A stretch of 64,000 nt of DNA from NCBI GenBank assembly GCA_037951105.1, contig JBAMJV010000899.1, positions 1 through 64,000 of the forward strand, written 5' to 3'. The notes under the pieces are model-generated. The model saw nothing but the letters and a program-made list of their open reading frames with translations, was not told where the DNA came from and searched no databases. The position numbers and the translations under genes are program-made. Source of the stretch: Echinarachnius parma (taxonomy: Eukaryota; Echinodermata; Echinoidea; Clypeasteroida; Echinarachniidae). This document shows positions 1 through 64,000 of this stretch, in pieces (the stretch's first letter is position 1; every line of letters starts with the position of its first letter).

Positions 1-189
1 GGCTAATTGTAAATGTTTGCTCGAAGTGCATACTTTGTTGTACTGAAGTATAAAAAATGTGTGCTTTTTGTAAATAACGTGTAAACAAGAAGAGCAAGGA
101 ATTAGGGTTATTGATCTACTTGACAACGATTTAATTAATACTGTTTATTGTTTGACATGTGATCGCTGGCAGCATACCTAGGGTTTTTA
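1..189. other. AT-rich sequence, nothing recognised
   Basis: No reading frame, repeat or RNA structure could be supported here. It is ordinary AT-rich flank leading into the G-rich array. Confidence 0.5.
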
Positions 190-1222
190 CAAGGGGGGGG
201 GGGGGGGGGTAGGGGGGGGTTATTGCGTCAACCAAAATTTTCGACGGGCTGGGGTGTTGGCCAAGTATTTCGAGGGGGGGTGTCGGTCAAGTAACTCGAG
301 GGGGTGTCGGTCAAGTATTCGAGGGGGGTGTCGGTGAAGAATTTTCGAGGGGTGTGTCGGTAAAATATTTCGTGGGGGGGGGGGGCGGTGAAGAATTTTC
401 GAAGGGGGGAGGGATGTTGGTGAAGAATCTCGATGGGGGGGCTGGGGGGGATTTTTTCGAGGGGGGTGTCAGTGAAGATTTTTCGAGAGGGGGGTACCAG
501 TGAAGATTCTTTCGGTGTCGCTGAAGAATTTGTGAGGGGGAGTGGGTGTCCGTGAATATTTTTTGAGGGGGGGGGGGGGTGGTTATTTCCTCAACCAACA
601 TTTTGAGGGGTCAGGGTGTCGGTCAAGTATTTCGAGTGGGGAGGGGGGGGGGGGGGCTGTCGGTGAAGAATTTTCGAGGGAGAGTGTCGGTGAAGAATTT
701 GTAAGGGGGGTGGGTGTCCTCACCCCCCCCCCCCCCCACCCGGGTACCCATATGCCTTTGAATATGAGATTGAATCACCACCGGGGGGGGGGGGGGGGGG
801 GGGGTGTCGGTGAAGAATCTTGAAAGGGGGGTTTCTGTGAAGATTTTTCGAGGGGGGGGGGTTGTCGGTGAAGAATTTTCTAGGGGGGTGTCAGTAAAGA
901 TTTTATTGAGAGGGGAGTAACAGTGAAGATTCTTTCGAAGGGGGGTGGTGGGGGTGTAGGAGAAGATTTTTCGAGGGGGGGGGGTTGTCGGTGAATATTT
1001 TTCGAACGCTGAGGGGGGGTGTCGATGAAGATTTTCTCGAGAGGGGGGTACTGGTGAAGATTCTTTCAAAAGGGGGCCGGGAGGGGTGTCGTGTGGAAGA
1101 ATTTGTGAGGGGGGGTTCATGTGTGTCCGTGAATATGTTTTTGAGGGGGGGGGGAAACCCCCAAAACAGCCCTTTTTCATCAAAGTGAAATTTGAACCCC
1201 CCCCCCCCCCCCCCCCCCCCCC

Positions 1223-1254
<32 letters not shown>

Positions 1255-1255
1255 T
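190..1255. repeat. G-rich minisatellite, units of about 25-45 bp
   Basis: Degenerate tandem array. Each unit is a core close to GTGTCGGTGAAGAATTTTCG followed by a run of 5-22 G. The cores vary (GTCAAGTATTTCGAG, GTGAAGATTTTTCGAG), so the array is old. The G runs differ in nearly every unit, so they mutate fast. One stretch (719-743) is C-rich instead, and the array ends in about 60 bp of almost pure C (1196-1253). The open frames through it are low-complexity products of the G/C runs and are not genes. The plus strand has strong G-quadruplex potential. Confidence 0.9.
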
Positions 1256-1474
1256 TGTACGCATATGCTGCCTGTAAATATGAGATTGTATTTTTAATTA
1301 TACACTTATTAAATCATATCATAACCATTCAACAGAGATTCCATTAATTGACCAAATGTTTTTTACAGGATAGATACAAAAAATAACGAAATACAAATAT
1401 ACAACATACAACATTATCTTACTCAAAGATCTGGTGACGGGTAATTTGCTAGTTATTTAAAAGATTAACAAATT

Positions 1475-1605
1475 TCAATACGTTGCTCCAGTGTGGCCAC
1501 TACAAGCAGGTTGGCTGCTATAGTCAGGTGGCCACTGTAGGCAGGTTGGCTGCTACAGACGGGTAGCCACTGAGACAGTTTGGAACGTTTCAGAATGCGA
1601 ACAAG
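1475..1605. mobile_element. Degenerate copy of the G (Tc1-like) repeat
   Basis: It contains GGCCACT, CAGGTTGGCTGCTA and GGTGGCCACTGTA phrases shared with the copies at 26.8, 41.6, 42.6 and 43.2 kb. The phrase set is repeated twice inside this fragment. No clean CAGTCAAACC end is left, so it is a decayed or partial copy. Confidence 0.5.
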
Positions 1606-2220
1606 GGCGAAGCGATCCCCATGCCAGACGTACATACAGTATGACATTGTAAATGGTGGGTGCGGCCCTCGCACGTTCGTGTGTACATTACAAAATGTGT
1701 GTACTCTATGAATAGCAGGCATTGTGTGTGTCGTCGCATCTATAAGCTCAGTATAATATAGGTGAACATACCAGCTACTACCTGTGCACGGTTAGCACTT
1801 GCTTGGTCTCAGTCATGTTTGCTCTGCTGCCCTCTATTGTTGAGTGTTCACTATTTGCAGAATCATCCCTGTCTGGTTCTTGGGGCCAGTTGCACAAAAT
1901 TACTATCAATATATCGACTCGGCAATGTCAGGTCCATATGGCAACAACTGTTCGTAGCAAATCATGTGTTATATATTTCTACATCATGTGTAATAATTGT
2001 ATCTGTGGTCAAATTTACATTTTTTCTTATGTGGGTACAAAGTGTTTTGTAATTTAATCTAATTCAGTTCATTTTCCTCCCAAGTCCAACCAGTAAATCA
2101 AATTATATATATATTTTACAGAATATATTTCACAAAAGGAAGCATAGATTGTAGGTGGAGTACCTTGGAAACATGGTTATCTTTATTAATCAAAATTAAA
2201 ATTAAAACATGAATGTTGAG
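1606..2220. other. No gene seen
   Basis: Mixed AT-rich sequence. Two overlapping open frames of 84-96 codons (1762-2057) show no recognisable domain and no splice context, so I do not call them. Confidence 0.4.
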
Positions 2221-2224
2221 TACA

Positions 2225-2470
2225 AATCATAACTTGCCATTCCATTTTTACTCTTTGGTCATTCTTTGATTCTTGTTGGAATTACAGAATTAAAATAAAA
2301 TGTTGTTAGTGATTCCCAATTTATTGCTATTATATGCCATGCCATTTTTACTCTTTGGTCAAACCTGGATTCTTGTTGGAATTACAGAATAAAAATAACG
2401 TTTTGTTATTGAAGGTGGTATGCAGCTGTTAGCAGATTGAAATGGATTAGGGATTTCCAATTTATTTGCA
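2225..2470. repeat. Tandem duplication, about 101-bp unit, two copies
   Basis: CATTTTTACTCTTTGGTCA followed by GATTCTTGTTGGAATTACAG occurs near 2241 and again near 2342, with diverged flanks. A simple local duplication. Confidence 0.8.
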
Positions 2471-2487
2471 TCATATATGGTTTGGTA

Positions 2488-3031
2488 TTAAAGTCATACC
2501 TGTAAAGTGTCCAAATCCACGAAAATTACTTGGAGCTTCCTTGTTTCTCTTCTACCGTGTTGTTTAGCTTATGGTAAGAGAAGAATAAAATAGGGTTTGA
2601 TTTTTTCAAATGTCCCTTTAGTATGAAGATAATTATCATTGAAAATCATTATTTCTAAAGCGTTAATCAAAAAAAGTACAATTGTCTTGGCTGAGAACGT
2701 CCGCATGCAGCACCCGTGAGAACATTCCGGAGATTGAACTTTGAGCCGAGCGAGTTCAAATTCCATGAATTATGTACTACGTGTGTAAAAATACACGGGT
2801 GCGAATATCTCAAACGGATCATTCATTACTGCGACAAAAGTATGGCAGACCATCAGTATTCGGTGATAAAATATGAACTCAATATTCGTTTTTTTCACTA
2901 GGTAAACAGTGTTCGTTTTCTTTCAAACTTTCACAAATCTTTCAATTGTATTTTACAATGATATTGATATAGGATTGAAGTCTCAAATGTCATTTTGTGC
3001 AATATCTGACACTTTACAGGTATCACTTTAA
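2488..3031. mobile_element. TTAA-flanked MITE, family M
   Basis: The outermost TTAA (2488-2491 and 3028-3031) flanks terminal inverted repeats of about 20 bp. The left reads AGTCATACCTGTAAAGTGTC and the right end inverted reads AGTGATACCTGTAAAGTGTC. The interior (about 536 bp) has no transposase frame; a 61-codon frame at 2716-2901 is unremarkable. TTAA duplication is known for piggyBac and Kolobok transposons. The AG terminus fits Kolobok better than the CCC ends of piggyBac, but this is inference. Confidence 0.8.
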
Positions 3032-3113
3032 TGTGGCATTGTTGTGAAAAAGAAAATTCGAGAAAGCAGTATGTAGAAAGTCGTATTAAAATGGGCATTT
3101 AGACATTTAAATA

Positions 3114-3505
3114 AAATGTATTGAATGTGCACAAATTACTCGAAGATACTAAACCGTTATTTCCATTTTATTTAGAATACCTTTTGTTTAGTACATATGT
3201 AATTCTTTTTTACTTCTTATAACACTAAGATAATTACATTTTCAACAAAAAAATGTATTGAATGTGCACAAATTACTCGAAGATACTAAACCGTTATTTC
3301 CATTTTATTTAGAATACCTTTTGTTTAGTACATATGTAATTCTTTTTTACTTCTTATAACACTAAGATAATTACATTTTCAACAAAAAAATGTATTGAAT
3401 GTGCACAAATTACTCGAAGATACTAAACCGTTATTTCCATTTTATTTAGAATACCTTTTGTTTAGTACATATGTAATTCTTTTTTACTTCGTATAACACT
3501 AAGAA
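3114..3505. repeat. 137-bp tandem repeat, about 2.9 copies
   Basis: Units begin at 3114, 3251 and 3388 (AAATGTATTGAATGTGCACA). They are almost identical, the third differing at CTTCGTATAA versus CTTCTTATAA, so the duplication is very recent. The third copy stops short at 3505. The unit is AT-rich and non-coding. Confidence 0.95.
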
Positions 3506-3639
3506 ACACATTTTATGTAAATTTTGGATGAAAATTTATATTCATGCGGAAAGATTTTCTAAATTTCTTCATTAAATTCCTTTTCATTATATAAATAATG
3601 TTGAACAAAACATGATTACTAAATAAGAAATATGCAAGC

Positions 3640-3760
3640 ACAGTCGCACACACATGCACTCACACGCACTCACAGGGCGACACACTCACATGGCGACACA
3701 CACACACGCACACTCACATGGCGATACACACACTCACATGGCGACACACACATACAGACA
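3640..3760. repeat. CA-rich minisatellite with CACATGGCGACA phrases
   Basis: Short units built from CACACTCACATGGCGACACA repeat 4-5 times inside a CA-rich tract. A threonine/histidine-rich open frame across it is a by-product. Confidence 0.85.
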
Positions 3761-4298
3761 TGCATCCTCCGAAGAGAATCTATTTTTTAATTGGCACGTA
3801 CACCAATTGAACTCTACTCCATTGTCCGGTCCGTTCTAAAATTTTTATATAGTTGCTCATGAATAATGATTAAAATATTGGTTCTGAGACATTTGACCTT
3901 TTGTCCCTTTTTGATTGAAAAATTAAATCTGTGTATTCTTTGTCTGGAACTCGAGTTGAGATCAAAATTGCATTAATTCTAAACTGAATTGGAGATACAG
4001 TGGGAGAGTTAGCACTTACTTAGCGATTGCTATTTATAGTAGTTCGTAACATGTTGACCTATTGCCCTTTTAGATTGAATATTGAAATTGTTTATTCTTT
4101 GTCTGGAACTGAATTTGAGATGAAAATTGCATTAATTAATTGCTGTGAAAGGGGTGATACATTGGTAGAGTTAGCACTTGGCAATTATTATAAATTTATA
4201 GTTATCCATAACATGGTGACCTATTGTCCTTTTAGATCGAAAATTGAAATTGTTTATTCTTTGGCAATGGAACTGAATTTGAGATGAAAATTGCATTA

Positions 4299-4494
4299 CT
4301 GTAAACATAATGTTCGCGGCGCGTTCATTTTCACGGATTTCGCGCTGAAGTCGGCATCTGCGAATATAAATGCGCGATTTGCAATACGTGTGTACACTTG
4401 CTCGGCCGCGAAATTAAAAAGCTGCGAATGTGTTTTTGTGTCACTCAGCGCGAAATATTAATCGCGCGAAAATACTGTTTACAGTAATTAATTG
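4299..4494. mobile_element. TA-flanked MITE, family L (TIR CTGTAAAC)
   Basis: Ends are CTGTAAACATAATGTTCGCG and, inverted, CTGTAAACAGTATTTTCGCG. TA stands on both sides (4297-4298 and 4495-4496). The neighbouring array unit at about 4129-4147 reads GCATTAATTAATTGC without interruption, which shows the insertion and a TA duplication directly. The interior is rich in CGCG words. TA duplication is the hallmark of Tc1/mariner transposons; the family assignment is inferred. Confidence 0.85.
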
Positions 4495-4819
4495 CTGTGA
4501 AAGGGGTGATACATTGGTATAGTTAGCACATTGCAATTATTTTAAATCTATAGTTCATTACATGTCAGCCAATTGTCCTTTTTGATTGGAAAATTTAAAT
4601 TATTTATTTTTTGTCTGGAACTGAATTTGAGATGCAAATTGCATTAATTAATTGCTGTGAAGGGTTGATTGGTAAAGTACTCACATAGCAATTATTATGA
4701 ATAATTGTTCATAACATGTGGTAAAATTAAATGGTCAACCGATTTTCCTTTTTTTTGTTGAAAATGTAATTGTTCTGTTTTAAATTCTTTGTCTTGTACT
4801 CAACCTAAGATTAACATTG

Positions 4820-5200
4820 CATACCTGACAACCAGTAAGATTTAATCTGATTTTTCCTGATTTTTTTTCCCTAGAAAAGGCTGAAAAATCGGAAACGGAT
4901 TTTTTTTAGGGAAATTTGTTCTTCTTTTTCTTTTCTTTACATGTGCATATAGATGCACACATACATAGTTTATGAATGTATATGAAAAAAAGCTTATTAA
5001 GCCAATATATTTATGATCTTTATCATTGAAGTATTGCTCATTCAGTGTGGTCATACATGTATGTTCAAAAGTAAGGTTAAGATAGCACTAGAACCCTAGA
5101 GCTGGACCACGGCCGCAAAGGACTACGCGCTTCGCGCGCGCGATGTGCGCTTTGCTAACATGAGAGTAGGATTTTTCATTTTCAAATGTTGGCAGGTATG
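4820..5200. mobile_element. MITE with 6-bp target duplication, family K copy 1
   Basis: A 381-bp insertion inside the 205-bp array. Ends are CATACCTGACAAC and, inverted, CATACCTGCCAAC (12 of 13 identical). ACATTG occurs immediately before (4814-4819) and after (5201-5206). The interior is T-rich, with a GC-rich alternating CG patch at about 5128-5153. It has no open frame. Almost the same length as the element at 17498-17879, with similar CCAAC-type ends and the same duplication length. Confidence 0.7.
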
Positions 5201-5399
5201 ACATTGCATTACTTACTGTGAAAGGGAGATAGATACATTGGAAGTGTTGGCACGTGCATCAACATTTCCTATTCAATTGTTTATTGAAAGTGAACTTCTT
5301 TCCCTGTGTGAAAGTTGTTTTTGTTTTATTGTTTTTTTTTGTCTGGCATAGTGGTACTCAATTTTGAGATCAAAATTGCATTTTAATGTGCCTGTTCCT

Positions 5400-5824
5400 A
5401 ATAAAATTTGATGTGATTAGGGTTTCGAAACGTATGCATGCCAGCATCTCTGAGTTCCAGACGTTAATAATCCTAATCGATTGACGCACTTCTACAAGCC
5501 CCAAATGATCAATCATCAACCTATATACCATCTTTGCTGGTAGTGGTATCTCGTTATGAATATTTTGATTATTAATGGTAATTTTTTTCCTGTTTCTTCT
5601 TTTGATTTCTCTCCAGATCTGTGCCACGTATTCAGATACGCCAAGAAGAAGAAGAAGAAGGAAATGACAACTAGAACTTTTTATCAGATCAAATCGGCAT
5701 GTTTGCGTTACGAGCGGGGGAACAAAATGCCTGCTGAGAGACTTAACTTATAAATACAAAACGTGATAATTAGATAAAAGGAAAAAAGGGGGACAAAAGC
5801 TAACATTCACCACTAGCGGAAGTT
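5400..5824. other. No gene seen
   Basis: Unremarkable sequence with a short AAG repeat (5644-5660). Overlapping opposite-strand frames of 65-85 codons show no domain. Confidence 0.4.
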
Positions 5825-5839
5825 CATGAATGCATTGTC

Positions 5840-6080
5840 ACGCTCGATCGTGTCCCAAACTACCCATCATGCGTCATACGGGGGCAAAGTATGCGGGTAT
5901 CAATGGCTCTACTGCGTCCCAGACAGCCTTCCCACATGTAATAGGAGGCACAGTGCGCAGGGCTCCGTCAAGCTCAATTTTGTCACAGTCTACCCAGCAT
6001 GCATCATTCAAGTGCAGAGTACGCAGAGATCATTGACTAAGTGTGTCACAGACAGTCTTCCCATCATGCAATAGTAGGGG
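5840..6080. repeat. ~62-bp repeat carrying CCCA(G/T)CATGC motifs
   Basis: ACTACCCATCATGCG (5869), CTTCCCACATGTAA, CTACCCAGCATGCAT (5990) and CTTCCCATCATGCAA (6056) recur at about 60-64 bp spacing, alternating with GTGTCCCAGAC/GTCACAGAC phrases. The motif resembles the ZNF143/STAF-type promoter element, but this may be chance in a diverged repeat. Confidence 0.6.
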
Positions 6081-6089
6081 GCACCGTTA

Positions 6090-7090
6090 TGCAGCGAGGT
6101 AGAAAGAAGCCGTTTACAAACAACATAAGTAGCGACTGGCTGATAGTATTTTTCTTTCTGCGCAAAAAGCAAACAAAATGGAACAAATTACAATAACTAG
6201 CATCATTTCCTGATGGGACTAAGACTAGTAAGGAGGCCAACTTGTGTTTTATGCTCCTGCGCTTGGAGAGTGAAGTAGTGAACTCGCCGTATGATTGCTC
6301 AAGTCATTCCAAGTTTGCTACATGTATGTGATACGATCAAGTGAAAACTACATGTCATCATGTGCATACGAATGTGGTTGTGGACAATAATGGCCGCGAA
6401 GTACTGTTTTCATACTAGTAGTCTGCGACATCGGTAGCAGACCTATACCTCGGCAACCCAGACGGAATATTTGAACTTGACTCGGATCAAGCACTTGGTG
6501 CACTGTGACTGTTATAGCTATGTTTTTTAAGTTAAGGAGAAGAATGCCATTCTTATAGCTGGACTGAACATAGCCAGAGCGAGACTGAACAGTACGACTG
6601 GTAGACAGCGCCGTAATGTACCTTTGCCGACATGCTCTAACTACATTAACTACAACATCGACAGTGATGTTTGTGTAGTAAAGTGGCTGTTCTGCATCTG
6701 CTGTGTGTGTCGGGACAATGGAAGCCCAGCCCAGCCCAGCCCATTGGTTTGTGACACAATTGCCTTTGACTGAACATAATTCTCTGAACACAAAAGCTTG
6801 ACGCCCCCCTCCCCCTCAGTCTCATTATTATTGGTGTTCTTCTCAATATTCTGAATGTCTACCAAACAAAAGGTGAGCTCATGCACCAGCATGAACATTA
6901 AACTTACATTTCTGAGGACACAAAGCACATATGGTGAGCCCCCCCCCTCCCCTCCCTCCACTAGAGAAAGGATGAACTGAGGGCGGCACCCCCCCCCCCC
7001 CCCCTCATGTGGGATCGGAGAAGATGGAACTGTGGATGATTGCCCCCCTCCCCTCAAGATGACTCTCCCTCAAGATGACTCTGTTAATCA
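6090..7090. other. No gene seen; poly-C tracts at its end
   Basis: The minus-strand frames of 66-147 codons (6348-7057) have no recognisable domain and overlap each other, and C-tracts at 6805-7045 supply low-complexity glycine runs. I see no splice-bounded exon. Confidence 0.4.
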
Positions 7091-7092
7091 CT

Positions 7093-8345
7093 AGGACAAG
7101 ATTGCAAACTTTTCTGTCGACATAAATCTTTGAAGTAAGGCAGCTCCCACATTGGAAGGGTCCCGAGCCCCCATCTCCAAGCATGGACTAGTGACTCGTC
7201 ATCCCCCAGCAAATGTGGAGCTGGGCCGCCGTGTAAACTTTGAAGAAACATGAAAGATCAGGACTGGCGAGTAACTACCCTTCCCTATGACAAGATTGCA
7301 AACTTTATTTTTTCTGGACACAACTCTTTTTTGGAATGAATGAGCCCCCCCCCCCATGTACAAACATCCATGGACAAATCATCCCATCGGTCGTGAAGCT
7401 GAGCCGTGAAGCCGAGCCGACGACGTGTGAACTTTTAACGAAATGTGAAAGAATGGGACTGGTGAGTGACTACCATTCCCTGTGATGACAAGATTGCAAA
7501 CTTTATTTTTTCTGGAAACAAATCTTTTTTGGGGAATGAATGAGGCCCCCCCCCCCCCCCTTCCTCATGCACAAATATCCATGGACAAATCATCCCATCG
7601 GTCGTGAAGCTGAGCTGACGACATGTGAACTTTTAAAACGAAATGTGAAAGAACGGGGGACTAGTGAGTGACTACCATTCTCTATGATGACAAGATTGCA
7701 AACTTCTTCTTTTTTTCGGGACACAATCCTTTGGAATGAATGAGCCCCCCCCCCCCCCCCCCCCTCCCCCATCCTGGAGGAGGAGAGGGGTGCATCAGTT
7801 TGGAAGCCCCCACCCGTAAGCCCAAACATGGACATATCATCCCATCGGTCGTGGAGCTGAGCCGACGACGTGTGAACTTTTAACGAAGCGTGAAAGGTCA
7901 GGAATAGTGTCTAACATTCCCACGCCAAGATTCCAAACTTTTTCTGGACGCAAACCTTCCTTTTGAATGAATGAGCCCCCCCCCCCCCCCCCATTCTGAA
8001 GTGGAGGAGAGGGAGAGGGTGGGGGAGGGGTGTCAGGATGGAAGCCCCTACCCCTATGCACAAACAAGGACGATCATCCCATTGGTTGTGGAGCTGAGCC
8101 GACGACGACGTGTGAACTTTGACGAAACGTGAAAGGTCGGGAATGGTGTCTATCTTTCCCTATGCCAAGATGGCAAACTTTTTTTTTCTGGACACAAATC
8201 TTCTTGGGAGCCCCCATTCTGGAGGGGGCGGAGACGTCAAGTTGGAACTTGGAAGCCCCCACCCTCAAGCCCCAACATGAACTCTTCATCTCATCGGGTC
8301 TCGTAGCTGCGCTGCCGAGTAAACTTTGACGAAACGTGCCGGGTC
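7093..8345. repeat. ~200-240-bp tandem array with in-phase C tracts, about six units
   Basis: Each unit runs CAAGATTGCAAACTTT, then TTCTGGACACAAATCTTT, GAATGAATGAGC, a C tract, GGACAAATCATCCCATCGG and GAGCTGACGACATGTGAAC. Units begin near 7093, 7285, 7490, 7690, 7926 and 8165. The C tract sits at the same place in nearly all units but varies from about 5 to 23 bp. Later units carry extra inserts next to the tract. Confidence 0.9.
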
Positions 8346-8799
8346 AGGGATCACCATCGTGAGCGAGGTAAGACATGATTGAAGCTATGTGACACATGAA
8401 TGGATCGTTTTTCTAATGAAATTTCTTTAAATGTGACAAAACCAGTTTTCATGCTTGGGATGTTTTTGAACTGGGACAAAAAAGACTTGCGCTAGTATTT
8501 TTATGGATATGTTTATTACCAGCTACAGTAATACTGCATGCTTTGTAAGTTTGTGAGCATTGTATTGATTTCATAGATGTATAGCAAAGATGTTGGCTTT
8601 GCAAAATTTAACTGCTCTAGCTTTGTCAAAATATTGATCCATTGCTATTGTGATTTTTTTGGGTTTTTTTTGCTGATCATAAAAGTAGCAAAAAATATAC
8701 AAGTTATAAACACAATAACAAGTTTTGGAATGCAATTGTTACTAGTAAGCAGGGATTTTAGAGTCTGTCACTTGGGGATGTTTTTGTTCACAGAAAGCA
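8346..8799. other. No gene seen
   Basis: AT-rich, no repeat recognised. The 120-codon frame 8577-8939 runs into the R repeat and lacks any domain. Confidence 0.4.
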
Positions 8800-9545
8800 A
8801 TGAACTCAGAGAAAAAAACACATGGGGGCCTCAGAGTCAGAGCGAATTCGCCCCTGAAATGCCAAAAAGAGCCCCCGAAAATCATAAAAGAGCCCCCATA
8901 ATTTTGCATAGAGTTAAAGGGATAGTTGAGTTTTGGTAGACTACTTATTTTTTTTGTGAGGTAATGAAAAACTGAGTGTAAAATTTGAAAGAGCATAATA
9001 TTTAAATAATAAAATCATCTTTGTTTGATCAAAATCGGTTCAGAGACGGCTGAAATATCCATAAATATAACAATTTGTAATAAACCTGGGGCCCCAGGTT
9101 TATTAGAGAATTTTGAACCAGCCATTAAAAATTCAAAAAAATGCTTCCTCTTTTCATAAAGTTACAAAATAGGTATTTAAATAGTTGTTGGTTATTTCTC
9201 TATCTAATCACTATTTCATCAAAGCATCACATGCACAATATTTTATTCAAAATGGTTGAAACCGATGAGTGATTAGAGAGCGCCCTCTTACGTTTTAATG
9301 GCTCTTTTTTAATGATAACAGGATCTTTACTACGTCATTTGTAATTTTGTGTTCCTTTCTAGTTGTCACTATTAGTTTGTAATAAATGATGCAAGTTTCG
9401 GTTACTAAAATTCAGTTTCACCAAAACTGTACTCTCCTTACCAGAACTCAACTATCCCTTTAAATGCAAATTTTAGAATAAATTAATATTTTCATGCAGG
9501 AATGCTTGAAAAGTAGCCCCGGAAAATAAATATATTTATTTTTTC
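8800..9545 (-). repeat. Dispersed repeat R, copy split by MITE A1
   Basis: R in reverse orientation: GCGAATTCGCCCCTGAAATG, AAAAGAGCCCCCGAAAATCA and TTTGCATAGAG (8845-8913) continue after the A1 element as ATGCAAATTTTAG and CTTGAAAAGTAGCCCC (9464-9545). Other R copies have the same junction uninterrupted near 34600. So A1 inserted into a resident R copy. Confidence 0.8.
8914..9463. mobile_element. TTAA-flanked MITE, family A copy 1
   Basis: TTAA at 8914-8917 and 9460-9463 encloses ends AGGGATAGTTGAGTTTTGGT and, inverted, AGGGATAGTTGAGTTCTGGT. The interior holds a 26-bp perfect palindrome (9079-9104, arms AATAAACCTGGGG) and GCGCCCTCTTACG (9280-9292), a CTCF-like motif. There is no transposase. 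It shares its interior with copies at 10468, 34732 and 51083. Confidence 0.92.
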
Positions 9546-9559
9546 CCTGAATTAACTTC

Positions 9560-9700
9560 CACTTATCGATTCACACATAAGGAATTACATTATTCTCTCA
9601 TAGTTAACCAATAAGTTAGTTTCAGGATCAGGCAACCAAACTAGACCATTTATGAAATTTTACTTGCCCGACGTCAATTTTTACTTGCCCAGAGCAGCGA
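9560..9700 (-). repeat. Dispersed repeat F, copy 1
   Basis: Reverse-oriented copy: CAACCAAACTAGACCATTTA, TTTTACTTGCCCGACGTCAA and ACTTGCCCAGAGC. It belongs to the GGGCAAGTAAAATT family seen seven more times in the window. Confidence 0.8.
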
Positions 9701-9704
9701 AAAA

Positions 9705-9955
9705 ATAAATATTTTTTATTTCGGGGGCTCCATTTTCGGGGGCTACTTTTCCAACTTTCGGGGGCTAGAAATATCCGGGCTCTTTTTCGAATTTCAGGGG
9801 CTACTAATAAGCTATAATGCTGTAAGTGATCATTTTATAAGCATTTGATCACAATCCAAACAGAAAATCCCACAGAAGATCGGGGGCTAATTTTTGTTTT
9901 CGGGGGCGAATTCGCCCGCCGCCCCCGTGTATTTTTTTCCGCTGGCCCAGAGCAA
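9705..9955 (+). repeat. Dispersed repeat R, copy 2
   Basis: Several CGGGGGCT words (9721, 9739, 9761) lead to TTTCGGGGGCGAATTCGCCC and a CCCCCGTGTATTTTT end. It carries an insert with GTGATCATTTTATAAGCATT that is shared only with the copy at 11440, so these two form a subfamily. Confidence 0.8.
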
Positions 9956-10170
9956 TAAGGCAAATGCTTGTTTCGACTTTCGAGCCATGTATAAAATAGG
10001 AGTTTATGTACATGGATGTGTGTATGGGTGAGCCAGAATATAATCGGGACCTGGATGTGTTGGGTGGAATGGGAAAACAATTAAAAATGCCCCTAGACTT
10101 GATTCTTAATGCTTCAAGTCCTTTCCTACTGACCTATCTTTGTGCCAGGGGTCGCACATAAACATGCAGA

Positions 10171-10424
10171 CCGTGACCGGATATAGCAAAACCTGGCAAA
10201 AAAAAAAATGTAGATTTTCACACATTATAAAGGGCCTCATCACAAGCTTTCATTTGATGCTTTGTTCTAACTACAATGTCATTGGTCAATAATTGGCGAA
10301 GGTATGATTGTTTCAATTTTTACAATCATAGGTCTTTTACACACATTGTGTGAACTTAAAATGCCCATTTCTTCAAAACGTGAATTACCGACAAGTGTGC
10401 AGGGTTTTGCTATAGCCGGTCACA
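10171..10424. mobile_element. MITE family H, copy 1
   Basis: Ends are GTGACCGGATATAGCAAAAC and, inverted, TGTGACCGGCTATAGCAAAA. The interior (CCTCATCACAAGCTTTCATT, CACACATTGTGTGAACTTAA, AATGCCCATTTCTTCAAAAC) matches the copy at 61513-61759. No target duplication can be read with confidence. Non-coding. Confidence 0.85.
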
Positions 10425-10467
10425 TATAATCAGGACCTAGATGGGTTGGGTTGAATGGGAAAACAAT

Positions 10468-10983
10468 TTAAAGGGGTAGTACATAGTAGTAATATAGTAA
10501 TAGTAATATTCTTTTGTGAGATAATGAAAAACTGAATGTAAAATTTGAAAGAGCATGCAATTTTAATGACGGAATAAACTTTATTTGATGAAAATCGGTG
10601 AAGAAACGGCTGAAATATCAATGAATATATTCGATCAGAATAAATCTGTGCCCCAGATTTATTCGATGATTTAACAAAATTAAAAAATGCGTACACTTTT
10701 TCAAAAATTTTCAAAAGAGGTTTTTAAAAAGTTGATGATCTTTTCAACAAAACATCACATGCATAATTTTGTATGAAAAATAGTTGAAACCAACGCTTTT
10801 TTTAGAGAGCGCCCTCTTGTGTTTTAATGGCATTTTTGGAATGATAACAGACTTTTTACTTAGTCGTTTGTAATTTTCTATACCTTTCGAGCATGGTTGA
10901 GATATAAATATTAGTTTGTAATGTTATTGTGCAGGTTTTGGTTACAAAAGCTCGGCCTTACCAAAACTGTACTACCCCTTTAA
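10468..10983. mobile_element. TTAA-flanked MITE, family A copy 2
   Basis: TTAA at 10468-10471 and 10980-10983 flanks AGGGGTAGTAC ends. It has the same interior as A1 in the same orientation, including the central palindrome (arms GAATAAATCTG and CAGATTTATTC near 10637-10664). GCGCCCTCTTGTG at 10809-10821 is a good CTCF-type core on the minus strand. The sister duplicate at about 10069 shows the empty TTAA site. Confidence 0.92.
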
Positions 10984-11219
10984 ATTTTAAAATACCCCTA
11001 CTCAATTCTAAATGCTTCTAAAGTCCTTGCCTATTGACCCATCTTTCTGCCAGGGGTCGTACGTATAACATGTATACATTACACGCAGGTACATGTATAA
11101 AATATTAAATTACTCAAAATAGATTGAGAGCAAATGAGAAGTCAAAATGACTGTAGGTTGTCTATGCCAAGTTGCTTCACTACAATTGAAATACCAGTTC
11201 TTGAATCTTTCCACTGTTT

Positions 11220-11405
11220 CTCTGTGTGTGTGTTTGTGTGTGTATATTATACATTGTTCTTGTTTGTGTCTATGTGTGTGATATATTATGTATGCATGTA
11301 AAATTGTGTTTGTGTTTGAGTGTGTGTGCATGTGTAAGTATGTATGGAGGGTGTATCATGTGTATGTATGTATGTGTGCGTTTGCATGTGTGTGAGGGTG
11401 TGCTT
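11220..11405. repeat. TG-rich microsatellite tract
   Basis: Interrupted (TG)n with TGTATG interruptions. Cys/Val-rich open frames on it are artefacts. Confidence 0.9.
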
Positions 11406-11439
11406 GTGGAACATGCTAGTGTTGGGTGTTCAATGTTCA

Positions 11440-11750
11440 AATCAGCGAAAAAATTAATATTTTTATTTCGGGGGCTCCTTTTATCATCTCGGGGGCTACA
11501 AATTTCCGGGCTCTTTTTCGAATTTCAGGGGCTACTATTAAGCTCTTATGCTGTAAGTGATCATCTCATGAGCATTTGATCACGATCCAAACAGAAAATC
11601 CCCCCAGAAAATCCCCAAAATCCAAAAAAAAATAAAATAAATAAATACAAAAATACATATTTTTTCTTTTTTCGGGGGCTCTTTTGGGCATTTGGGGTGC
11701 GAATTCGCCCAGCCGCCCCGTGTATATTTTTCGCTGGTTCAGATACTTGT
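11440..11750 (+). repeat. Dispersed repeat R, copy 3
   Basis: CGGGGGCTCC, CGGGGGCTACAA, CGGGCTCTTTTTCGAATTTC and TTTCGGGGGCTCTTTTGGGC end in GCGAATTCGCCC and CCCCGTGTATATTTTT. It shares the ATGCTGTAAGTGATCAT insert with copy 2. Confidence 0.85.
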
Positions 11751-11960
11751 TTGTTTATAAACTATAGAAGTTAAATTCAGGTTAACAACTGCAATTGAAC
11801 CTTCGGCTAATCTAAGGGAAAAATTTCATTAAAAAATCAGGAGGAATTATGGCTGTCGGTTTATGAAGCAAAAGGTGCATTTTCATAGATTATGTGTTTT
11901 GTTTTCTTCTCCAGTCTTCATTGAAGTTCGTTTCATAGTCATAGTTTATGTTTGTGTGTA
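11751..11960. other. No gene seen
   Basis: Unremarkable AT-rich spacer. Confidence 0.4.
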
Positions 11961-11964
11961 GTGA

Positions 11965-12935
11965 GTGATGTGATCCGTCGAAGTATTAATTCTTAAAGGG
12001 CAATGAAACTAAGGCTTTCGGCTATTATTATCGTTTAGAGGGTGAACAGACATTTTATTTGATACATAACTTGGCAATTTTGGCCTCCTGGATTCCATGA
12101 AATCCTAACGTGAACATACCCACATTTTACTTATTCTTACGGCGGCAAAAGGTGATGGGAGCGGCCATGTTCTTGTAATTGCCCGACATGCTTTTCACTG
12201 ATTTACAGACTCGTCAAAGCATCTACAAGTATTCAGACAATGGGTTCAATAGGTCCTATTGAAATGCATTAGTGCATATCACTGACCATAAGTCCGCACA
12301 CACCTAATAATGGCGGCCTCCAGTGTTCGCATGAATATTGGTAAGCCCGATAGAGTTTTCACATATTTCTCCCAAAGCAGAAATCTGAGTCGGAGTTATG
12401 TTATATATAATAAAAAAGGCATATTACGATATATCAAGTAGGATAAACTCTATTCTTGAGTTGCATTGCCCTTTAAGGTAATGTCATCCTTTAAGGTTTA
12501 TTGATGATGTCCTCTTTTGCAATAATTTTGGTTAACCCCATTCCCTTCAAGAATCTGAAATCCGCATAGACTTTCTACATGCGCAACAGGTTCCGTAGGC
12601 AAGAGGTTACATGGCAAATTGCTAACACGCAAGGTGTATTGTGACTGCTTAATCTTGAGCATTATTATTTCAGTCTTGTCCAAAAGCTGAACTCTTTCTT
12701 TCTATAGATCCTTTATATGTCCTCGGTCTGTTGAAGTATGAATTCTTAAGGTAAGGTCATCCTTTAAGGTTCATAGATGATGTCCTCTTTTGCAATAATT
12801 TTGGTTAACCCCGTTCCCTTCAAGAATCTGAAATCCGCATAGACTTTCTACATGCGCAACAGGTTTTCGTAGCTGAGAGGTTAAATGGCAAATTGCTTGC
12901 ATGCAAATTGTATTGAGACTGTGTTCTCTTAACCT
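11965..12935. repeat. ~240-bp tandem duplication, first copy interrupted by MITE C
   Basis: GAAGTATTAATTCTTAA (11980-11996), then after element C AAGGTAATGTCATCCTTTAA (12475 on). The second copy reads GAAGTATGAATTCTTAAGGT without a break at 12733-12752. Downstream both contain TTTTGCAATAATTTTGGTTA, AAGAATCTGAAATCCGCATA and CATGCGCAACAGGTT. Confidence 0.9.
11993..12476. mobile_element. TTAA-flanked MITE, family C
   Basis: TTAA (11993-11996 and 12473-12476) flanks AGGGCAATGAAACTAAGG and, inverted, AGGGCAATGCAACTCAAG. The tandem sister copy at 12746-12749 keeps a single TTAA, which proves precise insertion. The interior of about 476 bp is non-coding and includes GGAGCGGCCATGTTC. Confidence 0.9.
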
Positions 12936-12954
12936 GTTCACTTTGAGAATCTGA

Positions 12955-13630
12955 AATCCCCATATATTCACCCTTTTTTGCCATTGAAATCCTGCCCATT
13001 TTTACATGGCTCATGCAATATTTCTAGTTCTAATATTTATGAGAACCTAAATATTTGAAAAATTTCAATGCGAAAAGGCTAATTTTGTTTGTACCAAAAT
13101 GTTACCCCGTTCCCATTTGAATCCTGCCAATGTTTACATGGCTACGGTTAGCATTTCAATACTCAATATATTTATGAGAACATTAATATTTGAAGGATTT
13201 CAAATGCGAAAAGTTATTTTTGTTGCTACCAACATGTCACCCCCTTTACCATTTAAAGCCTCCCTATAGATCTTGTTTATATCAAAGCTCCTGCAATACT
13301 TCAAATAGTAATGAGAACTTTTTTGAAGGATTTAAAATGCGAAGAAGGGTTATTTTGTTGCTACCAACATGTCACCCCCTTCACCATTTAAAGCCTCCCT
13401 ATAGATCTTGTTTACATCAAAACTCCTGCAATACTTCAAATAGTAATGAGAACTTTAATATTTGAAGGATTTAAAATGCAAAAAAGGGTTATTTTGTTGG
13501 TACCCCTTTTTCCATTTTAATTGTGCCAATGTGACATGTGGCTACTGACAGCGTTTCAATACTTCAAATGGTAATGAGAATATATGAATATATTTGAAGG
13601 ATTCAAATGCTAAAAAGGGTTATGTTTTGC
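12955..13630. repeat. ~125-bp tandem array, five units
   Basis: Units share CCATTTGAATCCTGCCAATG, TTACATGGCT, AATATTTATGAGAAC, ATTTGAAGGATTTCAAATGC and TTGTTGCTACCAACATGTCA. They start near 12975, 13110, 13248, 13381 and 13506. Units 3 and 4 are closest, so expansion was stepwise. Confidence 0.85.
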
Positions 13631-14215
13631 AATACAGAGACATTTTGTCCAGGTTTGCTTGGAAACGCCCAGTACAACCCTCTGATGATCATGAGATTGT
13701 GCAAAGTTCACTTTTGTAGGGCAATTCTGATAAGCTTTTTGAATGATTTGCCCAGGGGGGAAAAAAAACTGTGTGGGACAACATAATTCCATAATGTATT
13801 TTTGTAGCAGAGTATGGAAACTTTAGTTACCTGAAAGTTGAAAATAGCAAAGAAAATCTGCAAAATAGTTCTGAGTAAATTCTATTGTATCTCATTCTCA
13901 TGGAACATAGTTTCTGCAACAGGCTATATGACATACATGTAGTCCTTGTCTGAACTCCCCCTTGTTTGATACGAGTTAGAGCCAATGATTCCAATTACCT
14001 TACAGTAGGGAATTAGCTGGGTTGACTTTTGAGTCCCTCACCCCTGGTATAACTGGAGAATGAGCTCAATTCTCAGTTGTATAACATAGAACATGGTTTG
14101 TGCAACAGTCCTTATCTCCGTGACATAGTTCTTGTCGGAACTCCCCCTGATTTGCTCCCCAGACCTGCCCCCACATCCCATGTGTTGTGTCTCAAGTCTC
14201 ATACTCTTGGCGCCC
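13631..14215. other. No gene seen
   Basis: Contains a weak repeat of CATAGTTTCTGCAACAG / CATGGTTTGTGCAACAG (13910 and 14092) with nearby GTCCTTGTCTGAACTCCCCC / GTTCTTGTCGGAACTCCCCC phrases. This suggests an old ~185-bp duplication. No coding evidence. Confidence 0.4.
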
Positions 14216-14219
14216 TTTT

Positions 14220-14565
14220 GTCCAATACCGCTTTCAGACGGGCTTTAATCCGTCTGACACCAGTAGAGTACTAGTAGAATATGTGAATTGGTCTCTTGGC
14301 ATCCCACATTTTCAGATCAGCTCTGATTGGAATGATACCAACAGAAACCTGATAGAATTCTTGCAAGGGCGAATCGTTCTTTTGGCATCCTGCATGTCCA
14401 ATGCCGATTTCAGACATACTGTAATCGGTGTGACACCAGGTAGAGTACTAATAGAATTCTTCCAAATGTGAATGGTTCTCTTGGCATCCCACATACACTT
14501 TCAGACCGACTCTGATTGGAATGATACCAACAAAAACCTGATCAATTGGACTTTCATCTGATGCG
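14220..14565. repeat. ~185-bp dimeric tandem repeat
   Basis: TCCAATACCGCTTTCAGACG / TCCAATGCCGATTTCAGACA and TGATTGGAATGATACCAACA (twice) recur. Each repeat is itself made of two ~95-bp related halves (CTCTTGGCATCCCACAT / CTTTTGGCATCCTGCAT). Confidence 0.8.
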
Positions 14566-14950
14566 GCCGTTCAGATAGGGCACTTCAACGATTGCATGCA
14601 TCCAGACCCAGTGAAAGTTGGGTTAGTCTGAAAGGCGTACTATAGATGTTGTAAACAATGGAACTATCTAGAGATTTCTTTTATTACCTTGAACTAAGTA
14701 TCAACTCTCTTCATCTTGCTTTGGTTTCCCCGCTTTGCCTGAATTATATATCTCTTCCTCCCCCGTTTAGCGTGGTTTACACCACCCACTCCATGACCAC
14801 TCCATCCCCTCCACTCTATTTTGTACTTTTAATGTCGTTTCTCAATAAACGTGAAGAGTTGGATGATGTAAACAGCCCATTAAAAGATAGTAAGGCGTGG
14901 GGATGCTACACCTCGGATATTAATGTATTTGTATAGCGCCTAATGCAGAA
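14566..14950. other. No gene seen
   Basis: A 92-codon frame (14658-14936) is hydrophobic but matches no family I know and has no convincing splice context. Confidence 0.35.
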
Positions 14951-14954
14951 CAGC

Positions 14955-15215
14955 CTCTAAGCCAGGACCCAGGGCAAGTAAATATCGATGTCGGGCAAGT
15001 AAAATTTCATGAATGGTCTAGTTTGCTTGCCCGATTGGGCAACTTAAATATCTCTTCAACTGTAGTAGTAGAGTGTAATTCCATACATGACAATCTCATT
15101 TAGAAGTAAGTGGGCAAGTAAATTTTCTGTTTGGGCAAGTAAGATTTGAACATTTGTGATATTACTTGCCCGAATGGGCTAGTAGAGAAAAACGTTTGTG
15201 TGGAGGCTTGTCTAA
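14955..15215 (+). repeat. Dispersed repeat F, copy 2
   Basis: GGGCAAGTAAATATCGATGT, CGGGCAAGTAAAATTTCATG, TGGTCTAGTTTGCTTGCCCG, ATTGGGCAACTTAAAT and GTGTGGAGGCTTGTCTAAG. Nearly full length; it helps define the family consensus. Confidence 0.85.
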
Positions 15216-15309
15216 GCACTTTCATTATTATCCCTGCCCTGGTCATTTGGTGCAGCTCAGACCCGCACAATTATCTTGTACGCATTCTCAACTCCCTGGT
15301 GAGCAAACT

Positions 15310-15512
15310 AGCCGCGGGCTTCCAAAAAGGTGCGTAAGACTAGTTGCCACTAGACCAGGTACCCATTTATTATATACCTGGGTAGAGAGCAGCAATAGTG
15401 AATTAGATGTCTTCCTGAAGGACAAACGCAGTGGGTGTACATGTGGGGTTTGAACTCTGGATCTCATGATTGGAAAGCCCGCGCTCTACCAATCTTGCCA
15501 CACCACGTCCAC
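15310..15512 (-). mobile_element. tRNA-derived SINE
   Basis: Read on the minus strand, the head begins GGACGTGGTGTGGCAAGATT and GGTAGAGCGCGGGC (box A-like). It continues with an anticodon-arm-like segment, then AGAGTTCAAACCCC (box B-like). The body carries TCCTTCAGGAAGACATC and a hairpin with arms CCAGGTA / TACCTGG near 15355-15385. This head-body layout is typical of tRNA-derived SINEs. Boxes are partly degraded, so the copy is probably old. No flanking target duplication was identified. Confidence 0.75.
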
Positions 15513-15514
15513 AT

Positions 15515-16041
15515 ATAGGGCTCCTATCCACCAGCAAAAAAAAGCGGATCCACATTTTGAACTAGGCTATTTTGTGCCACTGCTCAACACTGAGCCAGCG
15601 TGTATTAATACATCTTATTTTATAGATCTTTGAAGGAATTGAAGTCTGGGAGAAGACAATGGGAATGCTCTTTCATCGCCCCGATGGGTTGACCCGCATC
15701 TGAACCCCCCTCATCTCCTGCCCTCTTCCTCCCCCAGGGCCTGTCCTGGGAACTTCCCTTACTGCCTGCCTGGCTACTGCCCATCTCACTCCTAGCCACT
15801 AGTAAATAAAAGGCTTGGGCCTATTTAGCCCCTGAAATGCCAAAAGAGCCCCCCCCCCCCCTAAAAAAAACTTGAAAAGTAGCCACCTCTCCCTAACAGC
15901 ATCCATTGTTGCATCGCTGCCATCTTCCCCTCCCTACTACCATCAAAACAAGAATACATTGTGTCTCGGGCCGATTTAGTCCCTGAAATGCCAAAATACC
16001 CCCCCCCCCCCTAAAGAGCCCTGAAAAAAAATACTACCCCT
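15515..16041 (-). repeat. Degenerate R fragments in pyrimidine-rich spacer
   Basis: TAGCCCCTGAAATGCCAAAA (15828) and TTAGTCCCTGAAATGCCAAA (15979), each followed by a C tract (12-13 C), are two R fragments about 150 bp apart in a local duplication. The rest is CT-rich spacer. Confidence 0.65.
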
Positions 16042-16492
16042 TTAAAGGACCTAAAGAATACAACGTACTTTGACACTTATTCCATAGTTGATGACTTGAA
16101 ACATAGGTCTGCCGAAAAAAAATCCATGAAAATAAACACAGTAGTGATTTAAGACTAGTTTTCTGATGCCAAATCTCACTTAGCAGCCAGTTTACGCCCC
16201 ACCCACATTTAGGGTCTGGAATCGGCAGCGTGATCGACATGTGATTGACAATTCATTGGCTTACGTCATGACGCGTCATCTACAGAATTTAGTTCATTAG
16301 TCCGTTCTTTAGATGACGTCACATTTTGGCGATTTAAAAGGGGCGTTCCCAGGACAATTAGATATTTACTAATTACCCCAAAATTGCTTGATTTCATGAG
16401 AAATGACTGCCAAATTCTTTTTCTTCGGGAAAATTACATATAGAGAGCAGAATTGTGAAAATTAGGCCATCTAGACGCTGTAGTTCCTTTAA
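16042..16492. mobile_element. TTAA-flanked MITE, family D
   Basis: TTAA at 16042-16045 and 16489-16492 encloses AGGACCTAAAG and, inverted, AGGAACTACAG. The interior (443 bp) contains TACGTCATGACGCGTCATC and GATGACGTCAC, that is several CRE-like TGACG words. No coding capacity. Confidence 0.75.
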
Positions 16493-16559
16493 CTCTCCCC
16501 ATGTACCTTAGCGCTTGCCCATCTCCTCTCCCTACTCCTATCTGAACAAACCAGAGGGC

Positions 16560-16600
16560 GTGGGGCAATGTAGCCCCTGAAATGCCCTAAAAATTGCCAC
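16560..16600 (-). repeat. R fragment at the minisatellite edge
   Basis: GTAGCCCCTGAAATGCCCTA matches the 5-prime phrase of R. The minisatellite begins only 20 bp further on. Confidence 0.6.
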
Positions 16601-16609
16601 CCATCCAAC

Positions 16610-17312
16610 TCCCCCCCCCCCCCCCATGCGTCAAAGCAGTCTCCCCCCCCCATGCGTCAAAGCAGTCTCCCTTGCTGCGTGGCTACCCCCCCCCCCCCCC
16701 CATGCGTCAAAGCAGTCTCCCTTGCTGCGTGGCTACCCCCCCCCCCCATGCGTCAAAGCAGTCTCCCTTGCTGCGTGGCTACCCCCCCCCCTATGCGTCA
16801 AAGCAGTCTTCCTTGCTGCGTGGCTACCCCCCCCCCCCCATGCGTCAAAGCAGTCTCCATTGCTGCGTGGCTACCCCCCCCCCCCATGCGTCAAAGCAGT
16901 CTCCCTTGCTGCGTGGCTACCCCCCCCCCCCCATGCGTCAAAGCAGTCTCCCTTGCTGCGTGACTACCCCCCCCCCCCCCATGCGTCAAAGCAGTCTCCC
17001 TTGCTGCGTGGCTACCCCCCCCCCCCCCCTATGCGTCAAAGCAATCTTCCTTGCTGCGTGGCTACCCCCCCCCCCCCATGCGTCAAAGCAGTCTCCCTTG
17101 CTGCGTGGCTACCCCCACCCCCCCCCCCCCCCCATGCGTCAAAGCAGTCTCCCTTGCTGCGTGGCTACCCCCCCCCCCCCCCCATGCGTCAAAGCAGTCT
17201 CCCTTGCTGCGTGACTACCCCCCCCCCCATGCGTCAAAGCAGTCTCCCTTGCTGCGTGACTACCCCCCCCCTCCCATGCGTCGAAGCAGTCTCCCTTGCT
17301 GCGTGGCTACCC
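16610..17312. repeat. Minisatellite: 35-bp core plus variable C tract, about 15 copies
   Basis: Core ATGCGTCAAAGCAGTCTCCC then TTGCTGCGTGGCTAC, followed by 8-20 C. The cores are nearly invariant (a few TATGCG, TTCC, GTGACTAC variants), while tract length changes in nearly every unit. All three forward frames stay open for hundreds of bases because the core has no stop in two of three phases. This is not evidence of a protein. Confidence 0.95.
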
Positions 17313-17354
17313 CCCTCACCTGCCCTCCCCACTCCCATCCACCTATCGATTCGA

Positions 17355-17420
17355 TTTAGCCTTTGAAATGCCAAAAAAGAGCCCCTGAAAATCATAAAAG
17401 AGCCCTGTAAAATTGCATTC
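17355..17420 (-). repeat. R fragment
   Basis: TTAGCCTTTGAAATGCCAAA, AAGAGCCCCTGAAAATCATA and AAAGAGCCCTGTAAAATTGC. It lies on the other side of the minisatellite from the 16560 fragment, which suggests that the array grew inside or beside an R copy. Confidence 0.7.
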
Positions 17421-17497
17421 ATCGCCACCCCTCCAACTCCCCCTATCCCTTGCAGCTCTGATCCATAAAGTAGGATGCTCTCTACCACGGGCCCTAC

Positions 17498-17879
17498 CAG
17501 AGATGCCAACCATTCCGTTTTTGCCGTAATTGTTAGTTTTTTCACGCAAAATACGGCAGTACGTACTACGTTTTCCCCTAATAAAATACGTTTTCTTGGA
17601 GAAAAAAAAAGATTAAAAAAAAGATAAAAAAGCTAAACTATTACTCCAGATACATATTTTAAATATAACACAAATAAAGCGAACAAACTCATACAAACGC
17701 TGGTGTTATCGAACGAACCAACTTTTATATTAACGCACACGTAAAGGGTATATTTTGCGAAAAAATATGTTTTTTTGCCGCTAAAGGTTGGCAGCTCTGA
17801 AAATACTTTTTTGGGGTTCAAAATACTGTTTTTTACCTCTCAGAATACTTTTTTTGGTTTGTGAAGGTTGGCATCTCTG
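17498..17879. mobile_element. MITE with 6-bp target duplication, family K copy 2
   Basis: 382 bp, ends CAGAGATGCCAACC and, inverted, CAGAGATGCCAACC (perfect 14-bp inverted repeat). CCCTAC stands directly outside both ends (17492-17497 and 17880-17885). The interior is T-rich with AATACG/AATACTTTTTT phrases and no coding frame. A 6-bp duplication is uncommon: Dada is one superfamily reported with 6-7 bp, but I cannot assign this one. Confidence 0.85.
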
Positions 17880-17885
17880 CCCTAC

Positions 17886-18145
17886 AATTATGTAACTTTT
17901 CTAGATCTTGAAGTGTTAGATTGCCAAATGTGGTAAAATTTAGTACACGCACTCCATGCTTGACCTTTGCGTGATAATGAAATCTTTCTTAGGTTAGCAA
18001 CGTAAGATTCTAGGTATTTAATGTCATTGACTTCCCCTGCTGAATCCCTTTCATATTCTTTACCCCCGCCGCCTTTCTCTATAATTATAGACAATCCCCC
18101 AAGCCAAGAGGGATGAGTCTAGCTGGTCCACTGCAAAAGAACCAC
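17886..18145. other. No gene seen
   Basis: Unremarkable spacer without repeat or coding signal. Confidence 0.4.
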
Positions 18146-18149
18146 GTAA

Positions 18150-18450
18150 ACATCCAATCAAATATTCATCCGAAGAAGAAACGTTGGGAAAAATAAAATG
18201 TATTAAATCTGCCGAGTGACAACTTCAGGCTTTAGAGAGATTAGTTCATCTCCTCAACCCAAGTTTCAACTACTTTTCAAGCTTACCTGCATCATGAACA
18301 GTTGTTATTCATCCGAAGAAAAATGTTGATAAATAAAATGTATTAAATTTGCGGAGTGACAACTTGAGGCTTTAGAGAGAGATAAGTTCCATCTCCTTAA
18401 CCCAAGGTTCAACTTGCCATCCCACTTTTCAAGCTTACCTGCATCATGGA
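18150..18450. repeat. ~145-bp tandem duplication, two copies plus a remnant
   Basis: TTCATCCGAAGAAGAAACGT / TTCATCCGAAGAAAAATGTT, AATAAAATGTATTAAAT, GAGTGACAACTT and TTTTCAAGCTTACCTGCATC occur twice. A third, weaker copy (TCAATATCTGAAGAAAAGAA, GACCTACGATTCAACTCGCC) lies at 18730-18820 beyond an R insertion. Confidence 0.8.
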
Positions 18451-18509
18451 AATAGCCAGTATTGCTCTTAAAAGTTGTTTTGCACTGATAGCTGTTTTGT
18501 TCTGCAAAT

Positions 18510-18635
18510 GCATAGGGGCTTTGTTACGACTTCCAGGGCTCTTTTTAGCATTTTGGAAGCATTTTGATATGCAAATTTATTTAAGGGCCCTTTTTATGAC
18601 TATCGGACTCTTTTTTAGCATTTTAGGGGCTTAAT
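18510..18635 (+). repeat. Degenerate R copy
   Basis: Pattern CAGGGCTCTTTTTAGCATTT, TGATATGCAAATTTATTTAA and TTTTTAGCATTTTAGGGGC follows the R order with decayed GGGGG words. Confidence 0.6.
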
Positions 18636-18829
18636 TGCTTGATTATTTGATTATTTTCTCTGCCCCACCCCCTCCCCATCCACACACACACACTGGCTTG
18701 TCCACAGGAAAGTAAGCATGATGTCAAAATTCAATCAATATCTGAAGAAAAGAAGAAAGGACAACCTCAGGCTTGAGTTCTTGAATCTCCTTGACCTACG
18801 ATTCAACTCGCCATTCTACAAGTGTAATA

Positions 18830-19180
18830 CAGGGCTCGAAACTAGCACTTGCCCTATTGCCCTTGGCAATTAAAAATTGATGTCGGGCAAGTAAAATTCA
18901 TAAATGGTCTATTGTTTGCCTGATTGGGCAACTAACATTTTGGTTCAACTACATGTATGAGAGAAAATATAATTTCTTATTTGTATCTCATCTCATCTAG
19001 AAAAAAAGAGAGAGAAATTTGCCAAGAAGAAGAGCTACCTAGCACCAATTAATTTGTCTTTATTTTCACATTGTTTTCTTGGGCAAGTAAAATTCCTGTT
19101 CGGGCTTGCATGTAACATTTTAAAAATGTGGCCAAACAGGCAAGTAGAAAATAAAGTTAGTGTTGAGGCTTGTGTAATAG
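18830..19180 (+). repeat. Dispersed repeat F, copy 3 (near full length)
   Basis: GGGCTCGAAACTAGCACTTG, GATGTCGGGCAAGTAAAATT, GCCTGATTGGGCAACTAACA, TCTCATCTAGAA, GGGCAAGTAAAATTCCTGTT and GTTGAGGCTTGTG. The order matches copies at 14955, 37330 and 53105. No reading frame is conserved among copies, so it is not evidently coding. Confidence 0.85.
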
Positions 19181-19246
19181 TAGTGTAAAATTGTCTGTTT
19201 GTAAGTTACTCTTATCCAGTTTTAGTGCCCTATCCCAGGCTTGAAA

Positions 19247-19476
19247 TTACTGTATCTGCCATATATTTCGCGAGGGTTTTATTTTTTGTGAATCGCGAAA
19301 TTAACAACACGCTAAAATATTGACTCCAAATGCAAAGCAATACATGTACATGTATTGCTTTGCATTACTGCACTAGCATCTCTCTCAAGACAGTCATGTT
19401 GGTAACGGCCGAACATGAAATTAACCACTCGCGAAATTGTCATAAAGTCCGGATTTGAGAAAATGTACAGTAGTAC
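19247..19476. mobile_element. L-like MITE with a 38-bp central palindrome
   Basis: Ends TACTGTATCTG and TACAGTA, with TTTCGCGAGG / CTCGCGAAAT phrases as in family L at 4299. At its centre (19329-19366) lies a perfect palindrome with arms AATGCAAAGCAATACATGT. The terminal repeats are short, so the exact ends are uncertain. Confidence 0.6.
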
Positions 19477-20180
19477 AGACCCAATGGCCTGGGTCTACCA
19501 AAGAGGAGCTACACGCCACTAGATTGTCAAATTGAAAAATTTCTTGACCGATTAAATAACAGATTTTGAATGATTCATACTTTGAAGGCTAGAAGCCAGA
19601 ATTAGACGGGCCCAAATAATGCATAATAGTAAAATATAAAAAACATGTAGAAACAAACCTTTTAAAATTCAAAGAAAATAATTTGTAAATCTTCATTCTT
19701 TTATTGTAATCCTTTAACTTTGAACAAAGGTCAATGTCTACTTCTCTTCAAGTTGGTAGCTAATATAATTTCCCCTTCTTAAAAATATGCCGCAAGTTTG
19801 AATGGGTGTAAATAGAAGTGAAAAGAATTCATATTTTATGTATTAATACTTAATAGGAACAGTGGCATCTATTTTTAGGGAGTTTTGCATAAAGTGAGAA
19901 CAAAAAAAAAATCAATTGTTACTGTTTGATTAAATGCGAAGCAAGCCAACCATATCAGATTGATACGTTTCATTACCCATCACAACGCAAGACCTATTCC
20001 CCCCCCCCCTCTTTTGTCGTTTGTTAATATGCTGATCAGTTCTATTTTGGGATGCAAAGCGTGAATTAAGTGCAAATATGTTTTTTTCTTTCTGCATTGT
20101 CTCGTGCAAAAAACGTGAGCGAGTTACTGCCATCCAGACAATCGGCTTGATCATTGTTTGAATAAGGGCGTGTGTGTACA
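19477..20180. other. No gene seen
   Basis: AT-rich; an 83-codon minus frame at 19930-20181 shows no domain. Confidence 0.4.
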
Positions 20181-20544
20181 TTTATGTTTGTTTTGTATAC
20201 ATGTGTGTTTGAGGTGTGTGTGTGTGTGCAGACTGTTATCTATGTATGTATTATTATAAAGGCTATGTGCATTTCTTCAATGTGTACGAGTGTGTGTGTG
20301 TCTGTCATTGTGTTTGTGCAGGCTTCATGCAAATTTCAATGTATATTATGAGTGGATGTGTGTTTGTGTGCATGTTTGTGAGAGATTTCACTAGGGAATA
20401 TGTGTGTATGTTTGTGTATAAAGTGTGTTCTGTGACTCAATGTGAAACTGTTTTAATTTGTCTGTTTTTCTTGTGTGTCTGACTGTCTGTGAGTGTGTGT
20501 ATGATGGTACATTTCTGTGTGTATTTTTCAAATGTACAAGCTGT
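20181..20544. repeat. TG-rich low-complexity tract
   Basis: Interrupted (TG)n with TGTGTATG and TGTTTGTG. Cys/Val-rich frames on the plus strand and His/Thr-rich frames on the minus strand are by-products. Confidence 0.85.
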
Positions 20545-20755
20545 GTGTGTGTACATGTACATTTGTGCGTATGTGTGTTCCTAGACTGTGTGTGTGTGTA
20601 CATTTGTGCGTATGTGTGTTCCTAGACTGTGTGTGTGTACATTTGTGCGTATGTGTGTTCCTAGATTGTGTGTGTAGACTGTGTGTGTGTATACATGTGC
20701 GTATGTGTGTTCCTAGACTCTGTGTGTGTGTAAATGTGCGTATGTGTGTGTTTAA
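20545..20755. repeat. ~40-bp minisatellite in TG tract, about five units
   Basis: TACATTTGTGCGTATGTGTG then TTCCTAGACTGTGTGTG repeats from 20557 to 20750, with small length changes in the TG part. Confidence 0.9.
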
Positions 20756-20759
20756 TCAT

Positions 20760-20855
20760 TTTAGCGCGAAATGTACACATAATCCCACCGTAGTTAGTTA
20801 GTGTGGCGCGAAAATCCCACTGTAGTTAGTTAGTGTGGCGCGAAATGTACACATA
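20760..20855. repeat. Short duplicated GCGCGAAA / TAGTTAGTTAG block
   Basis: TAGTTAGTTAGTGTGGCGCG occurs twice 42 bp apart, and GCGCGAAATGTACACATAAT occurs at both ends of the block. Confidence 0.8.
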
Positions 20856-20869
20856 ATCGATACTGTCTA

Positions 20870-21740
20870 CGACTGTTCGGTTTGCATGCACCATGTACAC
20901 ACACATAGCACTTGAACTCAACACCGCATTACGCGTTTGCTACCTTTGGCCCCGCGAAGCCGGCTGGCGTGATGTGATGCGACGTTCCGGGCATATGTAT
21001 ATAATCCTGTGCGCACATTCATGTCTGTCTGTCTGCCTGCTTGCCTACCTTGTAAAACGGGGAAGGCGGCCCCTCCACCCTCCACCCATTGTGCGTATCA
21101 TATTAGTACACTGTCTGAGAGAATCTGCTAATGCATTTTATAGTTCATTCTAGTGTATTGGCTAAATATGCGCCTCATTTTGTGTGTGCAATGTACACAT
21201 CTACCCCAAGTTTTCTATGGTGTATGTAGTTCTATGGTTAACATGATGTATTGTGTATGTCTATAGGGTTTGTATGCATATTAAAAATGCATGTGAAGTC
21301 TGTGTGTCTGTGTGTGTGTGATCAATGTGATGTATACAATGGGAGTTGGGAGGATTTGCCTGTACTTTGAACTTGAGCTTGGGGGTTTTAAAAAAGAAAA
21401 ATTGTTTCTGTATTATTGACTTTTTTTTACAACTAGTCTCCCTTTCGAGAGCCTGTATACCCCTTACAGAATTATGTTATGAATTATTTGATGGGATTCA
21501 GTACACCATATGTCTGGTAGTTAAGGGATTTGCATCGGCCTTAATGAAATATCAGTTGCTGTACTAAGCCCCAGACCCCCCCCCCCCGTAAAGTACTAAG
21601 TCCCAGCCCCCCCCCCCCCCCCCCCCCCCCCATTATACTTAGCTCCTCCTCCCCTCCCACCGCACCATCCTCACTCCTCACTCCTCAGTATGCAATTTTG
21701 TCTGTGCATGTTGATTGAGCGTTGGAATTCTGGTCACTCA
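20870..21740. other. No gene seen; poly-C tracts 21583-21632
   Basis: Spacer with TG-rich parts and two poly-C tracts (10 and 26 C) in a small duplication (AAGCCCCAGACC / AAGTCCCAGC). No coding signal. Confidence 0.5.
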
Positions 21741-21919
21741 GTTGACTAGTTCAATCGGTAGCAGTGCACACACAGCCTAGCTGTCCGGCCGGCTGGCTGG
21801 CTGGCACAGGTTGGCATTGGCATTGGCATTGGTGTACCCGGCCCAACGGCTAGGAGTGGGGACCCCCGGATTTGTGTTAGACGTCTAGCGACCCCGGGTC
21901 AGCGATTAGCATTCAGCGA

Positions 21920-22017
21920 GCGCTGTTCAATCCAACTCCGCGCAATCTTTTTATAATATTACTCCCCTCTCATACTGACTCTCCTTCTCTGCACCTCTCT
22001 CTCTCTCTCTCCATCAG
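21920..22017 (+). promoter_or_regulatory. TATA-like box or splice-acceptor-like pyrimidine tract
   Basis: TTTTTATAATATT (21948-21960) resembles a TATA box. It is followed by a long pyrimidine tract ending CTCTCTCTCTCCATCAG (22001-22017), which also looks like a 3-prime splice site. Either reading is possible from sequence alone. Confidence 0.25.
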
Positions 22018-22178
22018 ACGGCAGTGCAGTGGATAAACCAATAACGCTCATGTGCAGAGAGGTCGGCGTTTGGGACTGAGCAGATCTGGCGTGGATTTTG
22101 GCGCCCATTTTTCGTGGGAGGCTGAAGTGAAAAAGCGGCTTTGCATACATACGACCAGGCGGGGCGGTGCAAGGAAAG
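22018..22178 (+). other. Possible non-coding (5-prime UTR) exon
   Basis: The 161-bp segment lies between an acceptor-like CTCTCTCCATCAG and a donor-like AAAGGTAACA (GT at 22179). All three forward frames hold a stop, so it could only be untranslated or hold a start or stop. It sits in the CpG-richest part of the window. No conserved peptide is visible. Confidence 0.22.
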
Positions 22179-22179
22179 G

Positions 22180-22850
22180 TAACATTATTCTGTGAATGTT
22201 CTTCTCGTCGTCGGTATGTTTCACAAGACTAGTCGCAAGCGTCTGGCCGTGTTGGCCACATATACATGGGTGTCTGTGCACACAGCAGAGCCACTGCCTA
22301 TTCTTTCCATACCAGCCTGCAGTGGGGGAGGGACGTGCGTTTGTACTGCAGTGAAAAGTGCCGTGGCACTACAAACGGTTTAGTTGTAGTTATACCCGTT
22401 GCAGAGCTTACGGCGTGGTGGATATATATACGTGTCTTGATTTGGTGCTTCGTGTAGTAGAAGGCCTATAGCGCGCCCTGTCTGGAAAACGGTGCATGTG
22501 CTTCCTCGTCGCGTCTCATGGACTCATTTTCTCTCCTTAAATGTCTTTTTTTGGATCGCCTTGTACCTGTTTTGGACGTCTCAAAGAGTGGGAACCGGGA
22601 TCACATGAATGACTTTGAACGTGATTTCATTTTTTCTTTCACCGTTGACAATAGTTCATGCTGTTAAGGCAAACAGTCCTTAATTTTCTGTCTGAACATT
22701 TTTAGGGGGTGGTTCGCCATTAAGCGTGCTCGTAAGTTAGGTGAGTAGGGTTCGTACAATACAGACAGTCAGACAGTCGGTCGGGCAGTGTAGGACTTAC
22801 TCTTGTGTGTGCTAATGTTGTGTGTGTGATTTTTGTGTGCACAGCATTGT
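22180..22850. other. GC/CpG-richer region without a called gene
   Basis: Relatively CpG-rich DNA with many short frames on both strands (61-84 codons) but no recognisable domain. Together with its flanks it is the best place in the window for a promoter or CpG-rich regulatory region. Confidence 0.35.
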
Positions 22851-22854
22851 GTCG

Positions 22855-23245
22855 TGAGCAAAATGGCGCTCGGCGCTTAAACACGAGGCACGGGGCCATG
22901 ACGTGAAACAACGCCCTATGACATGGCGGGCTTTGAGCCGCGCTATCGCGACTTGTTGAGCACATGGCCCGCGACCCGCGCCATTTTCTTTCGGAATTAT
23001 ATTTTCTACGAAATATTTTTATTCTTTAAATATTATGATCTAATGTTCACTGTGTTTCTTTGAACATTTTTTATTTTTATTCGTCGTCTTCGTTTGAATT
23101 TATTGCTTGAGTGAATTACCAACGTGGCATTTCTACTCGTCGTTAACATGCATTCGCGAAATACGAGAGGTGGGGCTCAACCAATCTACTGCTTCCACGT
23201 TTCAAATTGCTAGCGTCGCCATTGGTTCGCATAAATATTGTCCCC
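22855..23245 (+). promoter_or_regulatory. Promoter-like patch: YY1-like, CCAAT and TATA-like words
   Basis: AAAATGGCGC (22859-22868, YY1-like), AACCAATC (23179-23186), inverted CCAAT ATTGG (23221-23225) and ATAAATA (23231-23237) lie in CpG-bearing sequence. The spacing between the inverted CCAAT and the TATA-like word (5 bp) is atypical, so this is only suggestive. Confidence 0.3.
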
Positions 23246-23281
23246 TGTCTGCGATTTTGTCTGGAAATTAACCATGTCTCG

Positions 23282-23294
23282 TCACTAGGGGGCG
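23282..23294 (+). promoter_or_regulatory. CTCF-like motif
   Basis: TCACTAGGGGGCG differs from the common bilaterian CTCF core CCACTAGGGGGCG at a single base. It lies about 50 bp downstream of the TATA-like word. The function is inferred from the motif only. Confidence 0.5.
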
Positions 23295-23299
23295 ATGTT

Positions 23300-24990
23300 T
23301 CTGTCGGATTTCCGCGGACTCGTTTTCGTGCGCAGATTTATTTCGTTGATTTTCATGTGCGCTGGCTGTTGTAAGTTTACCATTTTTAATTTTAATTTTC
23401 TTCTAGAATTTTACTTTATTTTGTATATTTCCTTATCTGCTGTCATCAATTCTTATTTCTTTGACTTTATAAATTTCCTTTTACTGACGCACGTTTTAAT
23501 TTCTTATTCCATTTTATTTCATTTTTTTATTTCCTGGTACTGTTTATTTGTATTTTGTTCCTTATTTTCCCTTATTTTCGCAGCCAGCAATTATATCCAG
23601 GGTAGAAAATTATTCTGGAGGCTACAAAAAATTGAGCTTCCGGGGTTTTGGGGGGGGGGCGGGGGGGCGGGGCATTGGAGCCCCTACTTTAAATCTGATT
23701 ATGCCGAGTTGTGTATTTTATATTGGTTAAAAAAATGCTATTACCTCACACCACGTTGTGCAAAATTACCCAATCGGCCTAAATAAGGAACATTTCCATA
23801 AATGTTGACTTCCAGCTTAATTTTTGCGTTAAATGGTTATTTGGTTGAAAAAGAGTTTTTCTGCAGTCTTTGTAGCTAAAAATTACAATTTTGCAGCTTA
23901 AAAATTGCATTTTCCCAAAAGGGTCAATGAAAGGCAGAAAGAGTTGGTTTTAGAGATCTGTATTAATTAAAAAAGTCATTATTCCTTACAAAAACATCAA
24001 CTTTCATACATTGTTAAGAAATATCAGTTTTAGGGGTAAGGGTGATGGTGCTTAGATTAAACCACTGATCCAATTGAAAATGTTTTGAAATAGCGTTTTT
24101 GTGCCGAACGAAAATGGAACTAGGCTTTATGGCCCTCCATTTTGAAAATTCTAGTAGGCTAAATGCTAAACGGTAACGGGCCTCCATTTTGAAACGCTAC
24201 TAGGCTGTATGTTCGTTGATTCAATATAGTTCCGTGTGTACGCAGACTAATGCAGACCTCGTTTGCATATGTGACTATAGAGGCAACACGCACGCTTTGA
24301 GCTGTAACGGTGACGGGCACCGCGTTGCAAGTGCTTGTGCACATCGTTTGAAGTCGGCTACTTGGCACCCGCATATGTGCCACCTACCTACCTACCAATT
24401 CCCCCACGCTGTACAGTTCTGTATGTGTTACTTGCAGCACATTGTATTGTACAATGTGTGCTATTCTATTACCTTGCTGTACGTGTTGCATACAATACAT
24501 ACAGTACTACAATGCAGTTTGCAGCAGCACATTGTGGTTGGAAAAAAATGTGCCAGCTTTTTCTTTGACCCGGCGACCGAGCGGGCTACAATGTATGCAA
24601 ATGAGGTTCGTCTGGCTTACAGACGGTGTGCACACAAGAAGTCACATGACTCGAGCACATGACGGAATGCGGGTCTGTCTGCCTGTCTCTCCTAGTCTGG
24701 GCACTGGACGTTTTCGGGCCAGAGGGGGGCGCCCTGGCGATTATCACCTTTTCAGATTTTGCAGAAAAAACGAGCGACTTATAATCTTGATTTGGAATTA
24801 TTTTATAATATTCATTTATTTTTTGCATTCCCTTCCCCAAGTTTTATTTTCATTTCTTTCTGTTTTGTAATTGTGAGTCTGAGCTTGTTTGCTTTAACTT
24901 GTTCCACGTTACGAAACGTTGCTGGGATGGGGTTTGTTGCATTTCTCCCCTCTGGCCAAAAATAATTTAAAAAACAACAATTCATAACAT
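23300..24990. other. No gene seen
   Basis: T-rich then mixed sequence. The 163-codon frame 23295-23786 is Phe/Leu/Ile-rich because the DNA is T-rich, and it contains a G tract at 23650-23672. Two CCTCCATTTTGAAA phrases (24133 and 24181) mark a small duplication. Confidence 0.4.
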
Positions 24991-25013
24991 TTTCATTTTT
25001 GGGAACTGGTTGC

Positions 25014-25112
25014 CGACCCCCCCCCCCCCCCCTAAACCTCGATATTTGAAACTTGCCCCTCCCCCTTGAAACCATGTGAAGCTCCCCCCCCCCCCCCCCC
25101 CACCCCCCCCAC
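25014..25112. repeat. Poly-C tracts
   Basis: C16 and C18-type tracts (25017-25032 and 25085-25109) with CCCTCCCCC between. Glycine/proline-rich frames across them are artefacts. Confidence 0.9.
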
Positions 25113-25374
25113 TTCAACATGAAATGTATCACTTCCCTGCCTGCACTAGCTATTCCACCCTCCAAGTCCAAGGCCGGGTATTGTCCTTTTCAGACGATTG
25201 TGTTTCATGTGGAGACAATTAGAAAAGCACTGTATGTGGGCGTCGGTATGGAGAGGAGGGGATTTCCCCGTCTTTTGTACGAAAAACATCCGCAGTTTAC
25301 TCTCCATTGTATCCATGGCGATATATCGGCTCCCCCGTGATGCGGTAATACTTGCGGCTGAAATCGTAGATTGT

Positions 25375-25870
25375 CTTTATGCTTTCCTTCATTTTCTTTT
25401 TTTTTCATCTTTATCTCAAGAACTTTTTGCTCATCTCTAATTTTCCCACTCGCATCTAGTCCTAATCCATCGCCAATCTTGTATGTAGTCAATGTACTCC
25501 ACCCCCCCCCCCCCCCCCTGAGGCCCATCCCTCCCTCCCCCCCCCCTTTTTCTCTTTTTCCCCCTTTTTTTTATTAGGCTTAAATGTAACTTTTATGTTT
25601 GCCTTTTTTGCTCTGATCTGGAGAGCTTTTGCTCATTTTCAATGTTCCCTCTTGCATCCTCTCCTAATCGGTCGCCTATCTCCCATGGAATCGATATCTT
25701 CATCTCCCCCCCCCCCCCCCCCCACCCCTTCCACTAATTGTTTTCTTTCATTATAGAATCTTGCTTGTGCATTTGCTTGATAGCAACTTGTCTGTATACT
25801 CTTATCGCAAGAACCTTTGCTTATTTTAAATGTTCCCTCTCTTGTCTGTGCCTAAACCTCCCTACGTTGT
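25375..25870. repeat. ~200-bp tandem repeat with in-phase C tracts, three units
   Basis: Units share TCTCAAGAACTTTTTGCTCA / AGAGCTTTTGCTCATTTTCA / TCGCAAGAACCTTTGCTTAT, then a TTCCCTCTTGCATC-type phrase and CTAATCGGTCGCC. Two of the three then carry a long C tract (25502-25518 and 25707-25724). Confidence 0.8.
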
Positions 25871-25912
25871 ACCCAAGTTGATTTTCTGCATTTCAAATGT
25901 CTGTTCCATCTA

Positions 25913-26137
25913 CAGTGTAACCAACAATTATTTGGACACCCTGAAAAATAGGAAACTAATTATTTTGATAATTTTTCAAAAATGGTCTTATCTTGATTTC
26001 AACAAAGCAGCATCTAATAAACACATACAATGAATTTTAGGCAGATTTTTACCAAACATTTTCTTCAAAATTTGTTCTAGCATCATTTAAATTAAAATGA
26101 TTTTTTCAAGGTGTCCAAATAATTCTTGGGTACACTG
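25913..26137. mobile_element. Tc1/mariner-type MITE
   Basis: A 225-bp element with ends CAGTGTAACCAACAATTATT and, inverted, CAGTGTACCCAAGAATTATT, continuing as TGGACACC-TTGAAAAA on both arms (about 35 bp alike). TA lies directly outside both ends (25911-25912 and 26138-26139). CAGT termini with TA duplication are typical of Tc1/mariner. No transposase. Confidence 0.92.
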
Positions 26138-26139
26138 TA

Positions 26140-26800
26140 GGTCCTTTAAATTCCGGTCCTAATATGTCCCAAGTTTCTGTTGATTTCATTATCAGTTGTT
26201 TCCTTATTTCATCTGGTTCTAAATTATCCCAAGTCCCCACTTATTTTTTATCATCCACTTAACTAAGTCCATTCTCTCAATGTCCTTTAAATGCTAGTCC
26301 GTTCCCCTAGGTCCTTTATCAACAGGGACCAGGACTTTGGACCTGTTCTAGTGTTTGTTTGGTCTGCTTTGTCTGGGTCTGAAGTTGATTCAGTCGCTCC
26401 TTGTGGTCCTTGTCTCAGACTGGCATTGTAATTGATTTTTCCTATCTCACATTTTATTTAAAGATTATGATAATGATAAATGGATGATAATAGTTTAAGA
26501 TAAACTTGTTGATTATATGTGTGTCAGCTTTCTATCCTTTATTTGTGATTTTCAAGTTTGGTTTATTTGTAAAAATAGAACAATTGTTAAAAAAAATAGT
26601 TCCAACCGGCTCCAAATTTCAAGAGGGACCCTTCTACTCCCCAAAAGTAAGGATAATTTAAAAGATTGTCAATTCGACCAAGTTTGCAAGTCAATTTGTT
26701 GTTAAGCACCCTAGGTCTAAGTTCAGTTTTTGTACCCCAGCCTAATTGTACTTCAAATCAGCTGTAGTGTGAGAAAAATATTAAATCTATAGGAATTTGA
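26140..26800. other. No gene seen; degenerate GTCC-rich repeats
   Basis: Loose repeats around TCCTTTAAAT, GTCCCAAGTTTC and TCCCAAGTCCCC (26140-26420) suggest an old short-unit array. The remainder is AT-rich and empty. Confidence 0.45.
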
Positions 26801-26803
26801 TGC

Positions 26804-26982
26804 ACAGTAAGAACCTGTGTATAGTGACCACCTAAGGGAAACAAGAACAGTAGTCCTGTACAGACTACAGGTGACCTCTACAGACAGGTTCTATAACATT
26901 GGTATCTGCAGAGGATCAATTGTGATGACCACTATATGCAGGTTGGCTTCTGTACACGGGTGGTTTGAAACAGGTTTGATTG
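26804..26982. mobile_element. Tc1-like repeat G, copy 4
   Basis: Starts CAGTAAGAACCTGTG and ends CAGGTTTGATTG. The interior has GTGACCACCTAAGGGAAACA and CAGGTGACCTCTACAGACAG, shared in both orientations with the 41.6-43.3 kb copies. Confidence 0.75.
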
Positions 26983-27239
26983 TTTTTATACAGTCCAGCC
27001 ACCGAGGCAGAGCATAATTTCCACTGCATGTCAAGTTTTTCTTGACACACCCTATACCCATCGTTCCACCAGCCCAAGTTCAGACTAAGTTCCAAAGTTC
27101 TGATGGGGCTCTGTAAAGGGGGAAAACTCTTCCGAGACACGACAACACCGCATAACAAAGCTATGGGGTTACCTAGGGGGGGCCCCCCGGTAAATACAGA
27201 CATGGTGAAAGAGAGAAAACGCATTAAAAATAGCCACCT

Positions 27240-27350
27240 CTGTCCCTCTTCCTCTCTTTCTCTCTCTGTTTCTCTCGTTCTCTCCTTTTCTCTCCACCTT
27301 TCTCCATCTTTCTCCATCTTTCTCCATCTTTCTCCAGTCTCTCCTTCGAT
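27240..27350. repeat. TTTCTCCATC minisatellite in CT-rich tract
   Basis: The TCTTTCTCCA phrase repeats at about 11-bp spacing (27300-27340), within a TCTCTCT-rich tract that produces Arg/Glu-rich frames on the minus strand. Confidence 0.85.
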
Positions 27351-27424
27351 TGTTTGCGTCGTCGTGTTTTTCTCTTGTCTGTTTTGCTTTACATTTGGTG
27401 AAGTGTAACCAAAGGTAAACATTC

Positions 27425-27920
27425 TACTAGTATTGTACTGGGTTTTGCATTATTATTATTACGTCGAGTTATGAATTATGAGTGTAACCAGACATGATTT
27501 AGATTCCACAATGGCCGTGTTTATTTACGACTTATTGCGGCAAATAGCACCCCCTGTAACTAACAGTCCCCTTGGTAAACAGAGGGCCCTAACTTTTTTT
27601 ATTCTGCTGTGTTGTTTAGGGGGGTACCACACCTTTTATTTTGTGCTGTATGTTGCATTTGTTCCATTAATTTCCCATGCTTACCCACTAAGAACAGGGC
27701 TCTTAACTATGTAGGGCCCTATTTAAAGGCAAATGCCAGTAATGGGAAACGCCCCACACGCACAAAATGTTAATGTACACTCTTATTACCAACCATGTGA
27801 AAGAATATCATTTTTACTAATATGGGATTATAAACATTTGGCCAGGAAACCGCCTACTAATGGATATATTTGCAAAATTATAAAAACTGATTTACAGTAA
27901 ATTGATCGCCAAAGCGTAAT
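27425..27920. other. No gene seen
   Basis: A 78-codon frame (27478-27714) is hydrophobic but unrecognised. TTTAAAGGC at 27723 resembles a TTAA-MITE end but has no partner. Confidence 0.35.
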
Positions 27921-27924
27921 CGCG

Positions 27925-28135
27925 CATACGTCCACGTGGAAAAGTCCACGTGGTCCGCACATGGTTTCCCGTATGCGGCCATTGGATTTTTTCCGATATT
28001 TCTGCACGTAACGATGCTTAGGTTCGGATTTTACCACACAAGTTCTTTTTAAATACTTAATCAACAATATTGATCAATTATTGTGGCCAATATAAATGTT
28101 TTCTGTAACTTTCCCAAAACTGTTATTCATCTTTA
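27925..28135. repeat. Repeat E, copy 1
   Basis: AGGTTCGGATTTTACCACAC, AATACTTAATCAACAATATT, GATCAATTA and GTAACTTTCCCAAAACTGTT match the segment at 36520-36690 at about 80-85 percent. Two CCACGTGG palindromes (27932-27939 and 27946-27953) lie at its left end. Confidence 0.8.
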
Positions 28136-28139
28136 ACCG

Positions 28140-28970
28140 TTCTAAATGTATCTGTGCCGAGCTATTTCATTCCTGTCTATAAGATTGGTCAATTTCCCAG
28201 TGCTTACCCACACAGAATGGCACTTCAGCTATCTAGGACCCAGACTAAACCGTTTGAAAATGTCTGCAAAGCTTTATTTTCATCACAAGTTAAGTTTTGA
28301 CATGTTGTTTTTTTGCTGGAAAAACACAACACACATTATTGCTTACATTTAGAAAAGTGTGATGGTAAATTTTTGCTTGAAATGCAAACGAAATAAACAT
28401 TACCCCCAGCATTTAGAAATGTGTGTTTTGCTTGAAATGCACGCAAATCAAAACAAAATTTAGAAATGAGTGCTGGTTAATTTTACCATTATAATATGGG
28501 AATTGAAAGGGGTAAGAGAAACTCCATTCATTTCAATATTGTATATTCTGTGCCGAACAGCTCGTGAAGCTCGCAGTAGGTTAAAAACATGCATCGTCGT
28601 TGTGGGATGCGATTCGCTGATTACTGATCTACCTCGGCTTAATACTTGCCGAGTGCGTGCAAGTAATCGGGAGGTGCGCGGCAGGCTGTGATTGGCTGCT
28701 CTATGACAGTCGTTCTGTTTGTGTATCCGTACCAGACAGGATTACGTGTAGTGCTCAATAATACAATAGCCCTAGCAATTGAGTATTTGCACTTAATGAC
28801 GCACGGCGTAACGGTATAAAAGATGGCTGCGATCATTGGCTTACTTGGTTGTGTTGTCGATGCATTAATGTCTTTTAGTCCATTCCCTTTGAGATTCAGA
28901 AATTCCCATAGACTTTGTACTTACATGTAATCAACCAGGTACCTGTAGGCATAAGCAGTGACAAAATAGA
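28140..28970. other. No gene seen
   Basis: Contains a loose duplication of AAATGTGTGTTTTGCTTGAA-type sequence (28355-28430). CCATTCCCTTTGAGATTCAG at 28881 resembles part of the 12.5-kb duplicated unit. No coding evidence. Confidence 0.4.
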
Positions 28971-28971
28971 C

Positions 28972-29125
28972 AAGGGCTCGGGGCAAATTCGCCCCCCAAA
29001 ATCCCCCCCCCCAAAAAAAAATTGTAAAAGAACCCCGTAAGTTCTTTTATTTTTTTTTGGGGGGGGGGGGGTTATTCTCATGCATGCGCGCTTGAAAAGT
29101 AGCCAGCGAAAACTTAATTTGTATT
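28972..29125 (-). repeat. Dispersed repeat R, copy 9
   Basis: GGGGCAAATTCGCCCCCCAA, AAAAGAACCCCGTAAG and GCTTGAAAAGTAGCC with C9 and G13 tracts at places where other R copies have CCCCC/GGGGG. Confidence 0.75.
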
Positions 29126-29129
29126 TTTT

Positions 29130-30220
29130 GCCTTGGCAAAGGGCATAAAAAGTGATGATTTCTCCCTGTTCCCCTGATCTCCAAACTCAAATTCACCTTT
29201 AGGCTTTACGTACCCGAATCGATGATGTTAACATTAATTTGTTTGGAAATGCAAGAAATTAAATCATCCTCTACAAGGTTCAAACGGATGAGCAATATTT
29301 CCTGCATCCCCTCCCATTCCCAACTATAACATGTCAAATTCACCTATCCATGGATACACCAGTCAAAGTTGTTTGTGTTGATCTTTTATAAAATTTGCTC
29401 AAGCGCGATCTTATCTTAAGGGCCGTACAATTAGAAAAGCCCTCTTAATTATGGATGTTATGACCTTTATACGGATGTTGAGAGCTTTTTAGTTTTCTCT
29501 TTATGGTGAGCGAGCATACTGTCATTTTTTTTATCTGTCTGGCTGGCTGAAATGATAAGTGGTGCATGCATGTATACATGTTGATGGCACCCGTTACCCC
29601 CCCCCCCCCCCCCCCCCCTTATCCAAAAAAAGAATTGTTGCTGGGCACAATGTCTAGCAATGCCTAGCCTTTACTCAAGACACTATGGGGTTGATTATAA
29701 TTGTAAGATGATAGCTGCTTGTTGCAGTTTGAGCGTTCTATACGACCTACATGTAATCTCAATAGATACAAAAAAGACCAATACACATGGACTGCATAGC
29801 GTGTAAGCACATATGGACCCCGTCCAAAGCTGTTTGAGACATATTGTATGTTCTACACATTTGTATACATGTATACACTGATCTGATAAGTTATAATTTC
29901 CCTACTAAAATCGAGTCGCAAAAAATAATTTGGTGGGATAAACTAAAGGGTTTACTCAAAAAAGGTAATTAACAAAAGATCTGCTTAATCAAAAAGGCCA
30001 TCAAACTAGTCATAGCTTGCTTGAACTGTTTGCTCTGCTTACGTTGTATGCTTTGCCCAACCTCTTTGATCACATGGGTGTGTGATAAAGTGCGTGGGCC
30101 TGGATAAAAGGCTAGGCAATGTCTGGATTTAGCCTCGTCCTTCGACTCCGAGGGAATTGGAGCGTGACTGATTAGGCTGTTTTGTGCTCGTCCTCTTTTT
30201 AGGCATCGCCAGTCTGGCAA
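29130..30220. other. No gene seen; poly-C tract 29599-29620
   Basis: Mixed sequence with one C22 tract. No frame or repeat of note. Confidence 0.45.
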
Positions 30221-30224
30221 TTGG

Positions 30225-30720
30225 CATCATCCTTTTGTAATTCCCCCTTAAATGCCCATCATATGTTTGGTCTGTATGCACCAGTTGATATCTAGGATGC
30301 TACCCTTAACCCCCCACCCCCCCCCCCCCCCGCCCCTCCTTCCCCAATAAAGAACAAAGAAAATAAAAGGAATACATGTTTCTGAACAATGTAGAATCAT
30401 CCTCCATTTAAAAACAAATTAGCATTATCCTTTTGAAATCCCCCTCATTTTGGGTATGTAAGCACCATTTGATATTTAGGCAGCTAGTATTATTTCCCCG
30501 TAACCCCTTAACCCCTTAACCCCCTAACCCCCTCCCAACAATATGTTTTCTTCAGCCTCCATTTATAAACAAATCAGCATTATTCTGTTATTTCTTTTCA
30601 AATGCTGATCATATTTTGGGTCTATATTATTACCACTTGATATTTAGGAAGCTCTAGTATTATGCCATCCCTCCTTTCCTCTTGTTCTTCCATTTTGTTT
30701 CTCTCCGTTTAGAACAGAAT
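30225..30720. repeat. ~185-bp tandem repeat with C tracts, three units
   Basis: Units share GCATCATCCTTTTGTAATTC / GCATTATCCTTTTGAAATCC, ATGCCCATCATATGTTTGGT / ATGCTGATCATATTTTGGGT and CACCAGTTGATATCTAGGAT / CACTTGATATTTAGGAAGCT. Unit 1 then has C20, and unit 2 has a degenerate ACCCCTTAACCCCCTAACCC stretch at the same phase. Confidence 0.8.
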
Positions 30721-30734
30721 GTGCCTTAGAATTG

Positions 30735-31430
30735 TGTAGTCCCTAAAGTGCCTTTATGAACTTTTGAACCGGGCGGGCATTACAGACATGCTTGATTTGA
30801 GACTTTCCTGCCCCGTCCTGCGAGACATGTTGGGGGGGGGGGGGGGTGCAAAGAGGGGGGCCCAGTAAGAAAGTGGGAAAGCATGGTCTCGTTCATTTTG
30901 AAAAGGTTTATAATCCTGTAGTATGGGACTCCCTTTGTTGAACTCTTGAACCAGGGCAGGCATTACAGACATGGTTGCTTTGAGACTTTCCTGCTGTACT
31001 ACGCCACCGGTATAGCCAGGCAAGAAGGAGGGAGGAGGGGGGTTGCGGGGGGGGGGGGGGGGGGGGGCCAAGATTGCCCATAAAGAGGGAGGGGGGCAGC
31101 ATACATGGTCACTTTCCTTTTGAATGATTTTGGTCCTTAGACTGCATTTCAGACATGCGTGCTCTGTGACTTTCCTTTGGCAGAGGTAGGAAAGGGGGGG
31201 GGGGGGGGGGTGCAACTCGGGGAATGTATGGCCAAGATTGCAAAGACAGAGAGAGAGAGGGGGGTGGGGGGGGGGGGGGGGGGGGTCTGCATCCATGATA
31301 TCTTTCATTTAGAACAAGCTCTTTAGATTCCTGTAGTCCCTAAACTGCCTTGGTGAACTATTGAACCGGGCAGGCATTACAGACATGCTTGCTTTGAGAC
31401 TTTCCTGCGTTCTTCGGCGGCGCGGCCAAA
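30735..31430. repeat. ~190-230-bp tandem repeat with in-phase G tracts, four units
   Basis: Each unit has AACCGGGCGGGCATTACAGA-type sequence, CATGCTTGCTTTGAGACTTT, CCTGC, then a G tract, CCAAGATTGC and GAGAGAGGGGGG. Units begin near 30750, 30940, 31125 and 31355. The last unit lacks the long G tract. Proline-rich minus frames are artefacts. Confidence 0.9.
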
Positions 31431-32490
31431 CAAGGCAGAGGTGCCCCAGATAGGGGGAATTAAGGGAATGGGGCGTAAAATTGTCCTCATATTGGGAGTG
31501 TGAGCAGGCATAAAGCAGGCATTATCATGCATTACAGAACTACGTTAGCTGAGGCAATTGTGCATGTGTGTGGGTGTCCATTTTGTGTATGTATGGGAAG
31601 GTGATATTCAATATTCATGAGTATCTTTATGTAATTCTCTGGGAAGGAGGTGGGGGGGGGGGGGTATTGGGCAGGAGAGCCATTTTCCCCTATTGCGTGT
31701 CCCCCCCTCCCCCCTATTCCTTCATGCTCTTGTCCAAAGTGGAAAAAATAGATGCCGTGCAATAGAAACAACAACAAGAATCTAACAACAAATCGGGGAT
31801 GATAATTTGTGAGAGTGGGTTATGCATCGATGGGGAAGGAAACGGTGAAAGATTTTGTGCGATGGAATATCTGCCTCTCTCTCCTTGCCCCTGGATAAGA
31901 ATGAGCATTGGTCGCACAGGAAAAAACAAGGTTCACACAAAGTTAATCCAACCATCCATTTGAAAACAAGAGCTGATTTTGTTTTAAAGAGGACAATTTT
32001 AGTTTATTTCATTCTAGCAGACCCGTCCGTAGTTTACTTGCAAGCTCTTAGCTCTGTTTGAAAATATATTTTTGTTTTTTACTCACACTTACAGTAGAAA
32101 AGTTTAATTTTATTATTATGATTTATTTGGCCAATGTTTAAATTAGAACAAATTGTACATCAGTCACATGAAACCATGCGAGAAGAATGGTAGGGAAAAA
32201 GAGAGAAAAAAAGACTTGACTAAGTGGGCCAGGTCTCACAAAAGTTTAAATTCTTTACTGTTATCTGGAGACAAAATGAGTCCTATTTATCATCTTCTTT
32301 TAAACATAGCTGGTAGTTTGGAAATATTTGTTTCCCCATTGGGAAATTACATCTTATTTTCAAGGCTAAGTCTTGCGTGGGATTACTTAGGGATGGCCAT
32401 TGTGAACTAACTAACCTCGGCTAGATTGTGCGCACTGCATGACACGGAGCCAGTGTGTATATTATGTACCGTGCGCTAGGCGTTTGCAAG
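31431..32490. other. No gene seen
   Basis: Ordinary spacer with a G12 tract at 31651-31664. No supported feature. Confidence 0.45.
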
Positions 32491-32496
32491 ATGGCA

Positions 32497-32816
32497 CCAG
32501 GGGGGTGTTTCACAAAGATCCTAAGTTGAACTTAACTTTAAGTTGGACTTAGAAACTATGGAAAGCTGTTCGTTTTTTTGAAACACTTTTGTCAAATTTC
32601 TTTTAAAAGGCATACAATGTTGATTCAAATCATTGATATTTTCTATTATCAAGGGGATTTCATGTTTTTGATGTAAAATTGATGAATGAGTCAAAAATTC
32701 TTGGAATTCTTGCTTTTGAATATATTTTATTCAAAGGCTACAAATGGCTTTCCATAATTGTTAAGTCCAACTTAGAGTTAAGTTCAACTTAGGATCTTTG
32801 TGAAACACCCCCCTGG
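32497..32816. mobile_element. Foldback MITE, family N, ~59-bp terminal inverted repeats
   Basis: Left end CCAGGGGGGTGTTTCACAAA, GATCCTAAGTTGAACTTAAC; the right end is its reverse complement with about 55 of 59 identical. The central 200 bp is AT-rich. The CAGGG start recalls hAT ends, but no 8-bp flanking duplication is visible, so the superfamily is left open. Confidence 0.9.
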
Positions 32817-33171
32817 CGTCTTAAGAATCTGAACGACCTTTATTAGGGTTATCGATTCCTTCCGCTAATGGTTGTTTTCCAAATCGTATATAGTTTTTAT
32901 ACCTGGCAATCCCAAAATAAACTGTTTCGATCCCCTGGAACCGAGAAATGACATGCAGTGTAATTGCTTTGTTTGCAAAAAGTAGTCCCTTTTGATGGTT
33001 TATTTTGAAGGAAGTTATCTTACTAATACTAATGGCAGTCTGCAAAAACAAGTTGTTTTTGCTACGGGGCCGGGAGTAATTTGGACTCGATTGTAGCGAA
33101 CTTGTTTGTGCACGTGATGGAAAAGTTATTAGTTAACCTATTCAGGACTGGTAACTTGGGCATGGGTTTTG
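32817..33171. other. No gene seen
   Basis: Unremarkable spacer between two MITEs. Confidence 0.4.
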
Positions 33172-33551
33172 TTAAAGGGACTTAGTAACATTGTCCAAAT
33201 CCTCAAAATAAATTGTTCATTCTAGCTGTTCCCTCATACCTTGTTGTATTCGTATTAACAATACAATCATAGGACAGGTTTTTCAAATTTCCCTTTTGTT
33301 ACAAAGATATGTACGATCGAAGTATTCAGATAAGAAAAACTCTGGGCGAGTTTTTCTTCTGTGTACAAAGTGAGTGCAGTGAGTTAGTGTATATCACTTC
33401 GCATTTTCGCTCATTACTTGGCCATGCAATGTCCATTTGACTTGAAATTTTCACACAATACCCTGTGGACATATGAGATAACAACAATATACATTGCATC
33501 AACCATTCATCACTTTTTGCACATGTCAACAAAGTTACTAGATCCCTTTAA
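33172..33551. mobile_element. TTAA-flanked MITE, family B copy 1
   Basis: TTAA at both ends (33172-33175 and 33548-33551), termini AGGGACTTAGTAACATTG and, inverted, AGGGATCTAGTAACTTTG. The interior includes TCATTACTTGGCCATGCAAT and CAATATACATTGCATCAACC, shared with copies at 35074 and 45034. Non-coding. Confidence 0.93.
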
Positions 33552-33689
33552 TCCGTTCTCTGCTAGATTCTGAAAACCGCATAAATAGTCTTGTACAAGT
33601 TAAAATGAGCAGTTTTTGCTACTATGGTATGGTAGATGTGACATGAATGTGATTAATCAAATAAATGATTCTTAGGTTGGGTGAATTTG

Positions 33690-33940
33690 ATTATATTAAA
33701 TAATTTACCTTATCCCAACATAAATAAACACCGAATGTTCAGTGCGTGTTTGAGCCGCTGTGAAAAAATCATCGGGGCAATCTCGGTGGTATAGTGGTAT
33801 GACGCCTGTCTAGCAATCAGGAGGTTGTGGGTTCGATTCCTACCCGAGTCCGCCTGTGATATTTTTTCACAGCGGCTCAAACACGCACTGAACATTCGGT
33901 GTTTATTTATGTTGGGATAAGGTAAATTATTTAATATAAT
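33690..33940. mobile_element. tRNA-bearing foldback element, perfect 80-bp arms
   Basis: Left arm 33690-33769 and right arm 33861-33940 are exact reverse complements over all 80 positions (ATTATATTAAATAATTTACC ... GCCGCTGTGAAAAAAT). The 91-bp loop holds one tRNA-like gene. Identity stops abruptly just outside (GAATTTG left, GAATGTG right). No arm divergence means a very recent origin, ongoing gene conversion, or an assembly fold. It is not a SINE pair, because only one tRNA unit is present. I know of no named family with this layout. Confidence 0.85.
33780..33851 (+). tRNA. tRNA-like unit (AGC-type anticodon loop) inside the palindrome
   Basis: 72 nt. Box A TGGTATAGTGG (33787-33797) and box B GGTTCGATTCC (33830-33840) are intact. 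The T-arm GTGGG/CCTAC pairs fully with one GU. The anticodon stem CCTGT/TCAGG has four pairs and one TT mismatch around loop CTAGCAA, giving AGC at 33812-33814 (nominally alanine). The acceptor ATCTCGG/CCGAGTC pairs at five of seven positions, and the D stem is weak. A T6 run (33862-33867), a possible Pol III terminator, opens the right arm. More likely a transcribable SINE-head-like tRNA relic than a translating tRNA. Confidence 0.6.
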
Positions 33941-34430
33941 GAATGTGATTGTTTTTGTGTTGAGAAGTATTTCTCATAGTGTGTATTATTTTGCCTTAGA
34001 ACTTTTAAATGTTGACATTTTAATTTTTATTTTGAGTATTTCCTCCATAGTGCTTGTTTAAATGCGATTCTACAAAATGTTTAAATGATTAAAATAATAA
34101 TTTCTAGTGCTTTTAAAAACATTTAAAATGAAAAATGTATTATTTTCCTCTGGAATAATGATTTTGAAATTATTATTTTATAATTTTCCCCTTGAATAAT
34201 GATTATATTTTATAACTAATTGTGTTATTTTTCCCATTTGTTTCAATGTTTCTGCAGGAACAGGACCTAGTCCGGTGGAATTTAATGTGGATTAAATCCC
34301 AGGACCGTTGTGTTCTCTTTTTATTCCGTCATTTGGAGCTCGTTGTCGACAGGATTCATAACTGCTTCTGTTAAATTGTCAAGGTATGTATTATTTAGAT
34401 GTAAACATTACTTATACATTGTCCATGAAA
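33941..34430. other. AT-rich spacer, no gene seen
   Basis: Repeated TTATTTTCC-type and AATAATGATT phrases (34135-34235) indicate a small diverged tandem repeat of about 50 bp. Nothing else. Confidence 0.45.
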
Positions 34431-34434
34431 AGGC

Positions 34435-34690
34435 TTTGAGCGCAAATTTGCCCCCAAAATGCCAAAAGAGCCCCCGAAAATTATTTAAAGAGCCCCTGAA
34501 ATTATGCATAGAGATCGATGCCAATCAAATATTGTCCATAAAAAGGCTGAGGGCAAATTTGCCCCTAAAATCATAAAAGAGCCCCTGAAAATATGCATCT
34601 ATAGTTCAATGCAAATCAAATATCAGAGTTTTATTTTCATGCTGGCAAGCTTGAAAGGTAGCCCCTGAAAAATTAATTTCAATTTTGTCC
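34435..34690 (-). repeat. Dispersed repeat R, copy 10 (internally duplicated)
   Basis: GCAAATTTGCCCCCAAAATG, AGAGCCCCCGAAAATTATTT, then a second GGCAAATTTGCCCCTAAAAT and AGCCCCTGAAAATATGCATC, ending CTTGAAAGGTAGCCCC. About 110 bp of the unit is duplicated in tandem. This copy shows the uninterrupted site where A1 inserted in the 8.9-kb copy. Confidence 0.85.
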
Positions 34691-34731
34691 CTGCTTGCAA
34701 AAGGACAGTATCCAATATGAGACAGCATCAT

Positions 34732-35681
34732 TTAAAGGGATAGTTGAGTTTTGGTAAAGAGAGTAGTTTTGGTCAAACTGAATCTTAGTAACCGAAACCT
34801 GCACCATTACATTACAAACTAACAGTTATAACTCCACCATGCTCGAAAGGAATACAAAATTACACATGACTAAGTAAAAAAGCCTGTTATCATTCAAAAA
34901 GAGCAGTTAAAACTCAAGATGGTGCTTTCTAAAAACTCATTGGTTTCAACCATTTTAAATAAAATATTGTGCATGTGATGTTTTGTTGAAATAGTGATTA
35001 GATAGAGAGATAATCAACTATTTAAAAACCTCTTTTGAAATTTTTTAAAAGAGGAAGCATTTTAAAAATTTTGTTAAAGGGACTTGATAACATTGTCCAA
35101 ATCCTCAAAATAGAATTGTAATTCTAGCGGTTCCCTTATACCTTGTTGTATTCGTATTAACAATAAAATCATGGGACGGGTTTCGGTTTTTCAAATTTCC
35201 CTTTCGTTACAAAGATATGTATGATTGAAGTATTCAGATAAGAAAAACTCCGGGCGAGTTTTTCTTCCGTGTACAAAGTGAGTGCAGTGAGTTACTGAAT
35301 ATCACTTTGCATTTTCGCTCATTACTTGGCCATACAATGTCCATTTGACTTGAAATTTTCACACAATACCCTGTGGACCTATGAGATAACAACAATATAC
35401 ATTGCATCAACCATTCATCACTTTTTGCACATGTCAACAAAGTTACTAGATCCCTTTAACGGCTGGTACAAAATTCTCAAATATTTGTGGGGCCCCACAT
35501 TTATTACAAATGGTTATGTTTATGGATATTTCAGCCATTTCTGAACCGACTTTGATCAAATAAAGTTTATTCTGTCATCACAATTGTATGCTTATTCAAA
35601 TTTGACACTCAGTTTTTCATTATCTCACAAAAAATTATTTTGTGTAGCGCCCTCTATACCAAAACTCAACTATCCCTTTAA
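34732..35681. mobile_element. TTAA-flanked MITE, family A copy 3, interrupted by B2
   Basis: TTAA at 34732-34735 and 35678-35681; ends AGGGATAGTTGAGTTTTGGT on both sides (inverted). Orientation is opposite to A1/A2. It is split by a complete B element (35074-35459) placed at a TTAA. Without it the copy is about 564 bp. The central palindrome (TGTGGGGCCCCACA plus imperfect flanks) lies at 35485-35498, just right of the insertion. Confidence 0.93.
35074..35459. mobile_element. TTAA-flanked MITE, family B copy 2, nested in A3
   Basis: TTAA at 35074-35077 and 35456-35459; termini AGGGACTTGATAACATTG and, inverted, AGGGATCTAGTAACTTTG. About 94 percent alike to B1 by eye. Nesting shows that B was active after this A copy had settled. 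Confidence 0.93.
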
Positions 35682-35744
35682 TAGAAGATGCTTCCAGAAG
35701 GGGGATTAGTGTTGTCTGCAGGATGAGAGGAAAGAACTTTTTTT

Positions 35745-35965
35745 TTGTATGAGGATTAACTCTGTAGGATTAATTGCCTGTGGCAATAACTGTCTGTGGG
35801 ATTATCAGTAGGATTAACCGTCTGTAGGATTATCAGTAGGATTAACTGTAGGATTAACTGTCTGGGATTAACTGGCCAAGAGGGCTAACTGCATTCTGCT
35901 GTATCCCTGCTAAATCCACACTTAATCCCTACTTTAATCCAGATTAGATTCTAAGTTGATTCTAA
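35745..35965. repeat. Short tandem repeat of GGATTAACTGTCTG
   Basis: AGGATTAACTGTCTGTAGGA and GGATTATCAGTAGGATTAAC phrases repeat with 14-28 bp spacing, fading into TAATCC-rich sequence (35905-35950). Confidence 0.8.
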
Positions 35966-36500
35966 CTGTCTGTGCCAAGTTTACTGGCACGTAAAACCAT
36001 TTACCTTTGATTCTCTCTATAAATCAGAACTGGTCCCAAAAATACTCTGGGCTGGGGTCTGTGGACATACATTGCATGTTAGGCTATTACCCCATTCTGG
36101 AATGGAAATAAATATGTCCAAAATAGTTGTGAAGTTAAACCAAGTTATGTCAAGCATCCCAGTTCCCCAAGTTGAGTCCCGAGTTCGTCTGATTTGGGCC
36201 CCTACCCCAGTGGCTTTGGGGCCCAACTGGGAAATTCTGCATTTACACTGCATTGCATACGAGAGAGGCTCACAGTGGAATGCATAACTCGCATTCACGT
36301 TAAACCATTTAAAGGGGACCATATATTATTGTGTGATATCAAATAGATGCCCAATATTTTGCAAAAGGTTGTGTAATTCAGAAACGATGCTATTAACTAC
36401 CACCACTTACAGAACCATTATGGCCTCATGACTATGCTAGCTCACAGTATGCGGGCTTGTCGATATCTCCAGCCCAGCGCTAACGGCGCGGACAGGTGCA
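35966..36500. other. No gene seen; orphan TTAA-MITE-like end at 36308
   Basis: TTTAAAGGGGACCATATAT (36308-36326) resembles the left end of a TTAA element, but no matching right end was found. Opposite-strand frames of 71-101 codons (36017-36322) have no domain. Confidence 0.35.
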
Positions 36501-36514
36501 AAGGGGCGGTGGGT

Positions 36515-36700
36515 TTAGGCCATATTTCACTGGCTCGCATTGGATTTCTTCCAATAGTTCTGCACTTAATGATACTAAGGTTCAGATTTTACCACACAAG
36601 CCCTTTTTTTAATACTTATTCAACAATATTGATCAATTAGTTTGGCCAGTATAGATGTTTTCGGTAACTTTCCCAATACTGTTATTTGGCTTCAACAAGT
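36515..36700. repeat. Repeat E, copy 2
   Basis: AAGGTTCAGATTTTACCACA, AATACTTATTCAACAATATT, GATCAATTAGTTTGGCCAGT and GGTAACTTTCCCAATACTGT correspond in order to 27990-28125. Confidence 0.8.
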
Positions 36701-37329
36701 TGAAAGCAACGCTTGCCCTGTATGCCATTCATATTGAGCTCAGTTTACCAGAGAATAATTTACTCAGCAAGCCTCGGCCGTAAGTGGGGTTAAAAAGTCA
36801 GGTATTATTGCTCAATTCGCTGGTTCGATGAGCCAGTTGGACTCTCGTACATACATGTCCAGTTGTAATAATGATATTGACCATTGACTGATTTATCCGC
36901 TATTTAAATCGGGCTTTTCACCAAAACTTTTTCATAAAGAGCATTTCATAGGTGTCATTCCGATAGAACGATAACATTCTCGTGCTCTCTAGCAGTCTGA
37001 GAATTTCATCACTCTTTTCTCCTCTTAGTCTTACTATCAGACTTTTCATCTCTCGACTTTTCATATAAGGCACTTCTCTGGATGTGTCCGGCCACATCTA
37101 ATGATTTAAATCTTGCTAATTAATATTAAAGGGGATATCAAAGATTAGAAATATAAGATACTCAGTGCGATTTGCTGACTGATTACACAACATGTTTGTG
37201 TGCAGTTGACCTTAAAATGGCCTTGCTTTATTTTGTCCTCAAATTAAATCATATATTTTTTTTAATAACGAAGTGGAAATTTGCAGAAGAAGAAGAAAAA
37301 AAATGTTTTTTGTTAGTTCTTTAGAGGAA
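36701..37329. other. No gene seen
   Basis: Spacer without supported features. Confidence 0.4.
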
Positions 37330-37565
37330 AACAGCAAGGCAAATAAAACTTTTTATTGGGCAAGTAAAATTTGTAAATGGTCTAGTTTGGTTGCCCGATC
37401 GGGCAACTAAAAACGGCTTCCAAATTTGAAAGAAAATTTTAATTTCTTATGCGATATATCTTATCTAGAAGTACGCCGGCAAGTACATTTTTTTTTTAAT
37501 GTTAAAATGTATGATTCACATTTGCAAAAAAGTTTTAAGTGTGGAGGCTTGTTTTAAGTATGGGT
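37330..37565 (+). repeat. Dispersed repeat F, copy 4
   Basis: GGGCAAGTAAAATTTGTAAA, TGGTCTAGTTTGGTTGCCCG, ATCGGGCAACTAAAAACGG, TTATCTAGAAGTACGCCGGC and GTGTGGAGGCTTG. Confidence 0.85.
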
Positions 37566-37589
37566 TGAATATATATATTTCCATTCTCA

Positions 37590-37770
37590 TTATCATGCGT
37601 GGGTCGCATGGAACCAGACCCCTGGGAATCCGAGTTCCATCCGGTGAGCTGTGAACGTCCTTACCCCCATCCATCTGATCATATAGTCCCATCACGGTTT
37701 AATCAGACCTGATGAGAGTGATAAGCTGCACCGCGGGGCGGGGAAGGGTATTGTAAGGACGGACGTTCAG
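37590..37770. repeat. GC-rich inverted-repeat block
   Basis: GAACGTCCTTACCCCC (37651) and GTAAGGACGGACGTTC (37753) face each other across about 90 bp. A smaller hairpin with arms GGAAC/GTTCC lies at 37609-37637. It looks like a structured relic, but no RNA family could be recognised. Confidence 0.5.
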
Positions 37771-37784
37771 TTTCATCACCAGGG

Positions 37785-37945
37785 AATAAATTACTTTTTG
37801 TTTCTTCGGGGGCTACTTTTGAAAGCATGCTTGCATGAAATTTGTTTTGCATTGAACTCTATGCAAATTTACGGGGGCTCTTTTTTGGCATTTGGGGGGC
37901 GAATTTGCCCGAGGCCCCCCCCCCCCCCCCTGTGTATTTTTGTTG
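37785..37945 (+). repeat. Dispersed repeat R, copy 11
   Basis: TTCGGGGGCTACTTTTGAAA, GCATGCTTGCATGAAATTTG, TTTGCATTGAACTCTATGCA, GGGGGCTCTTTTTTGGCATT, GGCGAATTTGCCCGAGGCC, then a C18 tract and TGTGTATTTTT. It defines most of the R consensus. Here the C tract replaces the usual CCCCC. Confidence 0.9.
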
Positions 37946-38325
37946 TTACTGCTTATCACTGTCTGATTATTAATGACCTTGCCCCTGTTGTGTCAATGCC
38001 TACCTCCAGAACGCTTTTTATTTCACTAGGTAAACGGTGTTCATTTTCTGAGAAACTATGACGGGTCATTCCGAAGAACCTTGGTGTTTAGGGGATCAAA
38101 ATACACATTTTACTGATTTGTTAATTCTTATTCTTACTCTTAGATCTAAGAATATATACCATTAAAGGTCTGGAAAACAAAGACTATTTGAGCTGTGGCA
38201 AGGCATGCAGACAGCTACCTTGGTATCTGAGGGATATCACATGACCAGGGCACATCTAGGGCAACAGACATAAGGTCAAAGGTCACAGGGTTCGCTAAGG
38301 GTCTAGATCTGTCAACCCTGCTGTG
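37946..38325. other. No gene seen
   Basis: Spacer without supported features. Confidence 0.4.
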
Positions 38326-38780
38326 AACTTGAGACTATCCTAGCTAGCCTTGTCTCTATCACTCTCTTCTTTATCTTCTATTTCATTGAAATGGGTATGT
38401 GTTGTGATGGGTATGTGTCGTGATCTCTGCTCTTTCCTTTACTCTGGTTCTTTCACTCACTCTCTCTCTTATCTGTCAACCCTGTTATGAACTTGAGACT
38501 GGCATGTCACCTTTCTGTCCTTCCCCTCCAGCTCCGTCCCTCTTTCTCATTTAATTGTTTTTCATTGAAACTGGTGGTATGCATCGTGATCTCTGCTCTT
38601 CCCTTTACTCTCTCTATCTTTCACTCACTCTCTCTTATTTGGCAACCCTTGCATGAACTTGAGGTCGGAATGTGTCCTGTTTCTTATTTCCTCCTTTCCT
38701 TTCTCTCCCTCCCTCTCTTCCTTTCTTTCACCATCTCTCTTTTATCAACCAAGTCAATACTTATTTGTTTTGTGGGTTTT
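38305..38780. repeat. ~165-bp tandem repeat, three units
   Basis: CTGTCAACCCTGCTGTGAAC, CTGTCAACCCTGTTATGAAC and TGGCAACCCTTGCATGAACT head the units (38308, 38475 and 38640). Each is followed by ACTTGAG and CTCT-rich sequence, the first two also by TTTCATTGAAA and GTGATCTCTGCTCTT. Confidence 0.85.
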
Positions 38781-38784
38781 GGAG

Positions 38785-39180
38785 CCACGGTAGAGCATAA
38801 AAACCGATTGTCTACATTAGATTATATCATTTGACAAAGTATTGCAGCGGCATACGAAACGTCATGATCTTTTAGATTCCTAGTTTGACCATACATTGCG
38901 AGACAAACGAATATCACTAGCGATATTATTTCCGATACTTATTTGTTTTGTTTCATAAATGAAAGGATTCATCCCTCTTATTACGCAATTGCTCGCTGAC
39001 AACACTTCAAAGTGACGGGAAAATTACTTAAATTCGCAAGAAAAGCTGCCATAATTCCTTGAGTCATGAAGATAAATCATTTGATATTTACACACATGGT
39101 ATGACCTGCAATCGTAATGTATTAGCTACCAAGTGTTGTCCCTTTCTTTAGCATCCAAATCCGGCACGCCTTTGGATGCT
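38785..39180. other. No gene seen
   Basis: Spacer without supported features. Confidence 0.4.
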
Positions 39181-39184
39181 CTCT

Positions 39185-40095
39185 TATTGATCTTTTCTCT
39201 GGTATGTTGGCTATTTCCTGCTAAATACCCAATTGGATATAATATATAACAGATGTGTGATCCTGTTGTGAAAAAACAACACATATTTGTGGTTTATTCC
39301 CCTCCTTGTACCTGATTGTGACCTTACTACCACATCCGCCTTCAGAGAGGATCAATATGCTGGTTTAGTCTTCCCAGAATTGAGTTGTAGGCTCTATTCA
39401 AATTCGCGTTTCTCTTCTATAAAATATTCACTATTTTATTCTATAAACCAAAGTGCAATTTATTGAGAAAACTGTGGAATACTGTATCCATGGTTACATT
39501 ATGTAGTAATTGTGTAAGAGTCATGACACTAACCATGGTAACAGAAGTAGAAATGGTAATATATGAAACAAAGTATGCAGATTTTGCCATCTGCAAATTG
39601 ATCAAATTACCCGTCTTTAGAAATTGGAACAGGATGTTATGGCACTTTTGATTCGAGCATGAGGCACTATCGAACCCAATAGAGAAGACATGATCCTGTT
39701 ATTAAAAAAAACAAACAATAACTAGATCCTGTTTATTTACCCACTAGTTTATGATTCTGACATCACTGCGACGCCCACCCTTAATTATGGTCGAGTCCTC
39801 CCCGCAATTTCTCTGTAGTCGCCATCCAATTTTTGTTTCTCTTCTCTAAAATAGTCAATATTTCTTCTAACCCAAGTGTAATTTATTTTACTTTGTCTAA
39901 CTCCTTGCAGAATACCCGTCTAAACTACAATAGGATATTACAGCATGTCTGACGCGAGCATGAGGGACTATCATACCCAATTGGATATACAAGCTCCTGT
40001 TGTTAAAAAAACTCTATATCCTGTAGATTCCCCTACTAGTTGCTGATTGCAACATTACCCGCAGCATCCGCCTTTCGATGACAACATAACCAACC
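39185..40095. repeat. Diverged ~280-450-bp tandem repeat, three units
   Basis: ACCCAATTGGATATAATATA / ACCCAATAGAGAAGACATG / ACCCAATTGGATATACAAGC, then GATCCTGTTGTGAAAAAAC / GATCCTGTTATTAAAAAAAA / GCTCCTGTTGTTAAAAAAAC and CACATCCGCC-like phrases occur at 39225, 39675 and 39975. Confidence 0.7.
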
Positions 40096-40099
40096 GACA

Positions 40100-40905
40100 T
40101 AGTTCATCTACAAGGTAAGATTTTGTAAGTTCATTGGAGTAAGTTGGTAGAAAATCCTTGAGAAAAAGTAGGGTTTTATTTTCAGGATAGGAAGCAGAAT
40201 AGAGAAGTGATCTGAAACAAAATTAGCATGTGACCTTCATTTAGACCCCCCCCCCCCCCCCCCCCCGAGGATGGAGGGGTCAGTTTTAAAGAAAAACATT
40301 TATTCATAGCAATAAAAAAAGTAATCCATTTCCGAAATAAGAACAATACAAATTTACCAACAAAATGTCCAAATTTTTAAAAGAAAATTCAACAGTGGCA
40401 GCTCCCCTTGGGCATCACCTACATCCAGAGCTTGACCTACGAGCGTGTGACCTACATTCGGACCCCTGAATGAGGGTCAATTTGCAAAATGTTGCAATCA
40501 TGTATATCGTATCAACCCCATAATAGTCACTTTTGGAATTGGCATGTATTTGTAGCAAACCCATAGTAATCCATTCCCCCAAAAAATGTGAGCATTGAAA
40601 ATCTCCCATCAAGAAAATATCAGTCTGGAAAATCAGCCTGACCCATTACCCTACCTTCAACCAGAGCTTGACCTGCAAGTGTGTGACCTACATTAGGACC
40701 CCTGAGGGCAGGTCAATTTGCAAGTGCAATTAACATGTATGCTGCAACCCCAAAGTAATCCATTCCCCCAAAAAATGTGAGCATTGAAAATCTCCCATCA
40801 AGAAAATATCAGTCTGACCAAATTACCTACCTTCAACCAGAGCTTGACCCGCAAGTGTGTGACCTACATTAGGACCCCTGAGGGCAGGTCAATTTGCAAG
40901 TGTAA
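40100..40905. repeat. ~170-220-bp tandem repeat, three to four units
   Basis: ACATCCAGAGCTTGACCTAC, TCAACCAGAGCTTGACCTGC and TCAACCAGAGCTTGACCCGC (40421, 40658 and 40833), each followed by GTGTGTGACCTACATTAGGA and CCCCTGA. AATGTGAGCATTGAAAATCT and CCCATCAAGAAAATATCAGT occur twice exactly. A C22 tract (40245-40266) sits in the first unit. Confidence 0.85.
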
Positions 40906-40914
40906 TTAACATGT

Positions 40915-41500
40915 AATTGGCACAGCCCCCCAGTGGTCTTCTGTCAGTAGTAATAACTGGCAGCCTCTCTAGTGCTCCATTCTGGAAATTCGACCCAACA
41001 AAAACTTGACCTTGCTCGCTCTTGTTAGTATTAGTGGTCAGCTTAGAATGCAATTATGTACTTAGGCGCCCCTTGTGGTCATCCATAATTATAGCTTAGG
41101 CTGGACATTTGACTTTGAAGCCCCAGGCAGTAACAAAATATGGAAATTGTTGAAATTTGAGCAAAAAAAAACATGACCTTGCCTAGACTGACGGAGTGGT
41201 CAAAGAGGGGGGAAATTGGTGGTGGCATAATTGGTCATTTAGCGGTCAATTTACAATGTTATTGTAACAGTCTCTTTGTGGTCAATGGTAATTACATGTT
41301 TGGGTCAAATCACATCAATTTTGGGAAATTATGAAAATATGAGCGAGAAAACTTGACCCTCGACACACTGAGTGGTCAATGGGGGATAAATAATCAATGA
41401 CATAAGACTTAAGTGGCAGTTTAGATTGAATTTGAAATGGTCCTTTAGTGGTCAGTGTTACTCGTGGCCAAAATGTTCAAAGCTGACAACTTGACAACAG
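40915..41500. repeat. ~170-190-bp tandem repeat with GTGGTC motifs, four units
   Basis: AGCCCCCCAGTGGTCTTCTG, AGGCGCCCCTTGTGGTCATC, ACAGTCTCTTTGTGGTCAAT and TGGTCCTTTAGTGGTCAGTG mark the units (40925, 41067, 41266 and 41441), each followed by a TAATTA/GTTACT-type word and later ACTTGACC. The first two motifs resemble CTCF cores on the minus strand. Confidence 0.75.
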
Positions 41501-41631
41501 AGGACTAGGAGCAATTCTTCATAGATTCTTCAATGGGTTTATATTGAATAGAATCAATTCATAATTTGTAAAGATTGTTTATCTTCAACATGATATTACA
41601 TTTTGGAGCACCAAACAGCTACAGTCAAACC

Positions 41632-41863
41632 GGTCTTAGTGGCCGCCAAAAAGCCAAAAGAGCTCACTTGCAGAGAAAACGATGTTAATTTGTTATGGAA
41701 CTTGTACCCAGAGGTCACCTGTCTAGAGTGGCCACTTACCTTGTTTCCATTAGGTGGCCCCTACACACAGGTTTGACATACCTATCATTGGGATGAACCT
41801 GTCTACAAAGGTCACATTTCTTGTTTTCCTTTAGTTCTTCTTCACTATGCAAAGGTTTGACTG
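41632..41863. mobile_element. Tc1-like repeat G, copy 1
   Basis: Starts TACAGTCAAACCGGTC and ends AAAGGTTTGACTGCA. The interior has GTGGCCGCCAAAAAGCC, GAGGTCACCTGTCTAGAGTG and TTGTTTCCATTAGGTGGC. A second, internal ACACACAGGTTTGACAT end shows that it is a composite or partly duplicated copy. Confidence 0.8.
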
Positions 41864-41884
41864 CATTTGAAATTGAATGTACGG

Positions 41885-42440
41885 CTTTAGCAGGGACTGG
41901 CTATCACAAACTGGGGGTGCCAAGCCTATTACAATATCAGTGAATTGAGTTTGGGTTTCGATTTCTTACACTAGGGGTGCAGAGCCATATTTTAGTTGGT
42001 TGTTAGTCTAGCTTAGCACTATGTATATTGTGATATTATCACAAGTATACGCACATGAAAGTAAATGAACATATTCACATAGATTAGTGCAGTTCACTAT
42101 GCAGTTGGGTGTTTTGAGGAATAGGGTCTTGAACTTGTAGACTAGGTGAGCCAAGCCCATGGTCAGTGCATTACAATTTTATTTTATTCAGCATGAATTC
42201 AACTTAATGACTATAAGCCATAAATGATGATCACAGATTTTCAATAAACTCAACAGGATCTTGATCTTCTAGACTAAGGGTGGCAAGCCCATGCACGGTG
42301 AAAGCTGTAAATTGAAAAAAATGAACGTCAAACTTGAATGCATTTGGGCATATATTGAACAATAAGGTCTTGAAGTTGAAGACTAGGGGTGGGGTGGCAA
42401 AGCCATGGTCAATACATTGTGGTTTCTGTGGTTATTTTCT
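41885..42440. repeat. ~140-bp tandem repeat, four units
   Basis: ACACTAGGGGTGCAGAGCCA, TAGACTAGGTGAGCCAAGCC, TAGACTAAGGGTGGCAAGCC and AAGACTAGGGGTGGGGTGGC (41967, 42138, 42268 and 42379) mark units, most preceded by GGTCTTGAA. Confidence 0.75.
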
Positions 42441-42499
42441 TGTGGTCAGCTAACATGATTATTACAAGTAGGCTGGAGTGTCTGATGCATAAATCACTG

Positions 42500-43140
42500 T
42501 CATGGCCAGCAGCAGTTTGATATGGGAAGGTCATTTTGTGTAGGATTTTAAGTCCCTTGTCATAACAGTGAACAGTTAAAATGATTTGTCAGTGCATAAA
42601 ACTGTCAAACCCGTATTGGCTTTCACCCGTCTACTATAGCAGCCAACCTGTCTTTAGTGGCCACCAAAAGTGATCCCTTTGCAGAGGAAAACAATGGCAT
42701 GGAACCTGTCAATAGAGGTCACCTGTCTACAGTGGCTGATATTCTTGTTTCCCTTGGATGGTCACTATACACAGGTTTAACTGTATGCATGTCATTTTGT
42801 AGAATTTATAGCCCCTTATAAAGTTATAACAGTAAACAGTTAGATAATATCGAGTGGACAGTGTATTTTTGTGTAGCTTGGAAGTGTAGTCAGCCAGCAA
42901 GTTGTCTACAGTATAATTTATCAACATCTAGTAGACATTTTAATGGGAAAGTAATTTTTTATTTAAGGTTTCAAGTCCCTAATAAATCATAATGGTGAAT
43001 AGTTAACAGATGTATTAAGCGGGCAGTGTATTTATGAGTAGCTTTGTGAAGCAGTTTCATCAACTAACAAGTCGTATAATGTATAAACCATTGCCAGCCA
43101 GTCCAGTACTCTATGCGTGAAGGTCACTTTGTAAGGGAAA
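42500..43140. repeat. ~200-bp tandem repeat, three units, interrupted by G2
   Basis: Units share TTAAGTCCCTTGTCATAACA / TATAGCCCCTTATAAAGTTA / TCAAGTCCCTAATAAATCAT, AACAGTTA and GGACAGTGTATTT. The Tc1-like copy at 42602-42783 lies inside the first unit, after CAGTGCATA. Confidence 0.75.
42602..42783. mobile_element. Tc1-like repeat G, copy 2
   Basis: Ends ACTGTCAAACCCGTATTGG and ACACAGGTTTAACTG, TA on the right side. The interior carries CAACCTGTCTTTAGTGGCCA and AGGTCACCTGTCTACAGTGG. Confidence 0.85.
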
Positions 43141-43205
43141 TGCATATTATCATAGTAGCATGCAGGTTTGTAAAAGGCCAATGTACGTATTACAAGTACG
43201 TATTA

Positions 43206-43346
43206 CAATCAAACCTGTGTTGGCAGCCACCTGTCTATAGCAGCCATAGAGGCCAACACTTGAGAACCCGTCTATCGAAGTCACCTGTCTAGAGTGGCTA
43301 CTTTTTCGTGATTCCCTTTGGTGGTCACCAAACACGGGTTTGACTG
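43206..43346. mobile_element. Tc1-like repeat G, copy 3
   Basis: A 141-bp element with TA on both sides: CAATCAAACCTGTGTTGGCA and, at the right end, AACACGGGTTTGACTG. Its arms are imperfect inverted repeats. CA(A/G)TCAAACC ends with TA fit the Tc1/mariner pattern; the interior GTCACCTGTCTAGAGTGGCT is shared with the other copies. Confidence 0.85.
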
Positions 43347-43579
43347 TACAGTATTCATGGTATTATACTTGGCAACTGGACATAGCGTGTACTAAGGAAT
43401 GGGTAGATTCAAGTGTGTCGATAGATGCAGTCAGCTGATTTTAAGAGCAGACTCCGGGGCGAGTATTAGATATTTAAAGTGGGTTAAATTTTTTGAGGTC
43501 ACTTCGTGCAGGGAATATAATATAGATTCAAGGCAATTCTATGATTTTATGCTAGAAGTTACCCTTTGTTTTCCGGGTG

Positions 43580-43745
43580 GCCCAGTCGGGCTAGTAAAAT
43601 TGAGACTCGTTCGTACTTCATAGAAATTTTGCTTGCCCGAGAAAAAAGAAAGGAAATACATTAGAAAATCTGTTCATTCTGGTTGCCCAGTTGGGCAAGT
43701 CAAATGTTATGCTGACAAAATGTGGTAGCCCCAAGCTCAATTTTA
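43580..43745 (+). repeat. Dispersed repeat F, copy 5
   Basis: GGTGGCCCAGTCGGGCTAGT, TTGCTTGCCCGAGAAAAAAG and GGTTGCCCAGTTGGGCAAGT followed by CAAATGTTATGC. Partial and diverged. Confidence 0.7.
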
Positions 43746-43828
43746 GTGGCCTTGGGCCAGGGGGCCTGTGGCCAGTTAGGTTTACATGATGGATGGGTGA
43801 ATGTCCGTCTACTGATTAAATCACTGTC

Positions 43829-44113
43829 ATTGGAGGAGGGGAGGGGCTGGAAGGGGAGGGAGGAGGGGCTGGAAGGGGGGAGGGGATAGGAGGAAAGGGG
43901 GGAGGAGGATAAGGGAGAGGAGGGAAGAGAAGAGAAGAGGGATGGGGATGTGGGGGAGGGGCAGGAATGGGGAGAGGGGAAGGAGGAGGAGGGTTGCTGA
44001 TGAAGGGGGGAGGGGAAGGAAAGGCTGGCGGGAAGGGGGAGGAGGGGAGGGGAGAAGAAGAGGGAAGGGAAGAGAAGAGGGGGAGGAGGAGTCCGAGGGA
44101 ATGGAACATGGGG
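43829..44113. repeat. ~285-bp polypurine (GGA/GGGA) tract
   Basis: Nearly uninterrupted G/A on the plus strand (GGAGGGGAGGGG, GGCTGGAAGGGG, GGGAGGAGGAG), broken only by a few GCTGG, GATGTGG and TTGCTGATG interruptions. The Pro/Ser-rich minus frames are artefacts. It has strong potential for triplex or G-quadruplex structure. Confidence 0.95.
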
Positions 44114-44224
44114 GAGGAGGACTGAATTTAAGTAGGTGGAATGTCACTTTGTAGTCCTGAGTAAGTGGTGAAGCTTTCTGATGTCCATTAGCGATGCAGT
44201 GACCTAGCTAGCTAGCTAGCCACA

Positions 44225-44385
44225 GTATACAAGCATATTATAATGAGTAAACTTGGTGCCAGACAGTGTATACAGTTATATCATAATGCCTAACTTGGCC
44301 CCAGACAGTGTACAGTTATATCATAATGCCTTTAGAACTTAATGTCAGACAGTATACAGTTATATTATAATGAGTAACTGATTGG
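44225..44385. repeat. ~60-bp tandem repeat, three units
   Basis: CAGACAGTGTATACAGTTAT, CAGACAGTGTACAGTTATAT and CAGACAGTATACAGTTATAT, each followed by ATAATG. Small local array. Confidence 0.85.
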
Positions 44386-44389
44386 TTGG

Positions 44390-45030
44390 GCGGCATGCTA
44401 TTAATTCAGGTATACTTTACATCACACATACATTGCATCATAAACTAGATGGTTGGTAGTTATGCTATTAGGATATAATATATCACACATAAATGACGGT
44501 ACATCCTTGCATATATATGCCACTGCAATTCAGCTAGTAGCTGCAAATGCGACATTTTTGTTGTTGAATAAATTATATCAGTATAGTTGACAGTGTAATA
44601 TGATCACGCATAAATTACATGAGAAACTGGATGGCTATTCTGGCATATTATCAGACACAAATTGCATCTAGGTCCTTGCACATAGTTGACAGTGTATTGT
44701 ACAAGCCCTTTTAATTAGTTGCACATTAATTACTAGCACGTATACATGTATACAAACCTTGGACATGACGTCCAGGGGAAGTGAAAGAGACATACAGAAC
44801 CCTTTACATCAATTGAACAGCGAGAACTATTCATACAATTCGTTATATCAAGTGCAAGAGGAATTTAACAGAACAGACAATGAAAAAGGGAAAACCCCCT
44901 TCTTTTTCCGAGATGGAATAACCTTGGGCTTGACGGTGATGCTCAATTAAACGTGGCAAATTTTTTGCAATCATAAAATGATTGAATTCCATGCTCTGCG
45001 GCAAAATTGTTTTCCGGCTGAAAAATAAGA
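44390..45030. other. No gene seen
   Basis: Diverged remnants of the preceding array (CACACATAAATGACGG, ATATCAC). A 63-codon frame at 44759-44950 has no known domain. Confidence 0.4.
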
Positions 45031-45033
45031 GGT

Positions 45034-45417
45034 TTAAAGGGACTTAGTAACATTGTCCAAATCCTCAAAATCCAATTGAAATTCCAGCGGTTCCCTCATA
45101 CCTTGTATTCTTATTAACAAAAAAAGCATGGGACAGGTTTCGGTTTTCCAAATTTCCCTTTCATTAAAAGGATATTTACGATTGAAGTGTTCAGATGTCA
45201 AATTATCCAATGGATCGTCAGAACCGTGTACAAAGTGAGTGCGATGATTTAGTGAATATCACTTTACATTTTCGCTCATTACTTGGCCATGCAATGTCAA
45301 TTTGACTTAAAACTTTCACACAACACCCAGTGGGACATATGAGATAACAACAATATACATTGCATCAACCACTCATCACTTTTTGCACATGTCAACAAAG
45401 TTACTAGATCCCTTTAA
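45034..45417. mobile_element. TTAA-flanked MITE, family B copy 3
   Basis: TTAA at 45034-45037 and 45414-45417; termini AGGGACTTAGTAACATTG and, inverted, AGGGATCTAGTAACTTTG. Full-length sister of B1/B2. In its middle it differs in a short block (AAATTATCCAATGGATCGTC) where B1/B2 have AGAAAAACTC. Confidence 0.93.
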
Positions 45418-45654
45418 CATGCATGGGGATTCTGCATGGCCGTTTGCCATTTTGAATTAGGCTGGTTTGTGCATAACACTGTGCATGGCTTTTGCTAGAT
45501 GGCAATGCGCATCAAGTGGATAAATCTGAACTACCTTTAGAATTTGCTGTAGGATGCTGATTATTGCATTTAAAAAAATTGATATGATATGATTATTGTA
45601 ATTTATGTTGTATTTTATTGTTATACACGGTCAGTATTATAGTTCATGTTCGAT

Positions 45655-45745
45655 CGTAAAACTAAAAGAGTCCCTGTATATTTGCATTGAAAGGAATGCA
45701 GAAGGGCTGTTTTCATGCAAAGTAGCCACCCAAAAATAAATGAAA
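45655..45745 (-). repeat. Degenerate R copy
   Basis: AAAAGAGTCCCTGTATATTT, GCATTGAAAGGAATGC and TTTTCATGCAAAGTAGCCAC keep the R order with lost GGGGG words. Confidence 0.55.
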
Positions 45746-45749
45746 GATT

Positions 45750-46375
45750 GCAGTGCCGAACTTTTTGGACAAAAGTGCATAATTTTCATAATTTTGATTT
45801 TGTGAAATTTATGTTGTGAATTTGGCATCTTGCAATAAATTAAATGGTGGGGAACCTACATTGGTGACATGATTCATAAGCTTTTAGAAAACATCCTTTA
45901 CTGGACTATGGAATTATACTTTATGACATTTATGAAATTAACATGACAAAATACTTAAAATCACACATAATTATTGCGTTAATAAAAAAATGATAAAACA
46001 ATTGATATCAAACACTACACAGGACAATAAGTAAAACAAGAACAAGACAAATGGAAAATATTGAAAGGCGGTCTTCTGAATACGTGGCAACTGATATATT
46101 ACGGCTGTCCATAGCGTGCTAAATATCATGCATGTTTGATATCACGTCTGAAAGCAGACATGTAATTAATACAGAGCGAGGCCTGTTCCATTTCACATGC
46201 TCTAATTTTCCCCTCTATCCCGGCCCCAGTCTGTCAATATACTCTGTCTGCGCATAATTATCTCTATATCTCGCTATATAAGGTAGACAGTAGAGTAGGC
46301 CTATATGCCTGGCTCTTTCTGTCTGCGCATTTATAATTAAGTTTAGTACTGTACAAGGTATATTATATAGGGCCT
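45750..46375. other. No gene seen
   Basis: AT-rich spacer without supported features. Confidence 0.4.
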
Positions 46376-46394
46376 ATAGTGTCTCCATATGCTA

Positions 46395-46555
46395 TTGATA
46401 TGCATTATGTGTGTCAGTGTGTATGCCTGTGTTTGTTTGTGTGTGTGTGTATATGTCTGTCTGTGTGTGTGTGTGTGTATGTCTACCTGTTTGTGTTTGT
46501 GTCTGTTTGTCTCTGTGTCTAAGTGACTGTATGATGTATGTGTGTGTGTGTGTGT
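46395..46555. repeat. TG/TCTG microsatellite tract
   Basis: Interrupted (TG)n and (TCTG)n from 46405 to 46555. Confidence 0.9.
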
Positions 46556-46559
46556 TACT

Positions 46560-47015
46560 TTAAAACTATTGTGTATAAATGTATTTTTTATGGGTGCATA
46601 TGTGTGCCTGTTTTTTTTATATGTCTGTTTAAGTTTGTATGGGTCTGCATAATTTTCTCAGTGAAACGTGTGCATTTTTTTTAACATCATATCTGGCCAC
46701 ATTAATTCACCCCCGCCTTTTTCTTTATTTGTGGTTTTAAACAATTTATTAAGCATTTGTATCTAGTGCCTCTTGACATTTATACATACTTTTTAATTTC
46801 AATTAGAGCTATTACCTGTGTGTGTTGTGTGTATGGATATATGTATGTATCTGCAAAATGGTTTTATATTATTTTGTATGTCTTCTATTCCCTCTTTTAC
46901 ACACTCTTTTTCTTTCTCTCTCTATTGGTCCAAGCTTCCCATTTAATATTTTTCTTTTCTCTCGTTCATTCTCTCTCCAACTCTCCAAACTTATGGCAAG
47001 CCTCCACACTAACCC
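46560..47015. other. No gene seen
   Basis: T-rich; hydrophobic frames of 76-95 codons at 46757-47052 follow from composition and are not called. Confidence 0.4.
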
Positions 47016-47019
47016 TTTT

Positions 47020-47250
47020 CTGTACTGGCCCATTGGGCAAGTAAAATCATGAATTTAGAAATTTTACTTGCCCCAATATAAAATTGACTTGCCCTCTTAC
47101 TTCTAGATGAGATTAAAAATATATAAATTACATTGTTCTCTCATAGTTGAACAATTATTTAGTTGCCCAATCGAGCAAGCAAACCAGACAATTTATGAAA
47201 TTGTACTTGCCCGACACCAAATTTTACTTGCCCCGGGCAAACAAACCCTG
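47020..47250 (-). repeat. Dispersed repeat F, copy 6
   Basis: Reverse-oriented: TGGCCCATTGGGCAAGTAAA, TTTTACTTGCCCCAATATAA, CTTCTAGATGAGAT, GTTGCCCAATCGAGCAAGCA and ACTTGCCCGACACCAAATTT. Confidence 0.85.
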
Positions 47251-47755
47251 CTTATGGATTTGTTCTTCCCTTTGAACAGCCCCAATTGTCTGCAATCACT
47301 CAGCTGACATTTTAAGTTCACAACAGTGTCTGTGTCTGTGTTATTTGAAGCCCCTCTCTCTCCCCTTCTCTCCATCTCTGTCGCCGTCTGTCTCATTAAT
47401 ATATTTGGGGGCCACTTCATCTAGATCAAATTAGTCTTGTCCCCATACCCTAGAATTTTGTTGCCTCCCTCGAGCCACCCGGCCAGCCAGCCATCAAAAG
47501 CTGGCAAAAGTCAGACAGCCGGCAAAAGTCACAGACAGTTTCGTATTAGCGGCGAATAAAATGTGGTTTTGCATTCTCCCTACAAATTAAAAGCGTTCTA
47601 CATTCCCTGGACGCCACATTCAGTTGCCCGCATATTTATAATAACCAGCCAGCGTGCGAGCGACCCATTTACTAAATGTGTCGATTCGTGTGGTGTAAGT
47701 CATACGTGCAACTGTCGATTGCTCAGCGTGCTCAGAGTGCAAGGAACTTCTCACC
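47251..47755. other. No gene seen
   Basis: Contains CAAAAGCTGGCAAAAGTCAGACAGCCGGCAAAAGTCACAG, a small internal duplication of GGCAAAAGTCA (47503 and 47521). Nothing else supported. Confidence 0.4.
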
Positions 47756-47761
47756 CGCTCC

Positions 47762-48070
47762 CAGCTAATTAATCATTCTACTGGCACTCTCTGGTAAGTT
47801 CACACATGGCATGGTTAGTAACCACACGGGGGGGGGCTGAGGGCGATTTTGACCCTTGTATTGAAAATGTCGGCTAATGTATGGTTGCCCCATTTTAACC
47901 AATGTTGTGGTATTGACACGTTTGTTGAATGCGTTGGCTTCAGATAGTTGTATGTTCGGCTAACGACCCCCTTCCTAGCTAATTAATCATTCCACTTGCA
48001 CTGTCTGGTAAGTTCGGAGGCTGAGGGCGATTTTGACCCTTAGTTTTTAAAATAGCCCTAGGGTTATGAA
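47762..48070. repeat. ~210-bp duplication, two copies
   Basis: AGCTAATTAATCATTCTACT / AGCTAATTAATCATTCCACT, CACTCTCTGGTAAGTTCACA / CACTGTCTGGTAAGTTCGGA and GCTGAGGGCGATTTTGACCC (twice exactly). The first copy has a G9 tract before GCTGAGGG. Confidence 0.85.
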
Positions 48071-48680
48071 AATGGTAGGTAGCCCCTACAATTACCATGT
48101 AGGGTATATTATTTTTAATATGTTGTGATATCCATCAGATTGAATAAGTAGCCCCCTAAAATTAAATCTTATTTTGTTCACTCCCGTGTTTGCTATTGGT
48201 GCCCCAATAAGTTATGGCAATTTTGTACATGTATGCAAAAGTAGTAACTGTAACAGCCAGTGGCCTTTAGCGTGCGCCGTACGAAATAGCAGCCGATATA
48301 TGGGTGCCACTTAGCATAATTCTCACACAGAGTCATATGTGCAGTTTATTGTACTTGTGAAATACATTGAGAATAGCCCCCCAGTTATTCATAACCAAAA
48401 ACGTGCTAGCGACCCATTTTTTCAATGTCTCGCCCAAGGGAGCCATGCATGTACGCAGTCAACAGCCCAGCATGTGTGCTGGGAGTGCACACTTAACAGC
48501 TGATTGTGATGTGATGTGGGTCACTTGCACACAAGTTCATGTTTATGTTTTGAAACCAGGGGCCACTAGTGTGCAAGTGACCCCATTTGTGATTGGTTGG
48601 TTGGTTGGACTTGTATGCTAGTGGTCATTTGTACACTTACCTGTGTTTGTTGATACTGCATGCATGTGCACTGTGAATTG
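48071..48680. other. No gene seen
   Basis: TAGCCCC phrases (48082 and 48150) hint at weak R-like or tandem relics. No supported gene. Confidence 0.35.
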
Positions 48681-48689
48681 GTATGCCAT

Positions 48690-49045
48690 TGTGTACTAAA
48701 ACAGCTGATTTATGTGCATGCTGTGTAGCACACAGGCACACACACATTTTACACACTTGGCTCATATGTGGGGCTTTCATATTAATAGCGATGCAACTGT
48801 GCAGGGATAGCACGAAAACAGCTGATCACTGTCAGTGTGCAACACACACATACCCAGGTACACATTTTACAGTACACACTAAGCTCATGTGTGCAAGAAT
48901 TCTATAAATAGCAATTGAACTGTGCAGGGATAGCATGAAAAAAACAGCTGATCACTGTGCAATACACACACACACACACACACACACACGTTATAGTACA
49001 CACTTGGCTCATATGTGCAGGACTTCTATAAATAGCTCATAATTG
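48690..49045. repeat. ~115-bp tandem repeat with CA tract, three units
   Basis: Units share AAACAGCTGATCACTGT, ACACACACA, AGTACACACTTGGCTCATAT, TTCTATAAATAGC and AACTGTGCAGGGATAGCA. The CA part expands in the last unit (48963-48989). Confidence 0.85.
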
Positions 49046-49640
49046 AACCTGACCTACATTTGTGCTATTTTTAGAAATTGGTAATTTTGGTAGAATTGTG
49101 CAAAGTACAGTTCATGTGTAAATGTGTGCTGGAAATAACATTGTACTTGCAGTGCAAGTACAGCTGATTTGCTCTCTTTCTTTCCCCTAACTTTTCTTTT
49201 CTTTTCTTTTCTTTTCTTTTCTTTTCTTAATTTTCTCAAAAAATCTGATGACCCCAACCTACATTTTTGTATTTTTTAAAGGAAATGTGCAGAGCACAGT
49301 TCATTTAGAGGTTAATTTTTTTTTCTGGAATTTAAATTATACTTGTATGATTACTCCAGGGACACAGTAACAGCTGGTCAATTTGCTCTTTTTTTTCTTT
49401 TCTTTCTCTCCAAAAAATCAGGTGACCCCAACCTACATTTGTGCTGATTTGTCATTGGTAGAAGAGTGCTAAACACATTCATGGGTATTCTGGAAATGGC
49501 TTTGCAACAGGGGCTAGTTTTAGCCCCCTTGTCCCCCCCCCCCCCCCCCCCCCATTTCTTTTTCTACACATTTATTTTCAAGCCTGTTGAACACATCCTA
49601 CATTTGTGCTATTTTTTGTGAAATGTGCAGAGCAAAGTGG
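49045..49640. repeat. ~190-bp tandem repeat with CTTTT and C tracts, three to four units
   Basis: GACCTACATTTGTGCTATTT, CAACCTACATTTTTGTATTT, CAACCTACATTTGTGCTGAT and CATCCTACATTTGTGCTATT head the units (49051, 49256, 49429 and 49589). Each continues with GTGCA(G/A)AG(C/T)ACA and an AGCTGAT/AGCTGGTCAA phrase. A (CTTTT)6 pentamer lies at 49192-49226 and a C20 tract at 49534-49553. Confidence 0.85.
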
Positions 49641-51080
49641 CTTGAAAAAGTATCGTGCAAGAAGAACTCATGAATGTGTTTATATTGTTTGGTTATAGTG
49701 AGACATTTGTATGATAAGTTGATGAAAATAGGAAAAACTTCAACAACAAAAAGGTGACTATTCATATCTATCCTGTAAGTCCCGCAATATGAAATTAATT
49801 ATTCATGACATAGCGCTCAGTTGTGTATGATGTCTTGAATTTATCTTGTGTAAAATAATGTAGCCTAAATCTAGCAACAGACTACCCTTTTGCCCTGATT
49901 GCTTCTCTATGCTTTTTTCCTGTCTTTTTCCCTACCCAGATTAATTTAACCTAACCCACTTTTGGTGCCTTGTTATTGTTTGTGCGAAATTCTTGTCATG
50001 GGGCTTCAGCTGTATTATAATTGTGTTTTTGCATGGGTTGGGTTCATACAGAGGTCAGGGGTCTGGTATCTGTAGACTAGCTACCCCTGGCTGGCTTGTC
50101 TGTATCTAGTGCATCATCATTATATTACACAGGCTATAAAATGCACATGTCTGTGTGGATAATGTCTGTGTGTATCTCTGTCTGTACATGGTATTGCATT
50201 ATAACCTGGGCAAACCAGGGTATGGTTGCTATGTGTGTGTGTGTTATGTCTGTCCCACCAGTATATTGCATTTATTACACAGTGTTTTGTATGTATGTCT
50301 GGTCACAGCAGTGGTGTATGTGTGTGGATAGTCTGGCATTTTGTAATATATTACCTTTCAAGCTGGTATTGATCCAGGGTATTGTATTTTAACCCATTTA
50401 GGACAGATAAGGAAAAGGGGTGCATTTTCTAGGTCTATTTTTCAAACGGTCTCTCAACTCAAAATTTGAAAATTTTGTTTTTCATTTGAACTTGTGACAA
50501 ATATGAAATAATTGTGTAGGGTCTCTTGTATGTTTTGGGCTCTTGATTTCATGGAAAAATACTAAATACTTGATTCACATTTGAACTTGGTAAAGAATTG
50601 TTCAGAGCTCTGGTAAGGTTTGTGGGTAGATTCATATTTTGTTCATAATTCCCTCTGCAGCATAAGCTTGCAAAATTACTAGGTTTAATAAATGTTGTGA
50701 AATTAATTCATTATGCATTAGTTTTGAAGGCTGTTTTTTTAGAATGAAATTGCCTGTCATAAGTTGGTCAATATGGCATTGAGCTAAAGGGGTGATTGGT
50801 GGTGGTGGTGGTGATTTGGGAGAGGGGGGGGGGGGGGGGCATCTGAACATATCCATTATTATATCTAGACCGCTTGACTGCAGTATAATAACACTAACAC
50901 ACACGCTATACATATGACATACACATATTTACACTCTATTATATCCAGGGTGTTGGAATTTAAAATTTGCTAGATCGAAAGATACATATATCCAGGTCAT
51001 TGGAATACTGGTCAGGTGCAGTGCATACATAATTTTTTAGGAAAATGGCAAGTGATAGGGGCGGATATTTACTTACATTT
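49641..51080. other. No gene seen; TG-rich 50100-50330, G tract 50825-50839
   Basis: Spacer with weak TCATTTGAACTTG/TCACATTTGAACTTGG repetition (50490 and 50576). A 98-codon frame in the TG-rich part is not called. Confidence 0.45.
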
Positions 51081-51082
51081 CA

Positions 51083-51623
51083 TTAAAGGGGTAGTTTAGT
51101 TTTGGTAAGGCTGAATTTTAGTAGCCAAAACCTGCACAGTAACATTATAAACTAATAGTTATAACTCCACCATGCTCGAAAGGTATACAAAATTACAAAA
51201 GACTAAGTAAAAAGCCTGTTATAATTCAAAAAGAGTCATTAAAACACAAGAGGGCGCTTTTTAAAAAGGCATTGGTTTCAACCATTTTCATACAAAATTA
51301 TGCATGTGATGTTTTATTGATATAATGATTAAATAGCGAGATCATCAACAACTATTTAAAAACACTTTTGAAAATTTTTGAAAAAGTGCAAGCATTTTTT
51401 TATTTTTTCTAAAAATTATCTAATTATTTGGGCCCCAAATAATTATAAGATCAGATATATTTATTGATATTTCAGCCGTTTCTGGGTCGATTTTGACCAA
51501 ATAAAGTTTATTCTGCCATTAAAATTGCATGTTCTCTCAAATTCGACGCTCAGTTTTTCATTACCTCACAAAAAAATTGTGGTGTGCAGCGCCCTCTCTA
51601 CCAAAACTAAACTACCCCTTTAA
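51083..51623. mobile_element. TTAA-flanked MITE, family A copy 4
   Basis: TTAA at 51083-51086 and 51620-51623; ends AGGGGTAGTTTAGTTTTGGT both sides (inverted). Same orientation as A3. Central palindrome TAATTATTTGGG/CCCAAATAATTA near 51421-51445. CACAAGAGGGCGC (51245-51257) is a CTCF-like core, and a second GCGCCCTCTC sits near the right end (51589). Confidence 0.93.
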
Positions 51624-51799
51624 GCATGCATCTACATGCACTTTCATTCTGTATTTTGACATTTTACTGTGGGGCTGTGTGCGTATAATTAGATGCACAT
51701 ACCATAATAATATAAATGGAGGGATTGTTTGACCTATATACTTGTAATTAAATGGGACACACTGACCATAACATGTATGAATACATTCTGTGCCCCTTG

Positions 51800-51938
51800 T
51801 CATAAAACACTTGCGATTGTTGTAAGTGTCCAATTATTGACTCAACCATGGCAACAGCTAAAATGCTCCATGCTGATTGGCTGTTGACCTAATAGTTACA
51901 ATAATTGGACACTTACAACAATTGCAAGTGTTTTATGA
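51800..51938. mobile_element. Foldback MITE, family I, 40-bp arms
   Basis: Left arm 51800-51839 and right arm 51899-51938 are reverse complements at 39 of 40 positions (TCATAAAACACTTGCGATTG, TTGTAAGTGTCCAATTATTG). The 59-bp loop contains CCATGGCAACAG and GCTGATTGGCTGTTG. Very short for a MITE; no flanking duplication assigned. Confidence 0.9.
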
Positions 51939-51959
51939 AACAGAGCACTGGTGTTGCTA

Positions 51960-52625
51960 AGGTGCTGTGTTTGAACAATATTAATACCTGGAAAAAACTT
52001 CCATGTACAATTTCTTACTTGTATACATATACCTAGTCTACTCTTTAGCTGATACTGTACGACTTGGTTGGAGCATAATTTGGGTAAAAAAATAAGAGAA
52101 TTGGTGAGTCTTGTAATAACTTAGAGAAAATGTGGATAATTACAGACTGTACATCGTGCATTAACTTGTGTTGTCGGGTTATGTTCTATCGTATAGTGCA
52201 GCAATTTTTAACTTCCTTTTGGGCAGTCTAACATTTAAGCAAATAATGGTTCTCTAACTCTAAGCATAAATGAGCTGATAACATTTTAAGGCGGTGTAGA
52301 ACAAATTTGAGTTGAAAATAAGAGATTGTCTGAATCTTGTAATATTACAGAAAATATGACGTGGATGTTGTTTTGATCAATTGCGCAGTACAACGATACT
52401 GTCTGCCACTCCCACTGCCAGTCTTGCATATTTAAGCACATAACATTCACGAAAGGTTATCTGCGCATAAATTAGCGGAGAAAAATGTAGGGCTTGATTT
52501 GAACGTAATTTAGGTGAGTAATTGTTTGAGTGTTATGTTAATAGAGAAAATATGGAGGATAATTAGAGAATATGCATTTACTGGTGTTTTGATATGTGTT
52601 CTATTGTTCGTTCAGTGGAGCGATA
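51960..52625. repeat. Diverged ~200-bp tandem repeat, three units
   Basis: GAGTCTTGTAATAACTTAGA / GAATCTTGTAATATTACAGA / GTGTTATGTTAATAGAG, followed by GAAAATGTGGATAATTACAG / GAAAATATGACGTGGATG / GAAAATATGGAGGATAATTA, and TGTTCTATCG / TGTTCTATTG. Old array. Confidence 0.7.
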
Positions 52626-53100
52626 CATACCAGTAAAATATTTTCTTGCATTTTATCTACATAATATCATGTAAAATTCAGATCAAAATTCCTTGCTTTG
52701 GTTGAGCAAGTAACTTCAAATTGTACTTGTCCTTTACTGATTTGCATTACACTCTTTATCTCAGAGATGTGATCAAAATATCCATCTTCACACCCCTGTT
52801 ATGCCTCTCCCAACTACTAGCTATCCCTGTCTAAATTATCGTGTCATTTCATCGCAGTCTGGAAATCTTAGACTTGCAATGGAAATATACCCTTTTTTAA
52901 TATACCCCCAGCAAAGTATACCCCTGTGAAGCCTCACCTGCTGCCTGCCTGCATGTCTGCCTGTCTGGCATATTTTAGCATGAACAATGGAAGCTGGCAA
53001 GGTGTGGACTGGATCGATCGCTCATTGGTCGGGCGGGAACAGAAAGATAATATGCATATTTGCTACAGAGGAAAGAGAGGTAGATATATGCTTATAGTTA
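52626..53100. other. No gene seen
   Basis: A 64-codon frame (52926-53120) has no domain. CTTTGGTTGAGCAAGTAACT is a weak F relic. Confidence 0.4.
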
Positions 53101-53104
53101 TTGT

Positions 53105-53375
53105 AAGAAACGGGGCTTGAAATTACCTAAGGCCCGCTGGCCCGGGGCCACCAGAAATGAGCTTCGGGCCACTAACATATTTTGATCTCAAAATTTAATT
53201 TCCCGACTGGGCAACAAAATAAACAAATATGTTTGGATCTCAAATTTTACTTTCCCGGCTTTGCAACAAAATAGACCGCCTTTTCTAATGTTTTTTTCTT
53301 TGTTTGGGCAACTCCATTCAGATTCAGGGCCAGCAAAATGTGATGAATCTAAATGTTACTTGCCCAAACTTGGGC
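53105..53375 (+). repeat. Dispersed repeat F, copy 7 (diverged subtype)
   Basis: GGGGCTTGAAATTACCTAAG, GGCCCGCTGGCCCGGGGCCA, TTCCCGACTGGGCAACAAAA, TTTCCCGGCTTTGCAACAAA and TTACTTGCCCAAACTTGGGC. The opening with CTGGCCC differs from the ACTTGCCC subtype. Confidence 0.75.
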
Positions 53376-53489
53376 CACGATACTCCTCTACATCGGTATT
53401 GTTTTTTTCTTCCTGATATCAATATATACCACCTGGCAGAGCATATCGCCGTTGCCGAGATATCTTTTTTTAAACACGATCAAGCCAGG

Positions 53490-53685
53490 GAAAATATATT
53501 TTTTGGGGACTACTTTTCAGGCTTATATACCTGCATTAAAATAACATTCCAAAAATTGATTTGCATTGAACTCTAGATGCAAATTTTCCGGAGCTCTTTT
53601 AATGATTTTCGAAGGTGTTTTTTTTGGTCATTTCTGGGGCGAATTTGCCCCGATCCCCGTGTATTAAAAAAAATAATTTGTGCAC
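53490..53685 (+). repeat. Dispersed repeat R, copy 13
   Basis: TTTTGGGGACTACTTTTCAG, AAATTGATTTGCATTGAACT, CTAGATGCAAATTTTCCGGA, GCTCTTTTAATGATTTTCGA, GGGGCGAATTTGCCCCGATC and CCCGTGTATT. Confidence 0.85.
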
Positions 53686-53970
53686 AGCAATGTTACAGTA
53701 GTGAGTGAGTTAAAACGGCGATCCTGTGCATTGCTTTGCCATGGTCAGGGTAGAGTATGTGGAGGAAATGAACCTTGTAAAAGTAATAAATTCAACCAGT
53801 TCCTCATTAGCAGCACCGGCGATATAAAAAAAAACAAAAAAAACCCTCTCGGTATATTGAAATATGATCAGAATGCCAATTTCTAGCACTATGTATCTCT
53901 CTTTCCCTGTCTGACCAACGACTCTTGAGCTATCCATCCACTTAGATCCATTAGAATTCCAATTGGATGT

Positions 53971-54004
53971 TCAGGATTTGGACAATGTTACTTAGTCCCT
54001 TTAA
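53971..54004. mobile_element. Truncated family B end
   Basis: TTTGGACAATGTTACTTAGT then CCCTTTAA is the reverse complement of the B left terminus, with its TTAA (54001-54004 region). The rest of the element is missing, so this is a broken copy. Confidence 0.75.
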
Positions 54005-54180
54005 TATTCATTTCCCATGCTAAAATATGCCAGACAGGTGAGGCTTCGATGGGGCTCTGAGGGGGGCATTCTCTGCTCGCTGCCCAGGGTATAAAAGGGA
54101 GATTTCTTCCAATTGCACATCTACGATATAGACTGTAAAGCAGTGACATCTCTGTATAGCTAGTCAGACCCGTAATGCCG

Positions 54181-54337
54181 TAGGGGCCATCTACAAAGTA
54201 CGTAGGCAAATTATTGTCCGAAATTGACCCCCTCCCCCCTTGCACGCACTTTGTATACACATGGTTAATATATCGTACGCATTAGCGTGAACCCCCCCCC
54301 CCCCCTCGTGCGTACATACATTGTAGATGGCCCCGTA
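54181..54337. mobile_element. Small foldback element, family J
   Basis: TAGGGGCCATCTACAAAGTA and, at the right, inverted ACGGGGCCATCTACAATGTA; CGTA words and CGCAC words are mirrored further in. A C15 tract interrupts the right half. About 155 bp, non-coding. Confidence 0.75.
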
Positions 54338-54344
54338 CCTTTTG

Positions 54345-54960
54345 CGGGTGTTGATATCTCCACTCCCAGGGGAGCATTCCTCAGGGCATTGAGAAGATCA
54401 TTCAAATGACGGAGAGAGCCTAAAACCTGTTAGGTCTTAACTTGTGCTGATGTGCACCATCTCCACTCACAGGGGAGGAGCACCCCTTACAAGTGACTCG
54501 TGGGCAATTCAATACAGACACCATTCATATGAATGCTGTGAAAATGCTGGTCAAGGAAGGTGTGTAGAGGACTCAATATCAGGCTGGGCAATATCAATGG
54601 TCAGGCTGCTGACAATGTTTTTGTTTTGTTAAGCTTACGACGAAAGCGTTGCTACGACGAAGGCGCAGAGATCCTACTGGTTGGCCTAAACCCGTAAGGT
54701 CGTAATTTGTGCTGATGTGCACCATCTCCACTCCCAGAAGAGCACTCCTTACAAGTGGCTCATGGGCAATAGAGAGATCACGGTATGTAGAGGACTCAAT
54801 ATTTCAGTCAGACCATGCTGGCAATGTTTGTTTATTTAGCTTACGACGAAAGCGTTGCGACGACGAAGGCGCAGAGATCCTACTGGTTGGCCTAAACCCC
54901 GGCGCAGAGATCCTACTGGTTGGCCTAAACCCGTAAGGTCTTAACTTGTGCTGGTGTTAC
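54345..54960. repeat. ~260-bp tandem repeat, two units plus partial
   Basis: TCTCCACTCCCAGGGGAGCA, ATCTCCACTCACAGGGGAGG and ATCTCCACTCCCAGAAGAGC (54357, 54459 and 54725); ACGACGAAAGCGTTGC(T/G)ACG and AGATCCTACTGGTTGGCCTA repeated (last phrase three times at 54669, 54876 and 54907). It directly abuts the VNTR. Confidence 0.85.
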
Positions 54961-54964
54961 GAGG

Positions 54965-56540
54965 ACACAGGTTATGTCCTTAGGGTAGTAGGCCAAACAG
55001 ACGCATCCATCATCAAGAACGGACCGGGAACAGGACCAGGACACAGGTTATGTCCTTAGGGTAGTAGGCCAAACAGACGCATCCATCATCAAGAACGGAC
55101 CGGGAACGGGACCAGGACACAGGTTATGTCCTTAGGGTAGTAGGCCAAACAGACGCATCCATCATCAAGAACGGACCGGGAACAGGACCAGGACACAGGT
55201 TATGTCCTTAGGGTAGTAGGCCAAACAGACGCATCCATCATCAAGAACGGACCGGGAACGGGACCAGGACACAGGTTATGTCCTTAGGGTAGTAGGCCAA
55301 ACAGACGCATCCATCATCAAGAACGGACCGGGAACAGGACCAGGACACAGGTTATGTCCTTAGGGTAGTAGGCCAAACAGACGCATCCATCATCAAGAAT
55401 GGACCGGGAACAGGACCAGGACACAGGTTATGTCCTTAGGGTAGTAGGCCAAACAGACGCATCCATCATCAAGAACGGACCGGGAACAGGACCAGGACAC
55501 AGGTTATGTCCTTAGGGTAGTAGGCCAAACAGACGCATCCATCATCAAGAACGGACCGGGAACAGGACCAGGACACAGGTTATGTCCTTAAGGTAGTAGG
55601 CCAAACAGACGCATCCATCATCAAGAACGGACCGGGAACAGGACCAGGACACAGGTTATGTCCTTAGGGTAGTAGGCCAAACAGACGCATCCATCATCAA
55701 GAACGGACCGGGAACGGGACCATGTCCTTAGGGTAGTAGGCCAAACAGACGCATCCATCATCAAGAACGGACCGGGAACGGGACCATGTCCTTAGGGTAG
55801 TAGGCCAAACAGACGCATCCATCATCAAGAACGGACCGGGAACGGGACCATGTCTTTAGGGTAGTAGGCCAAACAGACGCATCCATCATCAAGAACGGAC
55901 CGGGAACGGGACCATGTCCTTAGGGTAGTAGGCCAAACAGACGCATCCATCATCAAGAACGGACCGGGAACGGGACCAGGACACAGGTTATGTCCTTAGG
56001 GTAGTAGGCCAAACAGACGCATCCATCATCAAGAACGGACCGGGAACGGGACCAGGACACAGGTTATGTCCTTAGGGTAGTAGGCCAAACAGACGCATCC
56101 ATCATCAAGAACGGACCGGGAACAGGACCAGGACACAGGTTATGTCCTTAGGGTAGTAGGCCAAACAGACGCATCCATCATCAAGAACGGACCGGGAACG
56201 GGACCATGTCCTTAGGGTAGTAGGCCAAACAGACGCATCCATCATCAAGAACGGACCGGGAACGGGACCATGTCCTTAGGGTAGTAGGCCAAACAGACGC
56301 ATCCATCATCAAGAACGGACCGGGAACGGGACCAGGACACAGGTTATGTCCTTAGGGTAGTAGGCCAAACAGACGCATCCATCATCAAGAACGGACCGGG
56401 AACGGGACCATGTCCTTAGGGTAGTAGGCCAAACAGACGCATCCATCATCAAGAACGGACCGGGAACGGGACCATGTCCTTAGGGTAGTAGGCCAAACAG
56501 ACGCATCCATCATCAAGAACGGACCAGGAACGGGACCAAC
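54965..56540. repeat. VNTR with interleaved 76- and 64-bp units, 22 copies
   Basis: Unit: TGTCCTTAGGGTAGTAGGCC, AAACAGACGCATCCATCATC, AAGAACGGACCGGGAAC(A/G)GG, ACC. The long form adds AGGACACAGGTT before ATGTCC, which makes a GGACA...TGTCC hairpin. TGTCC starts: ten 76-bp-spaced units (54975-55659), then 64-bp steps to 55915, 76 to 56143, 64 to 56271, 76 to 56347, 64 to 56475. Copies are nearly identical, so expansion is recent. Neither length is a multiple of three, so frames do not persist. Confidence 0.97.
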
Positions 56541-56544
56541 AAAA

Positions 56545-57650
56545 AATCTTGTCTTTCTATCTTGAAAACGACCATCTCCTAAGCTATGGGTATTATGGTT
56601 ACGGTTAGGGTTAGCTTCATTCTTGTTGGTTTCAAAATAAAAACAGAACTTGGAACATGTAGCTGAGCTAGTGTAAACACGATTATATTCGCGCAATTAA
56701 TATTTCACACGCTGGGCAGCACAAAATTGACATTCCCATGTTCTTAAATTCGCATTGAGCATTTGTTCATTTATTTTTCCTTTCCAAGAGGAACGTAGGC
56801 ATCATTCACAAACACATTATACATGTAAGGAAATTAGAGTTTTTCAAAACTGTCTTACAGGCTCAGATAGTACATCATGCGCGCCCGATGTGGATAGGTA
56901 CTGCATGCGCTAAAATAACAAAATAATGTGATATTATAACTGCGGTACTCTACTATAACTTTGTTTTCAATTTAAACAAATGATATTTGTATCTTATTAG
57001 TATTACCAAAGTTACCAACGTAGCGATATCACATTCTTTTGTATTCTGGCTTTTGGTAGTGGGTTGGAGCTGGGCGATTGCCTCCTTAGCAACCGCTAGG
57101 TCAGAAAATAGGGCTTGCCTGACACTGTTTAGAACCGTTACTCAAGGTCAAGTTCTATTTCATTTTGAAATCGTCAAGAATGAAGCATAAAGACTAATCT
57201 GCAAAATATGTGCAAAATCATCAAGATGTTTAGAATTTGTTCACTTTGTCGGTTTTAATTTCTAAAATTTGTGTTAAATAATTATACCAACTTGTGTTAA
57301 CTGTAGCGTATAGATCCATGTAATTATAGATAGAGCAAGTTCCCTGCAATGTTATTACACAGTCTCTGCTTCATCCAAATTTGTGTGAATCTTTTCAATT
57401 TTCATGACCCTAAAAATCTGTAATATTTTATTTTACCACAATACAAATGAAACATAATCTGCATGGTAATGTTTGCATTTTGTGAAATGTACCGATTGTT
57501 TTTTAATCACTTTTTATCTCCTTTTCTGATGATTTGTTATAGAAGTAGTGGCCATAGATATTTAGTAACTAGATTTATTTTGTGCCTTTGTACTTTGTAG
57601 CCACTTTATAATTTACCTCGGGACTGCATTTTGGTCCGTCTGATCAGTTT
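56545..57650. other. No gene seen
   Basis: AT-rich spacer; a short GGTTAGGGTTAGC stretch near 56600 is the only telomere-like word. A 67-codon frame at 56987-57190 is not called. Confidence 0.45.
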
Positions 57651-57657
57651 TAACTCT

Positions 57658-57893
57658 AAATGAAAAAGAGCAAAGAAAATAGGGTTTAAGTAGATTTCTT
57701 ATGCTTCGGGTTTGTGTCGGGAATTACGACAGCTCCTGACCATCAAGCACTGAGAAAAGGGGGTTTCAGGGATGACCACTGGCACAAGGGCTTTCTATAG
57801 CTCAGTGGGTAGAGCAACCGGCCTAGCAATCCGCAGTTCTCCGATGCGAATCACGGAGAAACCCTATTTTCTAAATGTTGCTCTTTTTCATTT
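57658..57893. mobile_element. Second tRNA-bearing inverted-repeat element
   Basis: Left arm 57658-57687 (AAATGAAAAAGAGCA, AAGAAAATAGGGTTT) is inverted at 57859-57893 (AAACCCTATTTTCT, a 6-nt insertion, TGCTCTTTTTCATTT). A 171-bp interior ends in a tRNA-like unit that abuts the right arm. The plan resembles 33690-33940 but with shorter, imperfect arms, so it is older or a different family. Confidence 0.7.
57790..57865 (+). tRNA. Degenerate tRNA-like unit
   Basis: TAGCTCAGTGGGTAGAGCAA is a clean box A/D-arm (GCTC/GAGC stem). The anticodon region CGGCCTAGCAATCCG keeps the loop CTAGCAA seen in the 33.8-kb unit. The T-arm CTCCG/CGGAG closes a 10-nt loop with GCGAATC instead of TTCGANTC, so box B is damaged. 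GCTTTCT/AGAAACC can pair at six of seven positions as an acceptor, and its 3-prime strand overlaps the inverted arm. A pseudogene or SINE head rather than a working tRNA. Confidence 0.5.
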
Positions 57894-57899
57894 TTCTGG

Positions 57900-58140
57900 T
57901 CAGTTTCCCTATATATATTGTTTGAAACAGTTTTAATTGTAACATTTTAATAATTGGTCCTTTTATTTGAGAGTTTGCATGCCAGTAGTGTTTAAATTAG
58001 ACTTGTATTATTTAGAAATTCACCAACCTTTTCACAACCTGCATTCTGAAATTATTCCAGATTTTTATTGATTTGTTGTACAACTTTAATTTTGTCCATA
58101 GATGCATCTGTTCACTGCATGGAGATATCTCGAGTTGTAG
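57900..58140. other. No gene seen
   Basis: AT-rich spacer. Confidence 0.4.
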
Positions 58141-58144
58141 AACA

Positions 58145-58695
58145 GTGCTCCACACTTACTTTTTGGGGGGGCAAGTTGCCCATTGGAAAAGTAAAATATT
58201 TGTCTATTTTCACTGGCCCAATATAAATCATTACTAGCCCCAAAATTTCATTTGATTTGTTGACTGTCCACTATTGAAAATGTCTCTCTCTTTATTGATC
58301 AAAATTGCAATTATGAAAATGGCACTCTAAAATGTGTTGTTCATTGAAACTGATGCACACAGGGGTCTCTTTTATGATTTTTTTTTTTTTTTTCAGGTGG
58401 GGGGGGGGGGGGGGGGGGCTCTTTTTGGCAGTTTGGGAGAAATTCACCCTGAGCCCCCCTGTGTATTTTTGTTCACGTTTAATTGTACGAGGCTTGACAA
58501 AAAAGAAAGTAATATTTTCTTATTCCGTGATCTTGTGATGGTCAATTTGAAAATTCAGTTGCCCAATTTGGCCACTGAAATTTGACTGGCCTGACATCAT
58601 TTTTACTGGCCCCAGGACATTGCGAGTGGATTTTTACTGGCCCGACATCAAATTTTACTAGCCCCAGGCCATGGGGCAAGTACATAGTGTAGAGC
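58145..58695. repeat. Dispersed repeat F copy 8, with an R copy inside
   Basis: F parts: GGGGGGGCAAGTTGCCCATT (58164), ATTTTCACTGGCCCAATATA, then after R AGTTGCCCAATTTGGCCACT, TTTTACTGGCCCCAGGACAT and GGCCCGACATCAAATTTTAC. The R part (58360-58480) has a long G tract (58397-58418), GGCTCTTTTTGGC and GAGCCCCCCTGTGTATTTTT. R therefore inserted into, or became joined with, an F copy. Confidence 0.75.
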
Positions 58696-58924
58696 CCTGT
58701 TTTACACAATACCAGCATCTGCATCTAAGGTTTTCCTGAATGTTCTGACATGTCCTGACATGTTCATGTCTTGTGATTATCTATTTAATCGTTATTCGTT
58801 CTGCATGCCGACCTTGGCCACTTGGCGTTTGACCGTTTGCCGTTTGATTTGATTTTTCGTTGTGATCTTGACCGGACCCGTAAGGTCTAAACCTGTGTAC
58901 ACGTACGTTGCACAACGTCGGTCG

Positions 58925-59470
58925 AAAAGCCACAGGTTTGAATCTTCGGGTTCCAGTTCGGATTCATGCTTTCTACACCCGCCACCTACCTACTGCAGCA
59001 TGCACCCGAGCATTTTCGTTGACTTTCATCTAAATTTGTTTATTAATATTATATATAAAGTTTCTGTATTTTATTATATTGTGTTGTTTTTAGAGTAGTT
59101 ACATTTTAAGATTTAAGATTCCAGTTTGGACCACCCGAGCATTTTCGTTGACTATCATCCTTTATGAAATAAATTCACGTTTTTATTAATTATCAGTTTC
59201 TGTATTATCGTTGACTTCCAGTTTCACCCTTTATGAAATAAATTTGGTTATATTATAAGTTTGTTTTAATATTTGTTTTGGTGTTGCTTTTAGGGCAGTT
59301 ACGTTTTTATTTAAGATTCCATTTCGGACTCATGTTTACCACACTTGCCGCCTACCATACCGCAGCGTGTACCCCAAGTATTTTTTGTTGGCTCTCAGTC
59401 TCTCATCCTATATTATCAATTAAATCAGAATTCATATATTCCCCATTTCTAATGTTGTGTCATTAGGAGT
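58925..59470. repeat. ~130-180-bp tandem repeat, three to four units
   Basis: GGTTCCAGTTCGGATTCATG / GATTCCAGTTTGGACCACCC / GATTCCATTTCGGACTCATG, CCCGAGCATTTTCGTTGACT (twice), CCTTTATGAAATAAATT (twice) and GTGTTG(T/C)TTTTAG. Confidence 0.8.
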
Positions 59471-59474
59471 ATGT

Positions 59475-59688
59475 TTCATGTATTTATAAGCCACAATCAA
59501 TATCCAAAGGTTTAAATCTGTATCTTGCATACATTTAGAAACTTTCTCGCCCAAATCCATGTTAACTGCGCCAGTGCACAGCACCTACCATTATGAAATC
59601 CCGGTTAGCGTAATACCCTGTACATGCAGCTAAATTATGACCACTGAGACCACTGAATTACGGTAGCTTGGATGAACTTGGCTTATAT
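59475..59688. other. No gene seen
   Basis: Short spacer without features. Confidence 0.4.
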
Positions 59689-60960
59689 TTTTCAAGCATG
59701 CTAGCAAAAAAGAGAAAAGGAGGAATATTTAAATACTTCACCAGGTACCCTGGATAAGACAGTTCAGACATTGGTCATTTAACACCGTTCTACTTTCTAT
59801 TAAGGTTCATCACCTTTGATTTATCAGAAGGAGTATAAAACTGACATTCATTCAATCCTAGTAAATGCGGACACATCTACGATATGATTTAACAAAAAGT
59901 TATATTTTGAAGGGTTATTTTTCAAGCCTGCTAGCAAAAAGAGGAATATTTAAATACTTGACCAAGTACCCTGGACTCTGAGCAGTCAGTTCAGACATTG
60001 GTCAATTGACACTGTTGACTACTTTCTGGTTAACACTGGTCATTTATCAGTAGGAGCATATAACTGACATTCAATCCTAGCCAATGCGGACACATAGATA
60101 GATCTACAATTTAACCACACAAAAAAATTTTTTTTGAAGGGCCAATTTTCAAGCCGGCTAGAAAAAAAAAGAGAGAAAGGGAGGAATATTTACATACTTG
60201 ACCAGTACCCTGGATCAGATACTGGTCATTTGACACCGCCCTAGTTCTACTTTCTTTTTGAGGTTTCATTACAGTTGATTCATCTGTTGGATCATAACTG
60301 ATATTCAATCCTAGTCAAATGTGAAGACATCTATGATTTAACCCCCCCAAAAAAATGCATTTTTATAGTGCTAGCAAAAAGAGAAAAGAAGGAATATTTA
60401 AATACTTGACCAGTACCCTGGAAGGATGAATCGGTTCAGATACTGGTCATTTGAAACCGCCCTAGTTCTACTTTCTCTTTAAGGTTCATCACTGTTGTTG
60501 ATTTATCAGATTTATCAAGCATGCTAGCAAAAAGAAAAAAAAAGGAGAAGTACCCTGGATAAAACAGTTCAGATACGGGTCAGTTGACAATGCGCTCTGG
60601 TTTTACTTTCTTTTTGGGGTTTCGTTAGAACATTTAATCCTAGTAAATGCGAAGACATCTATGATTTAACCAATGATTTAACAACAACAAAATTGGATTT
60701 TGTAGTGCTAGCAAAAAGAGAAAAGAAGGAAATCATATTTAAATACTTGACCAAGTACCCTGGATAATTCATTTCAGATACTGGTCAATTGACACCTGCG
60801 CCCTGGTTCTAATTTCTTTATGAGGTTTCATTACGGCTCGGTTGATTTATTCCGCTGGTTGGACCATAACTGAAATTTAATCCTAGTAGTAAATGCCGAG
60901 ACGTTGATTTAAAGCAATAATTTATAGTATTTGCAGTTGGCCCTGGATGGTCAGGTTCAT
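59689..60960. repeat. ~190-225-bp tandem array, six units
   Basis: Each unit: TTTTTCAAGCATGCTAGCAA, AAAGAGAAAAGGAGGAATAT, TTAAATACTTGACCA, GTACCCTGGATAA, TCAGATACTGGTCATTTGAC, CCCTAGTTCTACTTTCT and ATTCAATCCTAGTAAATGCG. Units begin near 59690, 59920, 60143, 60368, 60520 and 60705. The fifth has lost the middle third. Confidence 0.9.
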
Positions 60961-61510
60961 ATTACATGTATGGTCGTTTTAATGGGGAAGCGCAACCTAG
61001 AAATTCGTGTTGTCTTTTTGATTACATTATTCTTCCACTACTTTGCTGTGTGAAAATGGTATGAATTTAATGAGTTTGCTTGAATATCAAATATAAGTTT
61101 CTGAGAGTATGACACGAATATGCCATGCTTTTGCCGCGGCCAAATGTGACATGATTTTGCAGTCCTGAGTATTGCGCATTTACCCCAAAATGACACTATT
61201 TTGCCCACTTTTGAGACCTGTGCCTTGTGCTGGAATACTACCATGTTTCAAAGTCTTGAAGGCGGAAGGGGGGGGGGGGGGGGGGGGGGGAGGAGTGCAG
61301 CCCCTACCTACCCCTGGGGTGATGTCGCGAGTGTTTGTGCATCAGCGCACTGACACGTACACTTCATTAGTATCTATTCACCATATCACCCTGGATATAT
61401 CACTACATATTATGGCCATTAATATATAACAACTGCCCTGGGCAGATATATGCCTGAAATCCTGCTGGCTAGAATAATAGTTTTATGCCAAGTCTAGTTT
61501 TGATGATGAG
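60961..61510. other. No gene seen; poly-G tract 61267-61290
   Basis: Spacer with a G24-type tract. An 85-codon frame across it is not called. Confidence 0.45.
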
Positions 61511-61512
61511 AC

Positions 61513-61759
61513 ATGTGACCAGCTATAGCAAAACCCGGCACTTGTCTGTAAAAAATCAAAATGTAGATTTTCATACCATTACAAAGGCCTCATCACAAGC
61601 TTTCATTTGTTCAACTAATTGGTCAATAATTTGCGAAGATATGATTGTTTCAATTTTACAATCATCGGTCTTTTACACACATTGTGTGAACTTGAAATGC
61701 CCATTTCTTCAAAACATGAATTACCGACAAGTGCCGGGTTTTGCTATAGCCGGTCACAT
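61513..61759. mobile_element. MITE family H, copy 2
   Basis: Ends TGTGACCAGCTATAGCAAAA, CCCGGCACTTGTC and, inverted, TGTGACCGGCTATAGCAAAA, CCCGGCACTTGTC (about 35 of 37 identical). The interior matches 10171-10424, including a CACACATTGTGTGAAC near-palindrome. Apparently full length, about 247 bp. Confidence 0.9.
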
Positions 61760-61989
61760 AATGTACAAAATAGCATCCCTAGTTGCCAACTAGGGTTAGC
61801 TGGGTTTGTCTTTGCCACCTTCTTCTAGTATTTGTGTGAACTATTTTATTCATGAATATTTTATAAATGGGTTTGAAATTTGCAGGAATGCAGGAAAAGC
61901 AGTTAAAGTTTCATGCTTACAAAAGTCTGCGCTGCTGAAATTACACCAACATTCCATTTCCAGTCTGTGGAAAACTATGTGTGCTCATT

Positions 61990-62345
61990 TATGATTTCAG
62001 ACATATTCTGAATTTCAGACTACGTTTGATAAGTTACATAGTAAATATAAAATATTTGTGCCCATTTGTATCCAAGCATACAATTACCAAATTATAACTG
62101 TCTGTAGACAAATTATTTGTATCCATGAATGATCCAGACATAGTCTGAATTGTAGACTACATTAAACAAACAGATTTTGTATAAATATGTGTGTGCCCAA
62201 TTGTATCCAGCCATACAATTATAACTGTTCGTAGAAAAATTAATAGTTTCAGACATATCCTGAATTTAGTAGACTACATTGTACAGACATTTTGTGTATG
62301 TGTGCCCATTTGTATCCAAGCATTCAATTAATGAATAGCACAATA
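61990..62345. repeat. ~115-bp tandem repeat, three units
   Basis: TTTCAGACATATTCTGAATT / TCCAGACATAGTCTGAATTG / TTTCAGACATATCCTGAATT, GTAGACTACATT, GTGCCCATTTGTATCCAAGC and ATAACTGTCTGTAGACAAAT. CAGACATATTCTG is itself palindromic. Confidence 0.85.
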
Positions 62346-62695
62346 ACTGCATACAAATTATCAATCGCTATTTATATGACCTGTATTTAATGTGATCGTA
62401 TATATTCAGATATTGTTCGGAAACTGCATGACTTCATATCCGATTTTGTTTCTATTTTTTCAGTGCAATAGGAAAGACATACTATGTACAATAGCTTCAA
62501 CATAAACAGATAACGACTATATTGATGAACATGTTTCTCGGTTGTGTCTCTCGGATGGTGACGCTCAAGGGCAGTCCCAGACGAACGTGTCTGTCAAAAC
62601 TTAACAACCAACCCTCCCAACAATTTCTAATTACCATGATGCAATTTTGACTTGATGGCTGCATACATGTAGCTCCGGTTGAGAAAAGCGGCTCT
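62346..62695. other. No gene seen
   Basis: AT-rich spacer without features. Confidence 0.4.
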
Positions 62696-62696
62696 A

Positions 62697-62865
62697 TTAA
62701 ATTCCACCTTTTGAGCTAGGGAGGTAATCATGTTAAAGTTTGGGACCCTTGTTGAAACCCAAATGAGCTCTATTTTCTTTTTAAATTCACCTTTTGAGCT
62801 AGGGAGGTAATCATGTTAAAAGTTTGGGACCCTTGTTGAAACCCAAATGAGCTCTATTTTCTTTA
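62697..62865. repeat. 83-85-bp tandem duplication
   Basis: AAATTC(C)ACCTTTTGAGCTAG, GGAGGTAATCATGTTAAA, TTTGGGACCCTTGTTGAAAC and CCAAATGAGCTCTATTTTCT occur twice with almost no differences. Very recent duplication. Confidence 0.95.
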
Positions 62866-63090
62866 TGTATCGATAAATATTCCCAAAACTACAAGTAATT
62901 AATATCTGCAAATTCTGCAATCACATAGGCGGGGCTCTGACCCGCCATATGGTATGCGGAACTCGAATAAGCCAGAAATTGACTTAAATGCCCGACGATA
63001 GAAACGGTGTACTTGTTAGTTTTCACGCATACAATTTGCAAACAGCATTTATAAACCCTGTGTGGGTATGCCATTGTCTGGAGTACTTAG
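62866..63090. other. No gene seen
   Basis: Short spacer. Confidence 0.4.
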
Positions 63091-63094
63091 ACCA

Positions 63095-63520
63095 ATTTTT
63101 TTCGCTCACAAAAAATGACAAAAGCATTCTATAGAGCTCAATAGAATCCCATTGTTGTGTATTGTCTGGGTCTGTCTGGGAACATCTCACCCCGGCGAGT
63201 TCACAAGCGGACTGTGAATCTGGGGCTATAGTATGTGTTGATACCTGACCAGTGCGATATTTGAACGATAGAGCGCTATTGTTGTGCATTGTCCACAACT
63301 GTGTGGCCAGATCTCATCTCATCGCATTGAGTTAGTATAGCATCGGGTTCACACACAGACTCAGAGTGTAGAGCATGTGTATTATTGATCTCTGACTTGT
63401 GCTGTACAGGATCAATAGAGCGCTATTGTTGTGCATTGTGTGTGACTGTCTGGAAACGTCTCGTCACATTGAGTTAATACAGCCCCGAGTTCACACACAG
63501 ATCGTGAATCTAGGGCACAA
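63095..63520. repeat. ~150-170-bp tandem repeat, three units
   Basis: CAATAGAATCCCATTGTTGT / CGATAGAGCGCTATTGTTGT / CAATAGAGCGCTATTGTTGT, TGCATTGT, TCTGGGAACATCTCACC / GTGGCCAGATCTCATC / TCTGGAAACGTCTCGTC, and GAGTTCACA / GGTTCACACACAGA / GAGTTCACACACAGA with GTGAATCTGGGG / GTGAATCTAGGG. Confidence 0.85.
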
Positions 63521-64000
63521 TGGAGCTAGTCAATCTTTTGGCTCAAATGATACAGGTATGATAAAACAATACATTGAATTACTGTGCATCCTTTTTTTAG
63601 ATTACTCCAGCTTATGTGCTTGGTATGAAAGCTAGCTATGTATTGATCTACGAGTCAGTTGGTCGTTGGGTACGTGTGCACTTTTTGTGCAGATGATCAG
63701 TTTTGTGCTTGATACAGGGTTTACAAACTAATTTTCCTAAGACAACCTGCAACATTCCGGGATCGGTGTGAACTCGGGCTACATATTGATCTAATGATGC
63801 AATGGGTCTGCGAGTACAAAAGGGGTGTTCTTCTGCGCGGATAAACACGTCTGAAACGTGTCTACCGAGTGCAACAAGTGTCACAGTCTGAATCAGCCAC
63901 ACCTGTTTGACCGGTACGATTCGTAAAATGGAATTAATTTTGAAATGCTAACTAGTATCATTGAAATATTTTGTTGTCTTCAGTTCAGGTACTGCCAAAT
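63521..64000. other. No gene seen; possible further diverged units
   Basis: GTGTGAACTCGGGCTACA (63767, in similar context) and GTCTACCGAGTGCAAC hint that the preceding array continues in decayed form. No gene is supported to the window edge. Confidence 0.4.

What the first reader, a model, noticed from the sequence alone, without database searches (positions are those of the whole stretch)
33690..33940. tRNA-like gene in the loop of a perfect 80-bp-arm palindrome
The two 80-bp arms are exact reverse complements with no mismatch. The 91-bp loop contains one tRNA-like unit with intact Pol III boxes A and B, and a T6 run just inside the right arm could end Pol III transcription. The arms show no decay although neighbouring repeats do. 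This could be an undescribed foldback element that carries its own Pol III promoter, or a SINE captured by a MITE. Pol III output would include the start of one arm only.
Basis: partly seen in the sequence, partly recalled or inferred. Interest (0 to 1): 0.8.

Follow-up and report, generated by a model that had tools for sequence, protein, structure and literature searches.

The report
tRNA-like unit inside a perfect hairpin
A short tRNA-like stretch sits between two identical mirror-image 80-base arms in what is probably an animal genome; it may be a young, small jumping element that picked up a tRNA-like transcription unit, but a one-off copying error cannot be excluded without the source genome.

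Summary
Arms 33690-33769 and 33861-33940 are exact 80-bp reverse complements around a 91-bp loop. The loop is almost wholly one tRNA-like unit (ARAGORN 33780-33851; Rfam tRNA 40.9 bits) with A box, B box and T6 at 33862-33867. It is probably not a working tRNA-Ala: 5 of 7 acceptor pairs, no G3:U70, folding no better than shuffles. A near direct repeat (10 of 11) meets both palindrome ends; read symmetrically it is a 9-bp duplication (8 of 9) around 79-bp inverted repeats. A score as good occurs at 27 of 4199 local positions. This fits a non-autonomous foldback DNA transposon (Mutator-like?) carrying a tRNA-derived Pol III unit (0.48). The main rival is a one-off template-switch copy of the unit's 3' flank (0.3), favoured by the T6 placement. 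An exact 12-bp repeat that misses the left end stays unexplained. The source genome is not held and no second copy was found, so mobility is unproven. SINE capture is not supported: no SINE body is seen. If mobile, a new variant of a known kind.

The parts
33690..33769 (+). left arm of the palindrome (80 bp, exact); 33691-33769 if the 9-bp duplication is taken as the boundary
33861..33940 (-). right arm, exact reverse complement of the left arm; 33861-33939 in the 9-bp duplication reading
33770..33860 (+). 91-bp loop
   Evidence: G+C 55% against 31% in the arm
33780..33851 (+). tRNA-like unit, anticodon AGC; outer two acceptor pairs do not form (A1/C72, T2/T71)
   Evidence: Rfam RF00005 33782-33848, 40.9 bits; pairs read
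33787..33797 (+). A box-like TGGTATAGTGG
33830..33840 (+). B box GGTTCGATTCC
33862..33867 (+). T6, possible Pol III terminator, 10 nt between it and the tRNA-like unit; lies at the inner end of the right arm
33682..33690 (+). left copy of candidate 9-bp target-site duplication, TGAATTTGA (11-bp form 33682-33692)
33940..33948 (+). right copy of candidate duplication, TGAATGTGA, 8 of 9 identical (11-bp form 33940-33950, 10 of 11)
33643..33654 (+). further exact 12-bp copy ATGAATGTGATT of the motif at the right end (33939-33950); leaves 35 bp outside the palindrome
   Evidence: (D10)

Best explanation
A young non-autonomous foldback DNA transposon (MITE-sized, about 249 bp; possibly Mutator-like to judge by the duplication length) whose two ends are 79-80 bp perfect inverted repeats and whose middle is a captured tRNA-derived Pol III unit. 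Inferred working: a transposase made elsewhere binds the inverted repeats and moves the element, leaving a 9-bp (8-11) target-site duplication; the arms stay identical because the insertion is young or because the hairpin corrects itself. The internal A and B boxes could recruit TFIIIC/Pol III; a transcript of about 90 nt would end at T6 at the inner edge of the right arm, so it would contain the tRNA-like unit and about 7 nt of one arm. Shown: the arms, the unit, the boxes, T6 and the near-duplication. Inferred: transposition, capture, transcription.
For: Exact long arms around a short loop. The direct repeat TGAATTTGATT / TGAATGTGATT meets both ends; in symmetric register it gives a 9-bp duplication (8 of 9) and 79-bp inverted repeats. 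A score as good as the 10-of-11 match, within 4 bp of both ends and in any register, occurs at 27 of 4199 local positions with the locus left out, and at 307 of 20900 positions over the whole window, which includes tandem arrays (one search was an earlier version that did not leave the locus out). The symmetric 9-bp form was not tested on its own. Short-spaced foldback-type repeats are common in this window: five others with arms of 39-77 nt, 81-95% complementary. The foldback Tetris has 8-10 bp duplications; MULEs have long inverted repeats, 8-10 bp duplications, and non-autonomous members that carry host gene fragments (passages of PMC4079207 and PMC5225508).
Against: No second copy was found where I could look, and the source genome is not held. 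The duplication carries a mismatch although 80 of 80 arm positions agree. A better, exact 12-bp repeat pairs the right end with 33643-33654 and not with the left end (0 of 4199 local positions by chance; 607 of 20900 over the whole window, arrays included); this is unexplained here. T6 placed 10 nt after the tRNA-like unit is unlikely by chance (T6 within 20 nt at 79 of 5000 local positions, this T6 itself not left out) and would be expected if the right arm is simply the unit's native 3' flank. Of 7 other palindromes tested for a duplication, 6 gave no candidate and 1 gave only rows inside its own arms. No convincing transposase domain was found among the 77 of 263 reading frames scanned. The arms are shorter than the >100 bp typical of MULEs, and the terminal sequence fits no superfamily that I recall.
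Confidence: 0.48

Rival explanations
1. One-off inverted duplication by replication template switch: the tRNA-like unit with its native terminator and 3' flank (right arm) was there first, and 80 nt of that flank were copied in reverse onto the 5' side. No mobile element is involved.
For: T6 sits where a native Pol III terminator would; no second copy seen in 64 kb; template switching is known to create perfect inverted repeats and new hairpins (passages of PMC7954356 and PMC8794818).
Against: The copied stretch of 80 nt is long: the great-ape study set the expected copied length at 10, and the largest TSM-like pattern in the rRNA hairpin study was up to 59 bp. It does not predict direct repeats at both ends. 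Microhomology at the switch points cannot be judged without the ancestral sequence.
Confidence: 0.3
2. A SINE-like retroposon insertion: tRNA head plus right arm as body, with the body copied in inverse during insertion (snap-back or a twin-priming variant), perhaps inserted as 33655-33938 with the exact 12-bp duplication 33643-33654 / 33939-33950.
For: tRNA-like head with good A and B boxes; exact 12-bp direct repeat, 0 of 4199 local positions by chance; AT-rich right end next to the repeat.
Against: T6 straight after the head would end the Pol III transcript before the body; no SINE body or tail recognised (no SINE library at hand); 35 bp at the left end stay unexplained; the order of segments does not fit simple twin priming (reasoned, not computed).
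Confidence: 0.1
3. Assembly or sequencing artefact (fold-over of reads).
For: Perfect arms; single locus.
Against: Fold-over normally mirrors long flanks around a point; here the arms stop after 80-83 bp, the flanks differ, and a unique 91-bp loop separates the arms.
Confidence: 0.04
4. A functional tRNA gene whose flanks were shaped into a palindrome by selection (for example an insulator or processing signal).
For: Covariance-model score above Rfam's gathering score.
Against: Two unpaired outer acceptor positions, no G3:U70 for an AGC anticodon (identity rule recalled), and RNA folding no better than shuffles (z 0.09, 0.01 and 0.65 for the three spans with the unit).
Confidence: 0.03

Closest known systems
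Foldback elements (Drosophila Tetris; also reported from sea urchin)
   Same: long inverted repeats around an unrelated middle, no conserved reading frame, duplication of about 8-10 bp (Tetris, passages)
   Different: Tetris inverted repeats are much longer (up to 1,735 bp) and contain tandem repeats; no tRNA-like middle is mentioned in the passages seen
Mutator-like elements and Pack-MULEs
   Same: 8-10 bp duplications and host gene fragments between the inverted repeats of non-autonomous members (passages)
   Different: typical inverted repeats exceed 100 bp; no transposase relative could be tied to this element
MER6 / MER6A, a mariner MITE with an inserted V-SINE
   Same: composite of a miniature DNA transposon and Pol III-derived sequence
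   Different: MER6 kept SINE body and tail and lost the tRNA head; here only a tRNA-like head with its boxes is present; MER6 has 24-bp inverted repeats and a TA duplication
Short-range template-switch inverted repeats
   Same: perfect inverted repeats arising in one step
   Different: the lengths given in the passages seen are shorter (expected 10; largest up to 59 bp), and flanking direct repeats are not predicted
tRNA-derived SINEs
   Same: tRNA-like head with A and B boxes
   Different: no body or tail recognised; T6 directly after the head; sits inside a palindrome

Membership tests
Foldback / MULE-like DNA transposon | long near-identical terminal inverted repeats | tested here: met
   80 of 80, though shorter than the >100 bp typical of MULEs
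Foldback / MULE-like DNA transposon | 8-10 bp target-site duplication at the ends | tested here: inconclusive
   9-bp with one mismatch in symmetric register; the 11-bp form has a chance of 27 of 4199 local positions; a competing exact 12-bp repeat does not abut the left end
Foldback / MULE-like DNA transposon | multiple copies with different flanks in the genome | not testable with these tools
   source genome not held; no second copy in the window
Foldback / MULE-like DNA transposon | related autonomous element with transposase | not testable with these tools
   source genome not held; nothing convincing in the 77 of 263 window reading frames scanned
tRNA-derived SINE | tRNA-related head with A and B boxes | tested here: met
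tRNA-derived SINE | no Pol III terminator between head and body | tested here: not met
   T6 at 33862-33867
tRNA-derived SINE | body plus LINE-like or simple-repeat tail | tested here: inconclusive
   no further Rfam match above gathering score in 33600-34050; no SINE library was available
functional tRNA gene (tRNA-Ala AGC) | complete acceptor stem and G3:U70 identity pair (identity rule recalled) | tested here: not met
   5 of 7 acceptor pairs, pair 3-70 is C-G (sequence; Rfam alignment)
Template-switch inverted repeat | ancestral sequence with one arm only in a close relative | not testable with these tools
   no relative held

The most novel reading that the evidence does not exclude
A family of foldback DNA transposons in an animal genome (source unconfirmed) that carries its own complete Pol III unit (A box, B box, terminator formed by the inverted repeat itself), so that every copy seeds a short tRNA-like RNA and, on read-through, an 80-bp perfect hairpin RNA.
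Probability: 0.3. Interest if true: 0.6.

Novelty: new variant of a known kind. Interest (0 to 1): 0.36.

Why it matters
If mobile, it would be a DNA transposon that spreads Pol III promoters, the reverse of MER6, in which the tRNA head was lost. Such copies could act as boundary elements or make hairpin and small RNAs. If it is a one-off template switch, it would be a long, clean case of a new hairpin formed next to a tRNA-like gene. Either way one genome search decides.

Tried and rejected
Search for a second copy: none in the window. In IMG/VR, an 18-mer of the arm gave 2 loci; the one read (L001) does not match the arm on either side of the 18-mer, compared by eye, and the other (L002) was not read because my script did not find a file of that name. 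Two further arm patterns and two loop patterns in IMG/VR gave 0; an arm pattern in prokaryote genomes gave 0. A blastn search of phage records gave 135 records, none covering 80% of the query; the 5 rows listed touch only the tRNA-like part, the other 130 were not listed. These collections are not expected to hold an animal element, so the misses say little.

A nested history, tRNA unit inserted into an older hairpin: I saw no direct repeat beside the unit inside the loop (read by eye). The loop end resembles the inner left arm (GAG-CCG-CTGTGA, 12 matches with two gaps), but 41 of 2000 shuffles do as well, so it was not used.

Source organism: stop-to-stop reading frames of at least 60 residues number 263, of which 215 passed a complexity filter; I gave 77 of them to Pfam. 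The 16 families matched one frame each, best E 0.01 to 0.094, judged noise. A homeodomain query had no hit better than E 3.3. The only informative hit is a mir-2003-like precursor with a weaker mir-10 match, both below gathering score. I recalled the species of mir-2003 first as cnidarian (note), then as echinoderm or hemichordate; no call confirms either, and paper searches for the name gave nothing relevant. The source is left as probably an animal.

Statistics corrected: the 12-bp test (22 of 20000) and the end-repeat test (36 of 4700 local; 292 of 20000) did not leave the locus itself out, and the 12-bp count was largely the locus; one search replaces both. The T-run counts also include the locus and were not redone.

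Papers: PMC6887750 outline with abstract, section 2.4 and passages; passages only of PMC4079207, PMC5225508, PMC7954356, PMC8794818; all others as search listings. Six of the ten paper searches bore on tRNA units, SINEs and foldback or MITE elements; among the rows they listed, no title or start of abstract describes a tRNA unit in the loop of a foldback transposon. The papers listed were not read for this, and subscription journals are mostly missing, so this is not proof of absence. The other four searches were on mir-2003 and template switching.

Full report
What is there. The two arms, 33690-33769 and 33861-33940, are exact reverse complements (80 of 80), with a 91-bp loop. Allowing one mismatch they reach 83 nt. 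An 80-bp exact match at this distance is not a chance event; the fold of the strand is 22.6 standard deviations below shuffles. Among 27 inverted-repeat pairs of at least 30 nt within 3000 bp (25 shown) this is the longest, and the five others with short spacers are 81-95% complementary.

The loop. ARAGORN calls one tRNA, 33780-33851, anticodon AGC, and Rfam tRNA matches 33782-33848 at 40.9 bits, gathering score 29. A box 33787, B box 33830, T6 33862-33867. With relaxed boxes only one A-B pair 25-70 apart is found on the + strand, this one, and one on the - strand, at 15491/15455. The unit is probably not a working tRNA-Ala: acceptor positions 1-72 and 2-71 do not pair, position 3-70 is C-G where alanine tRNAs have G-U (identity rule recalled; bases), and free RNA folding is no better than shuffles for any of the three spans with the unit. 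It is better described as a tRNA-derived Pol III unit or pseudogene. T6 lies 10 nt after it; T6 within 20 nt occurs at 79 of 5000 local positions, T5 at 335, the locus included.

The ends. The best direct repeat at the palindrome ends is TGAATTTGATT (33682-33692) and TGAATGTGATT (33940-33950), 10 of 11. In the register that keeps both inverted repeats equal it is a 9-bp duplication with one mismatch around 33691-33939. With the locus left out, 27 of 4199 local positions and 307 of 20900 window positions score as well as the 11-bp form. Among 7 other palindromes tested the same way, 6 gave no candidate and one (25910-26140) gave only rows inside its own arms. Against this, an exact 12-bp repeat pairs 33643-33654 with 33939-33950; it occurs by chance at 0 of 4199 local and 607 of 20900 window positions, the latter including tandem arrays. 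It abuts the right end but leaves 35 bp at the left. I cannot reconcile both repeats with one event.

Reading. Perfect arms, a short unrelated middle, a near-duplication of 9 bp and a window with five further short-spaced foldback-type repeats (arms of 39-77 nt) favour a non-autonomous foldback DNA transposon. Duplications of 8-10 bp are described for Tetris and MULEs, and captured host fragments for non-autonomous MULEs; composites of MITE and SINE exist in MER6, where the tRNA head was lost. The rival is a template switch that copied the unit's 3' flank to its 5' side: T6 placement is what that predicts, but the length (80 against an expected 10 in the great-ape model and a largest case of up to 59 bp in the hairpin study) and the direct repeats speak against it. 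Microhomology cannot be judged without the ancestral sequence. The two are not exclusive: a template switch could have made the first hairpin, which then moved.

Limits. No source genome is held. Copy number, empty site and transcription, the tests that matter, could not be done. The prokaryote, phage and virus collections gave no usable relative. The claim that it is mobile is therefore an inference from anatomy.

Verdict.

Noticed in passing
window 54868-56538: A mir-2003-like microRNA precursor (Rfam RF04259, 100 bits, below its gathering score of 114, 54915-55001) has one exact 5' arm sequence (54928), while the 3' arm segment is amplified into a tandem array of 64-76 bp units: 22 copies with at most 3 mismatches to a 29-nt core within 54000-57200, 13 of them exact. 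A 33-bp unit with the start of the 5' arm is doubled at 54868-54932, and its core recurs at 54673.
   Followed up: partly
window 32497-32816: MITE-like palindrome about 870 bp upstream, 77-nt arms 91% complementary, ends CCAGGGGGGTGTTTCACAAAGATCC; no target-site duplication found.
   Followed up: partly
window 19329-19366: Exact 38-bp palindrome with no loop, AATGCAAAGCAATACATGT and its reverse complement.
   Followed up: no
window 16617-17315: Tandem array of a C-rich 47-bp unit, 14 copies, with long open frames in two phases.
   Followed up: no
window 8842-8882, 11669-11708, 34437-34672, 37836-37910, 53492-53609: Dispersed repeat with GCCCCTGAAAAT / AAAAGAGCCCCCGAAAA motifs, several copies on both strands.
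   Followed up: no
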